A DNA stretch of 64,000 nt from Chloroflexota bacterium (lineage in GTDB: Bacteria > Chloroflexota > Anaerolineae > Anaerolineales > UBA11579), in assembly GCA_013112575.1 (NCBI GenBank), contig JABFGG010000004.1, positions 186,001-250,000 of the forward strand. Reading direction: 5' to 3'. Below, piece by piece: positions 1-64,000 of the stretch; position 1 is the stretch's first letter; every line of letters begins with the position of its first letter. Under the pieces are notes generated by a model that searched no databases, was not told the DNA's origin, and saw only the letters and a list, made by a program, of their open reading frames with translations. The translations under genes and the position numbers were made by a program.

Positions 1-2
1 GT

Positions 3-548
3 TGGTTAGCCTCGCAGGCTGCTGAACTCGAAGCGCTATTTATCTTCACCAGTTCAGTGATGGTGTGGACCGACGCTGCGACTGGGCCTTTTATTCCTGA
101 GAATGATACTGATGCAGTTGAAGGCTACGGCTACGAAAAACGCCAGGCAGAGCTAGCCGCCCTGGAAGCCAACCCTGATACAGTCATAACACGACTTGGG
201 TGGCAAATCGGCCACACAGCTGGTGGACGGCACATGCTTGATCACATTGAAAAGCAAATCGCGGAACATGGCAAGTTGTCAGCCAGCCAGGCATGGTACC
301 CGGCCTGCTCATTCCTTGAAGACACAGCTGCAGCCCTGCTGCGTCTGGCTGCAATGCCCGGTGATGTTTACCTGTTGGATGCAAACGAAAGGTGGAACTA
401 TTTCGAGATTGCCCAGGCCTTGAAAGAATTGCACAATAAAGATTGGTTGATTGAGTCTGATGGTGATTTCATTTACGACCAGCGCATGCTGGACCCCCGC
501 AGCCAGATGCCAGCATTATCTCGGCGTTTGCCATTGCACAAGCCCTGA
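3..548 (+). CDS. RmlD-like NAD(P)-dependent sugar-nucleotide reductase/epimerase, 5' end missing
   Basis: The frame is open from the first bases of the window, so the gene starts to the left and only about 181 C-terminal residues are present. The visible part matches the second half of extended short-chain dehydrogenases of the RmlD/epimerase type: a strand ending in TSSVMVW, the catalytic YxxxK (YGYEK) about 20 residues later, and the following TRLGWQIG strand that normally reads RtsWvyG. These enzymes reduce or epimerise nucleotide-linked sugars in the cytoplasm. The Rossmann nucleotide-binding half is outside the window, so cofactor and substrate cannot be judged. Convergent with the permease genes that follow. 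Confidence 0.6.
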   Translation, partial: WLASQAAELEALFIFTSSVMVWTDAATGPFIPENDTDAVEGYGYEKRQAELAALEANPDTVITRLGWQIGHTAGGRHMLDHIEKQIAEHGKLSASQAWYPACSFLEDTAAALLRLAAMPGDVYLLDANERWNYFEIAQALKELHNKDWLIESDGDFIYDQRMLDPRSQMPALSRRLPLHKP

Positions 549-563
549 TCGGAAAGCCCGGGG

Positions 564-1535
564 TCAGCGTTTACGCAGTTTTGGGTTAACGATCTCATCT
601 AGGGCGCGGCCTACCAAATAGAAGGAACTGCAAAATAGCATGATGGCCAGCGCGGGCCAGATGATAGCGTGCCATTGACCATCCAGCGTGAACCAGCGGA
701 AGGTGCGCTGATTGAGAAAGATCATACTCCCCCAGGTGATCACATCATTAGAACGAGCATAAAAGGACAAGAGTGATTCTGTAAGCACTGCTCCGACTAC
801 CGTGAATACCGCCTGTACTAAAGCCAATGGCATGAGGGCTGGCAGGATGTGCTGGCGCAGGATGTGGAAATGGCCGCCCCCGGAAAGGCGAGCAACGTCA
901 ATATAAGTTTTTGTGGCGATCGTGAGCGTATGTGATTTGACCACAATAGCCTGACCGCCAAGCCCAACCAGGATGCCATATAACAAAATGATATGCCACA
1001 CTTCCAGCGTAACGATCAAACCAAAGATCAAAAGAATGATGGGCGCGGGAGCCAACACGAACACATCGGCAACGCCCATAAGAATGGCATTGGACATTCC
1101 CCCAAAATAACCCGCCATTCCGCCCACGAGTGTGGATATGCTCACCGCTACCACCGCGGCCCCAAGACCTACCAGGAAGGAGCTACGTGCGGCGAAAACA
1201 AGCTGGCTAAGAATATCACGTCCAAAATTATCCGTGCCTAACAAATGCTCCGAGCTGGGCGCTGTTGGGTGAGGGATCAACTCAATATCGAAACCTTTCA
1301 TAGGGTCATAAATACGTTCGGGCCATACAGTGCCAATCAGCATAGGATGGATGAAAGAACTGATCGCAAAGATCAGGATAATGGTCAAACCGACGATGCC
1401 CAAGGGGTTGCGCCGGAAAGTATCCCAACTGGAACAGAATTGCAAAAAGTTTGCAGACCAGCGGTGGCGCAATAGATCGAAGGCACTATAACGCTGAGTG
1501 GATTGTTGGGAGAGTTGGGCACCGGTACTAGACAT
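564..1535 (-). CDS. ABC transporter permease, DppC/OppC type
   Basis: Inner-membrane permease of the peptide/nickel ABC family, 323 residues. After a soluble N-terminus comes one membrane helix (FAISSFI region), the GTDNFGRDILSQL motif typical of DppC/OppC, further helices, and an EAA loop (YIDVARLSGGG). The frame stays open upstream into dppB, but the ATG at 1535 (MSSTGAQL) is preferred: it lies 5 bases after the dppB-like stop and gives a normal length. Translationally coupled second gene of the pair. No ATPase or substrate-binding protein accompanies it, so substrate is unknown; peptides are the family default. Confidence 0.85.
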   Translation of the reverse strand: MSSTGAQLSQQSTQRYSAFDLLRHRWSANFLQFCSSWDTFRRNPLGIVGLTIILIFAISSFIHPMLIGTVWPERIYDPMKGFDIELIPHPTAPSSEHLLGTDNFGRDILSQLVFAARSSFLVGLGAAVVAVSISTLVGGMAGYFGGMSNAILMGVADVFVLAPAPIILLIFGLIVTLEVWHIILLYGILVGLGGQAIVVKSHTLTIATKTYIDVARLSGGGHFHILRQHILPALMPLALVQAVFTVVGAVLTESLLSFYARSNDVITWGSMIFLNQRTFRWFTLDGQWHAIIWPALAIMLFCSSFYLVGRALDEIVNPKLRKR

Positions 1536-1540
1536 ATGCT

Positions 1541-2695
1541 TTAAACTGCGTTGGTCAGACGGAGACGGGGATCGAGATAAACGTAAAGGACATCCAGGAA
1601 GATGTGTGCTGATAATGTAACGATACCTACAATGGAGAGAAAGCCCATCATGATGGGTAAATCCTGGAACTGGATCGCGTTGAATAGGATCATACCGATG
1701 CCCTGCCAATCAAAGACTTGCTCGATCACCAGGCTACCCAATAGGACAAAAGGCAGGTTCAACAGCATACGCGTGAATACAGGGAACAGAGCGTTGCGTG
1801 CAATGTGGCGGTCGCGGATCACATCTTCGGGCAGGCCCTTTGCGCGTGCTGTGAGCACATAATCTTCCTGCATGGTTTCCAGCATAGCCGTGCGCATCAA
1901 CATCATGGTTTCACCAAAGGAAAGCATAACTACGGTGCCCAAAGGCAAAACCAGGTGGCGCAACACATCCACAGCGTACACAGCAACGCCCTCTTCAGTC
2001 CACCATGTGCCGACAACACCCAAAACAACCACCAGACTGGCAGTACGCAGCCCAAAACGGATAAGGCGATTGCGTATATTCCGTGTCAGATAGTTCGCTG
2101 CCCAAAACATCAGAGCGAGCACTATGCTGGAGATTACCAGTTTACCTAATACCCAATCGATCCTCACGGGGGATTGATACCAAACATTTGGGTCAACAAT
2201 TTTGTTATAGGGTAACCAGCCTAAATACCAGCCAAACACATTGATGGCAACAAAGCCCAGCCAGGGTGCAAAAGCTGTATAGCCTGCCACCCCTCCAAGA
2301 GTGATGCCCGCTTCAAACAGTCCCCCGCGATGCCAGGCAATCGTCTTGCCCAGCCAGATACCCAACAAATAAGCGATGATGGCTGCTGCAAAAAAAAGGA
2401 GCATTGAGCGGGCCGCATTGCCCCCCAACATCTCTACAACAGTAGAAGAGCGATTTTGGAAGGATACACCCAGGTCACCCCTTAAGAAACTTCCCATCCA
2501 TTGGAGATATTGCTCCCATAACGGCCGGTCCAGGCCATAAAAAGTTTCCAGGTATGCACGCCGTGCAGGGCTGCCGCGAACAAACAAGGCAGCAAAGTTG
2601 TAGGGCACATTGTAGATCAGGGCCAGCAGGAGGAATTGGAACAGAAAAAGCGCAACCACTCCCCTTATCACTCTACGAATAATGAATTGACTCAA
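1541..2695 (-). CDS. ABC transporter permease, DppB/OppB type
   Basis: Partner permease of the following DppC-like protein. It begins with the canonical first helix of DppB (FIIRRVIRGVVALFLFQF), has the periplasmic GLDRPLWEQYLQW segment, and carries the EAA loop EDYVLTARAKGLPEDVI near the C-terminus. At 384 residues it is longer than the usual 305-340, because of extra hydrophobic segments in the middle (about residues 120-250). The start is TTG (MSQF) with AAGGA 6 bases upstream. It is divergent from the SDR gene at 2928 across a 232-base AT-rich region. Confidence 0.85.
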   Translation of the reverse strand: MSQFIIRRVIRGVVALFLFQFLLLALIYNVPYNFAALFVRGSPARRAYLETFYGLDRPLWEQYLQWMGSFLRGDLGVSFQNRSSTVVEMLGGNAARSMLLFFAAAIIAYLLGIWLGKTIAWHRGGLFEAGITLGGVAGYTAFAPWLGFVAINVFGWYLGWLPYNKIVDPNVWYQSPVRIDWVLGKLVISSIVLALMFWAANYLTRNIRNRLIRFGLRTASLVVVLGVVGTWWTEEGVAVYAVDVLRHLVLPLGTVVMLSFGETMMLMRTAMLETMQEDYVLTARAKGLPEDVIRDRHIARNALFPVFTRMLLNLPFVLLGSLVIEQVFDWQGIGMILFNAIQFQDLPIMMGFLSIVGIVTLSAHIFLDVLYVYLDPRLRLTNAV

Positions 2696-2891
2696 ACTGT
2701 GTCCTTGCTACAACGGCAAATTAAAGACTGATCTATGCTCGACTAACTTTTTATCCACATGTGGGACTTTTTTAAAAAGGGCTTGAAATTTTATCTTACC
2801 CGAATTTATCAGATTATCAGTTAGGGTACGCTTAAAGAAAACGAAAGGTTCAAGCTGGCTTCACTGCTCTGATTTAATTAATTTGTATGAG

Positions 2892-2897
2892 TATAAT
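2892..2897 (+). promoter_or_regulatory. Candidate -10 box of the SDR-FAD oxidase-lipB operon
   Basis: TATAAT lies 30 bases before the GTG start at 2928. No convincing -35 hexamer sits at 16-18 bases. GGAG at 2919-2922 is the ribosome binding site. Confidence 0.45.
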
Positions 2898-2927
2898 TAA
2901 AGCCATATTTCACAAATTGGAGCCATT

Positions 2928-3692
2928 GTGCCAGATTCCCCGCAAATCCCTATCGAATTTCCATTAACGCCCAAACCGCGCGCTGTTGTGATTGGTGCCT
3001 CATCTGGCATTGGCGCAGCAGTATCGCGCAGGTTAGCCAAAGAAGGCTACGTATTAGCATTGCTGGCGCGGCGTGAAGGCCGCTTGCAAGCCTTGTGTGA
3101 TGAACTTAATCAGAATGATGAAGTTAACGCAATTGCCTACCCGCACAATGCCACTGACTTTGTGGCCATTCCGGCTCTTTTCCAGGAGATACTGCAGGAC
3201 TTACAACGCCTGGATATCATCGTTTTCGTTGCAGGTGTGATGCCTTTAGTGGATGTCACTGAATTCAACTTTGATAAAGAACGCCTGATGATTGAGGTTA
3301 ATTTGTTAGGCGCTATGGCCTGGTTAGGCCAGGCTGCCACTCTCTTCCAGCGCATGGGCGCTGGGCAGATCGTGGGCATTTCTTCAGTCGCCGGTGATCG
3401 CGGGCGCGTGCCCAATCCCGGCTACAATACTTCGAAAGCTGCCTTGGACACTTATTTGGAAGCGCTGCGCAACCGCCTCACACGCCACGGCGTCAATGTG
3501 TTGACCGTCAAGCCGGGCTTTGTAGAAACAGCTTTGTCTCCTAAAGGCATTCCCCCGGAAAAGGCGGCCGCTGATATCTGGCGCGCCATGAAGCGTCGCC
3601 GCCAGCTGATCTACACTCCGTTTTTCTGGCGTTACATCATGTTGATCATCAAGTACATTCCCTCGTTCATATTCCGGAGATTATCCTTTTGA
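2928..3692 (+). CDS. Short-chain dehydrogenase, DprE2-like
   Basis: Classical SDR oxidoreductase of 254 residues with the NAD(P)-binding GASSGIG at 23-29, Ser153 and the catalytic Y166-N-T-S-K170. The C-terminus ends in a basic hydrophobic tail (YTPFFWRYIMLIIKYIPSF), as in DprE2-like SDRs of decaprenylphosphoryl-ribose epimerisation, suggesting a membrane-bound polyprenyl-linked substrate. The GTG start has GGAG 5 bases upstream. The stop overlaps the TTG start of the next gene, a DprE1-like flavoprotein, so the two probably work in sequence: oxidation of a sugar hydroxyl by the flavoprotein, reduction of the keto intermediate here. Exact substrate is inferred, not seen. Confidence 0.75.
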   Translation: MPDSPQIPIEFPLTPKPRAVVIGASSGIGAAVSRRLAKEGYVLALLARREGRLQALCDELNQNDEVNAIAYPHNATDFVAIPALFQEILQDLQRLDIIVFVAGVMPLVDVTEFNFDKERLMIEVNLLGAMAWLGQAATLFQRMGAGQIVGISSVAGDRGRVPNPGYNTSKAALDTYLEALRNRLTRHGVNVLTVKPGFVETALSPKGIPPEKAAADIWRAMKRRRQLIYTPFFWRYIMLIIKYIPSFIFRRLSF

Positions 3693-5119
3693 GTGATAAC
3701 GGAACAGGTCCTCTTCTACCTCTAGAGCGTTTAAATCGTCTGGAGAATTTCGGCCATTCGATCCATAGCCCTGGCTATCTATACCGCCCTACCCAGATCG
3801 AAGAAATCGAAGAATTGTTCGCCGCTAGTCGCAAGCAAGGGGTGGCCGTTGCTCTGCGCGGCAGCGGACGCAGCTACGGGGATGCAGCCCTCAACAGTGG
3901 CGGCATCGTACTCAATTTCCAGCGCATGAACCGCATCCTGGAATGGAACCCGGAAACCGGCATTATCAAAGTCGAGCCGGGAGTGACTATCGAACAATTG
4001 TGGAAATATACGCTGGAAGATGGCTGGTGGTCGCCTGTCGTGCCTGGGACAATGTTCCCTACACTGGGCGGTGTGCTGGCCGCCAACGTACATGGCAAGA
4101 ACAACTGGCGCGCTGGAACGCTGGGTGAGCATGTGCTGGAGTTCGAGGCTTTACTACCCAACGGCAAACATGTCGTCTGCACCCCAAAAAAGAACAAAGA
4201 TTTATTCTACGGCATCATTGGAGGCATGGGCATGCTGGGGGTGTTCACCTCCATCACCCTCCAAATGAAAAAAGTGTACTCGGGTTATTTAGAGGTCAAG
4301 GCCTGGGTCGAACCCACCCTGGAACGCATGCTGGCTGCCATCAATGAGAACAAAGAAGAGGACTACAACGTGGGCTGGGTGGACTGCACAGCTTTTGGCA
4401 AACGTCTGGGCCGCGGCCAGATGCACACGGCGCGTTACCTGGAGCCTGGCGAAGACCCCAATCCTGCCCAGAGCCTCAGCGTAGATGCACAAGTCCTGCC
4501 GGACACCATGTTCGGTATCATGCCAAAATCCATCGTCTACCAATTCCTGCGCCTGGGGATGAACAACCTGGGGGCCTGGGGCGGCAACCTGGCTAAATAC
4601 ATATTGAACCGCACCCTGGAACAAAACAAGGTCGACCGCTGGACCTTCACCGAGTTCAGCTTCCTGCTGGATTATGTGCCGAACTGGGAGCGTAGTTACG
4701 GCAATGGCGGCTTGATCCAATACCAGAGCTTCTTGCCGAAAGAAACGGCCTACGATACCTACATGCAGATCCTGCGTTTGAGCAAGCGACGCGGTTTACC
4801 TTCTTATCTGGGGGTGCTCAAACGCCACCGCCCGGATGATTTCCTGCTCTCCCATGCAGTCGATGGTTTTTCATTGGCATTGGACTATAAAGTTACACGT
4901 CGCAACGTAGCCAGGCTGCGTAAATTGACCGCCGACCTCAACCAGATCGTACTGGAAGGCGGTGGGCGTTTTTACTTCGCCAAAGACAGCACCCTTACGC
5001 CCGATGTGGTCCAGGCTTATCTTGGCGAAGAGACAGTTAGTAAATTAAAAAAGCTCAAGAAAAAGGTCGATCCTCAAAATGTCTTGCAAACGGACCTCTA
5101 CAAGAGGTGCTTTGGATGA
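3689..5119 (+). CDS. FAD-binding oxidoreductase, DprE1-like
   Basis: Flavoprotein of the vanillyl-alcohol-oxidase fold, 476 residues. The FAD-binding half has VALRGSGRSYGDAALN (about 48-63), VEPGVTIEQLW and VHGKNNWRAGTLG; the C-terminus DPQNVLQTDLYKR matches the DPxxVFxSDLxRR end of DprE1-type enzymes. DprE1 oxidises the 2'-OH of decaprenylphosphoryl-ribose. The gene starts with TTG overlapping the previous stop (TTGA), with GGAGA 8 bases upstream, so the two are translationally coupled. In mycobacteria the order is DprE1 then DprE2; here it is reversed. D-arabinono-lactone-oxidase-like enzymes share this fold and remain an alternative. Confidence 0.8.
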   Translation: MSDNGTGPLLPLERLNRLENFGHSIHSPGYLYRPTQIEEIEELFAASRKQGVAVALRGSGRSYGDAALNSGGIVLNFQRMNRILEWNPETGIIKVEPGVTIEQLWKYTLEDGWWSPVVPGTMFPTLGGVLAANVHGKNNWRAGTLGEHVLEFEALLPNGKHVVCTPKKNKDLFYGIIGGMGMLGVFTSITLQMKKVYSGYLEVKAWVEPTLERMLAAINENKEEDYNVGWVDCTAFGKRLGRGQMHTARYLEPGEDPNPAQSLSVDAQVLPDTMFGIMPKSIVYQFLRLGMNNLGAWGGNLAKYILNRTLEQNKVDRWTFTEFSFLLDYVPNWERSYGNGGLIQYQSFLPKETAYDTYMQILRLSKRRGLPSYLGVLKRHRPDDFLLSHAVDGFSLALDYKVTRRNVARLRKLTADLNQIVLEGGGRFYFAKDSTLTPDVVQAYLGEETVSKLKKLKKKVDPQNVLQTDLYKRCFG

Positions 5120-5877
5120 GCCAGGATTGCCAGGTCTACCACCTCGGCCAGATCGAATACCAGAAAGCCTGGAACCTGCAAAACCAGTTAGCCGAGCAGA
5201 TCGCGGCAGGTGAACAGCCTCCTACGTTGCTGTTGCTAGAACACAGCCATGTGTACACCTTTGGCAGGCAGGGCAGCGAAGACAACCTGTTATGGGACGA
5301 GGAGCAATTAAAGCAAAATGTCGTGGATGTACATTGGGTCGACCGCGGCGGGGATGTGACCTATCACGGCCCCGGCCAACTGGTAGCTTATCCTTTGTTA
5401 CCACTGGGTGCAGGCTCAATGAATCAGGTCAACGGTAAGGCGCGCATGCCCAAAGGGGATTACGTAGCTTACCTGCGCCTGCTGGAGAAAATCATCATCA
5501 AGACCCTGGCACATTACGGTGTGGTCTCTGGTCAGCGTAAAGGCATGACCGGGGTATGGGTGCAGCCCGATGTGCTTTCACGCTGTGTACATTGCCCGCC
5601 AGCCCAGCGCCAGTCGCCCGCCAAGATCGCTTCGATTGGCGTCAAGGTCGATGTCAAAGGCGTCACGCGGCACGGCTTTGCACTTAATGTCAACCCCGAC
5701 ATGAGCTATTGGGACGGCATCGTTGCCTGTGGCCTGGACGAACAGAACAAAGCCAGCCTGGCCTATTTTTATGAAGAGCCGCCCAGCATGGACGAGGTTG
5801 CTGACAAGGTTATCCAGACCTTTGGAGAGGTTTTTGGCTACGAAATGCGAGTGCCCGAAGGCGTTTTGCAGCTTTAA
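5116..5877 (+). CDS. lipB: Lipoyl(octanoyl) transferase LipB
   Basis: Transfers octanoyl groups from acyl carrier protein to lipoyl domains of 2-oxoacid dehydrogenases and the glycine cleavage system. Visible signatures are RGGDVTYHGPGQ (77-88), the conserved lysine in PAKIASIGV (K170), and the catalytic cysteine in GIVACG (C205). The ATG at 5116 overlaps the upstream stop as ATGA and has AGAGGTG just before it; a GTG three codons upstream is less likely. Between GVWV and K170 is an insertion of about 15 residues containing two cysteines (RCVHCPP, C157 and C160), not usual in LipB. Confidence 0.93.
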   Translation: MSQDCQVYHLGQIEYQKAWNLQNQLAEQIAAGEQPPTLLLLEHSHVYTFGRQGSEDNLLWDEEQLKQNVVDVHWVDRGGDVTYHGPGQLVAYPLLPLGAGSMNQVNGKARMPKGDYVAYLRLLEKIIIKTLAHYGVVSGQRKGMTGVWVQPDVLSRCVHCPPAQRQSPAKIASIGVKVDVKGVTRHGFALNVNPDMSYWDGIVACGLDEQNKASLAYFYEEPPSMDEVADKVIQTFGEVFGYEMRVPEGVLQL

Positions 5878-5896
5878 TGCCCGAATTCAAACTCGT

Positions 5897-5925
5897 TTGA
5901 CAGTCTATTTTAAAGACAGTACACT
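5897..5925 (+). promoter_or_regulatory. Sigma-70-type promoter of the FHA gene
   Basis: TTGACA at 5897-5902, a 17-base spacer, then TACACT at 5920-5925. Consensus -35, good -10. It separates the FHA gene from the lipB operon. Confidence 0.7.
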
Positions 5926-5957
5926 ACGGTAGTTAGCACTACCGGAGGAGAAACGGT

Positions 5958-6569
5958 ATGACCACACAAGCCTATCAATTAGTAATGCGCCAGGGGCCCA
6001 ACCCCGGCAAAGTCTTTGAACTCACCGGCACCGAAGCTGTCATCGGTCGCGATATCAGCAACCAGGTTACCGTCAACGATGCCGAAGTTTCACGCCGCCA
6101 CACACGCCTGGAGTATCAGGGGGGCGGTTACATTGTGGAAGACCTTGGCTCGACCAATGGGACCTTTGTCAATGGCCGTCGCCTGACTGGCCCGCATTCC
6201 CTGCGGCCCGGTGAAACTATTCGCATGGGTGAAACTGTTTCCTTCACCTATGAACTTCTCGGCGGCGGTGGAGATGCCACTGTGGCAGCCGCCCAGCGAC
6301 AGGCTCCCCCTCCAAGACAGGCCGCGCCACCACCAGCCCCACCCCCACAACGTCCTGCTCCCTCCGGTTACGCCGGACAGGTGCCTGCTGGACCACCAGC
6401 TGCGGCGCGTAGCAGGGGAAGAATGAATACCCGCAATATCGCCATAGGTTGTGGCGTATTAGCCCTTCTGGGTATCTGCATTGGAATATCTTTGATCTTC
6501 ATTGACGCCAATTGCTATTGGTACGAAATCTCATTCGGGCTCATCCCAGATGTAAATCCCTGCCCATAG
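5958..6569 (+). CDS. FHA-domain protein with C-terminal membrane anchor
   Basis: Residues about 5-95 form a forkhead-associated domain with its core GRDISNQVTVND, SRRH and GSTNGTFVNG; FHA domains bind phosphothreonine peptides, usually targets of Ser/Thr kinases. A Pro/Ala/Arg-rich linker (about 105-155) leads to a single membrane helix (IAIGCGVLALLGICIGISLIFI) and a short tail with two cysteines. The FHA domain is probably cytoplasmic, with the tail outside. GGAGGAG precedes the ATG. Monocistronic between its own promoter and terminator. No kinase gene is present in the window. Confidence 0.85.
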   Translation: MTTQAYQLVMRQGPNPGKVFELTGTEAVIGRDISNQVTVNDAEVSRRHTRLEYQGGGYIVEDLGSTNGTFVNGRRLTGPHSLRPGETIRMGETVSFTYELLGGGGDATVAAAQRQAPPPRQAAPPPAPPPQRPAPSGYAGQVPAGPPAAARSRGRMNTRNIAIGCGVLALLGICIGISLIFIDANCYWYEISFGLIPDVNPCP

Positions 6570-6583
6570 CTGTATTGTCAGAT

Positions 6584-6613
6584 AAAAAAGCCTGCCTTAT
6601 AGGCGGGCTTTTT
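6584..6613. terminator. Rho-independent terminator after the FHA gene
   Basis: A-rich arm, a stem of about 12 pairs including one G-T pair (GCCTGCC / GGCGGGC core), loop TTAT and a TTTTT run. Can act in both directions, so it also ends the leftward peptidase gene. Confidence 0.85.
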
Positions 6614-6627
6614 GTATATATAATAGA

Positions 6628-8304
6628 TCAATCAAAAGACCAGCTTTCTCCATTTAGGGACATCGACAAACCTATTAACTCAACACCATCGCGGCTTACC
6701 AACACCTGCGCTGTATTCCTGGAGATGGATATCTCATGGGGTTCGTAGCCATTATCTAACAGAGTAAGCACAAGTTGATAATAATTGCCCGCCAGCGGAT
6801 GAGCATTGAATATCTGGAGCAGACCACTTTCGTGGACGTCTAATACTGCATTGGCAGCATTCAGCAAACGTTCGCTTTCCCCATATCTCCCAGCGCGCAG
6901 ATTTTCATCGGCCGAGACCAGCATGGTTTCCAATGCCAGGTTAGCGGCTTCGTCAGGATGGCGTAGGTAATCGGCGGTTACGTCGAATTCCTGCATTTCC
7001 TCTATGTTCAACAGCCAGGCCGTCAGGAAATACGCCGAGGGGTCAAAGACCTGCTGGTACCGCCGCACAGTGTCGAAGAAGGACACCGTCAGGCGCACGT
7101 CAGCTACCAGGTCAGGATCAACTGGCAGGGAGCGGAGAACAGCCAGGAAATCTTCCTCCAGTTCAGCAAATGAGATGTCAAAATGGCGGCGCACTCCAGC
7201 GTCAATGGCCTGATAATCACTGTCGCTGGGATGATGTTTGATGTCACGATAGAAATTGTTATAGGCTTCCCAACCCCATCGCTCCACCATGTATTCAGTC
7301 AGGGCACTGGCCTGGATGTAGCCGATCTCGTGTTGGTGAAAATAGAAGCCATCCGCGAGGGTTTCATAAGGGATGTACCAGTCCAATTCCAACAGGGCCA
7401 CGGCGCGTTCCATCAGAGGCTCGACCTTGAAGTGCCCATCCGACAGGTACACTGCCAGCCCCTCGACCAACATGCTGGGACGTAGCTCACCTCCCAGGCG
7501 CGCATCGATGACGTGCACGATCTCATGGTGGAAGACCTGGGTGGTGTTCTCCCCGGCGTAATTGCGGTCGAGATAAGAGATGTATATCTCATTACTGGCA
7601 AAACCGCCATGGCCCAGCAGCCGCGGCATAAGCACGAAGGGGATCGGTGCTTCTAATTCCGTGTCCATGGCTTCTTCGGCACGGTCAGCTTGTAAATCGA
7701 TCTGGCTGCTCAACTCGGCGATATCGCGTTCTGCTTCTGTGCCTGTCACGTAATACACAATGCAACAATCCGTTCTTATCTGGGTCCAGTCAGCATTGGC
7801 CGAGTCGAGCGGCATTTCTTCCAAAGGCAGTAGGGTTACGGTTTCCATCCAGGAATCGCCATCCGGTAGGACTTGAAAAGTCAGCTCATGTATACCGGCG
7901 TCAAAGGATGTAGTGTCCCATTCCCACAAGAAGGTTGCCTGGGACCGGCCACCTATGCCAAAGCGATGGAATTGTGCCGGGCCTATGACCAGCCCATTGA
8001 CCTCAATCTTTATCTCCTCCCCACTCAAGTCTAAATCTTCAGGGGCCAACACTTCAAAACTGACCAGTTCACCCACGTAAATGCCATCTTCCGGATGCAA
8101 ACGCACTTCAAAAGCAGAGGGGTTTTCATCAGGCTGTTGGGCATCGGTTTGAGGGGACTGTGTAGCAGGCTGCTGGGTGGTAATTGCGTTGGTGACTTGC
8201 CTCCCCACAGACCCTGTCTTTGGCTGTGCCTCATTTGCAAAGGGGGGGAAGGCCCCACAAGCCAGCAGTAAGACAGCGATGATTGGCAGGCGATGTTTGA
8301 ACAT
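6628..8304 (-). CDS. Lipoprotein metallopeptidase, peptidase MA-like
   Basis: Secreted, probably lipid-anchored protein of 558 residues. The ATG at 8304 is chosen because it opens a signal peptide with lipobox LLLAC (Cys16); the frame stays open further upstream. A Gln/Thr/Pro-rich linker follows, then a beta-rich domain (about 50-160) and a gluzincin-type metallopeptidase with HHEIVH and, about 25 residues on, the likely third zinc ligand in MLVEGLAVYLSDG. This arrangement matches the peptidase MA group. The C-terminal 200 residues are helical with no recognised motif. Likely acts on extracellular protein or peptide; substrate unknown. Convergent with the FHA gene. Confidence 0.75.
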   Translation of the reverse strand: MFKHRLPIIAVLLLACGAFPPFANEAQPKTGSVGRQVTNAITTQQPATQSPQTDAQQPDENPSAFEVRLHPEDGIYVGELVSFEVLAPEDLDLSGEEIKIEVNGLVIGPAQFHRFGIGGRSQATFLWEWDTTSFDAGIHELTFQVLPDGDSWMETVTLLPLEEMPLDSANADWTQIRTDCCIVYYVTGTEAERDIAELSSQIDLQADRAEEAMDTELEAPIPFVLMPRLLGHGGFASNEIYISYLDRNYAGENTTQVFHHEIVHVIDARLGGELRPSMLVEGLAVYLSDGHFKVEPLMERAVALLELDWYIPYETLADGFYFHQHEIGYIQASALTEYMVERWGWEAYNNFYRDIKHHPSDSDYQAIDAGVRRHFDISFAELEEDFLAVLRSLPVDPDLVADVRLTVSFFDTVRRYQQVFDPSAYFLTAWLLNIEEMQEFDVTADYLRHPDEAANLALETMLVSADENLRAGRYGESERLLNAANAVLDVHESGLLQIFNAHPLAGNYYQLVLTLLDNGYEPHEISISRNTAQVLVSRDGVELIGLSMSLNGESWSFD

Positions 8305-8444
8305 TGAGTGATTATACAAGTCCAAAATAGGTTGGAGATTAATACTCAGGGTAAGGGCTTGAAAGCCGTCTGGACAAGATACGCGCACTCCCGCACACAC
8401 TGGTAGAATCCCGTTTTGAGTTCACCCGTTGAGGAGGAAGTGTT

Positions 8445-9512
8445 ATGGCTCCCATGTTTATTCCCGGTCCAGTCGATGTTGCCGATGAGGTCATGCAAGC
8501 CCAAATGCGCCCCATGCTGCCCCATCGCAGTGCTGAGTTCGAAGAGATCTTCCACCGTACAGAAGGCAACAGCCGCAAACTGCTGAAAACTGAAAATCGT
8601 GTCTTCATCACGGCCTCTTCAGGTACCGGCATCCACGAAGCAGCCGTGCGCAATTTCGCCAACAGCAAAGTGCTGGCATGTGTCAACGGCGCTTTTGGCT
8701 CCCGCTGGCACGACGTGGCCGTAAGCAATGGCAAAGACGTCACCAAGCTGGAGACAGACTGGCAAGAGCCTATCACTGCCGAATTGGTCGCCGATGCCCT
8801 CAAAGAGGGGGGCTACGAGATCGTTTTGGTGGTACACAACGAAACCTCCACGGGCTTGATGAATCCCATCCAGGAGATTGCACAGGCAGTGCAGGCCACC
8901 AGCCCCGATACGCTGGTGTGTATTGACGCCGTTTCCTCTGCTTCTGGTGCCAACATCGAGACGGACGCCTGGGGACTGGACCTGGTGTTGACCTCCTCAC
9001 AAAAGGCACTGGCCTTGCCACCCGGCCTGGGCTTGGCTGCCGTCAGTGACCGCGCCATGCAGCGTGCCGAAGGTGTGGAACAACGCGGCTGGTACTTCGA
9101 TTTCCTGCGTTTGGAAAAACATCGCACATCCAATTCAACGCCTGCTACACCTGCTATCGGCCTGATCTACGCCCTGGACGTGCAATTGGATCGTATCTTT
9201 GCTGAGGGCCTGGAAAACCGTTTCAAGCGGCACATCGACATGGCACAGGTTGCACAGGAGTGGGCCATTGACAAGGGACTTGCCTTATACGCCCCTGAAG
9301 GCTACCGTTCCCAAACAGTGTCAACCATAGACAATACACAGGGCATTGACGTTGGCGCCCTAAACGCCTTTTTGATGGAACGCGATATGCGCATTGCCGG
9401 CGGTTATGGCCCCATCAAGGCCCGCACCTTCCGCATTGGGCATATGGGTGAATTGACTGCGGAAGACGTTGGGCAGTTAACTAAGGCAATTGACGAGTTT
9501 TTGGAAAAATAG
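8445..9512 (+). CDS. Class V aminotransferase, serine-pyruvate/alanine-glyoxylate type
   Basis: PLP-dependent aminotransferase of 355 residues. It opens with FIPGPVDVADEVMQAQM and RSAEFEEI, typical of alanine-glyoxylate and serine-pyruvate aminotransferases, has SGTGIHEAAVRN for cofactor phosphate contact, CIDAVSSASG with the Asp that pairs with the pyridine nitrogen, and SSQKALALPPGLG with the Schiff-base lysine. GAGGAGGAAG lies 4 bases before the ATG. Likely links serine, glycine and glyoxylate metabolism; the exact amino donor cannot be told from sequence alone. Single-gene unit ended by the hairpin at 9539. Confidence 0.88.
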   Translation: MAPMFIPGPVDVADEVMQAQMRPMLPHRSAEFEEIFHRTEGNSRKLLKTENRVFITASSGTGIHEAAVRNFANSKVLACVNGAFGSRWHDVAVSNGKDVTKLETDWQEPITAELVADALKEGGYEIVLVVHNETSTGLMNPIQEIAQAVQATSPDTLVCIDAVSSASGANIETDAWGLDLVLTSSQKALALPPGLGLAAVSDRAMQRAEGVEQRGWYFDFLRLEKHRTSNSTPATPAIGLIYALDVQLDRIFAEGLENRFKRHIDMAQVAQEWAIDKGLALYAPEGYRSQTVSTIDNTQGIDVGALNAFLMERDMRIAGGYGPIKARTFRIGHMGELTAEDVGQLTKAIDEFLEK

Positions 9513-9538
9513 TCTGAATCCCCCGATTTGATAATGAT

Positions 9539-9564
9539 GAGGGCGCTGCACACGCAGCGCCCTC
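9539..9564. terminator. Bidirectional terminator between convergent genes
   Basis: Perfect 11-bp GC-rich stem (GAGGGCGCTGC / GCAGCGCCCTC) with a 4-base loop, followed on the plus strand by AAATCTTTT. Confidence 0.75.
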
Positions 9565-9571
9565 AAATCTT

Positions 9572-9973
9572 TTAATCGCGTTTCTTACGGCGTTTCTTGC
9601 CTTCCAACTCATCCTTCAAGAAGGTGGTCAGCACCACGCTAACAATGGTAACCACCAAAGCCCCGAGGAATACGTTCAGCCAGACGGGTTCGGCAAAAAG
9701 GATGCCATAACCAAACTGGCCCCCGATCCAACTGGTCAAGTAGAACAGGGCGGCGTTGATGATAAGGGTGAACAGGCCTAAGGTGAGAATAATCAATGGG
9801 CAGGTCAGGAACTTCAACAGGGGGCGCACCAGAGCATTAATCAGGCCAAAGATAAGCGCCATCCAGATATAGGCGACCCAATTGCTGTTCTCAGGTGTCA
9901 AACCCGGCAACAAGGCAATAGCCGCGTAGAGTGCCACAGCATTGATAGCAAGACGTAGAATTAAACGATTCAT
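9572..9973 (-). CDS. Small membrane protein of the phage holin (superfamily IV) family
   Basis: 133 residues with four predicted membrane helices: LAINAVALYAAIALLPG, VAYIWMALIFGLINALV, LIILTLGLFTLIINAALFYL and VFLGALVVTIVSVVLTTFL, then a strongly basic tail (GKKRRKKRD). The family (PF04020 type) is common in ordinary bacterial chromosomes despite its name and has no established function; nothing nearby suggests a prophage lysis module. Purine-rich GAGAGAG precedes the ATG. Confidence 0.75.
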   Translation of the reverse strand: MNRLILRLAINAVALYAAIALLPGLTPENSNWVAYIWMALIFGLINALVRPLLKFLTCPLIILTLGLFTLIINAALFYLTSWIGGQFGYGILFAEPVWLNVFLGALVVTIVSVVLTTFLKDELEGKKRRKKRD

Positions 9974-9997
9974 GGTTTCTCTCTCTTCAAACCAGGG

Positions 9998-10654
9998 TTA
10001 ATCGGCAGGTAGATGATTTTCCACATTATGCTTGACGGCGTAAGCCGCGGCTTCGGAACGGGTGGACAAATTGAGTTTGCTCAAGATCGAGCTCACGTAA
10101 TTACGCACAGTTTTCTCGCTGAGGAAGATATCCTCGGCGATCTCTTTGTTCTTTTTGCCCTCAGCCAGCAAGGATAAGATACGCATTTCCTGTTCGGTCA
10201 GGGTGGCAAAAGCTTCATCTTCGGCCCGGCGCTCAGCCTGGCGAACACGTTGCAATACTTTTTGGGTGATGGCAGGATCCAACAAAGAATCGCCGCTGCC
10301 CACCTTGAGCAAGGCATCGACCAATTCCTGGCTACCTATCTGCTTTAGTACATAACCCGAAGCCCCGGCAGAGATAGCCTCAAAGAGCAGTTCGTCATCT
10401 GCAAAGGAAGTCAACATGATGATCTTGGTCTTGGGCCTATCTTTGAGGATATCGCGTGTGGCTTCGATGCCGTTGCGTCCCGGCAGGCGGATATCCATCA
10501 CCACCACATCCGGTTTATATTCATTGGTTTTAGTGATCGCTTCCTCAGCGGAAGCAGCTTCGGCCACTACGTTAAACTCATCATGACTACTGAGCAGTGC
10601 TTTTAAACCCACTCTCACAACTTCGTGGTCGTCAACTAACAGGATTTTCATCAT
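9998..10654 (-). CDS. NarL/LuxR-family response regulator
   Basis: 218 residues. The receiver domain (about 1-118) has the acidic pair D8-D9, phospho-acceptor Asp in [13 protein letters not shown], the switch Thr in IIMLTSFAD and the conserved Lys in GYVLKQ. The C-terminal LuxR-type helix-turn-helix ([40 protein letters not shown]) binds DNA. It is divergent from a NarX-type histidine kinase 66 bases away, its almost certain partner. Two adjacent ATG codons could start it; no Shine-Dalgarno is visible. Confidence 0.92.
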
Positions 10655-10680
10655 AGTAGAGTATCGGTTTCTTTCACAGT

Positions 10681-10706
10681 TATAATGATGCTATCCTGAG
10701 ATTATA
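10681..10706. promoter_or_regulatory. Overlapping face-to-face promoters of the response regulator and kinase
   Basis: On the plus strand TATAAT (10681-10686) faces the kinase gene. On the minus strand TATAAT (10706-10701), with TG one base upstream as an extended -10, faces the regulator gene. Each predicted start site (near 10693) falls inside the footprint of the other promoter. No good -35 on either strand. Confidence 0.5.
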
Positions 10707-10720
10707 GCATCAGCATTGAT

Positions 10721-12076
10721 ATGAGTACGCGATTCCTTAAATGGCTAGCATTTTTGTTGCCGGTAGCATTTTTTGCTCTGGTACTGTTATTGCGTTTCGG
10801 CCTGTCCAGCTTTCAACCAAGTCTACTGGCCGATGTCGTAGCCCTGATTATACTGGCTGTGGGCACATTAGTATTTTCAATATGGGTATTTAACATCATT
10901 GAGCAACGCGAAGCCGAGATACGCCAACGCAGTATGCAATTGGAAGCCCTGCATGAAGCTGGATTGGCGCTTACCACTGAATTGAAACTACGCAATTTGC
11001 TGCAAAAGATCGTTGATATCAGCTGTGAACTGGTGAATGCAAAGTATGGAGCCCTGGGTGTGCTTCGTGACGATGGCAGCGGCATCGAACAATTCATAAC
11101 CGCTGGCCTTACTGAAGAAGAGTACAACAAGATCGGAGACCTGCCCAAAGGGCGCGGCCTTTTGGGCCATATTATCAATCAAAGGGAATCCGTCATTGTC
11201 CCTTCCATTGAAGCCCATGAAGATTCGGTAGGCTTCCCGGAACATCATCCCCCCATGCATTCTTTGCTAGGTGTTCCGATCATTTCAAAGGGGGAGTTGA
11301 TCGGTGACATTTATATGACGGATAAGATCGTGGATGGTGAAGAGAGCGCACCATTCACCCCCCAGGATCAGCAGATCCTCGAAATGTTTGCCACACAGGC
11401 CGCTATCGCTATAGAGAATGCCAAGCTCTATCGCCAAACGGAGCAGTTAGCCATCCTGCAAGAGCGTGAGCGTTTCAGCATGGATTTGCACGACGGCCTC
11501 ATTCAATCAATCTATGCCACGGGCCTGTCGTTGGAGTCTACTCAAAAGTTGGTAGAGGCTGAAGTCCCAGAAGCAAGCACTGTTATCCAACACGCTATCC
11601 AGAGTTTAAACGACACCATCCGCGATGTTCGCAACTACATCCTGGGTTTACGTCCACAACGTTTCCAGGGAAGAGACCTGTTGGATGGACTCGATGAACT
11701 AAAACGCGACCTGCGAGCCAATAGCTTTTTAGAGATCAACACCCACCCCATCCTGGATGATTTCTCCGAGCTACATCCTGAGTCTACTGTCGAGCTATTA
11801 CACATCGCTCAGGAAGTTTTATCCAATGTGCGCAAACACGCTCGTGCCACGCGCGTCGATTTCAAGTTAGAGCAAGTGGGGGACGAAATCACACTATCGA
11901 TCGAAGATAATGGTATTGGCTTTTCAAAACCTACGCTTGAATTAGAGAACAAGCTCAATGGCCACGGTTTGCACAACATTCAAGAACGTGCCAAAGCATT
12001 ACAAGGGGAAGTTCGTATTGATTCAACCCTGGGGCAGGGGACGCTTATCGCCGTTTGCCTTCCGTATCCTGGCTAA
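10721..12076 (+). CDS. Membrane-bound GAF sensor histidine kinase, NarX/LiaS-type
   Basis: 451 residues. Two N-terminal membrane helices (about 8-28 and 37-58) enclose a very short extracellular turn, so sensing is probably intramembrane or by the GAF domain (about 85-245). Then comes a HisKA_3 dimerisation domain with the phospho-His in FSMDLHDGLIQSIYATG, and an HATPase with N-box LLHIAQEVLSNVRKHA, IEDNGIGF and GHGLHNIQERA. It phosphorylates NarL-family regulators, here presumably the divergent gene at 9998 and possibly the lone receiver at 12190. Confidence 0.92.
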   Translation: MSTRFLKWLAFLLPVAFFALVLLLRFGLSSFQPSLLADVVALIILAVGTLVFSIWVFNIIEQREAEIRQRSMQLEALHEAGLALTTELKLRNLLQKIVDISCELVNAKYGALGVLRDDGSGIEQFITAGLTEEEYNKIGDLPKGRGLLGHIINQRESVIVPSIEAHEDSVGFPEHHPPMHSLLGVPIISKGELIGDIYMTDKIVDGEESAPFTPQDQQILEMFATQAAIAIENAKLYRQTEQLAILQERERFSMDLHDGLIQSIYATGLSLESTQKLVEAEVPEASTVIQHAIQSLNDTIRDVRNYILGLRPQRFQGRDLLDGLDELKRDLRANSFLEINTHPILDDFSELHPESTVELLHIAQEVLSNVRKHARATRVDFKLEQVGDEITLSIEDNGIGFSKPTLELENKLNGHGLHNIQERAKALQGEVRIDSTLGQGTLIAVCLPYPG

Positions 12077-12114
12077 TTAGACCTTATTTCGCAAATATAA
12101 GCCTTGCCTATTGT

Positions 12115-12151
12115 GGGGCATGTGTCCTTGTAATTCGGGGACAAATGCCCC
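12115..12151. promoter_or_regulatory. Long hairpin between kinase and receiver genes
   Basis: GGGGCAT, one mismatch, TGTCC, an 11-base loop, GGACA, A, ATGCCCC. The stem is strong but is followed by TGTTTGCATTT rather than a clean T-run, so it may be an attenuator or weak terminator between the two genes. Confidence 0.45.
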
Positions 12152-12189
12152 TGTTTGCATTTCCTTCCAAATTCTATGATAGGTAACTT

Positions 12190-12552
12190 ATGCAGAGGCA
12201 GAGTGTGTTCATCGTTGATGATCATACCCGCGTGCAGGTCCAATTAGCCAATTGGCTGAATCGCGAAGAGGGTCTGGTTGTTGTGGGGATGAGTGCCAAC
12301 GCGCCCGAAACCTTGAAACAAATCCTGGAAAGCAGACCTGACATAGTGGTGATCGATGTCGCCGCACATGGACGCGGCGACCTGCGTTTGTTACACAGCC
12401 TACGAGACAAATTGCCGCATGCCAACGTGGTTGTTTTGACCGCCTTCGCCGATACAGCACTGGAGAAGGAATTGCGCGATCTGGGCGTCCACCGCACCCT
12501 GCCAAAAGAATTACCTTCCGCCGACCTTGTAAAAACGCTTACAGCACTATAA
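12190..12552 (+). CDS. Stand-alone receiver-domain protein
   Basis: 120 residues, a CheY-like receiver with no output domain. Acidic pair D11-D12 (FIVDDHT), phospho-acceptor position in IVVIDVAAHG, switch Thr in VVVLTAFAD, and the Lys in TLPKELP are all present. The loop after the Asp (VAAHGRGD) is unlike the usual LPxxxG, so partner contacts may differ. A TATGAT box lies 11 bases before the ATG. It may act as phosphate sink or connector for the adjacent kinase. Confidence 0.8.
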   Translation: MQRQSVFIVDDHTRVQVQLANWLNREEGLVVVGMSANAPETLKQILESRPDIVVIDVAAHGRGDLRLLHSLRDKLPHANVVVLTAFADTALEKELRDLGVHRTLPKELPSADLVKTLTAL

Positions 12553-12571
12553 ATTGATACCGATAAAATAG

Positions 12572-12602
12572 AAACGGCTCGCCAGATAGGCGAGCCGTTT
12601 TG
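12572..12602. terminator. Bidirectional terminator
   Basis: Perfect 12-bp stem AAACGGCTCGCC / GGCGAGCCGTTT around loop AGATA; T-run on both strands. Lies between convergent genes. Confidence 0.85.
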
Positions 12603-12615
12603 CGTCCGTCTAAGT

Positions 12616-13026
12616 TCAGCGCAACAGGCGGGCGTGCTCCACTTTTATGCAAAGGTCCATAACCATATCAAGGCCCGCCTCTTCGGCTGTTCTGGCAGCT
12701 TGTTGGTCTACCACTCCTAGTTGAGACCAGACTGCCTTAGCACCCACCGCGATAGCATCATCCACCACACCCTGCAGATGTTCCGAACGCCTGAAAACAT
12801 CAACAATGTCGATCTCTTCGGGAATCTCTGCCAGGCTGGCATAAGACTTTTCGCCGGCAATACTCTGCACCATGGGGTTAACCGGGTAGACCTTGTAATC
12901 CACATTGCGGAGATATTGTGCGATCTGGTAGCTGGTGCGGTAGGGTTTATCCGAGTGACCTACTACGGCAATCACCCTAGCCTTTTTTAAAATCTCACGC
13001 ATATACTCATCATTGGGGTTGGGCAT
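12616..13026 (-). CDS. CoA-binding domain protein, YccU type
   Basis: 136 residues, a single Rossmann-like CoA-binding domain (CoA_binding_2). Typical features are ARVIAVVGHSDKPYRTSYQIAQYL with the phosphate-binding glycine turn, KVYPVNP, DIVDVFRRSEHL and AKAVWSQLGVVDQQAA, and the C-terminal DLCIKVEHARLL. Proteins of this family bind CoA thioesters, but a reaction is not established for most. Probably monocistronic; AAGGA precedes the ATG. Confidence 0.88.
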   Translation of the reverse strand: MPNPNDEYMREILKKARVIAVVGHSDKPYRTSYQIAQYLRNVDYKVYPVNPMVQSIAGEKSYASLAEIPEEIDIVDVFRRSEHLQGVVDDAIAVGAKAVWSQLGVVDQQAARTAEEAGLDMVMDLCIKVEHARLLR

Positions 13027-13108
13027 TGATAATGTCCTTATCGTAAAAAGAATTGAATCTAACTATATTGACTGGGTTATTGAGATAATTATTACAAGCA
13101 TATCCCTC

Positions 13109-14083
13109 TCATAAAAGCTTACTCTCCATCCAGATAAGCGTCTGGTGGGCTTCAAAACCACAAGCCTCCAACGTGCCGCTCATGCGCCCTTCAGGGTAAT
13201 CCAACGATAGCATGCGCCCGGCGCGCAGGCTTTTGCGCGCATGGGTCAACAGATTGTATGCTCCTGCTTCTTCATGGTCGGGAGCCGCCGCCAGCCATAA
13301 GAAATCTGCCTGTGAGTACGAACTTTGCCAGGTAAGGGATGCGATGTGCTGCCCCTGAGCAAAGGCAGACCACTGCATAAAACTGCGTTCACTGAGCGCC
13401 CGTCGGAAGGTACCCCGGATTCCCGGTCGCAACATGCTGAAATTCAATGGCAGATGCCATACAACTTCTGGCGGATAGAGGCGCTGCAGCCAAAGGTGTT
13501 GTTTCGGCCAATCTTGGTGACGCTGTGGCCTCACGGCAACCTCCGGGTTGGCCACGCTGCGGGTCGTGTTTTCGCTGTGCCAGGTCGTGCGCCGCGCACG
13601 CTCAATAAAACCCTGGTTCTGGTAAAGGGTTTGGGCAGCTTCATTTTCGGCGCGCACCTGCAACCAGGCTGTGGTAACCCCGCGTTTTCGCAGGTGATCA
13701 ACCGCCGCCTCGGTCAACTTGCGAGCAATACCACTCCGTCTGAAATCAGGGTGTACTGCCACGTTGGCGATCAGGTAGGTGCGTTTTTCGAGGGCACGTG
13801 CCGGGATCAGGCTCAGGTTGCCAATGATCTCCCCATCCCTTTCCCACACAAAACCGCCTAATTGAATGCTGAAATTCTCCGCTGCCAGAGCGGCCCAACC
13901 AAGCCGCTGGGCACGACGCGCTGCAGAACGCATATTGCTGATGAAGCGTTTGCCATCATTGTCCAGCGTCTCAGCAAAGCACTGCTCCACCAGATCTGCC
14001 ACTGCACCCAGGTCGCGGCGCAAGTCAAATGGGCGAATATTTGTTGAGGATTGTGATTGCATCAGAGCAGTCGCGGCGGTCAT
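13109..14083 (-). CDS. GNAT acetyltransferase, probably two GNAT-like halves
   Basis: 324 residues. The first half (about 15-170) is a clear GNAT domain: IANVAVHPDFRRSGIARKLTEAA is the acetyl-CoA pyrophosphate loop, followed by AWLQVRAENEAAQTLYQNQGF. The second half (about 200-320) has no strong motif but ends in LEACGFEAHQTLIWME, resembling the last strands of another GNAT, so a tandem with a degenerate second domain is likely. Substrate unknown. No clear ribosome site before the ATG at 14083; an ATG seven codons downstream is an alternative. Confidence 0.75.
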   Translation of the reverse strand: MTAATALMQSQSSTNIRPFDLRRDLGAVADLVEQCFAETLDNDGKRFISNMRSAARRAQRLGWAALAAENFSIQLGGFVWERDGEIIGNLSLIPARALEKRTYLIANVAVHPDFRRSGIARKLTEAAVDHLRKRGVTTAWLQVRAENEAAQTLYQNQGFIERARRTTWHSENTTRSVANPEVAVRPQRHQDWPKQHLWLQRLYPPEVVWHLPLNFSMLRPGIRGTFRRALSERSFMQWSAFAQGQHIASLTWQSSYSQADFLWLAAAPDHEEAGAYNLLTHARKSLRAGRMLSLDYPEGRMSGTLEACGFEAHQTLIWMESKLL

Positions 14084-14114
14084 GGCCTGGTTTCAAATAA
14101 AAGTGGCTTAATTA

Positions 14115-15218
14115 TTAGGCATCGCCTCGAAAAATCCTGGCGATTTGTTCGCCATCTTCGGGCGTGACCTTGTGATACACGTCGCGTTGCGGGAAGGGGA
14201 TTTCAACGTCTGCAGCTCGTAAAGCTGCGTACATAGCTGTGTTAACTCTATCGAACATCCGGCGGGTATCTTCGTAACTGTCCAGCCACCAGCGCACACG
14301 GAAAACAAGCGCCGAGTCCCCAAATTGCAGGAATAAGGCTTCAACAGGCTTGTCCGCCAACACACCTTCCACATCGCGCACAGCATTGACCAGGATCTCT
14401 CGCACCTGTTCTACATCACTGCCGTAACCCACGCCGATCTCGATCTGTAAGCGATATTCAGGAGAAGGCGAAGAATAATTGACGATCAGGTTTTTGCTGA
14501 TGACTGAATTAGGCACGATCACCATGCGGAAATCACGCGTGCGAATGCGTGTGCTGCGCAATCCAATGTCGACCACATCTCCCCAGGTATCCAGGTCCAG
14601 GATCTCGATTCGGTCCCCGATACTGAAGGGACGGTCCACGAGGATGAGGATACCGCCAATCGTATCTGTCAGGGCCTCCTGTGCTGCTAGCGCAATCGCC
14701 AGGGAGCCAATACCGAGGGTGGCAACTAGGCCGCTGACCTCGACATTAAAATGTCCCAGGATCACGATGGCGCCCAAAACCAGCACGAGCATCAATAGCA
14801 CGCGCCGGATCAGGGGCATGAGTTGTTCATCCAGATTGCTTTCCGTGCGGGGGGCAATATCCGTGGTATACCAGTTCGTCACCTTGCTCACCAGTCGCCA
14901 GCCTATGAGTATCACCAACAAAGCATAGACCACGAAATAGAAGTCACTGAGTTCAAGGTTTATCGCTTCGGAAATGAAATTGATGCGGTCGAGTGCAATG
15001 TTGACCCCTAGAAAAACAACCATCCAGTAAAGAGGGCCACGGACGGCATCCAGTATGGCATCATCCAAGTTGGTGTTGGTGCGATTTGTGAAACGCCGAA
15101 TAATGCGATCAAGCAGCAAGCTAATTAGCGGGCGCGCAAAAATAGCTGTGGCTACTATGATGAGTGCAGAAATGCCTACATTGGTCCATTGTTCGGTTGT
15201 AAGTCCTAAAAAGTCCAC
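14115..15218 (-). CDS. MscS-family mechanosensitive channel
   Basis: 367 residues. Three to four N-terminal membrane helices (about 10-33, 58-78, 90-110, 140-165) lead to the pore-lining helix VATLGIGSLAIALAAQEALTDTIGGILIL, then the beta domain (FSIGDRIEILDLDTWGDVVDIGLRSTRIRT and VIVPNSVISKNLIVNYS) and the C-terminal alpha/beta vestibule domain. These channels open on membrane tension during hypo-osmotic shock. The start is GTG with GGTGGAGG 6 bases upstream. Short gap to the downstream GNAT gene allows co-transcription. Confidence 0.9.
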   Translation of the reverse strand: MDFLGLTTEQWTNVGISALIIVATAIFARPLISLLLDRIIRRFTNRTNTNLDDAILDAVRGPLYWMVVFLGVNIALDRINFISEAINLELSDFYFVVYALLVILIGWRLVSKVTNWYTTDIAPRTESNLDEQLMPLIRRVLLMLVLVLGAIVILGHFNVEVSGLVATLGIGSLAIALAAQEALTDTIGGILILVDRPFSIGDRIEILDLDTWGDVVDIGLRSTRIRTRDFRMVIVPNSVISKNLIVNYSSPSPEYRLQIEIGVGYGSDVEQVREILVNAVRDVEGVLADKPVEALFLQFGDSALVFRVRWWLDSYEDTRRMFDRVNTAMYAALRAADVEIPFPQRDVYHKVTPEDGEQIARIFRGDA

Positions 15219-15311
15219 AAAAAACCTCCACCTTGACGTTTTAACAAAATGACGTATAAATATGCGCCATTATAAACGCAGGCAGGTATAATCCCGCAAA
15301 ATAGGTGAGCT

Positions 15312-16106
15312 ATGAACCGAAAACTAATTCTGCCCATTCTAAGTATCCTTTTTGTATTGCTCGTGGTTTTTGCAGCACAAGCACCTGTCGCGGCCGCCCC
15401 TCAGTTGCAAAACACACCTTTCCCCACCCCTACTCCAGGAGCGGACGGGCGCATCCTTTATGAAGTGCAGTCTGGGGACACCCTCTTCGGCATCGCTGCC
15501 ACTGCGGGCCTTACTGTAGAGGAATTACGTAGTTTGAATGGCTTCGGAGCGGAGGATGAAGCTCTGTTTACAGGCCAGATCCTCTTATTGGGGCTGGCTG
15601 CTCCCGCAGAAGAGCCTACTGCCACACCCGCACCGCAAGAAGCCACTATCGAAGCCCCTGAACCTACCGTCGGTGTGAGCACTGGTGAGGTTTGTGTGCT
15701 GCTTTTCCATGATATCAACGGGGACGCCATACGCCAGGAAGAAGAACCGTCAATAGCATTGGGGGCCATCAGTCTGAGTGAGCGCACAGGCATCTTCTCG
15801 GCACAGCAGGAAACCCTCGAGGGCCTGGATCCACAATGCTTCGAGAACGTACCTGAAGGTGATTACAATATCACGGTCGCCATCCCAGAGGGCTACAACC
15901 CCACTACAGCCATGAATGTAGAATTGGTGGTTACGGGTGGAGCCGAAAGTGCCGCCACCTTCGGCGCACAGTTAAATTCTGACGCCTTAGCAGAGCAACC
16001 AATCTCCACGGAGGGTGGTCGCTCACCCATCCTGGGAATCATCGGTGTCACCTTGCTGATCGCTGGGCTGGTGCTTGGTTTCTTCTCGATGCGCATGGCA
16101 CGCTAA
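15312..16106 (+). CDS. Secreted LysM-domain protein with C-terminal membrane anchor
   Basis: 264 residues. Signal peptide (LILPILSILFVLLVVFAAQAPVA), a Thr/Pro linker, one LysM domain (YEVQSGDTLFGIAATAGLTVEELRSLN, about 50-95) that should bind peptidoglycan-type glycans, a second Pro/Thr-rich linker, a beta-sandwich segment (VCVLLFHDINGDAIRQEEE, resembling SdrD/Cna-B type domains) and a terminal helix IIGVTLLIAGLVLGFF. Exported and held at the membrane. A TATAAT box lies about 25 bases before the ATG. Confidence 0.8.
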   Translation: MNRKLILPILSILFVLLVVFAAQAPVAAAPQLQNTPFPTPTPGADGRILYEVQSGDTLFGIAATAGLTVEELRSLNGFGAEDEALFTGQILLLGLAAPAEEPTATPAPQEATIEAPEPTVGVSTGEVCVLLFHDINGDAIRQEEEPSIALGAISLSERTGIFSAQQETLEGLDPQCFENVPEGDYNITVAIPEGYNPTTAMNVELVVTGGAESAATFGAQLNSDALAEQPISTEGGRSPILGIIGVTLLIAGLVLGFFSMRMAR

Positions 16107-16122
16107 AATAATCTGTTCACAG

Positions 16123-16155
16123 AAAAACGCAGATACTTTTAGTATCTGCGTTTTT
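16123..16155. terminator. Perfect bidirectional terminator
   Basis: 15-bp perfect stem AAAAACGCAGATACT / AGTATCTGCGTTTTT with loop TTT. It touches the stop codon of the leftward glycosyltransferase, serving both convergent genes. Confidence 0.9.
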
Positions 16156-17221
16156 ATTTTCCTAGCACATCTGTATAAACTTCTACCAATTTTTCCCCAT
16201 AATCATTATTCCGCCACGGCTCACTGCGTGTATAGGCCGCTTTCATCACAGGTTCATAGATTTCCTGGTTGACTACGATTGATATCATCGCCGAGGCAAA
16301 GGCGCGTTCATCGCCATCCGGCACCAGAAAAGCAGCGGGGCCAACCAGCGCATCCATCTCCGGGGTCTCCAGCCCTACAACCGGCCTTGCACAGGCCAGC
16401 ATATGCCGGATGGGTCCACCCCAGGGCGAAACCGGCCCCAGGTGGTACAGGGCCGAGCAACCCTGATATACCTTTGCTAACGAATCAGGCGCAATTACGG
16501 CTAGACAGCGCACACTCTCGTCTGGCATCATGCGCTCGACATACTCTTTTGCGCCTTCGCCCAATCCCACCAGGTACAGCGGATAGTACTCGCCAATAGC
16601 GCCTGCGCCCCACGACCAGCGCTGTAGTAGCTGCGCCAGTGTGCCTTCATCTTCCGCTCCATGATACAGTAGGTAGGTCTCAGGCAATTCCAGCTCAGGG
16701 ATCTCCGGGGGATGATAATGTTGGTAGGGTTCAAAATCGGGGTGTACGATAGGCGGTAACTCATAGAGGTTGTTGACATCCTCCGGCTTGGGCAGATCGC
16801 TGGGCCACAAAATGGCCTGGACGGTCGACATGCCCCCCTTTCCAAGTGCTTCACCCAAACGGGCTGCAAATCCACCCGACCTTGAAGCATTGCCATATCC
16901 AGTCGGGCTTACCACAGTCGGTATGTTGCTGAACAAAGAAGCCTGGGCCTGGGTCAAATGCAGTAAATCTGCGCCGACCTGGTCAAACACCTTGGCCAAT
17001 TTATTTTGCTGCCAGGCTAATTTATCGCCAGCCGTATGAGACGTTTCCTCGATCACCGCGCTGGCATTCTCAGGCAATGCAAATGTCACTGCTTTAGGTA
17101 AAGCGATGCTGGCCTGCACATCAGCGGGCAAGTGCGCCAGGATAGCAAGCAAATGTAAGGCTGCCGGGCTGTGTGGTCTGTAGGCCAGGTCCCAGCCGTC
17201 ATAGAGAACGTGGATGCTCAT
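16154..17221 (-). CDS. Glycosyltransferase, GT4-like
   Basis: 355 residues with a GT-B layout. The N-terminal half has the VLYDGWDL start and an HLTQAQASLF acceptor-side strand. The C-terminal half holds the nucleotide-sugar site: LYHGAEDEGTLAQLLQRW, LAKVYQGCSALYHLGPVSPWGGPIRHMLACARPVVGLE (the GGxxRxxLEAxAxG-like signature) and a final helix bundle. The ATG at 17221 is chosen over the longer open frame because a TATAAT box lies only 6 bases upstream. Donor and acceptor unknown. Confidence 0.78.
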   Translation of the reverse strand: MSIHVLYDGWDLAYRPHSPAALHLLAILAHLPADVQASIALPKAVTFALPENASAVIEETSHTAGDKLAWQQNKLAKVFDQVGADLLHLTQAQASLFSNIPTVVSPTGYGNASRSGGFAARLGEALGKGGMSTVQAILWPSDLPKPEDVNNLYELPPIVHPDFEPYQHYHPPEIPELELPETYLLYHGAEDEGTLAQLLQRWSWGAGAIGEYYPLYLVGLGEGAKEYVERMMPDESVRCLAVIAPDSLAKVYQGCSALYHLGPVSPWGGPIRHMLACARPVVGLETPEMDALVGPAAFLVPDGDERAFASAMISIVVNQEIYEPVMKAAYTRSEPWRNNDYGEKLVEVYTDVLGK

Positions 17222-17227
17222 GGGGCA

Positions 17228-17233
17228 ATTATA
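17228..17233 (-). promoter_or_regulatory. -10 box implying a leaderless glycosyltransferase mRNA
   Basis: Minus-strand TATAAT six bases before the ATG at 17221; transcription would start at or next to the start codon. No good -35. Confidence 0.45.
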
Positions 17234-17318
17234 AAGGCGAGCAGGTTGGGCTTGTGTGCTTTTGCGCACGATTTGTTACAATTCGTACGATTTATCCAAA
17301 GAGGAATTATTGAAGCTT

Positions 17319-20312
17319 ATGACCGAACGTCTTGATTTCCAATCCATGATCATGGCCCTCGAAAAGTTCTGGGCAGACCAGGGCTGTTTGATATGGCAAC
17401 CCTATTACTCCCAGGTGGGCGCGGGCACCATGAACCCGGCCACCTATTTGCGCGTCCTGGGACCGGAACCGTTCAATGTAGCTTACGTGGAGCCTTCCGT
17501 ACGCCCCGACGATGGCCGTTATGGCGATAACCCCAACCGCCTGCAAACTTTTTACCAATACCAGGTGATCCTCAAGCCCGATCCCGGCAACCCGCAAGAG
17601 ATCTACCTGGAGTCCCTTAAAGCGATCGGCATCGACCCCAGCAAACATGACATCCGCTTTGTAGAGGACAACTGGGAACAGCCCGCTCTTGGTGCATGGG
17701 GCCTGGGCTGGGAGGTGTGGCTCGATGGTCTGGAGATCACGCAATTCACCTATTTCCAGCAATCCGGTGGTGTACAGCTTGATCCGGTTTCGGTGGAGAT
17801 CACTTACGGTCTCGATCGTATTGCCGCCCCGCTGCAAGACACCTACGGTTTCCAGAACATCCAGTGGAATCAGGACCGCACTTTTGGCGACATGAATTTC
17901 ATGGCCGAGCGCGAACATAGTAGCTATTACTTTGAGGTGGCCAATGTGGGCCGCATGCGCAAAGCCTACGGCCTCTTTGAAGAAGAAGTTAACTCCGCCC
18001 TGGAACATGAGCTTGTTCTGCCCGCCTACGACAACCTGCTCAAGCTGTCTCACCTGTTCAATATTATGGATACACGTGGCGCTATCGGTGTTACCGAACG
18101 GCAAGCTTTCTTCCGTAAGATGCGCCGTCTGGCAGGCAAGGTTTCTGAGGCTTATGTCGAACAGCGCCAGCAGATGGAATACCCCTGGCTGGATGTCACC
18201 GCCAGTGCCGCCGAAAAAGATAAAACTCAAGATGCTAAACAAACTAAGCTGACTGCCCTGGATGCTCCTGCCGATTTCCTACTCGAGATTGGTACAGAAG
18301 AGATTCCCTCATCCGAACTGGATACTGCGCTGGAACAGTTAACTGCCAGAGTCCCCGAACTGCTCAAGGACCTGCGCCTGGAACATGGCGAGGTCAAAAT
18401 CATGGGCACACCCCGCCGTCTGGTAGTGTACGTTAAGGACTTGGCTCCCAGCCAGCCGGACCGTGAAGAACTGGCCAAAGGCCCGCCCGCTCAACGCGCT
18501 TTTGACTCGGATGGGAAGCCCACCAAAGCCGCTGAAGGTTTTGCGCGTGGCAAGGGCATTGCCGTGGGCGACCTGGAAGTGCAGGAGATCGATGGCGGTA
18601 AATACGTGGTCGCCAAGGTCTTTGAGAAAGGCCGCTCATCCATCGAGGTATTAGCCGAAGCCTTGCCCGACCTGATCTCTAACATCCGCTTTGAGAAATC
18701 CATGCGCTGGAACTCCAGCAATGTGGCCTTCTCACGCCCCATCCGATCCTTGCTGGCATTGCATGGGGAGCAGGTTATACCTTTTGATTATGCCGGTTAT
18801 ACGGCTGACAACAGTACCCGCGGCCTGCACTATGAACAGGAAAAAGTCACTGATGCCGCTGCCTATTTCGCTACTCTAAAGGAACATGGCATTTTGCTTG
18901 ACCCTTCCGAGCGTAAAGCAGCTATTCAACAGCAGGCTGGCAAGCTGGCTGCAGATTTGGGCGGCAGTATCCCCGATGATGCTGATTTGCTGAACGAGGT
19001 TTCCAACCTGGTTGAGGCTCCCATGGCCATTGTGGGCAGCATCGACGAGGCCCATTTGGCCTTGCCACGCGAAGCCCTCATCGCAGTAATGAAGAAACAC
19101 CAGCGTTATTTCCCAGTGGAAAAGGATGGGCAACTGCTGCCCTACTTCATCACCATCGCCAATGGCGATTATGAAGAACCCGAATTGATCGCCAAGGGCA
19201 ATGAAGGTGTGGTGCGTGCCCGCTTTGAGGACGCCGCCTTCTTCATCAAGGAAGACCAGAAACGGAGCCTGGCTGATTTTGTAGCTGACCTGGACGGTCT
19301 CACCTTCCAAAAAGATTTAGGCTCAATGCTGGATAAGACCAAACGCATTGAGCAGTTGGCGGACCAACTGAGCGACCCTCTAGGATTGGATGCAAAAGAG
19401 AAAGAAACCGCCTTGCGCGCTGCCCACTTATGCAAAGCCGACCTGGTCACCAGCATGGTTGTGGAGATGACCTCCCTGCAGGGTGTAATTGGCAATTATT
19501 ATGCGCTCGATTCCGGCGAATCTGAAGAAGTAGGCCAGGCCATACATGAGCATTACCTGCCGCGATTTGCTGGCGATGCAGCCCCCAGGAATAAAGCCGG
19601 TTTGGTCGTAGGTCTGGCTGACCGCCTGGATAGTCTGGCTGGTTTGTTCGCTGCTGGTTTAGCGCCAACCGGCAATAAAGATCCCTTTGGCTTGCGCCGG
19701 GCTGCTATCAGTATCGTGCAAAACCTGATCGATTGGGATATCCAATTTGATTTGCGGACAAGCCTCGACGAAACTGCTAAACTGCTGCCCATTGAGGCCA
19801 ACAAAGAGAGCCAGCAAGAAAGTTATGAATTCATCCTGGGCCGCGCCCGCAATCTCTTCCTGGAACAAGGCCATCGTTATGACATTGTGGATTCTGTTCT
19901 GGCAGAACAAGGCCATAACCCGGCCAGTGCGGTCAAAGCCATTGAACAGTTATGCCAATGGGTTGAGCGCGATGATTGGGATACCACACTGGATTCATAT
20001 GCCCGTTGTGTGCGCATCACCCGAGACCTGGGCGAAACTTACACAGTGGATGTGGCGGCTTTTACAGAAGAAGCTAGCAAGCAGCTATATGCCGCTTTGG
20101 AAAAAGCTGAGTCCACCGAACGCTCTCCAGGTTCTGTGGACGATTTCCTCAACGCCTTCACCCCCATGATCCCTGCCGTCACAGCCTTCTTTGACAATGT
20201 GCTGGTCATGGCAGAAGATAAAAAAGTGAAGCAAAACCGCCTGGGCCTGCTGCAGCGCATCGCCACCCTGGCACATGATGTGGCTGATCTGTCACATTTA
20301 GAAGGTTTTTAG
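17319..20312 (+). CDS. glyQS: Glycyl-tRNA synthetase, fused alpha and beta subunits
   Basis: Charges tRNA-Gly. A single chain of about 997 residues joins the class II catalytic alpha subunit ([61 protein letters not shown]; about 1-290) to the beta subunit ([70 protein letters not shown]; about 325-997) by a charged linker. Most bacteria with this tetrameric type encode glyQ and glyS separately. The ATG at 17319 gives MTERLDF; a TTG at 17310, closer to the GAGGA at 17301-17305, is an alternative start. Confidence 0.95.
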
Positions 20313-20339
20313 GAAAATACCGTAACTCTGCTGTTTGTT

Positions 20340-20364
20340 GTAGGGGCGCAGCTCGGTGCGCCCG
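20340..20364. repeat. GTAGGGGCG-type palindromic repeat
   Basis: GTAG followed by GGGCGCA, six-base loop, TGCGCCC. First member of the repeat family seen at 26864, 48158, 48219, 48350, 58203, 58280, 62129 and 62173. Confidence 0.7.
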
Positions 20365-20393
20365 CTAGCATTGGGATTAGGATTAACAAAATA

Positions 20394-20415
20394 GAGGCGT
20401 AGCATGCTACGCCTC
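20394..20415. repeat. Perfect 22-base palindrome, likely terminator of the DarT-like gene
   Basis: GAGGCGTAGCA followed by its exact reverse complement, in the gap between the convergent glyQS and DarT-like genes. Same core (GGCGTAGC) as the repeat at 58280. Confidence 0.65.
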
Positions 20416-20440
20416 CAAATTTTCCAAAGCTCACTATCTA

Positions 20441-21115
20441 TCAAATCAATCGTAACTGCTTGCCAGCTTTCTTCCTACCTGTCTGTTCCTTGATAAAGTC
20501 AGGGTCATAATCAAATAAACGTGTTAACTCGGGGAAATCCTGACAGGTATTCATCGCCGTTTTATAAGCTTGCCAGTCCCAAAAGTGTACCCGCACAAAA
20601 TCATTTAGATTAACTTCGGGGACAATGACTTCAGCTTGTTTGTTTCTCTTGATGCGTTCGCTTTTCAGCGGGAAGCGCTGCTGCACGGCCGAAAAATCAA
20701 CTCTTCCAAGTCCCTCCAGGCCACCGGCTCGCGAACTATCACCGTCATGGCTGTTCCTATCCGTGAAAACCACGTCTGGCCCCAAGGCAACCATTGGTTT
20801 CACCCTGATCAGACAACGGTATTGTGTATTGCCCATCCGGAAGAACATGGGGTGGATTGCGCACCAGGTCAACCGCACCTTATCCCAATTACCCACCAGG
20901 TAATCTACCGCCATGGTCTGCTCGTCACGGTTGGCATCCACCTGCGGGTGCAAATTGCGCCGCACCAACTCTGCTTTGCTTACGAGACCATCCAATCTGG
21001 CGATCAAGGGCAGGTTGCGAATATGTGTCAGGTGATACAGACTGGACACATTGGCTCGATCTAATACTGAAGAGATGTCATTGGTTTGTGGGTGAAGAGT
21101 TTGTGAATTGAACAT
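20441..21115 (-). CDS. DarT-like DNA ADP-ribosyltransferase (DUF4433)
   Basis: 224 residues. DarT toxins use NAD+ to ADP-ribosylate thymidine in single-stranded DNA. Family marks are in order: NVSSLYHLTHIRNL (22-34), the NR pair near 62-63, VRLTWCAIHPMFFRM in place of VPFYFxPRxPMLY, VVFTDRN (115-121) and KQAEVIVPE with the catalytic Glu at 162. The C-terminus is a basic tail (GRKKAGKQLRLI). The normal partner DarG (macrodomain antitoxin) is not adjacent on either side nor in the window. A consensus promoter ends 7 bases before the ATG, so the mRNA should be leaderless. Function as toxin or phage defence is inferred from the family. Confidence 0.78.
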   Translation of the reverse strand: MFNSQTLHPQTNDISSVLDRANVSSLYHLTHIRNLPLIARLDGLVSKAELVRRNLHPQVDANRDEQTMAVDYLVGNWDKVRLTWCAIHPMFFRMGNTQYRCLIRVKPMVALGPDVVFTDRNSHDGDSSRAGGLEGLGRVDFSAVQQRFPLKSERIKRNKQAEVIVPEVNLNDFVRVHFWDWQAYKTAMNTCQDFPELTRLFDYDPDFIKEQTGRKKAGKQLRLI

Positions 21116-21122
21116 ATGTTCT

Positions 21123-21151
21123 ATTTTAGAGGTAAATGACTACCTTGTCAA
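21123..21151 (-). promoter_or_regulatory. Consensus promoter giving a leaderless DarT-like mRNA
   Basis: Minus strand: TTGACA (21151-21146), 17-base spacer, TAAAAT (21128-21123), then 7 bases to the ATG at 21115. The predicted transcription start coincides with the start codon. Confidence 0.75.
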
Positions 21152-21257
21152 GTATTTTGGGTATATAAACTCCTATCCTGAGTAGAGACTTCGAATTTAT
21201 TAAACCCACATACTCCAATAACAAAATTCAGATGTACTCTAGCTCTCTCACCTTTTG

Positions 21258-22547
21258 CTAGTTTGTCAGGAAAACACGTTGCGCCGCATTCATTTGAGAC
21301 AGCGTGGTTGGCAGGAGGATGGAGAAGGTGCTACCTTCGCCTTCCTTGCTCTGTACCGTGATACGTCCGCTGTGCATTTCCACCATCATTTTAGCCACTG
21401 CTAACCCAATACCCATGCCCCCGTGTTTGCGCGTCATATGCGACTCAACCTGGTAAAAGCGCTCAAAGACACGCGGCATGTCCTTTTGGGGAATGCCCAC
21501 ACCGGTGTCTGCCACCATGATCTTCACGAAGCCCGGCAGTTCCTCAGCAGCCACTTTGACCTCGCCACCCTCATCTGTGAAGGTAATGGCATTTTTGACC
21601 AGGTTGTTGACGGCGATACTGATCTTCTCTGTATCCCCTTCTACACGTAATCGGCGCCTCGGCAGGTCCACATTTAAGGCGACCTCTTTATTTTTGGCTT
21701 CTTCTTTGTAATTGGTAACGATATCGTTGATTAATAAATGCACATTGACGGCGGCATGATCCACATCAGCGGCCCCACTATCGACCACATTGACCTCACC
21801 CAGGCTCTCGATAATCTCCTTGAGCTTATTGGCATTGCGTGCGATCACTTCCATTTGATTATGCATTTCTTCCGGCACAGTTTCCAACAGAAAAGTGGCG
21901 TGCCCCAGGATCAAACCAAGCGGAGTACGCAACTCGTGTGATGTGATAGCGATGAAATCGCTCTTCATCTGGTCGAGGCGTGCCACCTCATCGTAAGCGG
22001 CCTGTGTGTTGCGCAGCAGTTTGGCGTTCTGGATAGCAATTGCCGCTTGCGAAGCCAGCGTTTCAAGGATGAGGATGTCCTCGTCGTTGTAAGTCAGATC
22101 CCCTTTTTTATTGACCGCAGTCAGCACCCCCGTCGAAATACCCTGATATTGCAACGGCACCGCCAGCAGGCAGCGCGTTTCATAGTCGGCACTTTCGTCC
22201 ACCTGGCGATACAGGCGCGGGTCGTCCTGTGCCTTGCGCACCATCACCGGTTCACAACTCATGAACGCTTCTCCCGCGATACTGCCTTCTAATGGCACCG
22301 GGATGGTTTGCATCACGTCACGCTTGAACCAGGGAGCCGCCGCGAACTCCAGGCGGTTGACCCGCTCGTTGTACATCAGGATCGAAGCTTCCTCAGAGTA
22401 TGTCAGCTCGGCAGCCACGTCCACAATAGATTGCAGCAAGGGGTCCAGGTCCAGCATGGCGCTCAAACTGCGGCTAACTTCCAGCAGGCGTTCCAGTTGC
22501 TGGATGCGCTGGGTCAGGGGTTCAATGGCTTTTACAGGTGTACTCAT
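21258..22547 (-). CDS. Soluble GAF-domain sensor histidine kinase
   Basis: 429 residues, no membrane segment. An N-terminal coiled-coil start (LTQRIQQLERLLEVSRSLSAM), a GAF domain (about 25-185) that may bind a small ligand, a HisKA domain with the phospho-His in FIAITSHELRTPLGLI, and an HATPase with NNLVKNAITFTDEGG, VADTGVGIP, FERFYQ and GMGIGLAVAKMM. The ATG at 22547 is preferred to the one at 22562 because the latter overlaps a TATAAT box. No response regulator is adjacent, so it is an orphan kinase. Confidence 0.88.
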   Translation of the reverse strand: MSTPVKAIEPLTQRIQQLERLLEVSRSLSAMLDLDPLLQSIVDVAAELTYSEEASILMYNERVNRLEFAAAPWFKRDVMQTIPVPLEGSIAGEAFMSCEPVMVRKAQDDPRLYRQVDESADYETRCLLAVPLQYQGISTGVLTAVNKKGDLTYNDEDILILETLASQAAIAIQNAKLLRNTQAAYDEVARLDQMKSDFIAITSHELRTPLGLILGHATFLLETVPEEMHNQMEVIARNANKLKEIIESLGEVNVVDSGAADVDHAAVNVHLLINDIVTNYKEEAKNKEVALNVDLPRRRLRVEGDTEKISIAVNNLVKNAITFTDEGGEVKVAAEELPGFVKIMVADTGVGIPQKDMPRVFERFYQVESHMTRKHGGMGIGLAVAKMMVEMHSGRITVQSKEGEGSTFSILLPTTLSQMNAAQRVFLTN

Positions 22548-22560
22548 GGGTTTCGTTGGC

Positions 22561-22566
22561 ATTATA
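22561..22566 (-). promoter_or_regulatory. Extended -10 of the GAF kinase gene
   Basis: Minus-strand TGC-TATAAT overlaps the upstream ATG at 22562 and lies 13 bases from the ATG at 22547. This decides the start and implies a 5' leader of only a few bases. Confidence 0.5.
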
Positions 22567-22614
22567 GCATAGGGGTATTTTGCACCTCAATTACAATAGG
22601 GATAGGTGATCAAG

Positions 22615-23484
22615 ATGACAAAATCGCTTTTCTGGCTCATTTTTCCCTTATTCCTGTTCGCTTGTACAACTGCAACCACTGTGCCAAATACCGAACAAGC
22701 AACCGCTATACAGGCCACAATTTCCACAAATACGCCCCGCCCCTCGGCTACCAGCACGCCAACCATTACATCTTCTCCCACCCTTATTACTTCAACACCT
22801 ACGATTACTCCGACCCCCACCTTGATCTCTGGACCCGCCCCCACCCTGGCCTCCATCAATGTCACCCTCATCACCAACGGCAGCCGCGAGCTATCCAACG
22901 TGGCTCTGACCTTTGACGTCGGTGAGCGTCCCACCTGGTTAGCAGACTTTGACTATGAGATCGAAGATGTCCTCAATGAGACGAATACGCCTGCCACTTT
23001 CTTCCTGGGTGGGCATTGGATGATGCGCCACCCGGAGATCACCCGTCGCTTGAGCGCCAACCCTCTCTTCGAGATCGGTAACCACTCCTGGGCCCATCCC
23101 GATTTCACCACCCTCAGCCAGGATGAACTCAGCGAAGAGATCTTGCAAGCCAATGACATCTATTACCAGCTCACCGGCCAGACTATGAAATTGTTCCGCT
23201 TGCCGGGCGGCACTTACAACGACCTGGCCTTGGGCATGATCGCCTATCACGGCATGTTGACCATCCAATGGGACGTGGTCACAGGCGATCCCGTGCCCGA
23301 CAACGACGCCGAAAATATCGTGCGCATCGTCATGGAGCGTGTCCAGAATGGCTCCATCATCGTCATGCATGCCAACGGCCGCGGCTGGCACACCGCCGAA
23401 GCCCTGCCGGAGATGATTCGCCAACTACGTGAAGCTGGCTATGAGCTGGTCACCGTCTCCGAAGTGCTGGAATTGGAACCTTAA
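22615..23484 (+). CDS. Polysaccharide deacetylase lipoprotein (NodB domain)
   Basis: 289 residues. Signal peptide with lipobox LFAC (Cys17), Thr/Pro-rich spacer to about residue 75, then a carbohydrate esterase family 4 domain. Motif 1 reads TFDVG: the catalytic Asp (D101) is kept but the second Asp, normally a metal ligand, is Val. Motif 2 NHSWAH (H157, H161) supplies the two metal-binding His; RLPGG, WDVVTGD and SIIVMHANGRG follow. Expected to remove N-acetyl groups from peptidoglycan or exopolysaccharide outside the cell. The ATG at 22615 has AGG 8 bases upstream; a GTG three codons earlier is possible. Confidence 0.88.
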   Translation: MTKSLFWLIFPLFLFACTTATTVPNTEQATAIQATISTNTPRPSATSTPTITSSPTLITSTPTITPTPTLISGPAPTLASINVTLITNGSRELSNVALTFDVGERPTWLADFDYEIEDVLNETNTPATFFLGGHWMMRHPEITRRLSANPLFEIGNHSWAHPDFTTLSQDELSEEILQANDIYYQLTGQTMKLFRLPGGTYNDLALGMIAYHGMLTIQWDVVTGDPVPDNDAENIVRIVMERVQNGSIIVMHANGRGWHTAEALPEMIRQLREAGYELVTVSEVLELEP

Positions 23485-23495
23485 AGGCCCGATGG

Positions 23496-23501
23496 TATAA
23501 T
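23496..23501 (+). promoter_or_regulatory. Extended -10 box of the yebC-ruvC-mgtC-ruvA operon
   Basis: TGG-TATAAT, 29 bases before the yebC ATG, with GGAG at 23520-23523 as ribosome site. Confidence 0.55.
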
Positions 23502-23530
23502 TTTTTCACACCTATTTTTTGGAGTTTTCT

Positions 23531-24292
23531 ATGTCTGGACATAGTAAATGGTCGACCATTAAACATAAAAAAGCCGCCAAAGATGCCAAACGCGGCAAGA
23601 TTTTCACCCAACTGGCTCGCGAAGTCACCCTCGCGGCGCGTGAAGGTGGTGGGGATCCTGACATGAACTTTACCTTGCGCCTCGCCATTGACCGCGCTCA
23701 GGCCCAAAATATGCCTAAGGACAACATCGAGCGTGCTATCAAACGCGGCACGGGCGAGAGCAAAGAAGGCGCCACGCTAGAACAGATCGGGTATGAAGGC
23801 TACGCCCCCCACGGCATCGCCCTCATGATCGAAACCATCACCGATAACCGCAACCGCACGGTGGCCGAACTGCGCCACGTGCTGACCCGCTCCAATGGCA
23901 GCCTGGGTGAAGGCGGCTCGGTGGCTTGGCAATTCACGCGCATTGCCTACTTCATGTTCCCCTCCGAAGGGCAAGACACCGATGCCATCTTTGAACTGGC
24001 CGTCGAAGCCGGGGCAGATGATGTTGTTTTTGACGATGACTTCATTGAGATCACCGGCCCGGTTGAGTCTTTTAAAGCCATCAGTGATGCGCTCAAAACC
24101 GCAGGTATAACGCCCGACGAATCACAATTGCGCATGAGTCCCAACCAGGAGATCGACCTCGACGAAGACCAGGCCCTGCAGGTCCTCAAAGTCATTGAAG
24201 ACCTCGAAGAGCTTGACGACGTCAAAACCGTTTCCTCTAACCTGAACATGACCGACGAGGTGCTGGCCCGTCTCGAAGCTGAGACTGCCTGA
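23531..24292 (+). CDS. yebC: YebC/PmpR-family regulatory protein
   Basis: 253 residues. The N-terminal MSGHSKWSTIKHKKAAKDAKRGKIFTQ... stretch is the family hallmark, followed by PKDNIERAIKRGTG, YEGYAPHGIALMIE, DNRNRTVAELRH and the LGEGGSVAWQF motif. YebC proteins have been described as transcription regulators and, more recently, as ribosome-associated factors easing translation of difficult motifs; the mitochondrial relative is TACO1. The ATG at 23531 restores the conserved start. It sits 3 bases before ruvC, a common arrangement in bacteria. Confidence 0.95.
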   Translation: MSGHSKWSTIKHKKAAKDAKRGKIFTQLAREVTLAAREGGGDPDMNFTLRLAIDRAQAQNMPKDNIERAIKRGTGESKEGATLEQIGYEGYAPHGIALMIETITDNRNRTVAELRHVLTRSNGSLGEGGSVAWQFTRIAYFMFPSEGQDTDAIFELAVEAGADDVVFDDDFIEITGPVESFKAISDALKTAGITPDESQLRMSPNQEIDLDEDQALQVLKVIEDLEELDDVKTVSSNLNMTDEVLARLEAETA

Positions 24293-24295
24293 TCG

Positions 24296-24796
24296 ATGCT
24301 GGCCCTGGGCATTGACCCCGGCACGGCCACCACTGGCTACGGCCTGGTGCGCGAAGCTGGGGATGGCAGCCTTACGGCTGTCGATTATGGGGTTGTGCTG
24401 ACCCCGCCCGATACCCCCATGCCTGACCGTCTGGTCATGCTCTACGAAAGCTTGAATGAGATATTGACGCTCCACCAGCCCAATACCGCGGCGGTGGAGC
24501 AGTTGTTTTTTCAGAAGAATGTCAAAACGGCTTTAAGTGTAGGCCAGGCTCGCGGTGTGGTTCTGCTGGCCCTGGCTCAGGCCCGGCTTGATCAGGCTGA
24601 ATATACGCCCAATGAGATTAAGCAGGCTGTCACTGGGTACGGCAGCGCCGACAAGAATCAAGTGCAGCAAATGGTGCGCGCCATCCTCAACCTGGATGAG
24701 ATTCCCAAGCCCGACGACGCGGCTGATGCCCTGGCTGTTGCCATTTGCCACCTGCACAGCGCCCAAACACGCTCGGCCTACGACCAGGCTTCTTAA
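24296..24796 (+). CDS. ruvC: Holliday junction resolvase RuvC
   Basis: 166 residues. Cuts Holliday junctions in recombination repair as a dimer with RuvAB. LALGIDPGTATTGYG holds the first catalytic Asp, AAVEQLFFQKN the Glu, and EIPKPDDAADALAVAICH the final acidic residues. In addition SVGQARGVVLLA and YTPNEIKQAVTGYGSADKNQVQQMV are standard RuvC segments. ATG starts 3 bases after yebC. Confidence 0.95.
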   Translation: MLALGIDPGTATTGYGLVREAGDGSLTAVDYGVVLTPPDTPMPDRLVMLYESLNEILTLHQPNTAAVEQLFFQKNVKTALSVGQARGVVLLALAQARLDQAEYTPNEIKQAVTGYGSADKNQVQQMVRAILNLDEIPKPDDAADALAVAICHLHSAQTRSAYDQAS

Positions 24797-24880
24797 AAAG
24801 TTGCCGAAAAGCTGATTTTCGGATATGCTGGAGCGTTCAGGAGCGGGGGTATTGAAAACTTCCCTCTCCTCATTTCTACC

Positions 24881-26164
24881 ATGTTTACGCTACCAACCCT
24901 CGACCCCCTTGAATTATTGTTTCGCTTTGGCGCTGCCATTGCCATTGGCTTTGCTATTGGTTTGCAACGCGAGTTAGGCAAAGGCAAGAAATCTAAGCGT
25001 ATCCCTGCAGGGGAACGCACCTTTGCCCTATTGGGCCTGAGCGGCGCGTTGGCCGCTATGCTGGCCGATATTCTTCAATCCCCGGTAGTCTTCATTATCA
25101 TCATCTTGCTGCTTGGGCTTCTGGCAGGCTTTTCGTATTTCATCGGGGCCTGGCGCGAAGACCGCATTGGTTACACCACCGAAGTTGCCGTCCTCATCAC
25201 GGTTATGGTCGGGGCCTTGTCCTATTGGGGTTTGATAGCCCTGGCCGTGGCAATCGGTGTCAGCACTACGGTTATTCTCTCCATTAAGTTCCAAACCACG
25301 CGGCTGGTGCGCGCCCTTACGCAGGAAGATGTCAACAGTGCTTTGCAACTGGCCGTCATCAGTGCCATTGTCTTGCCGGTGCTGCCCCAGACCATCGCAT
25401 TATCGCCGCCCTTTGACGTATTGGTGCCTTTCAAACTCTGGTTGATGGTCGTGTTCATTTCCGGGCTTAGTTTCCTGGCCTACGTGTCTATCAAGATCCT
25501 GGGCTCCGAGCAGGGCATTGGCGTGACTGGCTTTTTGGGTGGGCTGGTTTCAAGCACAGCCACCACGGCCACGTTCAGCCAGCGCAGCCGCGAGCGCCCG
25601 GACCTGGGTCTGCCCTTTGCCTTCGCCATCATGGTGGCCTGGACGACCATGTTCCCGCGCGTCTTGGTGCTTGTGGGTGTGCTCAATCGCATCTTGTTGG
25701 GGCGCGTGTGGCTGCCAATGGCTCTCGCTGGTGTAGTGGGCTTTGGCTACGCCGTTTACCTTTACCTACGTCAGCGTTCCGATGAAAGCAGTGACATCGA
25801 ATTCACCAACCCCTTCGACCTGGGTTTGGCCATCCGCTTTGGTGTCCTTTATGCCCTCGTCCTGTTGGTGGCGCGTGCTGCACAGATTTTCTTTGGCGAT
25901 TCGGGTGTTATCGTGTCCAGTATCCTGTCAGGTCTGGCCGACGTCAACGCTATCACCCTGACACTATCGGAACTCAGCATCTCCGGCGGCCTGACCTTGA
26001 GCACAGCCGCACGCGGCATTGTTTTTGCCGCGCTGGCTAACGTGGCTGCTAAAAGCGGTATTGTTGTGGTTAGTGCCTCTCCCCCCTTGCGCCGCCTGAT
26101 GCTGCCCGGTCTGGTGCTCGTGCTGCTTACCGGCTTGATCTCCACCGCCCTGTTTATCAATTAG
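24881..26164 (+). CDS. MgtC/SapB-family membrane protein with DUF4010 domain
   Basis: 427 residues with roughly twelve membrane helices. The first quarter is an MgtC domain (FGAAIAIGFAIGLQRELGKG, then GERTFALLGLSGALAAMLAD and YTTEVAVLITVMVGALSYWG). The rest matches the DUF4010 extension (GFLGGLVSSTATTATFSQRS, DVNAITLTLSELS, LANVAAKSGIVV). Such proteins are annotated as magnesium-related but a transport function is not proven. No clear ribosome site precedes the ATG. It separates ruvC from ruvA. Confidence 0.85.
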   Translation: MFTLPTLDPLELLFRFGAAIAIGFAIGLQRELGKGKKSKRIPAGERTFALLGLSGALAAMLADILQSPVVFIIIILLLGLLAGFSYFIGAWREDRIGYTTEVAVLITVMVGALSYWGLIALAVAIGVSTTVILSIKFQTTRLVRALTQEDVNSALQLAVISAIVLPVLPQTIALSPPFDVLVPFKLWLMVVFISGLSFLAYVSIKILGSEQGIGVTGFLGGLVSSTATTATFSQRSRERPDLGLPFAFAIMVAWTTMFPRVLVLVGVLNRILLGRVWLPMALAGVVGFGYAVYLYLRQRSDESSDIEFTNPFDLGLAIRFGVLYALVLLVARAAQIFFGDSGVIVSSILSGLADVNAITLTLSELSISGGLTLSTAARGIVFAALANVAAKSGIVVVSASPPLRRLMLPGLVLVLLTGLISTALFIN

Positions 26165-26199
26165 AATAGCCCCATGCTGCTTGCTGAGGTCTCAAAGCG

Positions 26200-26778
26200 A
26201 TGATTGCCAGTCTACACGGCCAGATCACCGACCTGGGTGACGACTATGCCGTGCTGGAAGTGGGCGGGGTGGGCCTGCAAGTCTTCGTCCCTGCCGGGCA
26301 TCGCGATGAATTGAGTGTGGGCAAGGGCGCTCGGCTTTATACCCACCTGATCGTACGCGAAACTGAGCTGACCCTCTACGGTTTTCCCAGCAAGGAAGAA
26401 CGCCAATTCTTTGGGCTGTTGTTAGGCGTCAAAGGGGTGGGGCCAAAGTTGGCCTTGGCCGTGCTGTCCATACTTAACCCCAATGCTATTCGCCGTGCCG
26501 TATTCAACGAGCAGGCCGACGTCTTTGGCCGTGTATCCGGCGTGGGCAAGAAGACCGCCCAGCAGATCTTGCTTCACCTGGAGGGTAAGATTACAGATGT
26601 AGAAGGCTTGGAACCTGTCGCCGCCATGGACGACGCCGACACCGAAATCCTCGAAGCACTGACTGCTCTGGGCTACAGCGTGGTTGAAGCACAGGCTGCC
26701 TTGCAAAACCTGCCCAAAGACGCGCCAGACGACGTCGAAGAACGTCTGCGCATGGCCCTGGCGTACTTCTCCAGTTAG
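26200..26778 (+). CDS. ruvA: Holliday junction DNA helicase subunit RuvA
   Basis: 192 residues. Binds four-way junctions and loads RuvB. Domain I (MIASLHGQITDLGDDYAVLEVGGVGLQVFV) is an OB fold; domain II has the helix-hairpin-helix motifs LLGVKGVGPKLALAVL and VSGVGKKTAQQILLHL; domain III (EILEALTALGYSVVEAQAAL) contacts RuvB. No ruvB follows; the next gene is on the other strand. Confidence 0.95.
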   Translation: MIASLHGQITDLGDDYAVLEVGGVGLQVFVPAGHRDELSVGKGARLYTHLIVRETELTLYGFPSKEERQFFGLLLGVKGVGPKLALAVLSILNPNAIRRAVFNEQADVFGRVSGVGKKTAQQILLHLEGKITDVEGLEPVAAMDDADTEILEALTALGYSVVEAQAALQNLPKDAPDDVEERLRMALAYFSS

Positions 26779-26863
26779 TCTGCTCTCTTCGTGATTAAGG
26801 TTGGATAGCATAAATCCCGAATGAAACGAATGGCACCAATCCCACGAATATAGAAATTCTCGT

Positions 26864-26890
26864 GTAGGGGCGGGTTTGAAACCCGCCCGT
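26864..26890. repeat. GTAGGGGCG-type palindromic repeat
   Basis: GTAG then GGGCGGGTTT, one base, AAACCCGCCC: a perfect 10-bp stem. Same outer frame as the other members, different centre. Confidence 0.75.
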
Positions 26891-26939
26891 GCAACCTCAT
26901 GTCAAATGTGTTTAGTTGGGGAAAGTAAGAACCCGTTTT

Positions 26940-26984
26940 GTCATTCCGAGAGATTGAGCGCAGCGAAAGAGCGAGGAATCCCTC
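26940..26984. repeat. GTCATTCCGAG...GAGGAATCCC intergenic repeat
   Basis: Imperfect inverted structure with ATTCCgag / gaGGAAT ends. A related text (GTCATTTCGACC...GGGAGAAATCCC) lies in reverse at 62061-62095. Both resemble short dispersed intergenic repeats seen in many environmental bacterial genomes. Confidence 0.5.
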
Positions 26985-27037
26985 AAGTCACAGTTACAAA
27001 TGTTTCTATTCTAAAAACGTTGAGCTAGGTCTTTTTC

Positions 27038-27856
27038 TTATTCTGCCGGCGTTAATTCCACATCTTCCCCCAAAGCCAACAACTGCTCTTCGATATCACG
27101 GATACGCTCTTTGAGTTCCGCCGCCATGGCCTCCATCAGGTCACGCCCCGAACGGCGGGCACGTTTGACCTCTCGCTTCAACTGCATGGCCGACGAAATA
27201 TCGATCTCACGCAAGGTCCGCTCAATATCATTGATCACCATTTCAAGGTGTTCCAACTCTTTCTGCAAGGAGATCAGTTGTTCCCTGGGGGTTTGAACGA
27301 CATCTTCATCAAAGCGTTCCGGCTTGCTCTCCAGCAACTCCAGCGCTTCCAGGTCACGCGCCGTATAAGCCTGGTTGACCTGCGCCATGATCTCCTGACG
27401 CCATTGCTTTTCTTCCGGGTCTGTCACCAGGTCGGGGTGGTAACGTTTGGCTAACTCGCGGAACAGTGTTTTGAGCTTCTCTTCCAGTTCGGGGTCGCGC
27501 TCTTCTTCCTCATCCAGGTTAGCTGCGCTGGCGAAGCCATTGGTTTCGTTTTGCTGCTGCTTGTCCCCATTTTCCCTGCGGATTCTTTCATTTGGATCGG
27601 GAGGGCTATCATCGCCCAGGGCCGTCTTCAAATGCTCGCGCAGTTCATTCAAGCGCCTTTCCAGTGGGGCTACCTGCGCATTGTATTGTTCCGAGAACTG
27701 CTCCATATCGGCGCGCGTATTGAACAACTCCACTTCCAGAATTGCCACGTACTCGCGCTTGTTGCCCACCTTGGCGCGCAAGGCTTCTAATTGAGCATCA
27801 GAATAGGTTTGTACAGCCTTAGCCTGCTTGGGGCTTTTCCTGTTCTTGGCGGCCAT
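27038..27856 (-). CDS. J-domain protein with coiled coils
   Basis: 272 residues. The N-terminus is basic, then two coiled-coil stretches flank a J domain (about 120-180): LKTLFRELAKRYHPDLVTDPEE with the essential HPD, and QEIMAQVNQAYTARDLEAL. J domains stimulate the ATPase of DnaK-type chaperones. There is no zinc-finger or DnaJ C-terminal substrate domain, so it is a specialised co-chaperone rather than DnaJ. The C-terminal coil (LEHLEMVINDIERTLREID) may give dimerisation. A TATAAT box lies 8 bases before the ATG. Confidence 0.8.
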   Translation of the reverse strand: MAAKNRKSPKQAKAVQTYSDAQLEALRAKVGNKREYVAILEVELFNTRADMEQFSEQYNAQVAPLERRLNELREHLKTALGDDSPPDPNERIRRENGDKQQQNETNGFASAANLDEEEERDPELEEKLKTLFRELAKRYHPDLVTDPEEKQWRQEIMAQVNQAYTARDLEALELLESKPERFDEDVVQTPREQLISLQKELEHLEMVINDIERTLREIDISSAMQLKREVKRARRSGRDLMEAMAAELKERIRDIEEQLLALGEDVELTPAE

Positions 27857-27864
27857 AACTTTAA

Positions 27865-27870
27865 ATTATA
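27865..27870 (-). promoter_or_regulatory. -10 box close to the J-domain start codon
   Basis: Minus-strand TATAAT preceded by TG, 8 bases before the ATG at 27856. Suggests a leaderless or nearly leaderless mRNA. Confidence 0.45.
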
Positions 27871-27918
27871 CATCCAAAGAAAACTACGGTCGAATCGCCC
27901 CAGATTAATATCTACCCG

Positions 27919-27924
27919 TATAAT
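27919..27924 (+). promoter_or_regulatory. -10 box of proC
   Basis: TATAAT 31 bases before the proC ATG; GAAGGAAGA at 27943-27951 is the ribosome site. Confidence 0.5.
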
Positions 27925-27955
27925 AGGCGAATTGCAATTATAGAAGGAAGAGCTT

Positions 27956-28804
27956 ATGGACCTGTTCACGAACAAAACCATCACCTTTATCGGGCCCGGC
28001 TCCATGGCAGAAGCCATGATCGCCGGCTTGTTGCGCAAAGAGTTGGCCCCCGCTGGCAACCTCATCGCTTCCGGCCCGCGCACCGAGCGTGTGGAACAAT
28101 TGCAGGCCAAATACGGCCTTACCCCGATGACGGATAACACGGCCGCCGTGGACAAAGCGGATGTGGTTGTGCTGGCCGTCAAGCCACAACAATTAGGCAA
28201 AGTCATGCAGGGTATCAAAGGCCACGTAGACAAAGATGCCCTCATCGTTTCGATTATCGCTGGAGCTACGATCAAATCCATCTCTTCTGGTCTGGGCTGT
28301 GAAGCCGTATTGCGCGCCATGCCCAACACCCCCGCGCGTATCGGTGAAGGCATTACCGTCTGGACGGCAGCGGAAACAGTCTCAGATGAACAACATGAGA
28401 TGGGACGCTCCCTCCTCACTGCCCTGGGTGACGAGGTCTTTGTTGAAGAAGAGGACTTCCTCGATAAGGCCACAGCCTTGTCAGGCACTGGCCCGGCCTA
28501 CGTTTATCTCTTTATGGAAGCTATGGTAGATGCTGGAGTGCACCTGGGTTTCTCCCGCCGCATTGCCGAACAGTTGGTCGTACAAACTGTGCGTGGTTCG
28601 GTGGACTATTACGAGAAGAACGAAGACGAGCGCCACCTCTCCCGCCTGCGCAACCAGGTCACTTCACCCGGTGGCACCTCTGCCGAAGCCATCTATTTCC
28701 TTGAAAAAGCGGGCTTCCGCACGGCCATCTCCCGCGCCATTTGGGCCGCGTATGAACGCTCGGTGCAATTGGGGAGCGGTAGTGACCGCAAAAACCTTAA
28801 GTAA
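27956..28804 (+). CDS. proC: Pyrroline-5-carboxylate reductase
   Basis: 282 residues. Last step of proline synthesis, NAD(P)H-dependent reduction of pyrroline-5-carboxylate. N-terminal Rossmann motif TFIGPGSMAEAMIAGLL, then VVVLAVKPQQL, LRAMPNTPARIGEGITVW, the dimerisation domain with ALSGTGPAYVYLFMEAMVDAG, and the signature VTSPGGTSAEAIYFLEKAG. ATG with a good purine-rich ribosome site. Monocistronic; two large hairpins follow. Confidence 0.95.
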   Translation: MDLFTNKTITFIGPGSMAEAMIAGLLRKELAPAGNLIASGPRTERVEQLQAKYGLTPMTDNTAAVDKADVVVLAVKPQQLGKVMQGIKGHVDKDALIVSIIAGATIKSISSGLGCEAVLRAMPNTPARIGEGITVWTAAETVSDEQHEMGRSLLTALGDEVFVEEEDFLDKATALSGTGPAYVYLFMEAMVDAGVHLGFSRRIAEQLVVQTVRGSVDYYEKNEDERHLSRLRNQVTSPGGTSAEAIYFLEKAGFRTAISRAIWAAYERSVQLGSGSDRKNLK

Positions 28805-28808
28805 AACT

Positions 28809-28834
28809 GCAATCTCGAACTCGTTCGAGATTGC
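28809..28834. terminator. Hairpin after proC
   Basis: Perfect 12-bp stem GCAATCTCGAAC / GTTCGAGATTGC with a 2-base loop, 4 bases after the proC stop. No long T-run follows, so it may be a terminator or only a processing hairpin. Confidence 0.55.
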
Positions 28835-28838
28835 TTAA

Positions 28839-28873
28839 ATATTTCATCCACGGGCGTAGCCCGGATGAAATAT
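28839..28873. repeat. Second large palindrome after proC
   Basis: ATATTTCATC, CA bulge, CGGGC, GTA, GCCCG, GATGAAATAT. The GGGCGTAGCCC centre resembles the GGGCG repeats elsewhere in the window. Confidence 0.55.
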
Positions 28874-28928
28874 ACGGCGAATGTGGGGGCATCATCATTG
28901 AATACCTGTATAATTGGGGGACGCGCTG

Positions 28929-30581
28929 ATGAACAATACCGATTTCGTCTCTCGCATCCGGGATAACGTCACCCGCGCTTTTAGCGCATCTGCGCAGGAC
29001 CGCACGGCGGCGTTCATCGATATGGGGACCAACTCTATCCGCCTGCTGCTGGTGCGCATCGAACCCTCCAGCGGCACATTTTCCATCCTCTCCGAACAAA
29101 AAGTAACCATCCGCCTGGGTGAGAATGAGTTTGCCGACCATTATCTGCAACCCGAAGCCATGCAGCGCGCCGTAACGGTCTGCAAACAATTTGCCCAGAT
29201 GGCGCGCTCCAACGATGCCGACCACATCATCGCCATTGCCACCTCGGCCACGCGTGAGGCCAAGAACCAGGCCGAGTTCGTTGCCCTGCTTAATGAAGAA
29301 GCTCAGATCAAGTTACGCACCATCTCCGGCATTGAAGAAGCCCGTCTTATCTATCTGGGCATCTCCCGCGGCATCCATCTGGAAGATAAAAACGCCCTGA
29401 TGATCGACATCGGGGGCGGCAGTACGGAATTGATCGTTGGCGACCAGGATAACCACCACCACCTAGATTCGCTCAAACTCGGTGCCGTGCGCCTGGGTTC
29501 TATGTTCTTCTTACCCGACGAAACCGGACCTATCGATGCTGCCCGCTATGCCGTGCTGCGCCAGTACGTGCGCAATTCTTCCATCCGCTCCATCCAAAAA
29601 CTGGAACCCCATCCCTTCGACGTAGTTTACGGCAGCTCGGGTACGCTGGAAAACCTGGCCGATATCGCCATTCAGATGTTCGAGGGCCGCTCACGCCAGC
29701 CGGAAGATACCCTCAAATATGAGCAGCTCACCCAGGTTGTTGAACATTTATGCGAACTCTCCCTGGAGGAACGCGCCAAAGTCCCCGGCATCAACACTCG
29801 TCGCGCCGACATCATCATCCCAGGGGCAGCCATCATTCACACATTAATGGAAGAGCTGGGAATCCCGGAGCTGCACATCACCGAGCGCGGCCTGCGCGAT
29901 GGTTTATTGGTGAATTACCTTCAACGCAGCGAAAATGCTGAGATGGTCGAAGAAGGCTCGGTGCGTATGCGCAGCGTATTGCAACTGGGGCGACGCTGCC
30001 ACTTCGACGAAGGCCACGCCCGCACGGTTGCCGACTTATCCCTCTCTCTATTCGACAGTGCCAAAGAGATCGGCCTGCATACAACAAAGAACCGCTACCG
30101 CCAACTGCTGGAATACTCAGCCTTGCTGCACGATGTAGGCATCTTCCTTTCTTATAATCATCACCAGGAACACAGTTACTATCTGATCAAGAACGCCGAT
30201 CTGCTGGGCTTCGACCAGACAGAGATCGGTATCATGGCCAGCACGGCCTTTTTCCACCGCAAAAAGCGCCCGAGTGATAAACACGCTCAATTTAAAGAAT
30301 TGGATAAGCCATCGAGAGAAGCCGTGCGTGTGATGGCCATCTTATTGCGTATTGCCGAAAGCCTGGACCGCAGCCATAAGAACGCCGTCACTAGCGCCAG
30401 TTTTCGATTAGAAGGCGGAAACATAATTTTGGATGTCGTTTGCGAACAGGATTGCCAGTTGGAGATCCTGGGTATCTACCACCACAAGAAGCTGTTCAGG
30501 AAGATTTTCGATAGAGAATATGAAGTCAACCTGATCTCATCGGTGGAGCAATCTGCAGAAGTTGACGAATTGATGTCCTGA
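28929..30581 (+). CDS. Ppx/GppA phosphatase with C-terminal HD domain
   Basis: 550 residues. Hydrolyses terminal phosphates of polyphosphate and/or pppGpp. The actin-like N-terminal half has FIDMGTNSIRLLLVRI, IATSATREAKNQ, ISGIEEARLIYLGI with the catalytic Glu, and LMIDIGGGSTELIVG. The C-terminal third is an HD-type helical domain (YSALLHDVGIFLSYNHHQEHSYYLI). The ATG at 28929 is chosen; GGGGGA is 8 bases upstream and a TATAAT box ends 14 bases upstream. Neighbouring CHAD, ppk1 and ppk2 genes favour polyphosphate as substrate. Confidence 0.9.
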   Translation: MNNTDFVSRIRDNVTRAFSASAQDRTAAFIDMGTNSIRLLLVRIEPSSGTFSILSEQKVTIRLGENEFADHYLQPEAMQRAVTVCKQFAQMARSNDADHIIAIATSATREAKNQAEFVALLNEEAQIKLRTISGIEEARLIYLGISRGIHLEDKNALMIDIGGGSTELIVGDQDNHHHLDSLKLGAVRLGSMFFLPDETGPIDAARYAVLRQYVRNSSIRSIQKLEPHPFDVVYGSSGTLENLADIAIQMFEGRSRQPEDTLKYEQLTQVVEHLCELSLEERAKVPGINTRRADIIIPGAAIIHTLMEELGIPELHITERGLRDGLLVNYLQRSENAEMVEEGSVRMRSVLQLGRRCHFDEGHARTVADLSLSLFDSAKEIGLHTTKNRYRQLLEYSALLHDVGIFLSYNHHQEHSYYLIKNADLLGFDQTEIGIMASTAFFHRKKRPSDKHAQFKELDKPSREAVRVMAILLRIAESLDRSHKNAVTSASFRLEGGNIILDVVCEQDCQLEILGIYHHKKLFRKIFDREYEVNLISSVEQSAEVDELMS

Positions 30582-30586
30582 GCTTT

Positions 30587-31495
30587 TTAGACATTTAGTG
30601 GCCTTAGTGCCATTTCCAAATTGTTTTCAAAACCCCCATTAGCAAAGCGCTGCCACATATCTGGGAAACTGGCTACCAGGGCATCCCGTTCCCCTCTCCG
30701 GAAATCATAATAAGCCTGGCTGTGCGGGTTCTTGTACTCCCCGGGCAAGTCCTCCAATAGCAACAGCGCCACCTGGGCATCGTTCAAATCCCCCAGGTGG
30801 TCCTGGATCTCCTTCAGCAGTTTAATGGCCACGTATTGCTCTTTCCCCAACACATCTTCAAAGAACTCAATGCTATAGCGCAGTCGCTTGAAGGCAATGC
30901 GCAAGCGATGCAATGTCACATAATCCGCCTGCCGCCAGTCCTGCTCGTATCCCCTCACTTTGCTCAGTCGCTTACCAATTAACTTCTGGGCACTGGCCCG
31001 AACTATTGGCCCGGAATCAATTTCCTCAGTTTCCGTAAAGTTTTCAAGAGACTTTACTAGATCGGCATATGTTTGGCTTTCAAGATAAAGATTTGCTTCG
31101 ACATGAAACTCATCGCGGGCTTTTCCAAAAAAGTCTTCCACACTGGCCAAAGTTTGCTGGTTTTGCGCATCTTGTTCCGAATACAAATTCGTCTTTTCCA
31201 GGAACACGTCAATGTCACGTATTGGTCCCAGCACTCTCCCTACCGCCTTTACCCGTTTACCATACCGTTTCAAACTACTTTTTGGGAAATAAGGTTTAAA
31301 GACCCTCAACGCCACCCGCATACGCCGCATGGCCACGCGCATATCATGCACAGCTTCAATATCATCTCCCGCCTGCACACCAGCTTGCTGGGCCAACATC
31401 TTCCCATATTGCAAACGCAGCACTTTGAGACCTGCGTTTTGCATGCTGTCAGTGTGATTAATACCGGGTGTGGGGTGTGGGCTTTCTGTCGTCAT
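30587..31495 (-). CDS. CHAD-domain protein
   Basis: 302 residues, an all-helical CHAD domain that binds polyphosphate through conserved His, Arg and Lys. The two repeats show as VHDMRVAMRRMRVALRVFKPYF (about 48-69) and LHRLRIAFKRLRYSIEFFEDVL (about 205-226), followed by LLKEIQDHLGDLNDAQVAL. The ATG at 31495 gives a normal length; the frame is open much further upstream across the promoter of ppk1. It converges on ppx/gppA and is divergent from ppk1, in keeping with a role in polyphosphate handling. Confidence 0.88.
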   Translation of the reverse strand: MTTESPHPTPGINHTDSMQNAGLKVLRLQYGKMLAQQAGVQAGDDIEAVHDMRVAMRRMRVALRVFKPYFPKSSLKRYGKRVKAVGRVLGPIRDIDVFLEKTNLYSEQDAQNQQTLASVEDFFGKARDEFHVEANLYLESQTYADLVKSLENFTETEEIDSGPIVRASAQKLIGKRLSKVRGYEQDWRQADYVTLHRLRIAFKRLRYSIEFFEDVLGKEQYVAIKLLKEIQDHLGDLNDAQVALLLLEDLPGEYKNPHSQAYYDFRRGERDALVASFPDMWQRFANGGFENNLEMALRPLNV

Positions 31496-31606
31496 AAGGT
31501 CATGTAGGTGTAATGTGATGCGTTGACTCTCCCCTTTATAATAATGTATAGTATGCCTGCTCTGTTCAGGAGATCTAGTTTTCCTCCATTTATTTGAGGA
31601 TTTCCG

Positions 31607-33736
31607 ATGGCAGCGAATAGTCAAAACGGCAAAACCTATAATCTGGGACACCCCACCTATTACATCAACCGCGAACTCGGTTTGCTGGAATTCCAGCAAC
31701 GCGTCCTCGAAGAAGCCCAGGATGCATCTAATCCCTTGCTGGAACGGCTCAAGTTCCTATCCATCGTTGATTCCAATATGGATGAGTTCTTCATGGTGCG
31801 CGTCGGTGGTCTCACCATGCAAAAAGAGGCCGGGGTCGTCAAATTATCTATTGACGGCAAAACCCCTGCCGAACAGCTTGCCGCCATCCGCAAGGTCGCC
31901 CAAAAGCTCCTGCGTAACACCCGCGACTTCTGGGCACAAGAACTAAAACCCGCTTTGGATGAAGCCGGTATTCACATCCTCGAATATCAAGACCTCTCCA
32001 GTAAAGAGAAAGAAAACATCGATGCCTACTTTGAGGAAGGCATCTTCCCCGTGCTCACCCCTCTCGCCGTCGGCCCCGGCCACCCTTTCCCCCACATCTC
32101 CAACCTCAGTCTAAACCTGGCGATCCTCATTCGGGACCAGGATGGCCAGGAACATTTTGCTCGAGTTAAAGTGCCTGCTTCCCTGCCGCGCCTCTTGCCC
32201 GTAAAGCGTTCCTCTGGCAGTGTCCGCAAGGATGGCACTGTGCCGCACAATCACTACTTCGTGTGGATCGAGCAGGTCATTGCTGCCAATCTCAAATCCC
32301 TCTTTCCCGGAATGGAGATCGTCTCAGCCCACCCCTTCCACGTCACCCGCAACGCCGATTTCGAAATCCAGGAATTGGAAGCCGATGATCTCCTTGAGAC
32401 CATGACCGAAGGTGTGCGCCAGCGTCGTTTTGGTACCGTCGTGCGCCTGGCCGTCCCCGAAGAAATGCCCGAGCTAATGTTGGATTTGCTCATTCAAAAT
32501 CTCGAGATGGATGCCAACGATATCTATCTGCTAAACAGCCCTCTGGAGCTTGGGGATTTGATGCAGTTGTATAGCATCGACCGCTATGACCTGAAATTTA
32601 AACCTTTTATTCCCAGCACCCCACCTGCCCTGCAATTCACGGGCAAAGATGGCACCCTCTTCACTGCCATTCGCCGCGGCAACATCTTCCTGCACCACCC
32701 CTACGATTCCTTTGACCCCGTGGTCAACTTCCTCAACTTGGCGGCGCGTGACCCCAACGTGTTGGCCATCAAACAAACCCTTTATCGTGTGGGCAAGAAT
32801 TCCCCCGTTGTGCGTTCTCTGCTCAACGCTCGTCGCGAACATGGCAAGCAGGTCGCTGCCCTGGTCGAGTTGAAAGCCCGCTTTGACGAAGAGAGCAATA
32901 TCAGTTGGGCCCGCCTGCTGGAAGAAGAAGGCGTCCACGTAACCTACGGCCTCCTTGGCTTGAAGACCCACTCCAAGATCACCCTGGTCGTGCGCAAGGA
33001 GGGCGACAACATCCGGCGCTACATTCATTTGGGCACAGGCAATTACAATCACGTCACGGCCAACATCTACGAAGACATCGGCATGTTCACCGTCGATGAG
33101 GACATCGGCGCAGATGCTACCGACCTGTTCAACTACCTCACCGGCTATTCTGCGAAAACCGATTTTCGCAAATTATTGGTCGCGCCCATCAACCTGCGCG
33201 ATCGCATTGAGTCCATGATCCGCCGTGAGATCGCCAACCAGAAGAAGGGCAAAGAAAGCCGACTGATCCTTAAGATGAATGCCCTTACCGACAAAGGCAT
33301 CATCAAGCTGCTTTACGAAGCTTCCAGTGCAGGGGTCCCCGTCGACCTGATCGTGCGCGGCATTTGCTGCCTCAGGCCCGGCATAAAGGGCATCAGCGAG
33401 AACATCCGCGTGGTCAGCGTGGTTGGCCGCTTCCTGGAACACAGCCGTATCTACTATTTCCACAACGCCGGTAAGCCCGAGATCTACATGGGCAGTGCCG
33501 ACATGATGCCCCGCAACCTCGACAAGCGTGTTGAGGTCCTCTATCCTGTGACCGACCCTGACGCTATCGCCGACATCCGCGCCAACGTCCTGGACGTCTA
33601 CCTCACCGACGGCCTCAAAGCCCGCTGGATGCAATCGGATGGCAATTACGAACGCCCCAAATCCAATGGCAAAGGCGACCCGCTGGCCGTGCAATCATGG
33701 CTCATCCAGCGTCACCAGACCATGGGAGAGAATTAA
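31607..33736 (+). CDS. ppk1: Polyphosphate kinase 1
   Basis: 709 residues. Reversibly polymerises the gamma-phosphate of ATP into polyphosphate. All four PPK1 domains are present: N-terminal helical (YINRELGLLEFQQRVLEEAQD, IVDSNMDEFFMVRVGGL), head (LTPLAVGPGHPFPHISNLSLN), and the two phospholipase-D-like C domains with LKTHSKITLVVR (the phosphorylated His) and FLEHSRIYYFHNAG (second His). GAGGA lies 6 bases before the ATG. A TATAAT box near 31546 may drive it. A clean terminator follows. Confidence 0.96.
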   Translation: MAANSQNGKTYNLGHPTYYINRELGLLEFQQRVLEEAQDASNPLLERLKFLSIVDSNMDEFFMVRVGGLTMQKEAGVVKLSIDGKTPAEQLAAIRKVAQKLLRNTRDFWAQELKPALDEAGIHILEYQDLSSKEKENIDAYFEEGIFPVLTPLAVGPGHPFPHISNLSLNLAILIRDQDGQEHFARVKVPASLPRLLPVKRSSGSVRKDGTVPHNHYFVWIEQVIAANLKSLFPGMEIVSAHPFHVTRNADFEIQELEADDLLETMTEGVRQRRFGTVVRLAVPEEMPELMLDLLIQNLEMDANDIYLLNSPLELGDLMQLYSIDRYDLKFKPFIPSTPPALQFTGKDGTLFTAIRRGNIFLHHPYDSFDPVVNFLNLAARDPNVLAIKQTLYRVGKNSPVVRSLLNARREHGKQVAALVELKARFDEESNISWARLLEEEGVHVTYGLLGLKTHSKITLVVRKEGDNIRRYIHLGTGNYNHVTANIYEDIGMFTVDEDIGADATDLFNYLTGYSAKTDFRKLLVAPINLRDRIESMIRREIANQKKGKESRLILKMNALTDKGIIKLLYEASSAGVPVDLIVRGICCLRPGIKGISENIRVVSVVGRFLEHSRIYYFHNAGKPEIYMGSADMMPRNLDKRVEVLYPVTDPDAIADIRANVLDVYLTDGLKARWMQSDGNYERPKSNGKGDPLAVQSWLIQRHQTMGEN

Positions 33737-33740
33737 TAGC

Positions 33741-33771
33741 AAAGAGCCTCGCTAATGTGAGGCTCTTTTTT
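33741..33771. terminator. Terminator after ppk1
   Basis: 10-bp stem AAAGAGCCTC / GAGGCTCTTT, 8-base loop, T-run. Confidence 0.85.
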
Positions 33772-33784
33772 GTAAATGTCTGGT

Positions 33785-34447
33785 TTATTGGGGATCGAAG
33801 ATGAGTTCACCTTCGCTGCCTTGCAGATGCAATTGTCCCTCATCAATTGTATAGCTCTGTACGTTCTGTAGGGCGGCCATGTACGTTATCTCTTGTTGGT
33901 TTATATCCTCTTCGCAAGCCATCATGGTCATCCCAAGCCCACTCATGTACACACGTTCGCTTGCTATAGCAGCCTGACCAAAAAATTGATTGCAGCTTGC
34001 ATTACCATTGATCTCACCAGTGTTACCATCGAATCTCAAGGTGGCGCTACTCCCCTCCATCAATGCATTGCCATCCATACTTACCAGTTGCCAGTTTGTA
34101 TTGGCCAGTTCAGCAGGCAGTTGCGCCTCGGTTTTGCTCACCACTTCTACCAACTTGCGCAAGATGCTACTGCCATCAGCTGGAGGGTTGTCAACATTTT
34201 CTTCGGTGATCAACAACTCATGCGTGAAACCAGCTTCAAACTCAAAGCCTTCAATGCCATCATAAAGATAGCTGTATTCATCTTCAGGGCTTTCTTTGTA
34301 CAGCAGGCATTGTTGAGGCGCTACACCTTCACAAGCTACTTGCACAGAGCCAATGTAAACTGTTTTGCTGTTTGTCGTATTGGCACAGGCACTTAGGAAC
34401 AGCAAGCCAACTGCCATGATTGAAAGAACAATATTTTTTTGCTTCAT
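33785..34447 (-). CDS. Lipoprotein with DUF4377-like and META domains
   Basis: 220 residues. Signal peptide and lipobox LSAC (Cys21). The first half (VYIGSVQVACEGVAPQQCLLYKES... FEAGFTHELLITEENV) resembles DUF4377; the second half (LANTNWQLVSMDG, LRFDGNTGEINGNASCNQFFG, GMTMMACEE) is a META/HslJ domain. META proteins are envelope lipoproteins linked to stress or heat-shock responses, with no enzymatic activity shown. AAGGAG precedes the ATG. Sits inside the polyphosphate cluster, perhaps by chance. Confidence 0.8.
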   Translation of the reverse strand: MKQKNIVLSIMAVGLLFLSACANTTNSKTVYIGSVQVACEGVAPQQCLLYKESPEDEYSYLYDGIEGFEFEAGFTHELLITEENVDNPPADGSSILRKLVEVVSKTEAQLPAELANTNWQLVSMDGNALMEGSSATLRFDGNTGEINGNASCNQFFGQAAIASERVYMSGLGMTMMACEEDINQQEITYMAALQNVQSYTIDEGQLHLQGSEGELIFDPQ

Positions 34448-34529
34448 TTTGGTACTCCTTTATTTATCCACCCTATAACGCTGGAGCCCACATTTTAGTT
34501 CCTGTATTTCTGCTAAGTATTTGAGTCGT

Positions 34530-35348
34530 CTATCCGTTCAACTTCTCTGGATACACCTCTGGAATGAAGGTCTGTTCACCAATGGGAGGGCGCACGTAGC
34601 CCACATTTTCCTGGCGCGGGGGTAGTTCAATGGGCGGGGGCGTCATATCCTTATAATCAAACTGGCTAAGAAGGTGGGCCATGCAATTGAGCCGCGCCAT
34701 CTTTTTATTATCCCCATTTACTACGTACCAGGGTGCCTGCTTGATGTCCGTGTGATCCATCATTACGTCTTTGGCTTTGGAGTACTCTACCCAGCGCGAG
34801 CGCGCCTCCAGATCCATAGGGCTGAGCTTCCAGCGTCGCGTGGGGTCAGTATTGCGCTGTTGGAAGCGTTTCTCCTGTTCTTCGTCACTAACTGAGAACC
34901 AGTATTTAATTAAATGAGTGCCGGAGCGCACCAGCATGCGTTCGAATTGCGGGCAGGAGCGCATGAACTCGTCATATTCATCCTCTGTAGCAAAGTCCAT
35001 CACGCGCTCCACCAGGGCCCGGTTGTACCAGCTACGGTCGAACAACACCATTTCGCTGCCTGCGGGCAGATGCGCTACGTAACGTTGGAAATACCATTGC
35101 GTCTTTTCGCGTTCGGTGGGTGCTGGCAAAGCCGCCACGCGCACCACGCGGGGATTGAGGCGTTGGGTGATGCGCTTGATCGTGCCCCCCTTCCCGGCTG
35201 CATCGCGCCCTTCGAACAGCACAACGACTTTTTTGCCCTCATTCTTGATCCAGCCCTGCAATTTGACCAGTTCGGTTTGCAGGCGCGCCAGTTCTTTGTT
35301 ATAGGCCTTGTTGCTAAAAAGCTTTTGCTTGTGATTGTCACCTGACAT
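34530..35348 (-). CDS. ppk2: Polyphosphate kinase 2
   Basis: 272 residues. PPK2 uses polyphosphate to phosphorylate nucleoside mono- or diphosphates. Walker A VVVLFEGRDAAGKGGTIKRI, Walker B EMVLFDRSWYNRALVERV, lid RNTDPTRRWKLSPMDLEARSRW, and KAPWYVV-like QAPWYVVNGDNKK. The single-domain length fits class I. The ATG at 35348 is chosen for GAGGAGA 6 bases upstream; ATG codons further upstream lack one. With ppk1 and ppx it lets the cell store phosphate as polyphosphate and spend it on nucleotides. Confidence 0.93.
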   Translation of the reverse strand: MSGDNHKQKLFSNKAYNKELARLQTELVKLQGWIKNEGKKVVVLFEGRDAAGKGGTIKRITQRLNPRVVRVAALPAPTEREKTQWYFQRYVAHLPAGSEMVLFDRSWYNRALVERVMDFATEDEYDEFMRSCPQFERMLVRSGTHLIKYWFSVSDEEQEKRFQQRNTDPTRRWKLSPMDLEARSRWVEYSKAKDVMMDHTDIKQAPWYVVNGDNKKMARLNCMAHLLSQFDYKDMTPPPIELPPRQENVGYVRPPIGEQTFIPEVYPEKLNG

Positions 35349-35445
35349 TACGTATCTCCTCATTCTGCATACGAGCAAAACCTACCCCTATCCTACAGGA
35401 AATTGCGGCGCGTTTCAAATCATTAGATTTTCAATCTTAACTATA

Positions 35446-37047
35446 TCAAGGCCTATCAACGGACGCATACCATCCCCATTGTTCTACTACCCAGCCTTCA
35501 ACGTTCCCCTCTGTACGGACTTTCCACCATATGAAGTTTTCTGTTTCAATTGGACCTTCAAGGATTTGAATAATGTCCCCACTTTGCAATTGCAGCAAAA
35601 CAGGCGCGTTAAGGTCAGGCGCTTCGCGTAAGTTTAAATTTGCTCCAGCTTCCATGATTTGCAAATAGGCATTTACCTCAAACAAAACAAAAGTCGGCCA
35701 ACCGGCTACCCTTGCTCCGCTAGGTAAGTCAGCTGGGGATTGGTTAGTAGTATTTAAGTCAACTAACCAACTTCCAAAAGTTTCGTCTAGATAACCACAT
35801 GAATAGATGAACCAACGGCCATCTGGACTCCAGACATGATCACAGTAATCGAAATTTTCTCCGAAATTATTAAGCTTCTGAACATCCCGCCCGTTTTCAT
35901 CCGCCAGCCAAATGCCATAATCTTCATCTTCACCACTGTCACTGGCATAGAAAGTTATCCATTGGCTATCTTTACTCCATTCAACTTTATATGGAGTGGA
36001 CCAACCTGTATACGGGGCTTTGTACTCGCCAATTACTTTCGTTGTGAAGTTTAGTAGGTCCAACAAGACAATACCAAAAAAGTCATCTCCCTCAAGTTGT
36101 GCCGCAGCCCAAATCGCTATTTTGGTTTGGTTTGGTGACCAACTTAATGGGGAGGCAATTTTTACATCAGTTAGTTCATCAAACATGTATTTTTCCAGTG
36201 GGAAAGGTTGTGGTTCTGAACCAGGATGGTACAACAGAGTTTCACGAAAAAAGTTGTCTTCTTCATCATAGCCATAAGTCATCAACCCTATCGTTTTTCC
36301 ATCTGGGGAAAAAGCGGGATAGCGTGTTAAGTCATGCGGCAAGGCCACATATTCTGATCCATCAAGTTTTACGCTGGATAAATAGCCTACCCATCCTTCG
36401 CCTGGAGATATATCTGAAGTCCAGGAATAGAAGAATAGTAAGTCTGGGTAGCCGGACAGGCGAAAGGGCCAGACTTCAACGCGATCAGGAGTTTGTGTCA
36501 GCCGCGTTTTCTCGAGTGTTGTGATGTCAACACTCCAAATGTCAGAAATGTGCTCATCCCACTCTAAATAGTATATTTTTTTACTATCCTGCGACCACAA
36601 GGGGCTACTTGAAGCTTGTTCTGTATTGGTCAGGTTTGTTTGTTCCCCGGTCGCAAGGTCTGTCAGGAAAATGTCAGTACAGTCCATCCCACAATCCGTT
36701 GTTACTGTGTATTGTCCGCTGGGCGAAGAGTTCGTTCTGGTCGTATCCACGAGAGAATGATCTCCCCTGCTATCAATTAGCCAATAGTCATAGTCCCAGG
36801 AATAGATCAATCCTGCCATGAAAGGATCGCTTTCGATCTGTAAAGGCAATGGGGTCTGGGGAATGGTGGGGGTGACAGTAGGCGTTGGGCTTGCAGTTAA
36901 AGTGACAAGGATTTTGGTAGGGGTTGCTTGCCTTTCATGTTTTGTAGGAGTAGCAACCTCGCGGGTTTCTTCAAGAGTAGGAGTGGCTGAATTTGAGCAG
37001 GCTACCACCCCCAACAGCATTGTTACAAAAACGAAATTGTTTTTCAT
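35446..37047 (-). CDS. Lipoprotein with WD40/TolB-like propeller and SH3b domain
   Basis: 533 residues. Lipobox VVAC (Cys17), Thr/Pro-rich linker to about residue 70, then repeated blades of the PD40 type (SSPSGQYTVTTDCG, SSSPLWSQDSKKIYYLEW, YPAFSPDGKTIGLMTYG, WSPDGRWFIYSCGY). The C-terminal 65 residues form a bacterial SH3 domain (NLNLREAPDLNAPVLLQLQSGDIIQILEG) likely to bind cell-wall peptides. More AT-rich than its neighbours by eye. Probably surface-exposed; ligand unknown. A minus-strand TATAAT at 37093-37098 is its likely -10. Confidence 0.82.
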   Translation of the reverse strand: MKNNFVFVTMLLGVVACSNSATPTLEETREVATPTKHERQATPTKILVTLTASPTPTVTPTIPQTPLPLQIESDPFMAGLIYSWDYDYWLIDSRGDHSLVDTTRTNSSPSGQYTVTTDCGMDCTDIFLTDLATGEQTNLTNTEQASSSPLWSQDSKKIYYLEWDEHISDIWSVDITTLEKTRLTQTPDRVEVWPFRLSGYPDLLFFYSWTSDISPGEGWVGYLSSVKLDGSEYVALPHDLTRYPAFSPDGKTIGLMTYGYDEEDNFFRETLLYHPGSEPQPFPLEKYMFDELTDVKIASPLSWSPNQTKIAIWAAAQLEGDDFFGIVLLDLLNFTTKVIGEYKAPYTGWSTPYKVEWSKDSQWITFYASDSGEDEDYGIWLADENGRDVQKLNNFGENFDYCDHVWSPDGRWFIYSCGYLDETFGSWLVDLNTTNQSPADLPSGARVAGWPTFVLFEVNAYLQIMEAGANLNLREAPDLNAPVLLQLQSGDIIQILEGPIETENFIWWKVRTEGNVEGWVVEQWGWYASVDRP

Positions 37048-37184
37048 CTTATTTCACCGCCTGTTTTCATATTCCCATTCCATACCATATTGATTATACG
37101 CTCATTTAGGCTTATCAATGGTCGCATCGAAATAGGTTTTGCTCAAATAAAACTATGCCTTTTATCTTCAAATCCGCCCTTCGT

Positions 37185-37202
37185 TTGTGAAAGACTGGAC
37201 AA
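37185..37202. promoter_or_regulatory. Candidate Rex operator at the atpA promoter
   Basis: TTGTG, 8 bases, GACAA: the Rex consensus TTGTGAA-N4-TTCACAA with 7 of 7 bases in the left arm and 5 of 7 in the right. It covers the predicted -35 of atpA. Weaker than the site at rex itself. Confidence 0.45.
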
Positions 37203-37224
37203 ATCAAGACCAGTACGGTATGAT
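37196..37224 (+). promoter_or_regulatory. Predicted promoter of atpAGDC
   Basis: TGGACA (37196-37201), 17-base spacer, TATGAT (37219-37224), about 120 bases before the atpA start. The rest of the 305-base gap (37048-37352) shows no other clear feature beyond a minus-strand TATAAT at 37093. Confidence 0.6.
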
Positions 37225-37352
37225 TTCCCCGCCTGCCATTTTGTGCCTTTTATTTAATGGGAGGCTCAAAAAATTGGCCATATACAGCATGAGATAGGGT
37301 ATCATTTTCTCCTGCTTAACAAAAATTGATCAATCCCTTCACGGAGCGATGT

Positions 37353-39014
37353 ATGTCAGATCTGATCAAAGATATTTCCGCAGACCTTCAAAAACAAATC
37401 GAAGCCTTTGAAAGCAAAGTCGAATTACAGGACGTCGGTACGGTTACCGAAGCCGGCGACGGTATTGCCCTTGCCAGCGGCCTGGCCGATGTGCAGGCCC
37501 AGGAATTGGTGCAGTTCGATAACGGCACCATGGGTATCGCCTTCAACCTCGAAGACGACAACGTCGGCATCATCATCATGGGTGGCTTTTCTGACATTGA
37601 AGAAGGCATGAACGTACGTGCCACAGGTCGTATCGCTTCCGTGCCGGTTGGCGACGGCGTTATGGGCCGTGTGGTCAACGCTCTGGGCGAACCCATTGAT
37701 GGTAAAGGCCCTGTCGCTTTCGATACTTATTACGATATGGAGCGCATCGCTCCCGGCATTGTCGAACGCAAAGACGTAGATACCCCCGTCCAAACCGGTA
37801 TCAAAGCCATCGATGCACTTACCCCTGTAGGTCGTGGTCAGCGCCAGTTGATCATTGGTGACCGCCAGACTGGCAAATCCGCACTCGCTATCGACACCAT
37901 CATCAACCAGAAAGGCAAAGGCGTCACCTGCATTTACGTCGCCATCGGCCAGAAAAAAGCCTCCATTGCCCAATTGGTTGCCATCCTCGAAGAACATGAT
38001 GCCATGGATCACACCATCATCGTGGCGGCTACCGCCGATGACCCCGCTGCCATGCAGTACATCGCTCCCTATGCTGGCTGCGCCATCGGCGAATATTTCA
38101 TGGAAACCGGTCGCGACGCCCTTGTGGTCTACGATGACCTCTCCAAACACGCTTGGGCCTACCGTCAGGTATCGCTCTTGCTGCGCCGCCCCCCCGGCCG
38201 TGAAGCCTATCCCGGTGATCTTTTCTATTTGCACTCCCGCTTGCTGGAACGCGCCGCCCGCCTGGCTGACCACTTCGTCATCATGCCCAAGGATTATGAT
38301 GGCGAAACCGCTAAAGCCGATGCTGGCGTTGACGGCAAAGAATACCTTGGCCCTCTTGCAGAACATGACGCCGGGGAAGCCCTCAAGGCCATGGATAATG
38401 CTGACGGCCACAAACTTGTCAAAGTTGAAGGCTCTGGCGGTTCACTGACGGCTTTGCCTGTCATTGAAACCCTGCTTGGCGACGTATCCGCTTACGTGCC
38501 CACCAACGTGATCTCCATTACAGATGGCCAGATCTACCTCGAAGGCGAATTATTCAACGCTGGTATCCGCCCCGCTGTGAATGCCGGTACCTCAGTCTCC
38601 CGTGTGGGTGGTGATGCCCAGACCAAAGCTATGAAGAAAGTAGCTGGTGGTCTGCGCCTCGATATGGCTGCCTTCCGTGACCTGGCCGCTTTCGCCCAGT
38701 TTGGCTCCAGCCTGGATGCTGCTACTCAATCCCAGCTCAATCGCGGCCAGAGTATGCAGGAGATCCTCAAACAGCCTCAGTACCAGCCAGTTGACCTGGC
38801 CGACCAGGTCATCGTCATTTATGCCGGAACCAACGGTTTTGCCGATGGGGTTCCGATTGAGCGTACAACGGAATGGGAAGCTGCACTGCTACGCTTCATT
38901 GAGGCTTCACATGCCGACATCCGCAAAGAGATTGCCGATCAAAAGGCTTTGACAGACGAGATCGTTACTAAACTCGATCAGGCTCTCGAAACCTTCAAAT
39001 CAACCTGGTCCTGA
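37353..39014 (+). CDS. atpA: F-type ATP synthase subunit alpha
   Basis: 553 residues. Non-catalytic nucleotide-binding subunit of F1. Walker [76 protein letters not shown] and the C-terminal helical domain are present. It is longer than the usual 500-515, with an insertion around residues 308-355 ([21 protein letters not shown] region). GGAG lies 6 bases before the ATG at 37353. First gene of an F1-only operon. Confidence 0.95.
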
Positions 39015-39031
39015 TCCTCAGGTAATAATCA

Positions 39032-41369
<2,338 letters not shown>

Positions 41370-41383
41370 AAGGAAAACAAGGC

Positions 41384-41848
41384 ATGACCATTCGATGCGA
41401 GATCGTCTCGCAAGACCGCATGGTGTATGAAGACGACGTAGATATCGTTGTCATCCCCGGCACGAACGGCGAAATGGGCATTTTGCCCAACCATGCCCCC
41501 GTGCTTTCCACCCTGCAGTATGGCATCATCAAGGTGCGCAAAGGCGATGAGGAGCACATCTTTACCGCCACAGGGGGCGTGGTGGAAGTGCAACCCGAAA
41601 TCATCACTATTCTGGCAGATGCTTCCGAGGATGTGGAAGACATCGACATCGCCCGTGCAGAGGCTGCCAAGGAAAGCGCCCAACAGCGACTGGAAGAAGG
41701 CCCCCCGCCTGACACTGACGCTTACATGGCGCTGGAAGCGGCCATTCGTCGCTCGAATTTACGTTTGGAAGCTGCACGTCGTTTCCGCCGGGGCGCTCGC
41801 GGTATGCCCGGTTTCGCTACCGGGCCCAGCGAAGAAGACGGAAACTAA
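41384..41848 (+). CDS. atpC: F-type ATP synthase subunit epsilon
   Basis: 154 residues. Regulates and couples the rotor. N-terminal beta-sandwich (TIRCEIVSQDRMVYEDDVDIVVIPGTNGEMGILPNHAPVLSTLQYG) and C-terminal helical hairpin (ARAEAAKESAQQRLEEG), then an unusual Arg/Gly-rich tail (RRFRRGARGMPGFATGPSEEDGN). Follows atpD by 14 bases. Confidence 0.93.
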   Translation: MTIRCEIVSQDRMVYEDDVDIVVIPGTNGEMGILPNHAPVLSTLQYGIIKVRKGDEEHIFTATGGVVEVQPEIITILADASEDVEDIDIARAEAAKESAQQRLEEGPPPDTDAYMALEAAIRRSNLRLEAARRFRRGARGMPGFATGPSEEDGN

Positions 41849-41887
41849 GCAGCAAAGACTCCCTTTAGCTGGTAACATTTAAGCAAT

Positions 41888-42904
41888 ATGGCTCTTTTTC
41901 AAAGAGATCTGGGGATCGATCTGGGGACCATGTTTACGCGCATCATCGAGGGTGGACAAATGATCCTGGAAGAACCCACTGTTGTAGCGGTTGACATCGA
42001 AGAATTGAAGATGGTTGCCGTGGGTCACGAGGCCCTCAACATGATGGGCCGCGTCTCACAGGATGCCATTCAGGTCACGCGTCCTCTCCAAAGCGGTGTC
42101 GTCGCTTACTACGAGTTGACAGAACGCCTGCTGGAATTCCAGGTAAAGAAGATCAGCGGTCCATTGGGCGGTTTCCGCCCCAAGAACCTCACCCGCATCA
42201 TGATCACGCACCCTTACGGCATCACCAGTGTAGAACGCCGCGCGGTGCATGAAGCCGCTTTACAGGTCGGCGATGCTTTTATGCTGCCCACCCCCCTCGC
42301 AGCCGCCATCGGCGTTGATCTCCCCATCGGCACCCCTTCGGGTAACATGATTGTATGCATGGGTGGTGGCTGCACTCAGGCCGCGGTCATGGCCATGAAC
42401 GACATTGTTTCCGGTGAAACGCTGCGTCAGGGCGGCTTGCAACTAGATGAAGCTATTGCCAGCTACGTGCGCAAGAAATACGGCCTCATCATTGGGCAAC
42501 CAACAGCTGAACAGATCAAACTGAGTATTGGGGCAGCAGTGCCCCAGGATGAGGAAAAAAGCCTGGATTTGCAGGGCCAAGATCAGGTCTCGGGTTTGCC
42601 ACGCGCTTTTACATTCACCACAGGTGAAGTTGTGGAGGCCGTCCAGCCTGCACTTGAAGCCGTCTTTGAAACCATCCGCCAGGTGCTGGAGAAAACACCC
42701 CCCGAACTGGCCTCCGATATTATCGACCGCGGCATCGCCCTGTGTGGTGGGGCAGCTCTATTACGGGGCATGGATAAGTTGATGACGCAGAAATTGGGTG
42801 TGCCCACCTACCTGGTGGATAACCCTATCACCTGCATGGGGGAAGGGGCCGAGCGCGGCCTGGAAATGTTGCCCATCTTGCGGCGCAATGTACCTCAGTT
42901 ATAA
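41888..42904 (+). CDS. mreB: MreB-like actin homologue with altered catalytic motifs
   Basis: 338 residues, actin/MreB fold. Phosphate-1 loop IDLGTMFTRII replaces the usual IDLGTANT; SVERRAVHEAAL and LALPTPLAAAIG-like FMLPTPLAAAIG are recognisable, as are IALCGGAALLRGMDKLM and the adenosine-site ends. Two residues used for ATP hydrolysis in canonical MreB are changed: the Glu of EEPMAAAIG is Thr135 and the Asp of DIGGGTT is Cys157 (CMGGGCT). It probably still binds nucleotide and forms filaments guiding cell-wall synthesis, but may hydrolyse poorly. 39 bases after atpC, likely co-transcribed. Confidence 0.85.
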   Translation: MALFQRDLGIDLGTMFTRIIEGGQMILEEPTVVAVDIEELKMVAVGHEALNMMGRVSQDAIQVTRPLQSGVVAYYELTERLLEFQVKKISGPLGGFRPKNLTRIMITHPYGITSVERRAVHEAALQVGDAFMLPTPLAAAIGVDLPIGTPSGNMIVCMGGGCTQAAVMAMNDIVSGETLRQGGLQLDEAIASYVRKKYGLIIGQPTAEQIKLSIGAAVPQDEEKSLDLQGQDQVSGLPRAFTFTTGEVVEAVQPALEAVFETIRQVLEKTPPELASDIIDRGIALCGGAALLRGMDKLMTQKLGVPTYLVDNPITCMGEGAERGLEMLPILRRNVPQL

Positions 42905-42936
42905 GCTTTATTCAAATAGCGAGAAAAGGGGGCAGT

Positions 42937-42964
42937 TTGATATCCCTCTAATTTGATATATAAT
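42937..42964 (+). promoter_or_regulatory. Promoter of the CBS-zinc ribbon gene pair
   Basis: TTGATA (42937-42942), 16-base spacer, TATAAT (42959-42964), about 100 bases before the CBS gene. Confidence 0.6.
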
Positions 42965-43066
42965 GTCAAATAAGTCATTCCCGCTGCGTACACACGCATA
43001 AACACAACAACATAGCCAGCGCTTTTATACCAACCCTCTATTTGCTACAGGACAAGGAGCATGCCA

Positions 43067-43498
43067 ATGTCTACAGTAAATCAGATTCTGGGTGCTAAAG
43101 GTAAAGATGTTTGGTCGATTGGTCCAGATGAGCCGGTGCTGGACGCGTTAAAACTCATGGCTGAGAAGGACGTTGGGGCCTTGCTCGTGCTGCACGAGAG
43201 CGCGGTTGTGGGCATCCTTTCAGAGCGCGACTATGCCCGCAAGATCGTACTCAAGGGGAAACGATCCATGTCCACACCAGTTTCCGAGATCATGACAAAG
43301 GAAGTTATCTTTGTCCAGCCGGAGGCCTCCATCAGGGATTGTATGGAGTTGATGACATCCAGTCGCATTCGCCACCTGCCGGTCATGAATGGAAACCAGC
43401 TGATTGGCCTTATCTCAATAGGCGATGTGGTACGCGAGATTATTTCAGATCATGAGATGAAGATCGAACAGCTTGAGAATTACATAAAAGGCTACTAA
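43067..43498 (+). CDS. Two-CBS-domain protein
   Basis: 143 residues made of a CBS pair: VWSIGPDEPVLDALKLMAEKDVGALLVL...VVGILSERDYARKIV and VIFVQPEASIRDCMELMTSSRIRHLPVM...LIGLISIGDVVREII. CBS pairs bind adenine nucleotides (AMP, ATP, NADH) and sense energy state. The ATG at 43067 is preferred since AAGGAG is 7 bases upstream; an ATG two codons earlier is only 1 base from it. Likely co-transcribed with the zinc-ribbon gene 25 bases on. No catalytic domain. Confidence 0.9.
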   Translation: MSTVNQILGAKGKDVWSIGPDEPVLDALKLMAEKDVGALLVLHESAVVGILSERDYARKIVLKGKRSMSTPVSEIMTKEVIFVQPEASIRDCMELMTSSRIRHLPVMNGNQLIGLISIGDVVREIISDHEMKIEQLENYIKGY

Positions 43499-43523
43499 TA
43501 ACCATTTGGAATAGAGGTGAGTC

Positions 43524-43760
43524 ATGGAAGAAAAAGTAAAAGCAGCAGAGAAACAAAAAGAACTGATGATGGCCTACTTCGATCGCATGAACATCGATAC
43601 AAGCTGCATCGTATGTGGCAGTGAAGACTGGTTCATCGGCCGCTCAGGCCCCGAATACGTAGTTGAAGGCAAACGCACCATCTTGCCGGTCGAATTCATC
43701 TGCAATTTTTGTGGGCGCATCGCCAACTACGATGCCAAAGTGATCGGCCACGAACGTTAA
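43524..43760 (+). CDS. Small zinc-ribbon protein
   Basis: 78 residues. A charged N-terminal helix (EEKVKAAEKQKELMMAYFDRM) is followed by two CxxC knuckles, SCIVCGSEDWFIG and ICNFCGRIANYDA, 37 residues apart, with the layout of a zinc ribbon. I do not recognise a named family. GAGGTGAG precedes the ATG. Being paired with a CBS protein it may be a partner in nucleotide-dependent regulation, but this is only context. Confidence 0.72.
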   Translation: MEEKVKAAEKQKELMMAYFDRMNIDTSCIVCGSEDWFIGRSGPEYVVEGKRTILPVEFICNFCGRIANYDAKVIGHER

Positions 43761-43799
43761 TTCTTCAATTGACACCAACTATGTTGGCAAATGACAAAC

Positions 43800-44042
43800 C
43801 TATCCGACTGACATAATGTCAGCAATTCTACGTCGCAGGCCAGCCCGCCCCTCAATTTCGGCCAGCTTCAAGGCCGCATAACCGCAGGCGGCTTTCATCA
43901 GCCGTGTGGCTTCTGCCTCAGACAACGTTTCCAGGCTTTGCAGCGTGTGTCCCTGCGTGCCTAGATAGAGTTCGATGAAGTTGAGTTCCAGCGCAGCCTG
44001 TGGCCCTTCCCCAGAACGATACGGAACTGTTGTGGTATTCAC
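43800..44042 (-). CDS. Small hypothetical protein
   Basis: 80 residues. Start placed at GTG 44042 because AGGAGGGAGC lies 6 bases upstream; the frame runs on to a TTG at 44093 without a ribosome site. Sequence has an N-terminal beta-like segment (TVPYRSGEGPQAALELNFIELYLGTQG) and two helices (LSEAEATRLMKAACGYAALKLAEIEG) with a basic end (RAGLRRRIADIM). No family recognised. Convergent with the zinc-ribbon gene. Confidence 0.6.
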   Translation of the reverse strand: MNTTTVPYRSGEGPQAALELNFIELYLGTQGHTLQSLETLSEAEATRLMKAACGYAALKLAEIEGRAGLRRRIADIMSVG

Positions 44043-44149
44043 GATGCTCCCTCCTGAATTAAAAAGGTAAAGCTCTAATTCAGTATCGCGCAAAACCAGA
44101 TGACCGGGAATCCTATTATCTATGGTGATCGTAGGGCGACGCCTAAAAC

Positions 44150-44178
44150 AAAAAAGGTTCGCAGATAACTGCGAACCT
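44150..44178 (-). terminator. Terminator of rex
   Basis: Minus strand: perfect 10-bp stem AGGTTCGCAG / CTGCGAACCT with 4-base loop, then TTTTTTG. Follows the rex stop by 25 bases. Confidence 0.85.
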
Positions 44179-44203
44179 GATAAGTTTCGTTAAAAATCTG
44201 ATC

Positions 44204-44824
44204 TCAATCCAGGTAATAGGTCATGCGCTGGAGATGGATGGCGGGGTCGATGTATTGCACGCGCACATCCGGGGGCACGTTGAGGCTCACAGGGGCGTAG
44301 TTGAGGATCGCCCTGACTCCCGCATCGATCAGTTCGCTGGCCACGGCCTGGGCATTTCCGGCCGGCACAGCCAGCATAGCAACCTGGATATTATTGGCCT
44401 GGATTTGCTCTTCGATATCTGAGGTGTTGGCCACCACATAATCGCCAACTTTATCACCAACTTTATCCGGGTCATTGTCGAAAATACCAACCACACGGAA
44501 GCCACGGTGGGAAAAACCATTGTAGGTCGCCAGGGCACTGCCGATATCACCGGCTCCCACGATGACCACATCCCAGGTGCGGTCAATATGCAATATCTCC
44601 AGCAATTGGTTGGATAGATACTCGATGTTATAACCCGTGCCTTGTTTGCCAAACTCACCGAACTGCGACAGGTCTTTACGGATCTGGGCTGCCGAAATGC
44701 CCAGGCGCTCACCCAACTCTTGGGAAGAGGTGACCTGACGTCCTTCCTGTTCCATACGCTGCAGCGAGCGCAGGTAGACAGGCAGGCGGCCAATCACAAT
44801 GTCAGGAATATTCTTATCGTTCAA
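44204..44824 (-). CDS. rex: Redox-sensing transcriptional repressor Rex
   Basis: 206 residues. Rex binds DNA when NADH/NAD+ is low and lets go when NADH binds, derepressing respiratory or fermentative genes. N-terminal winged helix (IVIGRLPVYLRSLQRM, LGERLGISAAQIRKDLSQFGEFGKQGTGY), Rossmann domain (VVIVGAGDIGSALATY, GIFDNDPDKVG) and the domain-swapped C-terminal helix (HLQRMTYYL). GAGGAGAG before the ATG. An 18-base Rex-type operator sits on its own -35, so it should be autoregulated. Confidence 0.95.
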   Translation of the reverse strand: MNDKNIPDIVIGRLPVYLRSLQRMEQEGRQVTSSQELGERLGISAAQIRKDLSQFGEFGKQGTGYNIEYLSNQLLEILHIDRTWDVVIVGAGDIGSALATYNGFSHRGFRVVGIFDNDPDKVGDKVGDYVVANTSDIEEQIQANNIQVAMLAVPAGNAQAVASELIDAGVRAILNYAPVSLNVPPDVRVQYIDPAIHLQRMTYYLD

Positions 44825-44853
44825 GACGGACTCTCCTCATCTATTTGACGACG

Positions 44854-44882
44854 ACTTTACCATATGTACCTTTTTTGTGCAA
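44854..44882 (-). promoter_or_regulatory. Promoter of rex
   Basis: Minus strand TTGCAC (44882-44877), 17-base spacer, TAAAGT (44859-44854), 30 bases before the ATG. Confidence 0.65.
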
Positions 44883-44892
44883 TCCCACACAA
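44875..44892. promoter_or_regulatory. Rex operator
   Basis: TTGTG-N8-CACAA, the exact outer arms and 18-base length of the Rex consensus, overlapping the rex -35. Confidence 0.7.
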
Positions 44893-44923
44893 ATCGGGTA
44901 CAAATAGGAGTTAATTGGCTGAA

Positions 44924-44932
44924 TGTTATAAT
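44924..44932 (+). promoter_or_regulatory. Extended -10 of obg
   Basis: TGT-TATAAT about 95 bases before the obg start. The leader between contains nested inverted repeats (GAAACG AAAA CGTTTC and TGCG..CGTTTTGCGC) that could fold. Confidence 0.5.
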
Positions 44933-45027
44933 CCCCCACGCCTTTTTCTAGCGCGAAACGAAAAACGTTTCAGGCTGTTTGCGTTTTACGTTTTGCGCTT
45001 ATTTATGCATGTTTGGCTATTTATGTT

Positions 45028-46293
45028 ATGACCACTTTCCTTGATCTCGCCCACATCCACGTGCGTTCCGGCAAAGGTGGCGACGGCATTGTGCATTTTC
45101 GCCGCGAGAAGTTCGTGCCGCGTGGCGGGCCGGACGGCGGCGATGGCGGCAGGGGTGGCGACGTGGTCTTGCAAGTCACCGAGCACCTCAACACTTTATA
45201 TTCTTTGCAGAACCAAAAGCTCTATGCTGCCGACGATGGTGGCAAAGCGGGCGGCAACAACAGATATGGTCCCTCGGCAGATGAGTTGGTCATCCCCGTT
45301 CCGGCAGGCACCATCGTATATCATGCAGATAGTAATGAAGTGCTCGGCGATCTGATATCGACCGGACAGCGTCTGGTAATCGCGCAAGGCGGGCGTGGCG
45401 GACGCGGCAATGCCCGCTTTAAAAATTCACGCAACCAGGCCCCGCGCGTGGCTGAAAAAGGGGAACCTGGGGAAGAAATCAGCCTGCGACTGGAACTCAA
45501 ACTGATCGCCGACATCGGCATTGTCGGCGTGCCCAACGCCGGCAAGTCCACCTTTTTGGCCGCCGTCACCAACGCCAAACCTAAGATCGCAGACTACCCT
45601 TTCACAACTTTGCAGCCCAACCTTGGCGTAGCCAATCTCGACGAAGACAATACCCTCGTACTGGCCGACATCCCCGGCCTGATTGAAGGCGCTCATCTGG
45701 GCGTGGGACTGGGCCACGATTTCCTGCGTCATGTCCAGCGTACCCGTGTCCTCATCCACCTGTTGGATGGCCTTGCCGAAGACCCCATCGCCGACCTCAG
45801 CCAGATCAATACCGAGCTGGCCCTCTTCGACGCGGACATGGCCAACAAACCTCAGGTGGTGGCCATCAACAAGATTGACTTGCCTGACGTGCAGGCCTGG
45901 CTTCCAGACCTGGAAGAAGCTCTGGAAGAACGGGGATATAAGCCCATGACGATCTCAGCCGTAGCGGGCACCAATGTCCGTCAGCTTCTTTATAAGGCTG
46001 CAGAACTGCTGGCTGACGCGCCCGAGATCGCGCCCATTGCAGAATTGCCCATCTACCGTCAGGAAGTCGACCCCAATGAATTCAGCGTTGCCAAAGAATT
46101 TGAGAGTTGGCGCGTGAGCGGAGTTGCCATCGAGCGCGCCGCAGCCATGACCTATTGGGAATACGACCAATCTGTACGCCGCTTTCAGCGCATCCTGGAA
46201 ACCTTGGGCATCGACGAAGCCTTGCGTGAAGCGGGTGTGCGCGAGGGCGACACCATCCTCATTGGCGACCATGAACTTGAGTGGGAAGATTGA
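45028..46293 (+). CDS. obg: GTPase Obg/CgtA
   Basis: 421 residues. Essential ribosome-associated GTPase for 50S assembly and stringent control. Glycine-rich Obg fold (VRSGKGGDGIVHFRREKFVPRGGPDGGDGGRGG), G domain with G1 GIVGVPNAGKSTFL, G2 FTTLQPNLG, G3 DIPGLIEGAHLGVGLGHDFLRH, G4 NKIDL, G5 ISAV, and the C-terminal OCT domain (FEVRRV-like SVAKEFESWRVSG...FQRILETLGIDEALREAGV). The ATG at 45028 matches the family start. Operon with nadD. Confidence 0.95.
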   Translation: MTTFLDLAHIHVRSGKGGDGIVHFRREKFVPRGGPDGGDGGRGGDVVLQVTEHLNTLYSLQNQKLYAADDGGKAGGNNRYGPSADELVIPVPAGTIVYHADSNEVLGDLISTGQRLVIAQGGRGGRGNARFKNSRNQAPRVAEKGEPGEEISLRLELKLIADIGIVGVPNAGKSTFLAAVTNAKPKIADYPFTTLQPNLGVANLDEDNTLVLADIPGLIEGAHLGVGLGHDFLRHVQRTRVLIHLLDGLAEDPIADLSQINTELALFDADMANKPQVVAINKIDLPDVQAWLPDLEEALEERGYKPMTISAVAGTNVRQLLYKAAELLADAPEIAPIAELPIYRQEVDPNEFSVAKEFESWRVSGVAIERAAAMTYWEYDQSVRRFQRILETLGIDEALREAGVREGDTILIGDHELEWED

Positions 46294-46910
46294 GCGCTAA
46301 AAAATGCATTGGCATCTTTGGCGGCACCTTCGACCCACCCCACCTGGGCCACCTCATTCTGGCCTCCGAAGCCGTCTACCAGCTAAATCTCGACAGATTA
46401 CTCTTCATCCTCACGGCAGACCCGCCCCATAAAACCCAGCGTCGCATCACCACCCTGGAAGAACGTCTGGTCATGGTACAGGCCGTCGTCGATCACGACC
46501 CTATTTTTGAACTCTCCCGCATCGAGATCGACCGCCCCGGCCCACACTACTCCGTGGATACGGTGCGCCTCTTGCAAGGCCAACACCCTGAGGATGAGAT
46601 CATTTATTTGATGGGCGGGGATTCGCTACGTACCTTGCCGACCTGGAGCCGTGGACAGGAGTTCGTTGAAGTCTGCAATGAGATCGGTGTCATGCGCCGC
46701 CCCGGAGAACTATTCGACCTTGTTGAGTTGGAAAAAGAGCTGCCAGGGCTGGCAAACAAGCTACAATTCATCGACGCGCCCTTGCTGGAAATTGCCTCGC
46801 GCGAGATACGCGCCCGCATCGCTGACGGCGGTGCCTACCGCTATTATCTTTATCCCAGCGTGTATGAGGTCATCAAAGAAAAAGGCCTATACAAGGAGAT
46901 ATCCGAATAG
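46290..46910 (+). CDS. nadD: Nicotinate-nucleotide adenylyltransferase
   Basis: 206 residues. Makes deamido-NAD from nicotinate mononucleotide and ATP. IGIFGGTFDPPHLGHLILA carries the nucleotide-binding HxGH; FILTADPPHK, PGPHYSVDTVRLL, LMGGDSLRTLPTW and IASREIRARI (the ISxxxIR motif) complete it. Start taken as TTG overlapping the obg stop (TTGA); a GTG 3 codons upstream is an alternative. The obg-nadD pairing is common. Confidence 0.92.
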   Translation: MSAKKCIGIFGGTFDPPHLGHLILASEAVYQLNLDRLLFILTADPPHKTQRRITTLEERLVMVQAVVDHDPIFELSRIEIDRPGPHYSVDTVRLLQGQHPEDEIIYLMGGDSLRTLPTWSRGQEFVEVCNEIGVMRRPGELFDLVELEKELPGLANKLQFIDAPLLEIASREIRARIADGGAYRYYLYPSVYEVIKEKGLYKEISE

Positions 46911-46983
46911 TCAAATACTCTCGGCTCCAGGACGATTTGGACCCCGGATCTTGGACTACTTAGACTAGCTGACTAAAGACTAT

Positions 46984-48141
46984 ATGACTCTACTCCGCGA
47001 CAGACTTTTTTCTACAGTAGCCCTTTCCCACTTCGCCGTGGACACGCTCAACGGCCAGCGTTCTGTGCTCTTCGTGTATCTGGCTGTGTTGATGGGGCTA
47101 AGCAACACCCAGTTGGGCCTCTACAGCACCCTTTACATTTTGGTGGCGGCCTTGCTGCAACCTTTGTTGGGCTATATTGCCGACCGCACCGGTTCACGCT
47201 GGGCCATCGCTGGGGGCACGCTGTGGATCGGCGTATTCTACACGCTGGGTATCCTGGCAGAAGGGGTGCTGGGACTGGCCCTCATCGTGGTTGCCAGTTT
47301 AGGCTCCGGGGCCTTTCACCCGGCAGGCACCATGCAGGCCACCCTGGTAGGTCGCTCTAGTTATGCAGGTCGCGAAACCACCAGCTCATCATACTTCTTC
47401 CTCTTTGGGCAGGCTGGTCTGTTCTTCGGGCCGCTAGCCGGAGGCTTTTTATTGCAAAGCCAGGGCCCACAGGGTTTATTATGGTTGACCGCTTTCGTGA
47501 TCCTGGTGGGGATACTGGGTTTCATGAGGCTCGACCCGGCGCGTATGTATCACGGGCATGAGGCTGAAAATACGGGGCAACCAGAAAAGAGTTACCGCCC
47601 CGGTGTCTATACCTGGGTAGCATTTATCCTGCTGGCCACCTGCCAGTCCTGGGTCTTCCAGAATATGGTGCTCTTCCTCCCCAAATTCCTCAGCGACCTG
47701 GGACAAACCCCGCAAGTTTATGGCGTGCTGTCTTCGACCTTTGTGGCCGGGGCAGCCGTTGGCCTGCTTCTGGGTGGCATCCTGGCAGACCGTTTTGGCA
47801 AACGCCGCGTAGCCGCGGGCATGCTGACCTTGGCCGTCGTGCCTTTGCTATTGATCCCCATGGTAGGCTTTTCCCCCTGGTTGTACGTCATCGTGCCACT
47901 GGCCGGTGTCTTCACAGGCTCGATTCACAGTATCGTGGTGGTCCTGGCGCAACGCTACATCCCCGGCGGCATGGCCATGGCCTCCGGCCTGATCCTCGGC
48001 TTTATGTTTGCCTCTGGTGCCTTGGGCGTGCTGTTGAGCGGCTACCTCGCGGATATCTGGGGCTTGGTCAACATCTTCAGGATGACCGCCGGTCTGGCGC
48101 TGGTCGCCGCCGTTATGGCCCTCACCCTCGAACCCAGCTAG
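46984..48141 (+). CDS. MFS transporter, fosmidomycin-resistance-like
   Basis: 385 residues, about twelve membrane helices. Opens with LSHFAVDTLNGQRSVLFVYLAVLMGLS, has the motif-A-like GYIADRTGSRWAI, GSGAFHPAGTMQATLV (close to the SAVFHPEAS segment of Fsr-type exporters) and a second motif-A GGILADRFGKRRVAAG after the central loop. An efflux function is the family expectation, substrate unknown. The 73 bases before it contain repeated GACTA words and no clear ribosome site. Confidence 0.85.
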   Translation: MTLLRDRLFSTVALSHFAVDTLNGQRSVLFVYLAVLMGLSNTQLGLYSTLYILVAALLQPLLGYIADRTGSRWAIAGGTLWIGVFYTLGILAEGVLGLALIVVASLGSGAFHPAGTMQATLVGRSSYAGRETTSSSYFFLFGQAGLFFGPLAGGFLLQSQGPQGLLWLTAFVILVGILGFMRLDPARMYHGHEAENTGQPEKSYRPGVYTWVAFILLATCQSWVFQNMVLFLPKFLSDLGQTPQVYGVLSSTFVAGAAVGLLLGGILADRFGKRRVAAGMLTLAVVPLLLIPMVGFSPWLYVIVPLAGVFTGSIHSIVVVLAQRYIPGGMAMASGLILGFMFASGALGVLLSGYLADIWGLVNIFRMTAGLALVAAVMALTLEPS

Positions 48142-48157
48142 TTAACCGCGCGTCTCT

Positions 48158-48201
48158 GTAGGGGCGAAAGGCCAAGCATAGCTTGGCCCAATGCCTCGCC
48201 C
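48158..48201. repeat. GTAGGGGCG-type palindromic repeat, enlarged centre
   Basis: GTAGGGGCG ... CGCCC frame enclosing GGCCAAGC-ATA-GCTTGGCC. The 338-base gap 48142-48479 holds three such elements and no gene. Confidence 0.75.
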
Positions 48202-48218
48202 ACTTTCCAAAAGATTAC

Positions 48219-48245
48219 TAGGGGCGACCGGCCGGTCGCCCGCCC
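48219..48245. repeat. GTAGGGGCG-type palindromic repeat, perfect 20-base palindrome
   Basis: GGGCGACCGG followed by CCGGTCGCCC. The same centre recurs at 58207-58226 and, with the opposite flank, at 62173-62196. Confidence 0.8.
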
Positions 48246-48349
48246 AAAAAACCAGCCCACAAACCACAATTGCTGGCCCCAAACATGTAAATTCACTGGC
48301 AATGCATTCTTCATTCTCCCGCAAAATCTATACTCCCCAAGTTCCTGGT

Positions 48350-48376
48350 GTAGGGGCGACGTATGCATCGCCCGCC
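48350..48376. repeat. GTAGGGGCG-type palindromic repeat
   Basis: GTAG, GGGCGA, imperfect centre CGTATGCA, TCGCCC, GCC. Confidence 0.7.
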
Positions 48377-48425
48377 TCTCCCCCCAATATTTCCCATTAC
48401 CATAGGCAATCAATCTTTCTCCCCT

Positions 48426-48453
48426 CTTCGCGTACTTAGCGTCCTTTGCGTGA
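48426..48453. repeat. CTTCGCGTACTTAGCGTCC-type dispersed repeat
   Basis: Internally repetitive TTCGCG / TTAGCG / TTTGCG text of the kind seen as dispersed intergenic repeats in other genomes; single copy in this window. Confidence 0.35.
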
Positions 48454-48479
48454 GATATTCCTACCATCTGATATACAAC

Positions 48480-51200
48480 CTAAGGCAACACTGGCGACGA
48501 ACCCGCCTCCAGACTGGAGATCATCATGTCCGCATCTTCCTGGATCTCCGGCCACTGGTCCTCATACATATCGATCCTGAATTCAATGAACACCCCGTTG
48601 TTCTCAAAGAGAATATACCTGCTGACGACGGGCCGCGATTGTTGGTGATGATTCCAACGATACCTGACTTCAATTGCCGCTGTGCCGTCAGACAGAACCG
48701 TATCATTTTCCGACAAAACACTCAATGTCCCGGCCACCGCCAGGTCTTCCCAAAAGATCCTTACAGGATAGGAGTCATACTCACCCAATACAGTGAGCGT
48801 ATCTTGAAGCTGCTCTGCCTTGGCCAGTAAATCGTTCCAGCGCTGGTCTGCAAAATCGGCCAAAGCCATATCCGGGTAGTCTTTGTAGGTCCGTATGCTC
48901 ACCAAAGGGGCATTATTAAACCCGCTGGATGACTGGATTGGGTGAAAATTTGTAAAACAAACCTCATCAAAGCGATCACAATAATTACCACCGCGCAGCG
49001 ACATGATGGCCTCATCAGTTTCAAAGCTGTAGAGCAAGTTGCGCCAGGCCAATAGGTCAGCCGGATGGCTAAAATTCACATATTTTGATTGGAAGCTTTT
49101 GTTGCTGGCAGGTGGGTCATAATAGCCTAACGAACCATCGCTCGCCATATTCAAGAAATTTATGTAAAACCCGAGCAGGTCTCCGCTTCCGACCGTATCT
49201 GAGATCCATACCAAGCTCGCAGTTGAGGACTCGCTACCCTGACTAAAAATGTTCCAGCCAAGTATCGCTATCGTAATCCTGTTGTCCTCTCGAACGAATT
49301 CCATGCCAATGTGTTCAAGCGGACTACCATCATTGGAAAGGGATAGCGCTCCATTATTGGTGTATTGCCAGTCCCAACCGCGTTTTACCATTTCTTCGAC
49401 ATAAAAAGCACTGATAAGCTGGGGCGAACCATTAACAGAATAGGCCAAGCCGTCTCCACCACTCTCCTGAAATAGCTGGGCCATGTATTCGTCCTCATCA
49501 AAGACAGCCGTATCTGGAACAGAAATATCCACAGGGGGATCACCAACAGGGGTATCCGCTTCAGCCGAGTTAAGCACGATGGGTTCTAGCGTGACCACCG
49601 GCGAAGGCGGCGCGGTTGGCGTAACAGGTGTGGGCAACGGCGTGGTCGTGATCATCGGCAGGGCCGTGATCGTGGGAGTTATGGTAATTCCAAGACCCCC
49701 GCCGGAAGAGCCGCCCGGCAACTCAGAATTCTGGAGTATTAATTGGTCAAACTCTTCCTGGGAAACCACTTCGAGAATGGGCCGAAAGAAATCTTCGCTT
49801 GTCGCAATTTGGTGTCTGTTCTGCTCTGCATAATTCCGCAAGTGTGCCAGGAACGCCTCATCCCCCATCAGGCCGCGAATGCCGTGCAGGAAACTGGCCC
49901 CACGGAAATAAACAGCCTGCACGTAGGAACTGAAATCAGGGTACTGGTAGATTGTGCCCCCCATGATCCCCGCAGGCTCAAAGCGGTTGATGCGGAACTC
50001 CCACCACCAATCAACCAACTCCGGATGGGCGCGTTCGTAAAACAGGTACTCGCTATAGGTTGACAGGGCCTCATCCAAAAAGGGCTCGTTAGCCTGGTCA
50101 TTGCCCACTTGCCCGAACCACCAGTTGTGGGCCACTTCGTGGGCAGATAAGCTGGTCAGGTAATTCTGCTTTGTGCCGTCATAGTCCGCAAAGAAGGGCT
50201 GCCCCAGGAAAAACAAACCGTCCGCCTCCAAACCATCCTCATAATCGATTTCGACGATAGCTAGGCTTTCATAAGGATAAGGGCCAAACAACTCCGAGAA
50301 CACTTGTAATGCCCGGCTGCTGGTATTTACCGCTGCCTGTCCCGCCTCGCGGTGCTCCGGGAAGACGTAGGCGCTTACAGGAATCCCAGCCATTGATTGT
50401 GCGATGACTTCAAATTCGGGGCTGATAGAGAGCGAAAAGGTACGCGCCGCCCCCAATTCGTAACGAAAACCGGTATCCATGACCTGAGCGGGCGCAGGGC
50501 CTGCCACCACCAGGGCTGGATCATTAAGTCTCAAAACTACCTCAAAATCAACCGCCTCATAAACAAGGTGCTCACCTGCCGGGCCGGGAGGGGAAACGTA
50601 CAAGGTACCGTGTTCAGCGATGGGCGCCACATATGGATACCAATCCGTTAAGTTAACCTGGCGCGCTGTGTAGCCAAACACCCCCGCAGTAGCCGGCAGA
50701 TCGAGCGTATAGACCATATAGATCGAAAGCGTTTCGCCCGGCTGCAAAGGAACCTGTAATTGCAAACTGAACAAGCCGCGTATCGCCGGCACGGCCCCAT
50801 CCAGCACAGCATGCGAGGTGATGTCACTCTGCTCGATAGACAAGAAATCCAGGTTGAACACATTGGCCTCTCGGGAAGCCTCAGTGATCATAAACAGGCG
50901 CATCTGTTCCCGCGCGCTGCGATTTGTGTAAGTGATCTCCTGCTCAACCGCCACACTACGGGTTTCATAATTGAGGAAAGCATCCAATTTATAGAGATCC
51001 CGCTCGGCAACCGGCGCGCTCTCGGTGACAATGATCTCCTCTGTCCCTAGCGGGGCCTCCGTAGGTGCTTCTGTAGAGGTGGGCACAATTTCCAGCGGGA
51101 TTTCAGGGACCTCCGTATTAGGAACTGTCCCCGTGGTCCCCGGCAAGTTGCTGCAACTCACCAAAAATAGTGTCGAAAGAACCAACAAATTCTGTTTCAT
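48480..51200 (-). CDS. M1-family metallopeptidase lipoprotein
   Basis: 906 residues. Lipobox VSC (Cys16) and Thr/Pro/Glu linker, then an aminopeptidase-N-like beta domain (about 65-280) and the gluzincin catalytic domain with GLEADGLFFLGQPFF in place of GAMEN and HEVAHNWWFGQVGNDQANEPFLDEALSTY (HExxH-18-E). After about residue 500 a Pro/Thr linker leads to a 350-residue C-terminal region with no family I recognise. Acts outside the cell on peptides. The ATG shares one base with the rnhB stop and has GGGAGGA upstream. Last gene of a five-gene operon. Confidence 0.88.
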   Translation of the reverse strand: MKQNLLVLSTLFLVSCSNLPGTTGTVPNTEVPEIPLEIVPTSTEAPTEAPLGTEEIIVTESAPVAERDLYKLDAFLNYETRSVAVEQEITYTNRSAREQMRLFMITEASREANVFNLDFLSIEQSDITSHAVLDGAVPAIRGLFSLQLQVPLQPGETLSIYMVYTLDLPATAGVFGYTARQVNLTDWYPYVAPIAEHGTLYVSPPGPAGEHLVYEAVDFEVVLRLNDPALVVAGPAPAQVMDTGFRYELGAARTFSLSISPEFEVIAQSMAGIPVSAYVFPEHREAGQAAVNTSSRALQVFSELFGPYPYESLAIVEIDYEDGLEADGLFFLGQPFFADYDGTKQNYLTSLSAHEVAHNWWFGQVGNDQANEPFLDEALSTYSEYLFYERAHPELVDWWWEFRINRFEPAGIMGGTIYQYPDFSSYVQAVYFRGASFLHGIRGLMGDEAFLAHLRNYAEQNRHQIATSEDFFRPILEVVSQEEFDQLILQNSELPGGSSGGGLGITITPTITALPMITTTPLPTPVTPTAPPSPVVTLEPIVLNSAEADTPVGDPPVDISVPDTAVFDEDEYMAQLFQESGGDGLAYSVNGSPQLISAFYVEEMVKRGWDWQYTNNGALSLSNDGSPLEHIGMEFVREDNRITIAILGWNIFSQGSESSTASLVWISDTVGSGDLLGFYINFLNMASDGSLGYYDPPASNKSFQSKYVNFSHPADLLAWRNLLYSFETDEAIMSLRGGNYCDRFDEVCFTNFHPIQSSSGFNNAPLVSIRTYKDYPDMALADFADQRWNDLLAKAEQLQDTLTVLGEYDSYPVRIFWEDLAVAGTLSVLSENDTVLSDGTAAIEVRYRWNHHQQSRPVVSRYILFENNGVFIEFRIDMYEDQWPEIQEDADMMISSLEAGSSPVLP

Positions 51201-51847
51201 TATTCCTCCCGGATAGGCCGAAAAGTGAGACGGTGCATTTCGCTAGGCCCATACTGTTTGATTGCAGTGCGATGTGCACGCGTGCCATAACCTTTATGGC
51301 GCGCAAAGCCATACGTCGCATAGTTGTTATCCATCTCGATCATCACCTTGTCACGCGCTACTTTGGCTAACACGGATGCGCAGGCAATACTCAAAGAACG
51401 GGCATCTCCCTTCAGCAGGCTGGTTTGTGGCGTGCTTACCTCCGGCAGCAACAGAGCATCGATCAATAGGTGTTCAACAAATTGGTCGAGTTCCTCAATG
51501 GCACGCCCCATCGCTAGACGTGTGGCAGGCACAATTCCAATGCTGTCGATCTCATTGGCCGAGGCAAAACCCACGCCCCAGCTCACGGCCCGCGCTTTGA
51601 TCTCTGCCGCCCAAAACTCTCGCTGTTTGGCAGTCATTTGTTTGGAGTCAGTTACACCTTTGAGTTGCCTGAAGATACTGTTTTTGGGGGGAAGCATGAC
51701 AGCCCCGGCGCACACTGGCCCAGCCAAAGCTCCGCGCCCGGCCTCATCCACCCCTGCCACATATTCCACACCTGCCTGCCACAAGCCTTTTTCGTATTTG
51801 AGGTTGGGGCGCGATGGGATCAGGCTGGGGTCAATGCGCCTGGGCAT
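51200..51847 (-). CDS. rnhB: Ribonuclease HII
   Basis: 215 residues. Removes ribonucleotides from DNA. VAGVDEAGRGALAGPVCAGAVML holds the first catalytic Asp-Glu, then VTDSKQMTAKQRE, LIDALLLP, LLKGDARSLSIACASVLAKVARD and HKGYGTRAHRTAIKQYGPSEMHRLTF. The start at 51847 overlaps the GT2 gene by 17 bases; an ATG at 51862 would overlap by 32. Overlaps the M1 peptidase start by one base (TAATG). Confidence 0.95.
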   Translation of the reverse strand: MPRRIDPSLIPSRPNLKYEKGLWQAGVEYVAGVDEAGRGALAGPVCAGAVMLPPKNSIFRQLKGVTDSKQMTAKQREFWAAEIKARAVSWGVGFASANEIDSIGIVPATRLAMGRAIEELDQFVEHLLIDALLLPEVSTPQTSLLKGDARSLSIACASVLAKVARDKVMIEMDNNYATYGFARHKGYGTRAHRTAIKQYGPSEMHRLTFRPIREE

Positions 51848-52580
51848 GGCTGCCCCGGGCATATGCGCCGTTGCGCAAATTACGCCGGATGGTGAACAGG
51901 TCGGCGATCAGTTTAAGGGCATCGGGGATAGGGTTAACGTGGCTCTCTTCAGTGTAATACCAGGGCACAGGTAGCTCAACGATCTCGTAATCGCGCTGGC
52001 GGGCAATACGTAGCACTTCGATATCGAAGGACCAGCTGTCCAGCTTCTGAGCACGAAACAGGTCTTCGGCAATGTCGGCGCGGAATAGCTTAAAGCCGCA
52101 CTGTGTATCGCGTAGTTTGGGCAGCGCCAGCAAACGAATTAGGATGTTGATGCCGCGCCCCCCAAAGTGCCGGAACTCTGGTTCGTTATAACGCACCGCC
52201 CCGGGCGCCTCGCGCGAACCGATCACAATCTGAGGTGCTGCGATCTTCGGGGGCAGGAAATTGTTGATCTCTTCGATCGGCATGGAGAGATCCGCATCAC
52301 ACATAAACCGATATTGCCCCTGCGTGGCTAACATGCCTGTCCGCACGGCCAACCCTTTGCCGCGCCCCTCAGCCTGCATCACACTGAAGTTTTCATTGTG
52401 CTTAGCAAACTCCGAAGCCACTTCATAAGTACGGTCACTGCTGCCATTCTCCACCACCAGCACCTCAGCGCTATATTCCTGCTGGCTGAGAAATGTCGCG
52501 ATCTTATCCAACGAACCCGGCAAACGGTTTTCTTCGTTGTACGCGGGAATAATGATAGAGAGTAAGGGGGTATTGGACAT
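51831..52580 (-). CDS. GT2 glycosyltransferase, dolichyl-phosphate-glucosyltransferase-like
   Basis: 249 residues, single GT-A domain. LLSIIIPAYNEENRLPGSLDKI, VLVVENGSSDRT, GRGKGLAVRTGM and the metal-binding CDADLSMPIEEI (DxD-like) are clear, then IVIGSREAPGA and DTQCGFKLFRADIAEDLF, the signature of Alg5/DPM1-type enzymes that glucosylate or mannosylate polyprenyl phosphate. No membrane helices. A lipid-linked sugar donor for cell-envelope glycans is the likely product. Confidence 0.87.
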   Translation of the reverse strand: MSNTPLLSIIIPAYNEENRLPGSLDKIATFLSQQEYSAEVLVVENGSSDRTYEVASEFAKHNENFSVMQAEGRGKGLAVRTGMLATQGQYRFMCDADLSMPIEEINNFLPPKIAAPQIVIGSREAPGAVRYNEPEFRHFGGRGINILIRLLALPKLRDTQCGFKLFRADIAEDLFRAQKLDSWSFDIEVLRIARQRDYEIVELPVPWYYTEESHVNPIPDALKLIADLFTIRRNLRNGAYARGSHAQAH

Positions 52581-52596
52581 GTGCGCTAGTCCGCGC

Positions 52597-53379
52597 TTAC
52601 AGAACCTGGGACAGGTTTATTAAGATGTAGACACCCAGTACAGACACGATCATCAGCAGAAGCACTACTAAGGCACCCAGGACGATCCACTGCGTACGTG
52701 AGAAGCGGGCACGTCGTTTGCGGCGGGCTCGCTTCGGTTTGCCCTCACCTTTGGCACTCGCAGGGGCAGCGGCACCCTGCGGTGGCCGCGTGATCATGGT
52801 GATGATGCTGTATATGCGTTCACCGTTCAGCACGCCGGGGGCCTGCGTCAGGGAGTGCCCATATTTTTCAATGGCTTCACGGATCACCACTCGCACGTTG
52901 GGTCGCGCTGTATCGACATGGATGCTGGGCTCAGAGAACATCAAGATCGGCTCCACACCCGGGCTTTCGATGGCGCGGCTTTCCAGGTACTTGGCCACGG
53001 CCTGTCCATAGCGTGTTGCCAGTTCCATCAGGTTCTGTTTGGCTGGCTCAAAGTGGCGTTTGCGGTCGTGCATTTCCAGCCACATATCTTCTTTGGCCCG
53101 GAAGACACCTTTGATCGCACTGGGATAGATCACGCGCACCCCGGGCGGCCCGACCAGCAGCATGGGAATGGTCACACCCAAACCAGGGATCGGGTAATCC
53201 AGCATCATGACATAATCATCATTCAGCACACGCTCCAGGCGGGGCATGATCACTTCACGCGCTTTTTGTTCCGGGGTTTCGCCCCCACCCAGCAAGCCGC
53301 TGATCTGCTTGAGGATATTATCCAGCGGGCCAGGTTCGGCGTCTTTTTTTTCGTTTTCTTTATATTCCAGTATTCTCAT
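52597..53379 (-). CDS. NERD-like protein with C-terminal membrane helix
   Basis: 260 residues. Central region RLERVLNDDYVMMLDYPIPGLGVTIPMLLVGPPGVRVIYPSAIKGVF...W resembles the NERD nuclease-related fold, but the usual Asp/Glu-x-Lys catalytic pattern is not evident, so activity is doubtful. A Lys/Arg-rich segment (KPKRARRKRRARFSR) precedes a single C-terminal helix (IVLGALVVLLLMIVSVLGVYILI), leaving the domain in the cytoplasm. It overlaps the upstream gene by 4 bases (ATGA) and is 16 bases before GT2. Confidence 0.55.
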   Translation of the reverse strand: MRILEYKENEKKDAEPGPLDNILKQISGLLGGGETPEQKAREVIMPRLERVLNDDYVMMLDYPIPGLGVTIPMLLVGPPGVRVIYPSAIKGVFRAKEDMWLEMHDRKRHFEPAKQNLMELATRYGQAVAKYLESRAIESPGVEPILMFSEPSIHVDTARPNVRVVIREAIEKYGHSLTQAPGVLNGERIYSIITMITRPPQGAAAPASAKGEGKPKRARRKRRARFSRTQWIVLGALVVLLLMIVSVLGVYILINLSQVL

Positions 53380-54140
53380 TTTTCTGTTCTTATCAGCTTG
53401 CCTAACAGTTGCTGCATCAGTTGCAAGTTTGCCGCCACCAAAGCCTCACGGTACTCTACGAACAGCCGGTAAGGGACCTGCGCGAAAACTTCAGCCTGCA
53501 TGCGCTCCTCGGAATCGAGCATTGCCACGTAGTCTTCTACCGGGATGCCTTGCCGTTTGGCAAACACCTCCACCGTGTAAATGCTGGCCCCGGGCTGCAA
53601 CTGCTCCGTGAGGTAATCGCGCCATTGGCTCATGTAATGGCCCTCCACGAAGGGCAGCCAGTCCCGGTCGGGGGCTTTTGCCAGTGCGCCAACGATACTC
53701 TCCGGCAGCTCTTTCAACACCTCACGGTCAAGGTACGAGCGCAAAACGTTGTGCAGGTACATGCGCCGCCTGAAATCGGCCCACTCTGCCACGTAGAAAT
53801 TGGGCAAAAAGATGTCCCGCAGCCAGGCCTCATCGGCTTGCAAATGGCAGAAGTAACCTGTCAGGAAAACCGCCTGTTCCGGCGACACTTTGCTCAGGTC
53901 GCTGAACTCGGGGTGGGCCTGCTGCATACGTTGCCAGGCGGGCGTCACATCTTCGGGCGGCAGCACGTAGAAGTGGGTTTCTTCGCGTTTTTGCCCGGAA
54001 ATGCTCTGCACGTCCGGCGCGGTTTTACCCAGCACAAAGGCAGGCAAATGTTCGTTTAGTAAGGTGCGCAGGCCTTTTGAAAGGCCCGGATGCTGGTAAA
54101 GCTCACCGGCCACACTCAGATGATAGAACGGTGTAGGCAC
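53376..54140 (-). CDS. Zinc-dependent phospholipase C-like protein
   Basis: 254 residues. N-terminal TPFYHLSVAGELYQHPG, then LPAFVLGKTAPDVQSISGQKREETHFY and AVFLTGYFCHLQADEAWLRDIF match the His/Asp metal-site layout of the zinc-dependent PLC family (PF00882 type). No signal peptide, so probably cytoplasmic and possibly not a true lipase. GTG at 54140 is preferred to the TTG at 54158, because a TATAAT box lies between them, 6 bases before the GTG. First gene of the operon running to 48480. Confidence 0.7.
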   Translation of the reverse strand: MPTPFYHLSVAGELYQHPGLSKGLRTLLNEHLPAFVLGKTAPDVQSISGQKREETHFYVLPPEDVTPAWQRMQQAHPEFSDLSKVSPEQAVFLTGYFCHLQADEAWLRDIFLPNFYVAEWADFRRRMYLHNVLRSYLDREVLKELPESIVGALAKAPDRDWLPFVEGHYMSQWRDYLTEQLQPGASIYTVEVFAKRQGIPVEDYVAMLDSEERMQAEVFAQVPYRLFVEYREALVAANLQLMQQLLGKLIRTEK

Positions 54141-54146
54141 ATTTTC

Positions 54147-54152
54147 ATTATA
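54147..54152 (-). promoter_or_regulatory. -10 box giving a leaderless operon start
   Basis: Minus-strand TATAAT six bases before GTG 54140. Confidence 0.45.
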
Positions 54153-54249
54153 CGTCAATTCTTTTTTGAGGGCCGCAGCACAACCTTATAACCTTGAAAG
54201 GATGTTTCCAAATTGTCCGGTGTCCAAAGTCCACGGTCGATAATCCGAA

Positions 54250-54424
54250 TTAATGTACTTAATGTAGTTAATGTAGGGTTAAGCATGGTTTGGGATGGTG
54301 GGTTTTTGCCGGAATAACAGATGTGGGGCGTGGCAGAAGGATGACCAGAAGATGTGGCGGTACGGGGTAGCGCAGAGGGGGCAAAAAGAGTGAATTAATG
54401 TACCCGTATGTAGGCTTAATGTAG
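54250..54424. repeat. Iteron-like TTAATGTA(G/C) direct repeats
   Basis: Three tandem 9-mers (54250, 54259, 54268) and two more copies at 54395 and 54416, all same strand; GAATTAATGTAC occurs twice (54247, 54392). The 339-base gap 54153-54491 holds these, a G-rich non-coding stretch between them, and TAGTC-rich simple text near 54430. No gene seen. Confidence 0.5.
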
Positions 54425-54491
54425 GGAGGTAGTCTAGTAGTTGGCTAGTATATTAGTCCGGCAGTCCGAGGTGGCTACAACATTACCAGCT

Positions 54492-56756
54492 TTATTTTTT
54501 GTCTGGATTGCTTGACCCTAGGAACTGGCTAAGATTTTTGATTGTGTCATCCAGTGTTCTTTCTAATTCAATTGCATCTGTTCGTGTAACAATGTGAATC
54601 CCTTTCCGCACTAGCCTATTATTTGGATCCTCAACAGAAACAACGCGGTGCGTATTTATATGTTCGCGCAATGCGTTGCTTGACTTTTCCAAGAAATTCA
54701 TTTGATTATTCACCACCATTATCTGTCTTGACAAATCTGCTTTGAAAACAATTTGAGGATTAGGTACCTTAAACTCTGAAGCCAGTTCTCGAACACGATT
54801 TGCTGTACTACTAAATAATTCAGTATTTTCAGATAATGTTGATATTTGAAGATCAGCTCGGTCAAAAATGCTAATAAGTAGTTTTGGAATCATCGTATGC
54901 AAAGACTGATTCATTGATGCGATTGAGCTAGTTAGATTTAGCGATCTGCCATCTATATCTTCTCTTGTAATGTTAGGAAGTGGATTACTCTCAGAAAGGG
55001 CTTTGTAGATTGGGTACTCTGCATTAAACCTTGTACTGACATCTACTCCCCATTGATCTACAAGCGAAGCATAACCTTTTGGATCCTCCCAAAATTCTTC
55101 AGTAGTTAGACCTTCTTGGCCAGTATATTTGTAATATACATTCGCGAGCACACGCAGAAGTTCACAAAATTCTTCAAAACGTCCCATAAACTGTCGCTCA
55201 TATTCAGTCGGTTCTCCAAGGGCATCAGGTGGTTCAGTTGGCGTAACACCTGTAAATGAATATTGGTAAAGCTGGATCTCAATATTATTTACGGTAATTA
55301 CATCACCTGTGCCCGCTTTAGAAATAATACCTAGCCTACTGAAGAACCAGTTTGCGTCTCGAATTAGTGAATCTTCTAAGAAGGAAGTTCTGGGATCCTG
55401 AATACTAAACCCGATAGGACTTGAATGTAATTCGTGAGCATGTACGAAAATGGCTCGAATTAACTCCTCGTTTTCTTTCCATTTTGAAATTCTTCTAGAA
55501 AGATATTTATCCTCAAGTAATGTAGTGATTGATTTTTGAAATCTTGCCTTCGTTGTATCGACTTCATTTTGTTCATATATAATTAGAGGGAAACCGTCTT
55601 TATCGTAAGCATCAATACGATCTTTTACTGTTTGTCGCAATTCGAAAAAATCATTTGTTGCTTCGAAGCAGAGTGCCCGTTTAAAATCATTCAGAGCGTT
55701 ACTATTTATGTCTGTCTCCTGAATTATGTTGTCGAGAAATGAACTAATATCAGACCATAAAGGACGAGTAATAAAATATCTCGAGGTAAAATAAGTGTAC
55801 TCAGGAGGGCGATTTATTCCTAATTTATCATTAGATGCACCAATTGAATAAAGCTCTTCACCGCCAACAAAAATAAAAATTGCATCCGACAATGTAAACA
55901 AAGTTTTGAAATATTTCAATATTTCTTCGACATTATTTCTGTTTAATTTGTCAAGTTCATCTATCAAATAAACAACTTTGTTTCCTCTATTGCTAATATC
56001 CCTGTGTATCTTCTCCAAATCAAATTCCAAATTCCCGACACTGTTATCAAGCTTATATACCTGATCTGCTTTTATTGATAGTTGTTCCGTTTCCTCAGAT
56101 GATTTAACTACTGAGTAATAGTAATTAATTACTACTGGAATCGGAATGGCTAGTAGGAAAGCAATAAGTGCGTTTAGATTATTGGAGGGTAGTAGTTGGC
56201 CAAAGAAGACCAATCCACTAATAATCCATGAACCGACAATAAAAATTGACTTTAAACCAATTTCGTGTATTTGGATTTCTAATGAACTTTTTCTAGCAAC
56301 ATTCTTTTTATTTTCACGTAAGTGTTGGATATTCTCTTCTTGGGTAAATTCAGATGCGATAGCCTTCCGGTAAAGCTCTTTGATTGCATTATCAGTCTTT
56401 AATTGATTATGCTGTCTCGTAGCTGAATATAGTCGTCTTATTAAGTTTTCAAGTATTCTTTTTGCCTCTACATCTTTGTTCAATGACTCAATCTCTAATT
56501 GCGCAGCGTTCAATACTACAGGAATAATTGAATTACTATTGTTCATCGCTACACTAATAGCATAATATGCTAACGATGTTTTCCCCACTCCTCTATGGCC
56601 ACTAATTAATATCGAGCCGCTGGTTTTGTTTCTAATTTCGTTTATAAGTTTAGATAACTCAGTCTTTCTTCCAGAGAATAGGCCTTTAGACTCAAAATTC
56701 CTTTCAATCCTTGGTACCTTTGTTGTGGAATCCCATTCTTTCTTGAGCTTGATCAT
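54492..56756 (-). CDS. KAP-family P-loop NTPase with inserted membrane helices
   Basis: 754 residues. Walker A GHRGVGKT (53-60) and Walker B VVYLIDELDK (261-270) are separated by two hydrophobic helices (about 170-190 and 194-213), the architecture that marks KAP NTPases (Kidins220/ARMS and the phage-exclusion protein PifA). FTLSDAIFIFVGGEEL and RYFITRPLW follow as sensor-like strands; the C-terminal 300 residues are helical and unrecognised. The gene is clearly more AT-rich than its neighbours by eye and uses AT-rich codons, a sign of transfer. Promoter TTGACA/TATACT and AGGAGGT lie upstream. Probably membrane-attached; an antiphage role is a guess from PifA. Confidence 0.72.
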   Translation of the reverse strand: MIKLKKEWDSTTKVPRIERNFESKGLFSGRKTELSKLINEIRNKTSGSILISGHRGVGKTSLAYYAISVAMNNSNSIIPVVLNAAQLEIESLNKDVEAKRILENLIRRLYSATRQHNQLKTDNAIKELYRKAIASEFTQEENIQHLRENKKNVARKSSLEIQIHEIGLKSIFIVGSWIISGLVFFGQLLPSNNLNALIAFLLAIPIPVVINYYYSVVKSSEETEQLSIKADQVYKLDNSVGNLEFDLEKIHRDISNRGNKVVYLIDELDKLNRNNVEEILKYFKTLFTLSDAIFIFVGGEELYSIGASNDKLGINRPPEYTYFTSRYFITRPLWSDISSFLDNIIQETDINSNALNDFKRALCFEATNDFFELRQTVKDRIDAYDKDGFPLIIYEQNEVDTTKARFQKSITTLLEDKYLSRRISKWKENEELIRAIFVHAHELHSSPIGFSIQDPRTSFLEDSLIRDANWFFSRLGIISKAGTGDVITVNNIEIQLYQYSFTGVTPTEPPDALGEPTEYERQFMGRFEEFCELLRVLANVYYKYTGQEGLTTEEFWEDPKGYASLVDQWGVDVSTRFNAEYPIYKALSESNPLPNITREDIDGRSLNLTSSIASMNQSLHTMIPKLLISIFDRADLQISTLSENTELFSSTANRVRELASEFKVPNPQIVFKADLSRQIMVVNNQMNFLEKSSNALREHINTHRVVSVEDPNNRLVRKGIHIVTRTDAIELERTLDDTIKNLSQFLGSSNPDKK

Positions 56757-56794
56757 TTCATTACCTCCTAGACTTCTTGAGAATCCGGTAAATT

Positions 56795-56822
56795 AGTATA
56801 ACAAATGGAAAAACCTTGTCAA
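56795..56822 (-). promoter_or_regulatory. Promoter of the KAP NTPase gene
   Basis: Minus strand TTGACA (56822-56817), 16-base spacer, TATACT (56800-56795). Confidence 0.65.
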
Positions 56823-56834
56823 AGTCTTGACAAG
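56815..56834. promoter_or_regulatory. Perfect 8-4-8 palindrome, probable operator
   Basis: CTTGTCAA-AGTC-TTGACAAG. It covers the -35 of the KAP gene and lies about 95 bases before the divergent RepA-like gene. Confidence 0.6.
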
Positions 56835-56928
56835 CGCTTGATTAATTAGAACATTTGTATAAAATTAAAGAGGTGGGAATGGAAAGAAAATCTTCATAAA
56901 CCAATTACAAATCAATAAGGGTGAAGGC

Positions 56929-58116
56929 GTGACAAGTGTAAATGTACCGCGACAGGCGGTGAAGCTAGTGCGCAGTTTGATCGAGGAGGGCGGGGAGATG
57001 GAACGGGGGGTGTACGAAGAATTGCCGCACCCGTGGAACGCCGTCGCGGGTTACCAATCGATGAAGAATAGAGAACTGCTGACATTGGAGGAGCGACTGG
57101 AGGCGTTCGAGTTCTTTATAGAGCCGTTGGCGGATGAAAGGGCAATCTACGAGGCGGTGTTCCCGGAACCACCAGAGGTGAGGGCATTGCCGGGACTGGT
57201 GAGCGCGGCTGAGTTGCGACACGGGCAGTATACGCCGACGCAGTGGGCAATCCCGAACCTGTTACCCGCAGGGCTAGGGGTGCTGGCAGGGAAGGCGAAG
57301 GTGGGTAAAAGCTGGCTGGCACTGCAAATGGCGAAGGCGGTGGCGAAAGGGAGCCAGTTGTTCGAGGATAAGGTACAAAAAGGGCGAGTGCTATACCTGG
57401 CGCTGGAAGACCCGCGGGGGCGCATCAAAGCACGGACACACAAACAAGGGTGGGCAAACCAACTGGAAGTGCAGTTCCTGACGATGGACGAGGCGAACCA
57501 GATCGAAGACATGCGGGGGGAGGGAATGGAGCAATTAAAGACGGAGATACGGCGAGGACGCTACCGACTGGTGGTGATCGACACGTTGAGCCAGGCGTTC
57601 GGCGGGGGACAGATGAGCCTGGCACAGATGATGCGGACGATGAAGCCGTTACATAACGTAGCAAACAAGCGCAACTGCACGGTGTTGCTGGTGGACCATC
57701 ACCGCAAGAGCAGCATGTTCACGCGGGATACGGTGAATGACCTGTACGGGAGCATCGGCAAGAGTGGGGTGGCGGATACGATTCTGGGTTTATACCGGAC
57801 GCGGGGACGGGTGGGAGCGCGGTTGGAAGTGCGAGGCAGAGACGTAGCAGAACGGACGATGGCGCTGTATTTCGAGAGCAAGCGGGGGATGTGGCATTAC
57901 GAAGGAGAGGCTGGGGAGAAATTGAGCGAGGAACGGGGGGCAATCGTGACGTATTTGAAAGAAGCAGGGCCGAAGACGGCGAAGGTGATGGCGCGGGAGA
58001 TGGGCGTGGATTATGGGAACCTGCACAGGAAGTTGCAGGCGATGGTGGAGGATGGGGTTTTGGAGAGGGGGAAGAATCAAGATGGGATTTGCTATGCGGT
58101 TGAACGCATAGCTTAA
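56929..58116 (+). CDS. RepA-like RecA-fold ATPase (AAA_25 type) with C-terminal winged helix
   Basis: 395 residues. Unrecognised N-terminal 90 residues, then a RecA-like hexameric ATPase core: Walker A GKAKVGKS (121-128), VLYLALEDPRGRIKART, Walker B RLVVIDTL (213-220) and VLLVDHHRKSS (253-263), as in plasmid RepA helicases. The last 80 residues look like a winged helix (GPKTAKVMAREMGVDYGNLHRKLQAMVEDGVLERG). The gene is strikingly G-rich on the coding strand, unlike both neighbours. GTG start after AAGGGTGAAGG. Likely from a plasmid or phage; helicase loading or replication control is the family role. Confidence 0.75.
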   Translation: MTSVNVPRQAVKLVRSLIEEGGEMERGVYEELPHPWNAVAGYQSMKNRELLTLEERLEAFEFFIEPLADERAIYEAVFPEPPEVRALPGLVSAAELRHGQYTPTQWAIPNLLPAGLGVLAGKAKVGKSWLALQMAKAVAKGSQLFEDKVQKGRVLYLALEDPRGRIKARTHKQGWANQLEVQFLTMDEANQIEDMRGEGMEQLKTEIRRGRYRLVVIDTLSQAFGGGQMSLAQMMRTMKPLHNVANKRNCTVLLVDHHRKSSMFTRDTVNDLYGSIGKSGVADTILGLYRTRGRVGARLEVRGRDVAERTMALYFESKRGMWHYEGEAGEKLSEERGAIVTYLKEAGPKTAKVMAREMGVDYGNLHRKLQAMVEDGVLERGKNQDGICYAVERIA

Positions 58117-58136
58117 GAGTTTGCTACGCAAACTCT
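58116..58136. repeat. AGAGTTTGC palindrome after the RepA-like gene
   Basis: AGAGTTTGC-TAC-GCAAACTCT then ACG. Same fold and flank as 58387-58407 with paired base changes. Confidence 0.65.
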
Positions 58137-58202
58137 ACGGGTGTGAGATGTTGAAAGAGTGCGTTGGGTCCCACGGTGACGTATTTGAGGAAGGTGGCCA
58201 TG

Positions 58203-58230
58203 GTAGGGGCGACCGGCCGGTCGCCCTTAC
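58203..58230. repeat. GTAGGGGCG-type palindromic repeat
   Basis: GTAG, then GGGCGACCGG and CCGGTCGCCC, then TTAC. The 364-base gap 58117-58480 contains four palindromes and the selenoprotein promoter, no other gene. Confidence 0.8.
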
Positions 58231-58279
58231 GAGGTGCGGTGATGGTCGGGCAGTGGGGGTTTGGGGATGAGACAATGAC

Positions 58280-58303
58280 GGGCGTAGCACGCTACGCCCC
58301 TAC
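58280..58303. repeat. Palindromic repeat, reverse orientation
   Basis: GGGCGTAGC-AC-GCTACGCCC followed by CTAC, the reverse of the GTAG flank. Confidence 0.75.
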
Positions 58304-58386
58304 GATGGCAAAAGAAATTTCAAGAGCGCAAGCTGTTGAATAGCGGAGGCGGTTGAGGATGACGTAGCTGCTGTGCCGCTACTTAG

Positions 58387-58407
58387 GGAGTTGGCTGCGC
58401 CAACTCC
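58387..58407. repeat. GGAGTTGGC palindrome
   Basis: GGAGTTGGC-TGC-GCCAACTCC then ACG; compensated variant of the element at 58116. Confidence 0.65.
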
Positions 58408-58446
58408 ACGCATACATACGACTTAGACCAATCAGGCCACTTGTAC

Positions 58447-58452
58447 TATACT
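58447..58452 (+). promoter_or_regulatory. -10 box of the selenoprotein-trpS-dtd operon
   Basis: TATACT 28 bases before the ATG at 58481; AGGAG at 58469-58473 is the ribosome site. No strong -35. Confidence 0.45.
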
Positions 58453-58480
58453 TAGACCATCTTATTTTAGGAGCAGAACC

Positions 58481-58735
58481 ATGGCCGTTGATATCAGCCT
58501 GACCTATTGCGTACCTTGAAAGTACACCCCGCGTGCCCTCAGTTTGATGGGCGAAATCATGGGAAACCGCAGCGTGGAAGAACACGTTGGCTCGTTCAAG
58601 ATGATCCCCTCCGATAATGGCCGCTTCGAGTTTGAAGTGGACGGCGAAGTGCTGTTCTCCAAAAAAGAACTCGGCCGCCACGCAGACCCCGGCGAGATCT
58701 CCGGGCTGCTGAAAGAGCATTTGAAAATAGCATAA
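58481..58735 (+). CDS. SelW-like (Rdx family) selenoprotein, UGA read as selenocysteine
   Basis: 84 residues if the in-frame TGA at 58517-58519 is selenocysteine. The reading from ATG 58481 gives [13 protein letters not shown] then [13 protein letters not shown]: a CxxU redox motif (Cys10, Sec13) directly after the first beta strand, exactly where SelW/SelT/Rdx proteins have CxxC or CxxU. The rest ([29 protein letters not shown] and the [12 protein letters not shown] end) is the thioredoxin-like Rdx fold. AGGAG sits 7 bases before the ATG. A hairpin at 58535-58552 fits a bacterial SECIS. Ordinary gene finders would start at 58544 and lose the active site. 16 bases before trpS. Confidence 0.85.
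58535..58552 (+). promoter_or_regulatory. Bacterial SECIS element
   Basis: GCCC-TC-AGTTT-GA-T-GGGC stem-loop inside the coding region. The apical loop has G as second base (58542), 23 bases after the UGA, and a U lies beside a bulge in the upper stem, as in known bSECIS elements. Confidence 0.65.
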
Positions 58736-58751
58736 CCGTCAGGAACACAAT

Positions 58752-59810
58752 ATGGCAGAAAAAAAGCGTTTACTCACCGGTGATCGACCCACCGGCAAAT
58801 TACATCTGGGCCACTACGTAGGCTCCATAGCCAACCGCGTCCGCTTGCAGGAGGAATACGACAGTTTCTTCCTGGTGGCCGACCTGCACATGCTGACCAC
58901 CAAGAACACGCCGGAAGACATCGCGCAGGTCGACAAGAACACGCGCGACATGGTGCTGGACATGATCGCGGCTGGCATCGACCCCGACAAAGTGACCTAT
59001 TATTTGCAGTCGGCCATCCCCGAGGTCAGCGAGATGTTCACGCTTTTCCAAAGTCTGGTGACCGTGGCGCGGCTGGAGCGTTTGCCCAGCCTCAAGGACA
59101 TGGCGCGTGACGCCAACGTGGAGATGTCCTTTGCCCTGTTGGGATATCCCATATTGCAGGCCGCAGATATCCTGTGTGTGCGGGGTGACCTCGTGCCGGT
59201 GGGCAAGGACAACATCGCCCACGTAGAGATCACGCGCGAGATCGCCCGGCGCTTCAACCACCTGTACGGCGAAACGCTGCCCGTGCCAGATGGCATGGTG
59301 GGTGAAGTGCCCACGCTGATCGGGACTGGTGGGAAACACAAGATGAGCAAAAGCCTGGGCAACGCCATTATGTTAAGTGATTCTGCCAAAGAGGTCGAGA
59401 AGAAGGTAATGTCGATGTACACCGACCCCAAACGCATCAGCGCCGATGTGCCGGGAACGGTGGAGGGCAACCCCGTGTTCGATTACCATGATATCTTCAA
59501 CCCCAACAAAGAAGAAGTGGAAGACCTCAAAACACGTTACGAAGCTGGCAAGGTGGGCGACGTGGAGGTCAAGGAAAAACTGGCCGTGGCGCTGAACAAC
59601 TTCCTGGAGCCGATGCGCGAACGCCGCGCCCAATTCGATGAACCCGGCTACGTGGAAGAGATCATCGTTAAGGGCACTCAGGTGGCCCGCGAGGAAACCC
59701 AACAAACCCTGTATGCCATGAAAAAAGCCATGGGGCTGACCGGCGTGTGGAACCGCATCCGTCGCAAAGTGGAGAAATACGAGAAGAAAAAGGCCAAAAC
59801 GGCGGCCTGA
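58752..59810 (+). CDS. trpS: Tryptophanyl-tRNA synthetase
   Basis: 352 residues. Class I synthetase charging tRNA-Trp. [19 protein letters not shown] carries the HIGH-type HLGH, then [54 protein letters not shown], and [14 protein letters not shown] with KMSKS. A basic C-terminal tail ([16 protein letters not shown]). Middle gene of the selenoprotein-trpS-dtd operon. Confidence 0.96.
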
Positions 59811-59811
59811 G

Positions 59812-60252
59812 ATGCGCGCCTTAGTGCAACGCGTGCAAGCGGGGGCAGTGACCGTGGAAGAACGCCGCGTGGCGGAAATCGAGCGCGGTGTGGTGGTGCT
59901 GTTGGGGGTGGGGCCAGAGGATGGCGAAGAACAGGCGCGTTATCTGGCCGAGAAGATCGCCAACTTGCGAATTTTTGAGGACGAGGCCGGGAAGATGAAC
60001 CTGTCCTTGCTGGATGTGGGGGGCGAAGCTATTGTGGTATCCCAATTCACTTTATATGCCGATACGCGTAAAGGACGACGGCCCTCTTTTGTGAGCGCGG
60101 CGGCACCAGAGGTGGCCGAGCCGTTAGTGGCACGCTTTGCTGCCATTCTGCAAGAGCAGGGTGTGCCAGCCCAGACGGGGGAGTTCGGGGCGCACATGCT
60201 GGTGGAGATCGCCAACGACGGGCCGGTGACGATCTGGATGGAGAGAGAATAA
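59812..60252 (+). CDS. dtd: D-aminoacyl-tRNA deacylase
   Basis: 146 residues. Removes D-amino acids wrongly attached to t[39 protein letters not shown] (active-site SQFTLYAD) and the C-terminal [10 protein letters not shown] (cross-subunit GP motif) are all intact. Starts one base after the trpS stop, so the two quality-control activities are coupled. Confidence 0.95.
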
Positions 60253-60297
60253 ACAGGCCGCTGAGGAATCAGAGACCGCCGCGCCGCCAAAGAAAGC

Positions 60298-61065
60298 TTA
60301 TTCGTTGAAGCCCTCAAATAGGGCCTGAGCATCCCCCCGCCATAAAACCGTATCCAACTGCACAGCAATCGCTCCGGCATCCAGCATGGCCCTGGCATCG
60401 TCGGGGCTGTACACGCCCCCGGCCCCAATGACCGTATAACCTTCCTCGGCCAGTGCGTCTACCATCTGAAAAGCCTGGGGGAAATTTGAGGGGCCATAGA
60501 GCCTGCCGCGCAACAGGCTGCCATCTTCGCCGAGCGTAGCGCCGCGTGGTGGACCCAGGCTGAGGGCCACAGCCCCCGCGTTCATAACGGGGCCAGCGAG
60601 GTCGAAGGCCCTTGGCAGGGGCAAGCGCACAATCAAGGGGAGTTCACCCAACCCTTCTTTGGTGATTTGTACAGCCTCACCAACGGAAATATCCCAGGGT
60701 AAGCCCAGTTCCACGGCCATGATGTTCTCTTGCATTTCCAGACGCTCGACAATGCTGCTCAGGTCGGGGTCAGCGCCTCCCAACAAGTGCACGATAATGG
60801 GGATCGGGCTTTCGGCCCAGCGCGGGGCATAGGTTTTCAATACGCTGCTCAAGCCCGGGTTGGGATGCCCGTTGTGCATGAGCACGCCACCGGATACATG
60901 GGACAGGCGTTGCCCACTAGCGGGCTGGCGAGGACGCCTGCTGATGGGTTTGGTGATGAAAGCTCCGAGCAGGTTGAGGTCGATGGGACTGTCCGTTTCC
61001 AGGGCAAAGCCGAGGCTGCCGGAAGCATTCAAGAGGGGGGAGGGGAAATGTAGGGGGGTATCCAT
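60298..61065 (-). CDS. Dihydroorotate dehydrogenase-like flavoprotein, divergent
   Basis: 255 residues, shorter than the usual 300 or more. TIM-barrel FMN protein: PLLNASGSLGF opens like class 1 enzymes, GAFITKPISRRPR matches the FMN-contact strand, and VIGAGGVYSPDDARAMLDAGAIAVQLDTVLWRGDA is the C-terminal phosphate-binding signature. The NxSCPN segment with its catalytic Cys region is replaced by VELGLPWDIS, and the loop Cys is missing, so it may not oxidise dihydroorotate. A minus-strand TATAAT is at 61085-61090. Single gene, divergent from the DsbA-like gene. Confidence 0.7.
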   Translation of the reverse strand: MDTPLHFPSPLLNASGSLGFALETDSPIDLNLLGAFITKPISRRPRQPASGQRLSHVSGGVLMHNGHPNPGLSSVLKTYAPRWAESPIPIIVHLLGGADPDLSSIVERLEMQENIMAVELGLPWDISVGEAVQITKEGLGELPLIVRLPLPRAFDLAGPVMNAGAVALSLGPPRGATLGEDGSLLRGRLYGPSNFPQAFQMVDALAEEGYTVIGAGGVYSPDDARAMLDAGAIAVQLDTVLWRGDAQALFEGFNE

Positions 61066-61118
61066 AAATAATCAGGTTTTGCCTATTATACGGCTCTCAG
61101 GCTGCGTTAAAGTGCCCA

Positions 61119-61127
61119 TGATATAAT
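61119..61127 (+). promoter_or_regulatory. Extended -10 of the DsbA-like gene
   Basis: TGA-TATAAT, 24 bases before the ATG; GAGGAG at 61141-61146 as ribosome site. Confidence 0.55.
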
Positions 61128-61151
61128 CCGCGCCTATTATGAGGAGAAGTC

Positions 61152-61955
61152 ATGGCTGAAGAAGATATTCAAGAGCAAGAAATAGAGATCGAAGAAGAAA
61201 TTGAAGACCAGGTGGAGGATGGTGAGGAGTTAGAAGAAGAGGAAGAAACCATCACCATCACCCTGAAGCGCTCGACCTTCTTCGCCATTCTCATCCCAAT
61301 TGCATTCATTGTTGGTTTAGGCTCGGGTTACCTGCTGTGGGGGCGCGGTGGTAGTGCTACTACGACCACAACCACAACTGACGGCAGTGCACCGGTTGAA
61401 GCCGCTGACCAAACCCTGCCACGTTATGATATTCCTATCACAGATGAAGATCCTGCCATCGGGCCGGAAGATGCTCCGGTGACGGTGATCGAGTTCAGTG
61501 ATTTTGAGTGCCCCTTCTGCCGCCGCCACACGCTGGAGACTGCCCCCCAGATCCTGTCACAATATGAAGGCCAGATACGCTATATCTTCAAGGACTTCCC
61601 TCTAAGATCGATTCACCCCCAAGCCGACCCGGCTGCAGAGGCGGCACATTGTGCCCGCGAGCAGGGCGAATTTTGGGCATACCATGACTTGCTCTTTGAG
61701 TTATCGCTACCCTTAGGCTCGGAAACATATATCCAATATGCGGAAGACCTGGGCCTGAATATGTCTCAGTTCACAGAGTGTGTGGAAAACCGCAAATATG
61801 CTGATAATGTACAGGCCAACTTCGACTTCGCCGCCCAATTAGGTGTGCGGTCCACACCGACCTTCTTTATTAACGGTATTGCTGTGGTGGGTGCACAGCC
61901 TTTTGCGACTTTCCAGGAAGTGATCGATGGTGAGTTGAACGGGACGAACCAGTAA
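61152..61955 (+). CDS. Membrane-anchored DsbA-like thioredoxin (Thioredoxin_4)
   Basis: 267 residues. An extremely acidic cytoplasmic N-terminus (residues 3-33 mostly Glu/Asp/Gln), one membrane helix (FFAILIPIAFIVGLGSGYLLW), a Thr-rich spacer, then an extracytoplasmic DsbA/DsbG-type domain: VTVIEFSDFECPFCRRHTLE with CPFC, HCAREQGEFWAYHDLLFE, and the cis-proline STPTFFINGI. It likely forms or rearranges disulfides in exported proteins. Extra Cys residues in AAHCARE and TECVEN are typical of the subfamily. Ends at a perfect terminator. Confidence 0.9.
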   Translation: MAEEDIQEQEIEIEEEIEDQVEDGEELEEEEETITITLKRSTFFAILIPIAFIVGLGSGYLLWGRGGSATTTTTTTDGSAPVEAADQTLPRYDIPITDEDPAIGPEDAPVTVIEFSDFECPFCRRHTLETAPQILSQYEGQIRYIFKDFPLRSIHPQADPAAEAAHCAREQGEFWAYHDLLFELSLPLGSETYIQYAEDLGLNMSQFTECVENRKYADNVQANFDFAAQLGVRSTPTFFINGIAVVGAQPFATFQEVIDGELNGTNQ

Positions 61956-61976
61956 AGAAATTCCTGAGTAAGCAAT

Positions 61977-62011
61977 AAAAAACGCAAAACGAATATCGTT
62001 TTGCGTTTTTT
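61977..62011. terminator. Perfect terminator after the DsbA-like gene
   Basis: 16-bp perfect stem (AAAAAACGCAAAACGA and its complement) with loop ATA and T-run. Confidence 0.9.
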
Positions 62012-62060
62012 ATTTAACGAACGTAATCTTGAATGGAAGTGCCGGAGGTCTAACTATCAT

Positions 62061-62095
62061 CAGAGGGATTTCTCCCTACGGTCGAAATGACATTC
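62061..62095. repeat. Dispersed repeat, reverse of the 26940 type
   Basis: CAGAGGGATTTCTCCC...GTCGAAATGACATTC. On the minus strand it reads GTCATTTCGACC...GGGAGAAATCCC. The 329-base gap 61956-62284 holds the terminator, this repeat and two palindromes, no gene. Confidence 0.5.
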
Positions 62096-62128
62096 GTTCG
62101 CTTTTTTTGGGAGGCTAGATTTTTGCAT

Positions 62129-62148
62129 GGGCGCAGTATGCTGCGCCC
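62129..62148. repeat. GGGCG palindromic repeat
   Basis: GGGCGCAG-TATG-CTGCGCCC. Confidence 0.7.
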
Positions 62149-62172
62149 TTATGCTAAGTTAATTTGGGAAAT

Positions 62173-62196
62173 GGGCGACCGGCCGGTCGCTCCTAC
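62173..62196. repeat. GGGCGACCGG palindromic repeat, reverse orientation
   Basis: GGGCGACCGG, CCGGTCGCTC, CTAC: same centre as 48219 and 58203 with the flank on the other side and one change. Confidence 0.75.
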
Positions 62197-62284
62197 ACCA
62201 ACAATCTTTAAGGCTTTGGTTACTAAAAGTTCACGAGGTTCTTATTAGCAGTGGTTTGAGGAATTCCTCATTCTTCTAAACTGT

Positions 62285-63196
62285 TTATGAGAGGGGTGAT
62301 TTGAAATCATAGATGCCATCGATTATGCCCCAGCGATGGGCGTTTGTGCATTCCAAATAATCTTTGTCAGTATCGGGGAGGGGCTGGGCGCATTGGGGGC
62401 ACTGGAAGAAGCTGTCTGCAGCGGCCTTTTGGCCCTCAGCATTGGCCTGGGATTTGACGAATACGCTGGGCGAAAGCTGCCAGAGGTCACCTGTCCATTG
62501 CGCCAGGCTGTCCAACCAGGCCAGGATGGCTACTGGGACAGTGCGTTTGAGGAAGCCTATACGGTAGTGGGAAACGGTGAGCTGGCGTTTGATGGAAAAG
62601 CCAATCTCTTGGAGCCATTGGCGCACCGCTGCCGGGTGGAAATCAAAATTGAGGGCCACAAATTCGACCGGTTCGCGAGTGAAAGGGCTCCAATCCTGGC
62701 GTCGAAATAGATAACGCAGGATAGCTTTGAGGTTGAGTTTGTTGGCAAATTCGAGGATGAAGGTGCCGCCCGGCTGCATCACGCGCCTGACCTCGGCCAA
62801 AGCTTTGGGAGCATCGGCCATGTGGTGCAAGACGCGGATCATGGTGGCACCATCAAAGAGGCTGCCCACAAAAGGCATCTTGTATACGTCTGTGGCAACG
62901 TAAATGTAACGCTCGCTACGTCCCAGGCGTTGTTGGGCCTGTTGTAATTGTGTGCGGGAGTAGTCCATCACGACTATCCGCTGGTAGCCATGATAGCGGG
63001 GCGTGTTGCGACCCGCACCAGCACCAACTTCAAGCATCAATTCCCCACTAGCGGGCAACAGGCGTTTTAAGGCAATGGCTTCGACGCGGTCTTCATAAGC
63101 CCTGCCGCCTTCATCCCAAAAACTGCTCTGGTAGTCTGACCCTTCGTAATCACATACGGGTGGCCGGTCTTCACCGCGTTCAAGCGGTTTCGACAT
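62285..63196 (-). CDS. SAM-dependent methyltransferase with C-terminal zinc knuckle
   Basis: 303 residues. Class I methyltransferase core: [16 protein letters not shown] (motif I), [52 protein letters not shown]. After a helical linker the C-terminus has [24 protein letters not shown], a Trm112-like Cys/His knuckle usually N-terminal in RlmA-type enzymes. It overlaps the UDP-glucose dehydrogenase gene by 17 bases and is co-transcribed with it, which favours a role in polysaccharide or lipid glycan modification; target unknown. Confidence 0.82.
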
Positions 63197-64000
63197 CTTG
63201 CTCCTGGATGGTCATCCCATTGCTGCCATTGCCATTGTAGCCGCGACCCAGGCCACGATAGACAAAGCCATCCATTTGCATCTTGTCGGGGTCGTATATG
63301 TTACGGCCATCAAAGATGACCGGCTGTTTCATACTGGCCTTGATGCTTTCCAGGTCCAGATTCTTGAACTCATTCCATTCCGTGGCAACGACGAGGGCGT
63401 CGCTACCTTTAGCAAGGTCGTAAGGATTATCTACCATCTCGACACCCGGCATCATGGGGCTGGCGACTTCCATGGAAACGGGATCATAGCCACGCACAGT
63501 GGCACCCCCGGCGATCAAACCTTCGGCAATGTCAACCGAGGGCGCATCGCGCATGTCATCCGTGTTGGGCTTAAAGGCCAGGCCCAGCAGGCCGATGGTC
63601 TTACCACTAAGATCGCCGCCCAGCATTTCTTTAACACGCTCCACAACCAGCGGGCGACGCGTTTCATTGGTGCTCATAACCGAATTGAGGATAGTGGGTT
63701 CAATACCCATCTCCTCTGCCATGAAAGCCAGAGCTTTGACGTCTTTGGGGAAACATGAACCGCCATAACCGAGACCAGCATTAAGGAAGTGGGGGCCAAT
63801 ACGATCATCGAAACCCATGCCGGCAGCTACTTCTTTGACATCGGCACCCAGGGCTTCGCAAATGTTGGCGATCTCATTAATGAAGGAGATCTTGGTGGCC
63901 AGGAAGGCATTGGAAGCGTACTTGATCATTTCAGCGGTACGTAGGTTGGTGATTACGATGGGGGCGCGCAGCGGCAGATGCAGTTGAGCAACCTTGTCAG
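63180..64000 (-). CDS. UDP-glucose 6-dehydrogenase, 5' end beyond the window
   Basis: The frame is open to the right edge (residues before ATG 63929 read [12 protein letters not shown] and match the family), so the N-terminal NAD domain is missing. Present are [29 protein letters not shown], the catalytic cysteine in [40 protein letters not shown] and the C-terminal UDP-binding [14 protein letters not shown] and [14 protein letters not shown]. It oxidises UDP-glucose to UDP-glucuronate for envelope polysaccharides. GDP-mannose dehydrogenase is less likely. Confidence 0.92.

Follow-up and report, generated by a model that had tools for sequence, protein, structure and literature searches.

A predicted SelW-like selenoprotein gene with a conserved in-frame UGA codon located ahead of trpS and dtd in a Chloroflexota genome

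Among marine SelW-like selenoproteins, forms containing selenocysteine (Sec) outnumber those with Cys, with 48 versus 7 in the Sargasso Sea and 427 versus 56 in GOS, according to the corresponding reports (PMC1088965, PMC2398784, PMC1794560). For SelW of Campylobacter jejuni (CJnc60), reading through the UGA was described based on Ribo-seq occupancy and peptides past the Sec site detected by mass spectrometry (PMC11955535), and SelW genes of Epsilonproteobacteria were reported to be partly missed in annotation (PMC4607533). Furthermore, a 2026 review describes Prx as an operon neighbour of SELENOW-like genes (PMC13188914).

The gene described here, selW, is located within a 64,000-nt stretch of DNA from a Chloroflexota bacterium, hereafter the window, and its product belongs to the already known kind of SelW-like selenoproteins. 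As far as the sources at hand describe them, bacterial SelW-like selenoproteins share with the window protein the CxxU motif, a SECIS element with a loop G right after the UGA and the dominance of the Sec form (PMC1088965, PMC2398784, PMC1794560). The Campylobacter jejuni protein CJnc60 of 80-81 aa, likewise encoded with a UGA, also resembles it in the parts of the sources covering this protein (PMC11955535, PMC4607533). However, the window protein reached only 68.7 bits against the Campylobacter equivalog SelTWH_Campy (NF041051), which is below the cut-off of 88, and was therefore not placed in that equivalog. Relative to the bacterial SelW-like selenoproteins, the genomic surroundings differ as well: selW of the window forms a block with trpS and dtd, whereas Prx is the sole SelW neighbour named in the available parts of the sources on these proteins (PMC2398784, PMC13188914). 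The spelling 'SelW' had no occurrence in the accessible main text of PMC5029168, PMC9312934 and PMC12013277, and no report of a selW-trpS arrangement was found in the literature searched, most subscription journals lying outside it. The less expected part is the position of selW, which mostly lies directly ahead of trpS in the carriers of this order and deserves a second look. It is considered highly probable that the UGA at codon 13 is decoded as Sec, likely by means of the downstream hairpin, and that selW encodes a predicted redox protein and likely forms a unit with trpS and dtd.

The selW gene occupies positions 58481-58735 on the forward strand and encodes an 84-residue Rdx/SelW-like protein with a predicted Sec at residue 13 (CVPU). 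Its reading frame starts with ATG 58481 and comprises 12 codons, the TGA at 58517-58519 (forward strand), which is the predicted Sec codon and is kept at this position in relatives, 71 sense codons and the stop codon TAA at 58733-58735. The Shine-Dalgarno sequence AGGAG (58469-58473, forward strand) is placed 7 nt ahead of the start codon. Start codon, AGGAG spacing and the division into 12 residues, TGA and 71 codons had been given in an earlier note made from the sequence alone, and proved exact on re-reading. Based on base composition alone, the chance of 71 open codons past the UGA amounts to approximately 6%, and the open frame is therefore weak evidence by itself; strong evidence is provided by homology flanking the UGA on both sides and by the occurrence of the UGA at a single kept position. 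A weak promoter-like site (TAGACC-17-TATACT, 58424-58452, forward strand) was the only one found by the promoter scan near selW, as compared to 1.1 expected in shuffled sequences, which is no better than chance. Scanning for terminators yielded one terminator-like site, on the reverse strand.

Translated with the UGA as Sec, the selW product matched the Pfam family Rdx (PF10262) with 49.3 bits (cut-off 22.6) and TIGR02174 (CXXU_selWTH) with 37.0 bits (cut-off 34.2); its nearest named relatives originate from Chloroflexi/Anaerolineae. The redox motif C10-V-P-U13 is placed between strand 3-10 and helix 16-27 of the structural model. C10 and position 13 are invariant in an alignment of 22 rows, and a YC motif ahead of the UGA is conserved among SelW relatives. 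The closest solved relative by sequence is 2fa8 (E 1.2e-6), an entry titled SelW-related, and the same entry represents the best structural match (TM 0.84) of the AlphaFold2 model, which was calculated from 13 alignment rows with Cys in place of Sec and reached a pLDDT of 88.5. In total, 21 structure matches with E <= 0.001 were obtained for the model, and all are chains that belong to six bacterial entries. The titles of 2fa8, 2p0g and 2obk name them as SelW-related or Se-binding, and the remaining entries (2oka, 2ojl, 3dex) are Rdx relatives by sequence too. The CxxU motif in an Rdx/SelW-type fold, as proposed in the earlier note, is supported by family profile and model. The entries 2fa8, 3dex, 2obk and 2p0g share the fold of the window protein at TM values of about 0.8 and at 20-28% identity over the fold; in the alignments, 2fa8, 3dex and 2obk feature CxxC, whereas the window protein has CxxU. 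Mouse SelW (2npb), which also carries the CxxU motif, shows an Rdx-type fold as well, with a weaker match of TM 0.56. SelW of the window would be a small thioredoxin-fold oxidoreductase in which the pair Cys10/Sec13 probably cycles between the selenol/thiol and the selenenylsulfide state, and its predicted activity is the reduction of peroxides or of protein or glutathione disulfides. The few database entries found for this branch (three of four candidates, P0002, P0003 and P0004) are pieces of 62-67 aa that start past the UGA and are thus devoid of the active site.

Conservation of the UGA was evaluated in a set of 61 genomes, comprising the window's own and 60 relatives. A selW homologue was present in 32 of the 61 genomes (own included), and all 32 contain an internal TGA; in one of them a TAG was counted in addition, this being the stop codon at its end. 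The TGA was also found in all nine named loci, which are assigned to Anaerolineae/Chloroflexi, to Actinomycetota/Acidimicrobiia and, in one case, to Acidobacteria by label. Read base by base, the UGA represents the second redox position in 39/39 loci (L020-L058) and occupies the same place in 32/32 further loci (L059-L088, L167-L168). Four of the latter repeat genomes already read and L084 seems to duplicate L020, while L167-L168 represent the two of the 32 homologues that earlier had no locus, so that the total of 71 loci includes some genomes twice. Furthermore, a class-wide profile search of 396 genomes gave matches in 179, and among the best 150 of these 179 rows, 147 have one TGA and three have none; the position of the TGA was checked in the 30 rows with loci. 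The three rows without TGA are Cys forms with TGT at the Sec site. Comparison with homologues, as suggested in the earlier note, accordingly gave a Sec-UGA in 71/71 loci read and Cys in three others. Regarding the genomes of the Cys forms, no tRNA-Sec above the cut-off was found in G379, which consists of one contig (best score 43.8). G203 has one hit above the cut-off (50.5 bits, 87 nt) that resembles secondary hits elsewhere, unlike the tRNA-Sec genes of 68-76 bits and 93-95 nt, and G402 possesses a 71.2-bit tRNA-Sec and an additional TGA copy of selW. With this gene, a deep SelW branch made up almost entirely of Sec-containing members is added within a bacterial class. As a separate observation, SelW of L025, on a contig labelled Acidobacteria, is much like that of the Actinomycetota/Acidimicrobiia loci L024, L026 and L027, for which either mis-binning or transfer may account.

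A SECIS-like hairpin (GCCC-UCA-GUU-UGA-(U)-GGGC) is located at 58535-58552 on the forward strand, i.e., 16-33 nt past the UGA, and G58542 is part of its apical loop. SelB carrying Sec-tRNA would likely bind this hairpin, with the UGA then being read as Sec. Taken singly, the hairpin of the window is not statistically unusual: it has a C.U mismatch position and refolds with a bulged U, folding of 64 nt from the UGA gave a z of -0.46 relative to shuffles (60/200 equally good), and its 30-nt stretch reached z -0.63 (p 0.29) relative to synonymous recodings. Scanning the 64-kb window with Rfam gave no hits at gathering scores, so that library support speaks neither for nor against a SECIS element. 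Among the relatives, 8/39 loci reach p 0.05 singly in the synonymous-recoding control (median p 0.106). With offsets measured from the U of the UGA, the 30-nt stretch beginning at offset 9 had the most negative mean z (-1.23, negative in 36/39); the next-lowest value away from the hairpin was -0.81 at offset 105, where 10/39 loci pass p 0.05 versus 8 at the site.

The loop base, number 26 when counting starts at the U of the UGA, is G in 39/39 and in the 32/32 further loci, and Ser codons at the loop G are AGY in 28/28 cases, as compared to 46 AGY and 109 UCN elsewhere downstream (46/155, p 2.4e-13). For one fixed helix applied to all 39 sequences without splitting, five of seven pairs show changes in both arms, as compared to 2.2 in shuffles; the cells changed on both sides of the helix number 22 versus 4.5 +/- 2.4 in shuffled data, a value reached in none of 500 shuffles. 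Within L020-L058, the hairpin 13-35 nt after the UGA occurs in two registers lying a few bases apart, with covariation in each. The main register comprises 26 sequences with 88.5% of cells paired, whereas in the 13 sequences where GUG is the codon preceding the loop, the helix is moved upstream and 87.5% of cells are paired. In this shifted register, base 26 is paired and a different G sits in the loop; its double-change cells number 13 versus 5.2 +/- 2.0 (0/500 shuffles), and its double-change pairs number four, which was reached by 121/500 shuffles. The motif for splitting was chosen by the analyst, and the split leans towards each register, while the test on 39 sequences is unsplit. Position and loop G of the hairpin were thus correctly noted before and are joined by covariation in relatives, whereas the window hairpin on its own does not stand out.

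Sec insertion at the UGA would further imply selA, selB, selC and selD elsewhere in the genome, as stated in the earlier note, and all four were found by genome search. Neither of the refuting conditions named in that note, a genome lacking selB/selC or homologues lacking Cys or Sec at this position, was borne out. The scores amounted to 541.9 bits for selA (cut-off 267.9), 374.5 bits for selB (cut-off 242.25) and 360.3 bits for selD (cut-off 125), and tRNA-Sec (selC) scored 70.9 bits (cut-off 47) and was called tRNA-SeC with anticodon TCA by ARAGORN. The frames of selA and selB contain no inner TGA; selD contains one. Since the assembly consists of 44 contigs (93.8% complete, 3% contamination), the sel genes could in principle originate from a contaminating contig. 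The in-frame TGA of selD (L018:1480-2500; G000 contig C9:50505-51437) lies in KCAGUASKL near the N-terminus, and SelD is therefore likely a selenoprotein itself; in the minimum-energy fold of the 45 nt after its UGA, no clear hairpin of the expected kind appeared. Moreover, selW and selB (over cut-off) co-occur in the 61 genomes, with 28 having both, 4 selW only, 5 selB only and 24 neither (Fisher p 2.5e-8, sets compiled by hand, kinship ignored). Three of the four selW-only genomes encode a tRNA-Sec of 72-76 bits; in the fourth, G025, selB-like matches are limited to partial fragments and no tRNA-Sec is convincing (best 48.8). All five selB-only genomes carry a tRNA-Sec of 67.9-71.9 bits, and it is therefore likely that Sec serves other genes there or that their selW was missed.

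Downstream of selW, the Shine-Dalgarno-like sequence AGGAA (58741-58745) read from the sequence precedes trpS (58752-59810), encoding tryptophanyl-tRNA synthetase (TrpRS), followed by dtd (59812-60252), identified by profile match as D-aminoacyl-tRNA deacylase gene; all are located on the forward strand. The trpS gene ends in TGA and is the single copy found in the 93.8% complete genome. Gaps of 16 nt (selW-trpS) and 1 nt (trpS-dtd) on one strand give the block an operon-like layout, consistent with co-transcription, and selW would likely head the transcription unit. Across the same-order loci L029-L058, representing 12 families (that of the window among them), the first gene identified behind selW on its strand is trpS in 26/30 and dtd in 4/30, with extrapolated gaps of -8 to 214 nt; in four of the loci with trpS, stop and start are extrapolated to overlap by 4-8 nt. 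In 21 more loci of the order, which add 17 genomes (16 belonging to a single family), trpS was located at most 0.3 kb downstream in all. Loci of other orders of the class had neither trpS nor dtd within the 1.2-1.5 kb available (9/9), and among the named loci one of nine has both and eight have neither (about 350 nt could be inspected in L025). Regarding the remaining two of the 32 homologues, trpS is convergent and 3' of selW in G031, and the contig of G045 ends about 150 nt past selW.

Relatives without selW have dtd in 27/29 cases, and no trpS was found in 5 of those 27. In the 22 selW-negative genomes having both genes, trpS lies near dtd in 4 and elsewhere in 18; it is located upstream of dtd within 1.5 kb in two (L104 being too short to tell) and at about 1.7 kb in G032 and G057. 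Among the 26 selW-linked genomes, 18 have one trpS copy and 8 have more. In 4/20 longer stretches, trpS and dtd are parted by a gap of 0.3-2.8 kb. Upstream of selW in these 20 stretches, the closest ORF (>=80 aa, by crude calling) is oriented divergently in 14 and shares the strand of selW in 6; for selW of the window, the closest upstream ORF that is gene-like lies on the same strand, 364 nt off. Because of these mixed upstream ORFs, selW is likely, but not surely, the first gene of its unit. The claim that it leads an operon with trpS and dtd holds for order, strand and gaps, and is softened for the leading position; the tie seen between a redox protein and tRNA charging and proofreading is narrowed to a conserved gene arrangement, with trpS as a strong partner and dtd less so. 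As a main partner of selW, dtd was set aside, since dtd-pyrD-dsbA is often kept without selW and gaps between trpS and dtd occur. Across 12 families within one order, a selenoprotein gene has thus stayed beside genes for tRNA charging or tRNA proofreading, an arrangement that lends itself to testing.

A TrpRS tree based on 45 of the 68 trpS rows found, with long branches, placed the selW-linked enzymes into two separate groups, one of 18 (plus two unlinked rows) and one of 8, the latter including that of the window and being nested among unlinked rows. At least three changes between linked and unlinked state are required on this tree versus 14.8 in shuffles. Within the window's family, one of nine linked loci (L036) carries the other TrpRS type. 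The simplest reading is that trpS was likely displaced in place within this family; loss from an ancestral arrangement is a possible alternative. G003 keeps the other linked TrpRS type and, in addition, a second, unlinked one (L036, L139).

Were the UGA an ordinary stop, selW would be a pseudogene or a short protein starting from TTG 58544. A 63-aa ORF from this codon does exist, and the three database proteins of 62-67 aa begin past the UGA. However, such short entries are the expected output of a gene caller starting after the UGA, the frame with the YC motif before it is conserved, and the UGA is kept in 39/39 and 32/32 loci, some labelled as other phyla. Moreover, a decaying gene would not retain one stop codon, a covarying hairpin and AGY-only Ser codons, and this explanation is considered very improbable. 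Reading of the UGA as Trp or Cys, through a variant code or near-cognate read-through, is judged exceedingly improbable. It could be invoked because trpS adjoins selW and tRNA-Trp is a near-cognate reader of UGA, but full Sec machinery is present in the genome, the selA and selB frames are free of inner TGA codons, and the three non-UGA homologues encode Cys rather than Trp at this position. The variant code UGA=Trp in particular was rejected, since trpS of the same block ends in TGA and TGA is thus also a stop in this genome. A sequencing or assembly error converting a Cys codon (TGC or TGT) to TGA would require a single base change, and Cys forms exist; with the same TGA in separately assembled genomes (32/32, and 147 of the best 150 rows), its probability is practically negligible.

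Besides insertion of Sec, the UGA and the hairpin might gate trpS by selenium or charged tRNA-Trp through translational coupling. The selW-trpS pair would then represent a sensing operon for selenium and tryptophan-tRNA, in which UGA and SECIS set the ribosome flow to the trpS start and TrpRS synthesis tracks selenium and the competition of Sec-tRNA with near-cognate Trp-tRNA at the UGA. Such a reading would fit two TrpRS lineages in one slot, as seen in the window's family, and the departure of trpS from the site in most cases of selW loss (elsewhere in 18/22 selW-negative genomes with trpS and dtd); the position of trpS directly behind selW in 26/30 loci and the four overlaps of 4-8 nt also point in this direction. 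On the other hand, trpS of the window has its own AGGAA, the distance between selW and trpS ranges up to 214 nt, dtd takes the place of trpS in four loci, a further trpS copy exists in 8/26 linked genomes, and selenium control over an essential enzyme would be costly. A shared promoter accounts more simply for the layout, and both the gating of trpS and the sensing operon are therefore regarded as unlikely. If the placement were regulatory, selenium supply would be coupled to tryptophan decoding. In the preferred reading, namely Sec decoding of codon 13 in a redox protein gene, a housekeeping promoter common to selW, trpS and dtd is most likely, rather than an action of selW on tRNA charging.

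Further genes were noticed in the vicinity. After dtd, a short dihydroorotate dehydrogenase-like gene (60298-61065, reverse strand) and a DsbA/thioredoxin-like gene (61152-61955, forward strand) follow in the window, and this dtd-pyrD-dsbA neighbourhood recurs in relatives lacking selW. Upstream of selW, positions 54492-56756 on the reverse strand encode a 754-aa KAP/AAA-type P-loop NTPase featuring hydrophobic, membrane-like segments as judged by eye.
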